A stretch of DNA of 6,760 bases from an archaeon. GTDB taxonomy: Archaea; Iainarchaeota; Iainarchaeia; CSSED10-239. Both the position numbers and the translations under genes were made by a program. Within the stretch, counting starts at the first letter, position 1, and the number at the start of each line of letters is the position of its first letter. The notes beneath the pieces are model-generated. The model ran no database searches, was not told the DNA's origin, and saw only the letters and a list, made by a program, of their open reading frames with translations. The stretch lies in contig JAKQTP010000200.1 of NCBI GenBank assembly GCA_029563035.1, positions 1-6,760 of the forward strand. Direction: 5' to 3'. Positions 1 to 6,760 of the stretch are shown piece after piece.

Positions 1-31
1 AATTGCTTCACATAACAATTTCGAATTTATT

Positions 32-118
32 GGAGAGGTGGCTGAGCGGCTGAAAGCAGCATCCTGCTAAGATGTTAAGGGGGAAACCCCTTCAAGGGTT
101 CGAATCCCTTCCTCTCCG
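32..118 (+). tRNA. tRNA-Ser (anticodon GCU)
   Basis: Folds as a complete class II tRNA. The acceptor stem GGAGAGG (32-38) pairs with CCTCTCC (111-117), and G118 is the discriminator. The anticodon stem GCATC (59-63) pairs with GATGT (71-75), with one G-U pair. The 7-nt loop CTGCTAA places the anticodon GCT at 66-68, which reads AGC/AGU serine codons. A long variable arm with a GGGG-GAAA-CCCC hairpin is typical of tRNA-Ser. The T arm is AAGGG-TTCGAAT-CCCTT. The bases after the discriminator are CAA, so the CCA end is not encoded and must be added by nucleotidyltransferase. Being 3' proximal to a defence operon, this gene is a candidate integration site. Confidence 0.97.
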
Positions 119-120
119 CA

Positions 121-140
121 ACATCGTGCTAGCACGAGGT
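121..140. repeat. 20-bp near-perfect palindrome just after the tRNA
   Basis: The central 14 bases TCGTGCTAGCACGA (124-137) are a perfect palindrome with no spacer. The symmetry extends to 121-140 with a single mismatched pair (123/138). It begins two bases past the tRNA discriminator and ends before the terminator hairpin, and it is richer in GC than the surrounding intergenic DNA. It could be a protein-binding site, part of a recombination site, or tRNA trailer sequence. The sequence alone does not decide between these. Confidence 0.55.
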
Positions 141-146
141 AGTTTG

Positions 147-176
147 AAAACAGAGCTTTTTTGAAGCTCTGTTTTT
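147..176 (+). terminator. Intrinsic terminator after tRNA-Ser
   Basis: A 12-bp perfect stem (147-158 paired with 164-175) encloses a 5-nt loop TTTTG. The stem core is ACAGAGCTT/AAGCTCTGT, and the descending arm ends in a run of five T (172-176). It ends the tRNA transcript and separates it from the defence operon. The ascending arm begins with AAAA, so the hairpin would also end in a T run on the opposite strand and may work in both directions. Confidence 0.88.
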
Positions 177-189
177 AGTTGGGAAAAAG

Positions 190-216
190 CTATTTTTTCT
201 TTAAAATAGGCTATTT
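190..216. promoter_or_regulatory. CTATTT/AAATAG inverted repeat cluster
   Basis: Three copies of one 6-mer alternate in orientation: CTATTT (190-195), AAATAG (204-209) and CTATTT (211-216). The last two form AAATAG-G-CTATTT, an odd-length palindrome around one G. The first two extend to a 7-bp CTATTTT/AAAATAG pair with a 6-nt gap. The cluster lies directly upstream of the promoter and adjoins the TGACA repeats. It is a plausible binding site for a dimeric regulator, but AT-rich DNA gives such repeats by chance more readily. Confidence 0.35.
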
Positions 217-240
217 GACAACTTATGTCATTTTTTGACA
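216..240. promoter_or_regulatory. Operator-like TGACA/TGTCA/TGACA triplet
   Basis: Three copies of a 5-mer alternate in orientation with exact 5-bp gaps: TGACA (216-220), TGTCA (226-230) and TGACA (236-240). The centres are 10 bp apart, about one helical turn, so all three would lie on the same face of the DNA. The third copy is part of the putative -35 hexamer, so a protein bound here would compete with RNA polymerase. The obvious candidate ligand is the HTH protein encoded just downstream. This is inference; no binding data exist in the sequence. Confidence 0.5.
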
Positions 241-262
241 TTTTGATAAAATATGTTAAAAT
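235..262 (+). promoter_or_regulatory. Sigma70-type promoter of the RM/Shedu operon
   Basis: The -35 is TTGACA (235-240), a full consensus match. A 16-bp spacer leads to -10 TAAAAT (257-262), five of six to consensus. TG at 254-255 sits one base before the -10, giving an extended -10 element. Transcription would begin near 268-270, leaving a leader of about 30 nt before the first ATG at 300. The -35 overlaps the third TGACA repeat. No other equally good promoter is seen between the terminator and the first gene. Confidence 0.65.
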
Positions 263-299
263 TTAAGTAAAGAAAAGATAAATAAAATCTAAACTATAT

Positions 300-482
300 A
301 TGAGCGACCGAATTGAAAAGCTTATAACTATAGAAGAAGTAGCTGATATTTTAAGAGTGAGCACCAGAACTATTGTTAGATATATAGAATCTGGAAAATT
401 AAAAGCTTCTAAGATAGGTGTTTGGCGAATTAAAGAATCTGATGTTCACCTATTTTTGGAGGAAACTAGTAATAAAAAATAA
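300..482 (+). CDS. Excisionase-family (MerR-like HTH_17) DNA-binding regulator
   Basis: A 60-residue protein that is almost entirely one winged-helix domain. Residues about 9-57 follow the excisionase/HTH_17 pattern: LITIEEVADILRVS, then the recognition-helix region TRTIVRYIESGKL, then a wing KIGVWRIKESDV. Small proteins of this family bind DNA as excisionases, recombination directionality factors or transcription regulators. Here it is the first gene of the operon, 12 bp before hsdM and behind a promoter with operator-like repeats. A regulator controlling RM expression, and perhaps itself, is therefore the best guess. An excisionase role for an island at the nearby tRNA is the alternative, but no integrase is visible. 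ATG at 300 has no clear Shine-Dalgarno sequence before it, only an A-rich leader. The fold assignment is solid; the role is inferred. Confidence 0.85.
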   Translation: MSDRIEKLITIEEVADILRVSTRTIVRYIESGKLKASKIGVWRIKESDVHLFLEETSNKK

Positions 483-494
483 GATTTAAATATT

Positions 495-2069
495 ATGGCT
501 AATAATTTGAATAATTCTAAAGAACAAGAACGAGCCGAACTTCATAGAGCTATTTGGCAGATTGCTAATGATCTGCGAGGCAGTGTCGATGGTTGGGATT
601 TTAAGCAGTATGTTCTTGGAATGCTCTTTTATCGTTTTATCAGCGAAAACCTTACCAATTACATAAATGCTGATGAACGTCGAACTGGTAAAAAAGATTT
701 TGATTATGCTGTTATCTCTGATAAAGAAGCGGAATTTGGTCGTGCTGACACGGTAAAAGAAAAAGGTTTTTATATTTTGCCAAGTGAGTTATTCGTAAAT
801 GTTTGTAAAAATGCACGTAATAATGCAAATCTTAACGAAACTTTAGCTGAAGTATTTCGCAATATTGAGAACTCAGCTAAAGGTGCAGATAGTGAAGATG
901 ATTTAAAAGGTCTTTTTGATGATATTGATATTAACTCTAAAAAATTAGGCAATACCGTAGAACAAAGAAATCAAAAATTAGCCAAACTTTTAGAATCTAT
1001 CGGCAATCTTCGTCTTGGCAATTATTCTGATAATACTATTGATGCATTCGGTGATGCTTATGAGTTTTTAATGACCATGTATGCCTCAAATGCTGGAAAA
1101 TCTGGCGGAGAATTTTATACTCCGCAAGAAGTCGCTGAGCTTTTAGCAGAAATAACTACAGTTGGCAAAAAAGAAGTTAATAAAGTTTATGACCCGTGTT
1201 GTGGCTCTGGTTCACTTCTTCTTAAGTTTGCCAAGGTTCTTGGAAAAGAAAATGTTAGACTTGGTTTTTACGGTCAAGAAATTAATATCACCACCTTTAA
1301 TCTTTGTCGTATTAACATGTTTTTACACGATATCAATTATAATCATTTTGATATTGAGTTAGGCGATACCTTAACCGATCCAAAACATTGGGACGATGAG
1401 CCATTTGATGCCATAGTTTCTAATCCCCCGTATTCTATTAATTGGGAGGGCGATGCTAATCCATTATTAATTAATGATCCGCGTTTTTCTCCTGCTGGTG
1501 TATTAGCCCCAAAGAGCAAGGCAGATTTAGCGTTTACCATGCACATGCTTTCCTGGCTTTCGACTAGTGGAACAGCGGCGATTGTTGAATTTCCAGGCGT
1601 TTTATATCGTGGCGGGGCAGAACAAAAAATTCGTAAATATTTAGTTGATAATAATTATATTGATACCGTAATTCAATTACCACCTGATTTATTTTTTGGT
1701 GTTACTATCGCTACTTGTATTATTGTTCTTAAAAAAAGCAAGAAAGATAATAAAACTTTGTTTATTGATGCTTCAAAAGAATTTGTTAGGGGTGGAAATA
1801 AAAATAAACTAAGTGAAGAGAATCGCAAAAAGATTCTTAATGCTTTTATTGAACGCAAAGATGCAGAATATTTTGTTAAGTTAGTTGACAACAAAACAAT
1901 TACTGATAACGATTATAATATTGCCGTGTCTAGTTATGTAGTTAGCGAGGATACTCGTGAGGTAGTTGATATTATAGAGCTTAATGAAAAAATTAAAGAG
2001 ATTGTTAAAAGGCAACAAAAGCTTAGAGCGGCGATTGATGAGATTGTCGGGAGAATTGAAAATAATTAA
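495..2069 (+). CDS. hsdM: Type I restriction-modification system methyltransferase subunit HsdM
   Basis: HsdM transfers a methyl group from S-adenosylmethionine to N6 of adenine in each half of the bipartite target, acting as two copies with one HsdS. At 524 residues it is close to the length of EcoR124I HsdM. The N-terminal helical domain (about 1-160) contains the typical segment IWQIANDLRGSVDGWDFKQY and LGMLFYRFISE. The methyltransferase core follows: GGEFYTP (204-210), the SAM-binding motif I DPCCGSG (233-239) and the catalytic motif IV NPPYS (310-314). LPPDLFFG near residue 400 is also typical. The C-terminal end (about 490-524) is a charged, heptad-like helix, the part that usually contacts HsdS. 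All key motifs are intact and there is no frameshift, so it should be active. It lies 12 bp after the HTH gene. The start is supported by family alignment, although there is no Shine-Dalgarno sequence. Confidence 0.97.
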   Translation: MANNLNNSKEQERAELHRAIWQIANDLRGSVDGWDFKQYVLGMLFYRFISENLTNYINADERRTGKKDFDYAVISDKEAEFGRADTVKEKGFYILPSELFVNVCKNARNNANLNETLAEVFRNIENSAKGADSEDDLKGLFDDIDINSKKLGNTVEQRNQKLAKLLESIGNLRLGNYSDNTIDAFGDAYEFLMTMYASNAGKSGGEFYTPQEVAELLAEITTVGKKEVNKVYDPCCGSGSLLLKFAKVLGKENVRLGFYGQEINITTFNLCRINMFLHDINYNHFDIELGDTLTDPKHWDDEPFDAIVSNPPYSINWEGDANPLLINDPRFSPAGVLAPKSKADLAFTMHMLSWLSTSGTAAIVEFPGVLYRGGAEQKIRKYLVDNNYIDTVIQLPPDLFFGVTIATCIIVLKKSKKDNKTLFIDASKEFVRGGNKNKLSEENRKKILNAFIERKDAEYFVKLVDNKTITDNDYNIAVSSYVVSEDTREVVDIIELNEKIKEIVKRQQKLRAAIDEIVGRIENN

Positions 2070-2080
2070 CAATAAACGCT

Positions 2081-3172
2081 ATGGGGCTGTTAGAAATATT
2101 TAAAACATCGGAAGCTGAAATAATCCAAAATAAAAAAGATGGGGTTATTTATATTGCCGATTTTCCTAATGGAACTGGTAAATATGTTTCAATTGCGGAG
2201 GCTAGTATTTCAGCCGATCTTGATGTTAGAATCTCTTCAAGAATTCATTTGCGCGTAACCTATCTAACAAATGATGAAAAGATAAATGGAGTTGAAATAT
2301 CAAAAGTTGATGGAAATAAAGTAGAAAAAATTCATTTTTCAACTTTAGATTTTGAAAGAATTCTACAATTACTAAACCTATTTTCCGAGCTTGATTTAAA
2401 GGCAGTCACCAATAAGACGGTTGTTTTTGACGAATCAATAATTGGCGATTCAAAAGAAGTATCTAAGTTTCTAACACTAATTGTGTCTGATCCGCAAGGG
2501 AAAGATAGAATTAGGGAAATAGCAAAGAATTATGGACTAATCAAATTAGGCGATATTGATAATGTTGTTCACAAAAAAGAAGTAGTGGAACTTTTTGATA
2601 AAATTTTAAATAATGAAAGTGAATTTAATAAATATAAAAAAGAGATTAATGTTGGAAAAGACGAAGAGGTGTGGCAGCGTTTCTTCTCGGAAAATTCTTG
2701 GATCCTTGGTTCTGATTTTGTAGATATCCTTGATGAGCGTCGTATAGATGTAGAAAATATTACTGATTATCTTTTAAAATCATTTGATGGCTTTGTAGAC
2801 ATTATTGAGCTTAAATTGCCAACGGCGCCATTTTGGACAACCGAGTTTATTCCAAAGAGCGAATTAACGTCAGCAACCATGCAATGCAACAGATATATCT
2901 TACAAACTGAAAGAAAAATTAATGATCTCGAATTTAATAAAAAGATTCAAAATACCCCAATTGTTAAACCCCGTATTACTTTAATATATGGACGCTCTCA
3001 GTATTGGGGAGAGAAAGAAAAAGAGGCATATCGTGTTTTAAATTCAAGCTATACAAATTTAAACATCGTCACCTATGATCATTTGATTGAAAGAGCAAGA
3101 CGTCTTATTGGTATGGTAGAAAAAAGTAATATAAATATCGAAGAACTTAATTCTGAAAATATACCATTTTAA
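2081..3172 (+). CDS. Shedu-like (DUF4263) nuclease inserted between hsdM and hsdS
   Basis: A 363-residue protein that is not a standard RM subunit. The C-terminal half (about 195-350) matches the Shedu/DUF4263 nuclease pattern. It has EVWQRFFSENSWILG, then D229-x13-E243-L-K245 (in DYLLKSFDGFVDIIELK), Q268 in SATMQCNRY, and a final segment RITLIYGR...LNIVTYDHLIERA. D229, E243 and K245 would be the PD-(D/E)XK catalytic set. Shedu proteins are known single-gene anti-phage or anti-plasmid defences whose N-terminal regions vary and are thought to sense the trigger. Here residues 1-120 look strand-rich and resemble nothing I recognise; 120-195 look helical. The gene starts 11 bp after hsdM and ends 2 bp before hsdS, so it is co-expressed with the RM genes. 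It may add a second line of defence, or guard against loss or inhibition of RM. Another PD-(D/E)XK family is possible but less likely. Confidence 0.82.
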   Translation: MGLLEIFKTSEAEIIQNKKDGVIYIADFPNGTGKYVSIAEASISADLDVRISSRIHLRVTYLTNDEKINGVEISKVDGNKVEKIHFSTLDFERILQLLNLFSELDLKAVTNKTVVFDESIIGDSKEVSKFLTLIVSDPQGKDRIREIAKNYGLIKLGDIDNVVHKKEVVELFDKILNNESEFNKYKKEINVGKDEEVWQRFFSENSWILGSDFVDILDERRIDVENITDYLLKSFDGFVDIIELKLPTAPFWTTEFIPKSELTSATMQCNRYILQTERKINDLEFNKKIQNTPIVKPRITLIYGRSQYWGEKEKEAYRVLNSSYTNLNIVTYDHLIERARRLIGMVEKSNINIEELNSENIPF

Positions 3173-3174
3173 TT

Positions 3175-4407
3175 ATGACAAATAATCAATTAAAAATTGA
3201 AAAACTAATTTCAGAACTATGTCCCAGTGGCGTTGAGTTTAAGTATTTGTGGCAAATTACGTCATGGGATAAAAGATTTAATGGCGTTTCTATAGAAAAA
3301 CAGAAAAAGATTTTATCTTTTAAACATGTTTCTGCACAGCATCTTAAAAAAATAGAAATAGCCAACGGACGAGTCAAATTATTAGCCACTGGACAATTTG
3401 ATGGATGGACAACACAAGACTTGGCTGGAGATAATTTGAATGATGGTGAAGTAATTACAATACCATCTGGAGGTTCAGCAAATATAAAATATTATAAAGG
3501 CCAGTTTGTTGATAGTGGAAATATCTTGGCTAGTTCGATTGATAATAAAATTTTAAATTTAAAATATTGCTATTACTATCTTCTAATTAGAAATGATTAT
3601 ATTAGCAGCTGTTTTCGTGGCTCGGGCGTTAAACACCCAGATATGGTAAAAATATTATCAATTAAAATCCCCGTCCCACCCCTCCCAATCCAAGAAGAAA
3701 TTGTTAAAATTCTTGATAATTTTACAGAGCTGGAAGCAGAGCTGGAAGCAGAGCTGGAAGCAAGAGATAGACAATATAGGCATTATTTAGAAGAAATATT
3801 AAATGTTAAAAATGCCCAACAAAAAACATTGGCAGAAGTTACGATTCCAACTAAAAATATTAAGTGGAGCGGGACGGATGGTGTTTATAAATATATAGAT
3901 TTAACATCTGTAAGTCGCAATGATCACAGCATAAAAGAAACCATTGAAATTAATTCAAGTAATGCCCCTAGTAGAGCGCAAAAAATAATACAAAAGGATG
4001 ATGTAATTTTTGCGACTACTCGTCCAACGCTTCAGCGGTTTGCTTTAATTAATGATGAGTATGACGGTCAAGTTGCAAGTACGGGATATTGTGTGTTGAG
4101 GGCTGATAGAAAAGAAGTTTTATCAAAATGGATTTATTTTAATATTGCTTCAGCTCGGTTTAAAAATTATGTTGAGAAAAATCAAGAAGGATCAGCTTAT
4201 CCATCAATTTCTGATTCCAAAGTAAAATCATTTAAAATCCCTATTCCGTCCCTCGCCGAACAAAAGCGTATCGTTACGATTCTCGATAAATTTGATTCAT
4301 TAGTAAATGACATCTCAATTGGTCTGCCAGCTGAACTCAAAGCTCGTCGTCAACAATATGAATATTATAGAAATAAACTTTTAACTTTCAAAGAATATGT
4401 CGGTTAA
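3175..4407 (+). CDS. hsdS: Type I restriction-modification specificity subunit HsdS
   Basis: HsdS recognises the bipartite DNA target and holds two HsdM (and HsdR) subunits. The 410-residue protein has the usual pseudo-twofold plan. Target recognition domain 1 covers about 20-165. The central conserved helix starts at PPLPIQEEIVKILDNF (168-183) and contains ELEAELEAELEA (185-196) and RDRQYRHYLEEIL. Target recognition domain 2 covers about 215-355. The C-terminal conserved helix starts at LAEQKRIVTILDKF (360-373) and ends with AELKARRQQYEYYRNKLL. The two conserved blocks are clearly related to each other, while the two recognition domains are not, so an asymmetric target is expected; its sequence cannot be read from here. 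The gene starts 2 bp after the Shedu-like gene and overlaps hsdR by 11 bp. The central repeat resembles the TAEL repeats of EcoR124I-type enzymes. Confidence 0.96.
   Translation: MTNNQLKIEKLISELCPSGVEFKYLWQITSWDKRFNGVSIEKQKKILSFKHVSAQHLKKIEIANGRVKLLATGQFDGWTTQDLAGDNLNDGEVITIPSGGSANIKYYKGQFVDSGNILASSIDNKILNLKYCYYYLLIRNDYISSCFRGSGVKHPDMVKILSIKIPVPPLPIQEEIVKILDNFTELEAELEAELEARDRQYRHYLEEILNVKNAQQKTLAEVTIPTKNIKWSGTDGVYKYIDLTSVSRNDHSIKETIEINSSNAPSRAQKIIQKDDVIFATTRPTLQRFALINDEYDGQVASTGYCVLRADRKEVLSKWIYFNIASARFKNYVEKNQEGSAYPSISDSKVKSFKIPIPSLAEQKRIVTILDKFDSLVNDISIGLPAELKARRQQYEYYRNKLLTFKEYVG
3727..3762 (+). repeat. Three perfect 12-bp tandem repeats in the hsdS central spacer
   Basis: GAGCTGGAAGCA occurs three times head to tail without a mismatch, encoding ELEA x3 at HsdS residues 185-196. 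Each unit is a multiple of three, so gain or loss keeps the frame and changes the helix length by four residues. In EcoR124I and its relatives, repeats at the same place (TAEL units) set the number of nonspecific bases between the two half-sites. The C-terminal conserved block has a single equivalent, AELKAR, so the expansion is confined to the central spacer. Confidence 0.93.
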
Positions 4408-6760
4408 TAATAAATACAATTTAGTTGCCGAGAGCACGCAGAGTACAGTTGTGGCTGAATACACTCCAAACGGAAAAAGAATCTCTGATTATCAAAGTGA
4501 AGCTGAATTAGAGAACGCTTTTATAGAACAGCTAAAAACTCAGGCTTATGAATATGTGGCTATAACCTCTGAGGCTGATTTGGTTTTGAATTTACGTAAG
4601 CAATTAGAGAAGTTAAATAATTTTAATTTTACCGACGGCGAATGGAGTAATTTTTTTAATAGTGAAATTTCTAATCCAAACCAAAATATAGAAGATAAAA
4701 CAGCAACCATTCAAGAGGATCATATAAAAAACTTAGTTCGTGAAGATGGCTCAATAAAGAATGTTTATCTTTTGAAGAAGGATAATATTCATGATAATAG
4801 TCTTCAGATTATTAATCAGTATGCAACTGAAGATGGACAAAGAGCTAATCGTTATGATGTCACAATTCTTGTTAATGGCTTGCCCCTAATTCATGTTGAG
4901 CTTAAACGTCGTGGCGTAGCTATTCAAGAGGCTTTTAACCAGATTAATCGTTATCAAAGAGAAAGTTTTTGGGCCTCGTCTGGCCTTTTCGAATATGTGC
5001 AACTGTTTGTAATTTCAAATGGCACTCATACAAAATATTATAGCAACACTACCAGATATCAGCATATTAAAGATGCTAATGAGGGCGCTTCTAAGAAAGG
5101 CAAACGTACTAGTAATAGCTTTGAATTTACTAGCTGGTGGGCTGACGCCACTAATAAACCGATTACTGATTTAATGGATTTTGCTAAAACATTTTTTGCT
5201 AAGCATGCCGTTTTAAATATTTTGACTAAATATTGCGTTTTTACCACCGACCACTTACTTTTAGTAATGCGTCCCTATCAAATTGTAGCCACGGAAAAAA
5301 TATTAAATAAAATTGAAATCAGTACTAATTATAAAAAATTAGGTACCGTAGAAGCAGGTGGATATATCTGGCACACAACTGGCTCTGGAAAAACTTTAAC
5401 TAGTTTTAAAACTGCTCAATTAGCCAGCAAATTACCTTATATTGATAAAGTTTTATTTGTTGTTGATCGTAAAGATTTGGATTATCAGACCATGAAAGAA
5501 TATGATAAGTTTGCCAAAGGGGCGGCCAATAGTAATACTAGTACAGCTATTTTAAAAAAGCAGTTAGAAGACCCTAATGCTAACATTATTATTACCACTA
5601 TTCAAAAACTCGATAGATTTATTGGGAAAAATAAAGGGCATAATATTTTTGATGGTCATGTAGTTATTATATTTGATGAATGTCATCGCTCTCAATTTGG
5701 TGAAATGCATGCGGCTATTACTAAAGCTTTTAATAATTACCATCTTTTTGGTTTTACTGGTACTCCTATTTTTGCGATTAATTCTTCTTCTGGTGGGCGG
5801 ATTGATTTTAAGACTACCGAGCAAGCTTTTGGCGAAAAATTACATACCTATACTATTGTTAACGCTATTGCTGATAAAAATGTTTTGCCATTTAAGGTTG
5901 ACTATATTTCCACCGTTAAAGAGGCGGAAAATATTGATGATAAAAAGGTTAGTGATATTGATCGAGAAGCAATTTTAGCTGCTCCTGAGCGCTTAGAAAA
6001 TATCGTTCGCTATATTTGTGAACACTTTGATCAAAAAACTAAACGCAATAGTTTTTATAAAATAAAAGAGAGAAGGTTGGCTGGATTTAATTCTATTTTT
6101 GCTGTTTCTTCCATTGATGTTGCAAAAAAGTATTATGCCGAATTTAAAAAACAACTTTTAAATTCACCCAGTGACAAGCGTCTTAAAATTGCGATAATTT
6201 ATAGTTTTGGTGTTAATGATGAAGATGCTGATGGACTGGTTGATGAAAACTCAGAAGACACTAGTGGACTAGATCTTAGTTCGAGAGATTTCTTAGAAAA
6301 TGCGATCACTGATTACAATGCGATGTTTGGCACTTCTTATGACACCTCATCTGATAAATTCCAAAATTATTATAAAGATGTCAGTCAAAGAGTAAAAGAT
6401 AGAGAAGTTGATATTTTAATTGTGGTTAATATGTTTTTGACTGGCTTTGATGCTACTACTCTAAATACTTTATGGGTTGATAAAAATTTAAGATTACACG
6501 GATTACTACAAGCCTATTCTCGCACTAATCGTATTTTAAATAGTGTTAAAACTTTTGGTAATATTGTTTGCTTTCGTAATTTAGAGAAAGCAACCAACGA
6601 ATCAATTTCATTATTTGGTGATAAAGAGGCTAGTGGCATTGTTTTACTTAAATCTTATGCTGAATATTATAATGGCTACAAAGATGGTAATAAAGAAGTT
6701 CGTGGATATGTCAGCTTAGTTGATGAGTTAATGGAGAAATTTCCAGTTGGTGTTAGGATT
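4397..6760 (+). CDS. hsdR: Type I restriction endonuclease subunit HsdR (3' end outside window)
   Basis: HsdR is the ATP-driven translocase and nuclease of the complex. The frame stays open for 788 codons to the window edge; EcoR124I HsdR is about 1,040 residues, so roughly a quarter is missing, probably the rest of the helical domain and the C-terminal domain. The nuclease domain has D154-x13-E168-L-K170 and a QxxxY motif (Q182, Y186), as in EcoR124I. The helicase motifs are in order: Walker A TTGSGKT with K332, DECH (427-430), GFTGTP (452-457), VVNMFLTGFD (676-685) and QAYSRTNR (705-712). All look intact, so the enzyme should cut. ATG at 4397 overlaps the end of hsdS by 11 bp; it is the only reasonable start, because the next in-frame Met lies deep inside the protein. 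The overlap suggests translation coupled to hsdS. Confidence 0.96.
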   Translation, partial: MSVNNKYNLVAESTQSTVVAEYTPNGKRISDYQSEAELENAFIEQLKTQAYEYVAITSEADLVLNLRKQLEKLNNFNFTDGEWSNFFNSEISNPNQNIEDKTATIQEDHIKNLVREDGSIKNVYLLKKDNIHDNSLQIINQYATEDGQRANRYDVTILVNGLPLIHVELKRRGVAIQEAFNQINRYQRESFWASSGLFEYVQLFVISNGTHTKYYSNTTRYQHIKDANEGASKKGKRTSNSFEFTSWWADATNKPITDLMDFAKTFFAKHAVLNILTKYCVFTTDHLLLVMRPYQIVATEKILNKIEISTNYKKLGTVEAGGYIWHTTGSGKTLTSFKTAQLASKLPYIDKVLFVVDRKDLDYQTMKEYDKFAKGAANSNTSTAILKKQLEDPNANIIITTIQKLDRFIGKNKGHNIFDGHVVIIFDECHRSQFGEMHAAITKAFNNYHLFGFTGTPIFAINSSSGGRIDFKTTEQAFGEKLHTYTIVNAIADKNVLPFKVDYISTVKEAENIDDKKVSDIDREAILAAPERLENIVRYICEHFDQKTKRNSFYKIKERRLAGFNSIFAVSSIDVAKKYYAEFKKQLLNSPSDKRLKIAIIYSFGVNDEDADGLVDENSEDTSGLDLSSRDFLENAITDYNAMFGTSYDTSSDKFQNYYKDVSQRVKDREVDILIVVNMFLTGFDATTLNTLWVDKNLRLHGLLQAYSRTNRILNSVKTFGNIVCFRNLEKATNESISLFGDKEASGIVLLKSYAEYYNGYKDGNKEVRGYVSLVDELMEKFPVGVRI

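What the first reader, a model, noticed from the sequence alone, without database searches (positions are those of the whole stretch)
495..4407. A Shedu-like nuclease gene sits between hsdM and hsdS of an intact type I RM operon
Seen: an intact 363-codon gene with the Shedu C-terminal pattern (D229, E243, K245, Q268) is embedded with 11-bp and 2-bp gaps between two genes whose products form one methyltransferase. Known: Shedu is usually described as a stand-alone defence gene, and type I operons often carry extra genes. Inferred: the two nucleases are co-regulated. Shedu could act as a back-up when phage anti-restriction proteins block HsdR, or be held inactive by the M/S complex. The unrecognised N-terminal 195 residues would be the sensor. 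The position inside the M-S pair also forces its expression level to match the RM subunits.
Basis: partly seen in the sequence, partly recalled or inferred. Interest (0 to 1): 0.8.

Follow-up and report, generated by a model that had tools for sequence, protein, structure and literature searches.

The report
Shedu nuclease with SSB-like tail
A bacterial anti-virus DNA-cutting enzyme sits inside another defence system's gene cluster, in a slot where related microbes carry different defence genes, and its tail end looks like the docking tip of the cell's own single-strand DNA-binding protein, which may be how it finds its target.

Summary
A 363-aa Shedu (SduA_C) protein lies between hsdM and hsdS, with gaps of 11 and 2 bp and the catalytic residues D229/E243/K245/Q268. 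It is not a one-off: of 16 genome loci found, the 9 closest full-length relatives (46-83% identity) all lie in type I RM operons, 7 of 9 between hsdM and hsdS, in five HsdM backbone groups. Position alone is not special: in 37 type I operons of the same phylum, 26 carry a gene of 150 aa or more in that gap (Fic, RhuM, AbiTii, OLD-like, ThsA-like and others). On one backbone (HsdM 78-88% identical) the slot is empty, holds Shedu, or holds other cargo. The best reading is an exchangeable defence cassette rather than a subunit held by the M/S complex.

73 of 177 listed homologues end in -PF and match SSB tips of host genomes at 5-11 of the last 11 residues. So do only 2 of 440 control ORFs (both genes of the same slot) and 0 of 359 ORFs of another genome. 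I propose that this tip docks Shedu onto SSB-binding repair proteins. That is inference, untested.

The parts
32..119 (+). tRNA-Ser (GCT), upstream neighbour; possible island boundary (inferred)
   Evidence: ARAGORN
300..482 (+). 60-aa helix-turn-helix gene (HTH_17/excisionase-like), possible operon regulator (inferred)
   Evidence: PF12728 60.8 bits; TIGR01764 45.5 bits; weak MAD1 match below its cut-off (26.3 against 80 bits)
495..2069 (+). hsdM, type I methyltransferase subunit
   Evidence: PF02384, PF12161; TIGR00497 757 bits; NPPY at residue 310
2081..3172 (+). RM-linked Shedu nuclease (SduA_C), 363 aa, in the hsdM-hsdS cargo slot
   Evidence: PF14082 67.6 bits; PADLOC SduA; 8ti8/8ps4 fold matches
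2657..3088 (+). SduA_C PD-(D/E)XK domain, residues 193-336, with D229, E243, K245, Q268
   Evidence: one search match range; residues checked; invariant in A3
3122..3169 (+). low-confidence (probably disordered) C-terminal tail, residues 348-363, ending IEELNSENIPF, like SSB C-terminal tips
   Evidence: pLDDT below 50 at 348-363; tip comparison
3175..4407 (+). hsdS, type I specificity subunit, two Methylase_S stretches
   Evidence: PF01420, 2 stretches
4397..6760 (+). hsdR, type I restriction subunit, cut off by the window end
   Evidence: PF04313, PF18766, PF22679; TIGR00348 575 bits

Best explanation
A type I RM operon, most likely of a Patescibacteria-type genome, carries a Shedu nuclease as an exchangeable defence cassette in the hsdM-hsdS gap, a slot that many operons of this phylum use for accessory genes. 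Shown: its identity and catalytic residues, the recurrent placement, the occurrence of close relatives on different RM backbones, and an SSB-like C-terminal tip in the clade around the window. Inferred: the cassette is co-expressed with the RM genes and acts as a second, separate DNA-end nuclease that complements them, for example on ends left by HsdR or on linear phage DNA. The tip docks it on host proteins that normally bind SSB (such as RecO, RecQ or PriA), bringing it to DNA being replicated or repaired.
For: SduA_C and fold matches. Of 16 loci found, the 9 closest full-length relatives (46-83% identity) all lie in type I operons, 7 of 9 between M and S. Of all 16, 14 have a DNA methyltransferase as neighbour. 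Shedu identity to the window is 71% in L004 while HsdM is 33% and HsdR 27%; in L005 it is 62/28/29%. Slot control: 26 of 37 operons have cargo between M and S, and 27 of these 38 cargo genes were scanned. Tip: of 177 listed homologues 76 end in PF and 76 match one of ten host SSB tails at 5 or more of 11 residues; 73 do both. 2 of 440 control ORFs reach 5 (both M-S cargo), and 0 of 359 ORFs in 400 kb of genome G307. Leaving out the last two letters, 35 of 76 PF-ending Shedus, 2 of 101 other Shedus and 0 of 440 controls match at 5 or more of nine. One homologue is identical at 11 of 11 (EEEIKIEDIPF). Distant Shedus L014, L016, L168 and L170 end NDLPF, DDLPF, DYLPF and DDLPF. DNA-end cleavage by E. 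coli SduA is reported in a review (PMC12904381, passages).
Against: No binding or phage data exist here for this family. The tip is clade-specific: 49 of the 60 closest listed homologues end in PF, 22 of the next 31, 5 of the next 29, and 0 of 57 further ones. So the RM link does not need it, and in L001 an in-frame TAG removes it. PF alone is not unique: 6 of 440 control ORFs end in it, three of them HsdM proteins with a different, non-SSB-like end. The counts are not phylogenetically independent and come from capped lists. The N-terminal model is poor (pLDDT about 40-60). The slot hosts many gene kinds, so proximity may reflect insertion tolerance only.
Confidence: 0.5

Rival explanations
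1. Passenger cassette: the M-S gap simply tolerates insertions, and Shedu works there as a stand-alone system with no functional link to RM or to SSB partners.
For: 26 of 37 type I operons carry varied cargo in the gap. The same backbone is found empty, with Shedu, or with other cargo. An embedded system that protects when expressed without the RM genes is published: TgvAB, though it protected less well alone (passages of PMC11411939).
Against: This clade was not seen outside RM loci (9 of 9), and several more distant relatives sit beside other methyltransferases. It leaves the SSB-like tip unexplained.
Confidence: 0.3
2. PrrC-like guard: the M/S complex holds Shedu inactive and releases it when a phage anti-restriction protein hits the RM complex.
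For: PrrC is embedded in and silenced by a type IC system (passages of PMC3874165, and PMC2610378). This Shedu clade, like PrrC, looks tightly linked to RM loci.
Against: The clade pairs with HsdM families only 25-34% identical to the window's, and two loci place it after hsdS (L008, L009). No interaction evidence.
Confidence: 0.12
3. The PF tail is an autoinhibitory acidic flap: it occupies the protein's own DNA-binding site until DNA ends displace it, and is not a docking tip.
For: Acidic tails that compete with DNA are known in ssDNA-binding proteins (recalled). Shedu autoinhibition relieved by DNA-end binding is listed in the review PMC12904381 (passage).
Against: The close match to host SSB tips over up to 11 residues, with L/I variants that look host-typical (the Firmicutes SSB tip is recalled), is more than acidity needs.
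Confidence: 0.08

Closest known systems
Shedu / SduA (B. cereus 8ti8, E. coli 8ps4)
   Different: Embedded in a type I RM operon; N-terminal region not matched to the solved ones; SSB-like C-terminal tip, whereas the deposited 8ti8 and 8ps4 chains end 1-4 residues after the aligned nuclease domain.
PrrC in EcoprrI, and restriction-linked rlo genes
   Same: Accessory nuclease gene inside a type I RM operon.
   Different: PrrC is an ABC-type anticodon RNase; here a DNA-nuclease fold. No PrrC-type domain match in the window protein.
TgvAB in V. cholerae VPI-2; DarTG2 in the EPEC RptR island
   Same: Defence genes embedded in a type I operon (passages); the EPEC island also starts with a small regulator gene.
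   Different: They lie between hsdS and hsdR; here the gene lies between hsdM and hsdS, and it is a Shedu nuclease.
SSB C-terminal tip (SSB-Ct)
   Same: Probably disordered linker plus an acidic tip ending in Pro-Phe; up to 11 of 11 residues identical to a host SSB in one homologue, 7 of 11 in the window protein.
   Different: Attached to a nuclease; no SSB (PF00436) domain match.

Membership tests
Shedu (SduA) | SduA_C/DUF4263 domain above the curated cut-off | tested here: met
   67.6 against 27 bits; PADLOC E 4.7e-64
Shedu (SduA) | PD-(D/E)XK catalytic residues | tested here: met
   D229, E243, K245, Q268, invariant in the 112 sequences of A3
Shedu (SduA) | Fold of the nuclease domain | tested here: met
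Shedu (SduA) | Known type of N-terminal regulatory domain | tested here: inconclusive
Shedu (SduA) | DNA-end nuclease activity and phage defence | not testable with these tools
   needs biochemistry
Type I RM operon | HsdM, HsdS and HsdR domains | tested here: met
   HsdR incomplete in the window
PrrC-type RM guard | ABC ATPase / anticodon nuclease domains | tested here: not met
   no such Pfam match in the 363-aa protein
PrrC-type RM guard | Silenced by the RM complex | not testable with these tools
   needs complex and activity assays
SSB-Ct-like tip | Acidic C-terminus ending in Pro-Phe after a probably disordered linker, matching host SSB | tested here: met
   the window's own host SSB is not available, so the match is to SSB tails of relatives' genomes
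SSB-Ct-like tip | Binds SSB-interacting proteins | not testable with these tools
   needs binding assays
MADS | MAD1/MAD2/MAD5 models above their cut-offs | tested here: not met
   26.3 against 80, 50 against 720, 39.6 against 400 bits

The most novel reading that the evidence does not exclude
Some anti-phage nucleases find their target by mimicking the host SSB tail. A Shedu clade that travels as a cassette in type I RM operons carries a copy of the SSB docking tip, so the host's own SSB-partner proteins deliver the nuclease to replicating or broken DNA, or are titrated away so that RM breaks cannot be repaired. The same tip arose more than once in Shedu and in other RM-slot genes.
Probability: 0.35. 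Interest if true: 0.82.

Novelty: new variant of a known kind. Interest (0 to 1): 0.68.

Why it matters
How Shedu avoids cutting host DNA is described as open in a 2026 review (PMC12904381, passage), which mentions possible unidentified specificity determinants. A conserved SSB-like tip is a concrete, easily tested candidate. The hsdM-hsdS cargo slot is also a practical hunting ground: in Patescibacteria it held an accessory gene in 26 of 37 operons, and 5 of 27 scanned cargo genes matched no Pfam family at E 0.001, so genes there are good candidates for new defence functions.

Tried and rejected

RecBCD replacement: I asked whether these hosts lack RecB/AddA, so that Shedu finishes HsdR-cut DNA. 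0 of 11 genomes passed the curated cut-offs, but partial matches in reading frames of about 1000 aa exist and only 1 and 2 of 14 control genomes pass. Inconclusive, dropped.

Phage or viral carriage: no relatives confirmed among viral contigs or phage records. Plasmid hits were all below 60% identity, for the window protein 20-31%.

A coding constraint from the hsdS start as cause of the PF ending: rejected as sole cause, because I saw no hsdS directly after the tip in L014, L016, L168 and L170 (L168 and L170 judged by eye over about 1.4 kb).

Literature: ten searches. In the listings and passages that I saw, none describes a Shedu gene between hsdM and hsdS, or an SSB-like tip on Shedu. The main Shedu papers were not read: Gu 2025 is not held, a preprint looked up by a DOI given from memory is not held, Loeff 2025 and the embedding preprint of Payne 2024 were not looked up. 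Either point could be in print.

Full report
WHAT IS THERE. The window holds, in order on the + strand, a tRNA-Ser (32-119), a 60-aa helix-turn-helix gene (300-482), hsdM (495-2069), a 363-aa SduA_C gene (2081-3172), hsdS (3175-4407) and hsdR (4397 to the window end). Gaps are 12, 11 and 2 bp, then an 11-bp overlap. Domain matches are strong. hsdR is cut at 788 codons; L001-L003 have 1017-1020. No whole genome is held for the window. The closest protein (98%) is from a MAG labelled archaeon on a 4-kb contig; of the 8 homologues listed with an organism name, 6 are Patescibacteria groups. The host phylum is therefore likely but not proven.

THE PLACEMENT IS RECURRENT. One scan of genome contigs with the family alignment gave 16 loci. 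The nine closest full-length relatives, 46-83% identical (L001-L009), all lie in type I operons: L001-L007 between hsdM and hsdS (other genes share the gap in L001, L002, L005, L006 and L007), and L008 and L009 directly after hsdS (no HsdR was identified in L008). Of the remaining seven, L016 follows an N6_Mtase and a Methylase_S gene; L010, L011 and L014 lie next to a D12 methyltransferase, L014 divergently; L015 lies in a DpnII-type system. In L012 and L013 I saw no methyltransferase, but scanned only one and two neighbours. So 14 of 16 have a DNA methyltransferase neighbour. The eleven genomes of L001-L011 have one SduA_C match each. Ten more distant Shedus turned up in other Patescibacteria genomes (only about 1.5 kb flanks): three lie beside hsd genes (L019, L021, L031), and in seven I saw none. 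This profile search misses distant Shedus: L091, a Shedu between hsdS and hsdR in genome G313, was not listed.

THE CASSETTE OCCURS ON DIFFERENT BACKBONES. Identity to the window for Shedu/HsdM/HsdR: L001 83/86/83, L002 76/84/82, L003 75/78/76, L004 71/33/27, L005 62/28/29, L006 53/25/32, L007 55/25/25, L009 46/25/23; Shedu/HsdM for L008 47/34. From L004 on, the nuclease is far more similar than the RM proteins around it, which points to exchange between five backbone groups (window and L001-L003; L004; L005-L007; L008; L009; groups at most 40% identical in HsdM).

THE SLOT IS GENERAL. HsdM_N occurs in 84 of 379 Patescibacteria genomes; a full-length member of this Shedu family was found in only 1 of the same 379, the centre genome itself, so it is rare. 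I fetched 40 of the 99 listed HsdM_N matches, mostly high-scoring ones; 37 had hsdM and a downstream hsdS (not L070, L075, L089). 26 of 37 carry at least one gene of 150 aa or more between them, 38 genes in all. Twenty of these, one per operon, gave RhuM, Fic, Bro-N, AbiTii, AAA_15/OLD-like TOPRIM, DUF5677, DUF4917, DUF3800, DUF2130, GIY-YIG/DUF4357, ThsA Macro, Schlafen AlbA and others; seven more gave KilA-N, an SMC/AAA piece and five without a Pfam match. Among operons whose HsdM is 78-88% identical to the window's, L098, L093, L100 and L087 have hsdM and hsdS abutting; L088, L092, L085 and L090 have other cargo; the window and L001-L003 have Shedu. L099, with the same backbone and other cargo, has a split HsdM, and L089 no hsdS downstream.

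THE TAIL. The protein ends IEELNSENIPF. This resembles the SSB C-terminal tip. The abstract of PMC10018359 (start seen in the listing) describes a nine-residue acidic tip that recruits at least 17 partner proteins, and a passage of PMC11981726 gives DDDIPF for the SSB-Ct peptide. I therefore read the SSB tails of the genomes that carry this Shedu or its relatives: 9 of 11 have a PF00436 match, ten matches in all, with ends such as EEEIKIEDIPF, DDEIKIEDIPF, EEEIRVENIPF and EDEVKIEDVPF. The 177 Shedu homologues are those listed by three capped searches. 70 end in [ILVM]PF and 76 in PF. 76 match one of the ten SSB tails at 5 or more of the last 11 residues; 73 do both. The window protein matches at 7 and one homologue at 11 of 11. 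Controls: of 440 non-Shedu ORFs of 120 aa or more in L001-L016 and L065-L104, 2 reach 5 (L101 5645-6694 and L090 5879-6973), and both are themselves hsdM-hsdS cargo. Six of the 440 end in PF: these two, a PIN-domain gene between hsdS and hsdR in L072, and three HsdM proteins (L082, L091, L101) whose ends are not SSB-like. In 400 kb of genome G307, 0 of 359 ORFs of 100 aa or more reach 5 and none ends in PF. To avoid counting PF twice I compared only the nine residues before it: 5 or more match in 35 of 76 PF-ending Shedus, 2 of 101 other Shedus and 0 of 440 controls. Positions -3 (I 54 of 76), -4 (D 51), -5 (E 40), -8 (I 40, V 19) and -9 (E 45) follow the SSB pattern, while the linker before them varies in sequence and length.

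THE TAIL IS NOT UNIVERSAL. PF ends occur in 49 of 60, 22 of 31, 5 of 29 and 0 of 57 homologues, the first three groups in order of distance from the window, the last from the two profile searches; L005-L013 and L015 lack it. In L001 an in-frame TAG precedes it. It also occurs in distant Shedus: L014 (VNDLPF) and L016 (EEDDLPF), and among the five matches in 391 genomes of the class of L016, in three: L016 itself, L168 (DDDYLPF) and L170 (YDDDLPF). The L170 reading frame (201 aa, its N-terminal part apparently in a separate frame) is close to the B. cereus SduA nuclease domain (E 7.5e-44). That Firmicutes SSB ends in DDDLPF is recalled, not checked.

HOW IT MOST LIKELY WORKS. E. coli SduA binds DNA ends and nicks at a fixed distance, and what prevents self-cutting is described as open (PMC12904381, passages; secondary source). 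I infer a second-line DNA-end nuclease made together with the RM enzyme, whose HsdR makes free ends in unmodified DNA, and whose tip docks it to proteins that gather at SSB-coated DNA. Docking, competition for those partners, and autoinhibition are not separable from sequence. A PrrC-like hold by HsdM/HsdS is possible but fits poorly with the variety of backbones.

KNOWN AND NEW. Genes embedded in type I operons are established: PrrC (PMC3874165, PMC2610378, passages), TgvAB (PMC11411939, passages), DarTG2 with the regulator RptR (PMC12255303, passages). Shedu with varied N-terminal domains is established (PMC12409362, passages; PMC12137116, passages). What I did not find in the listings and passages seen is this RM-linked Shedu clade, the frequency of the M-S slot in Patescibacteria, and the SSB-like tip; the primary Shedu papers and the Payne 2024 preprint were not read.

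Noticed in passing
Patescibacteria type I operons L065-L104: The hsdM-hsdS gap carries one or more genes of 150 aa or more in 26 of 37 operons: Fic, RhuM, Bro-N, AbiTii, OLD-like, ThsA-like, Schlafen-like and, of 27 scanned, five of no known Pfam family.
   Followed up: partly
L101 5645-6694 (-) and L090 5879-6973 (-): Two other hsdM-hsdS cargo proteins, one without any Pfam match and one OLD-like TOPRIM, also end like SSB (VNDIPF, FEMPF).
   Followed up: partly
L072 3236-4309 (-): A PIN-domain protein between hsdS and hsdR ends in AQLPF.
   Followed up: no
L082 7523-9100, L091 7561-9114, L101 7531-9090 (all -): Three HsdM proteins (42-44% identical to the window's) end in ELGI..PF, a different PF ending.
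   Followed up: no
L170 and L168: Shedu proteins in genomes of the class of L016 end YDDDLPF and DDDYLPF; the L170 nuclease domain is close to B. cereus SduA.
   Followed up: partly
L015 6927-9537: A Shedu gene follows a DpnII endonuclease and an N6_N4 methyltransferase gene and overlaps the latter by 4 bp.
   Followed up: partly
L091 3516-4760 (-): Another, distant Shedu (414 aa, SduA_C 88.5 bits) lies between hsdS and hsdR.
   Followed up: no
window 300-482 and L008 5332-6993: The window has a 60-aa HTH gene before hsdM; in L008 a MerR-type HTH is fused to the HsdM N-terminus.
   Followed up: no
L008 10052-19006 (+): A reading frame of 2985 codons follows the Shedu gene; its first 1000 residues have no Pfam match.
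   Followed up: no
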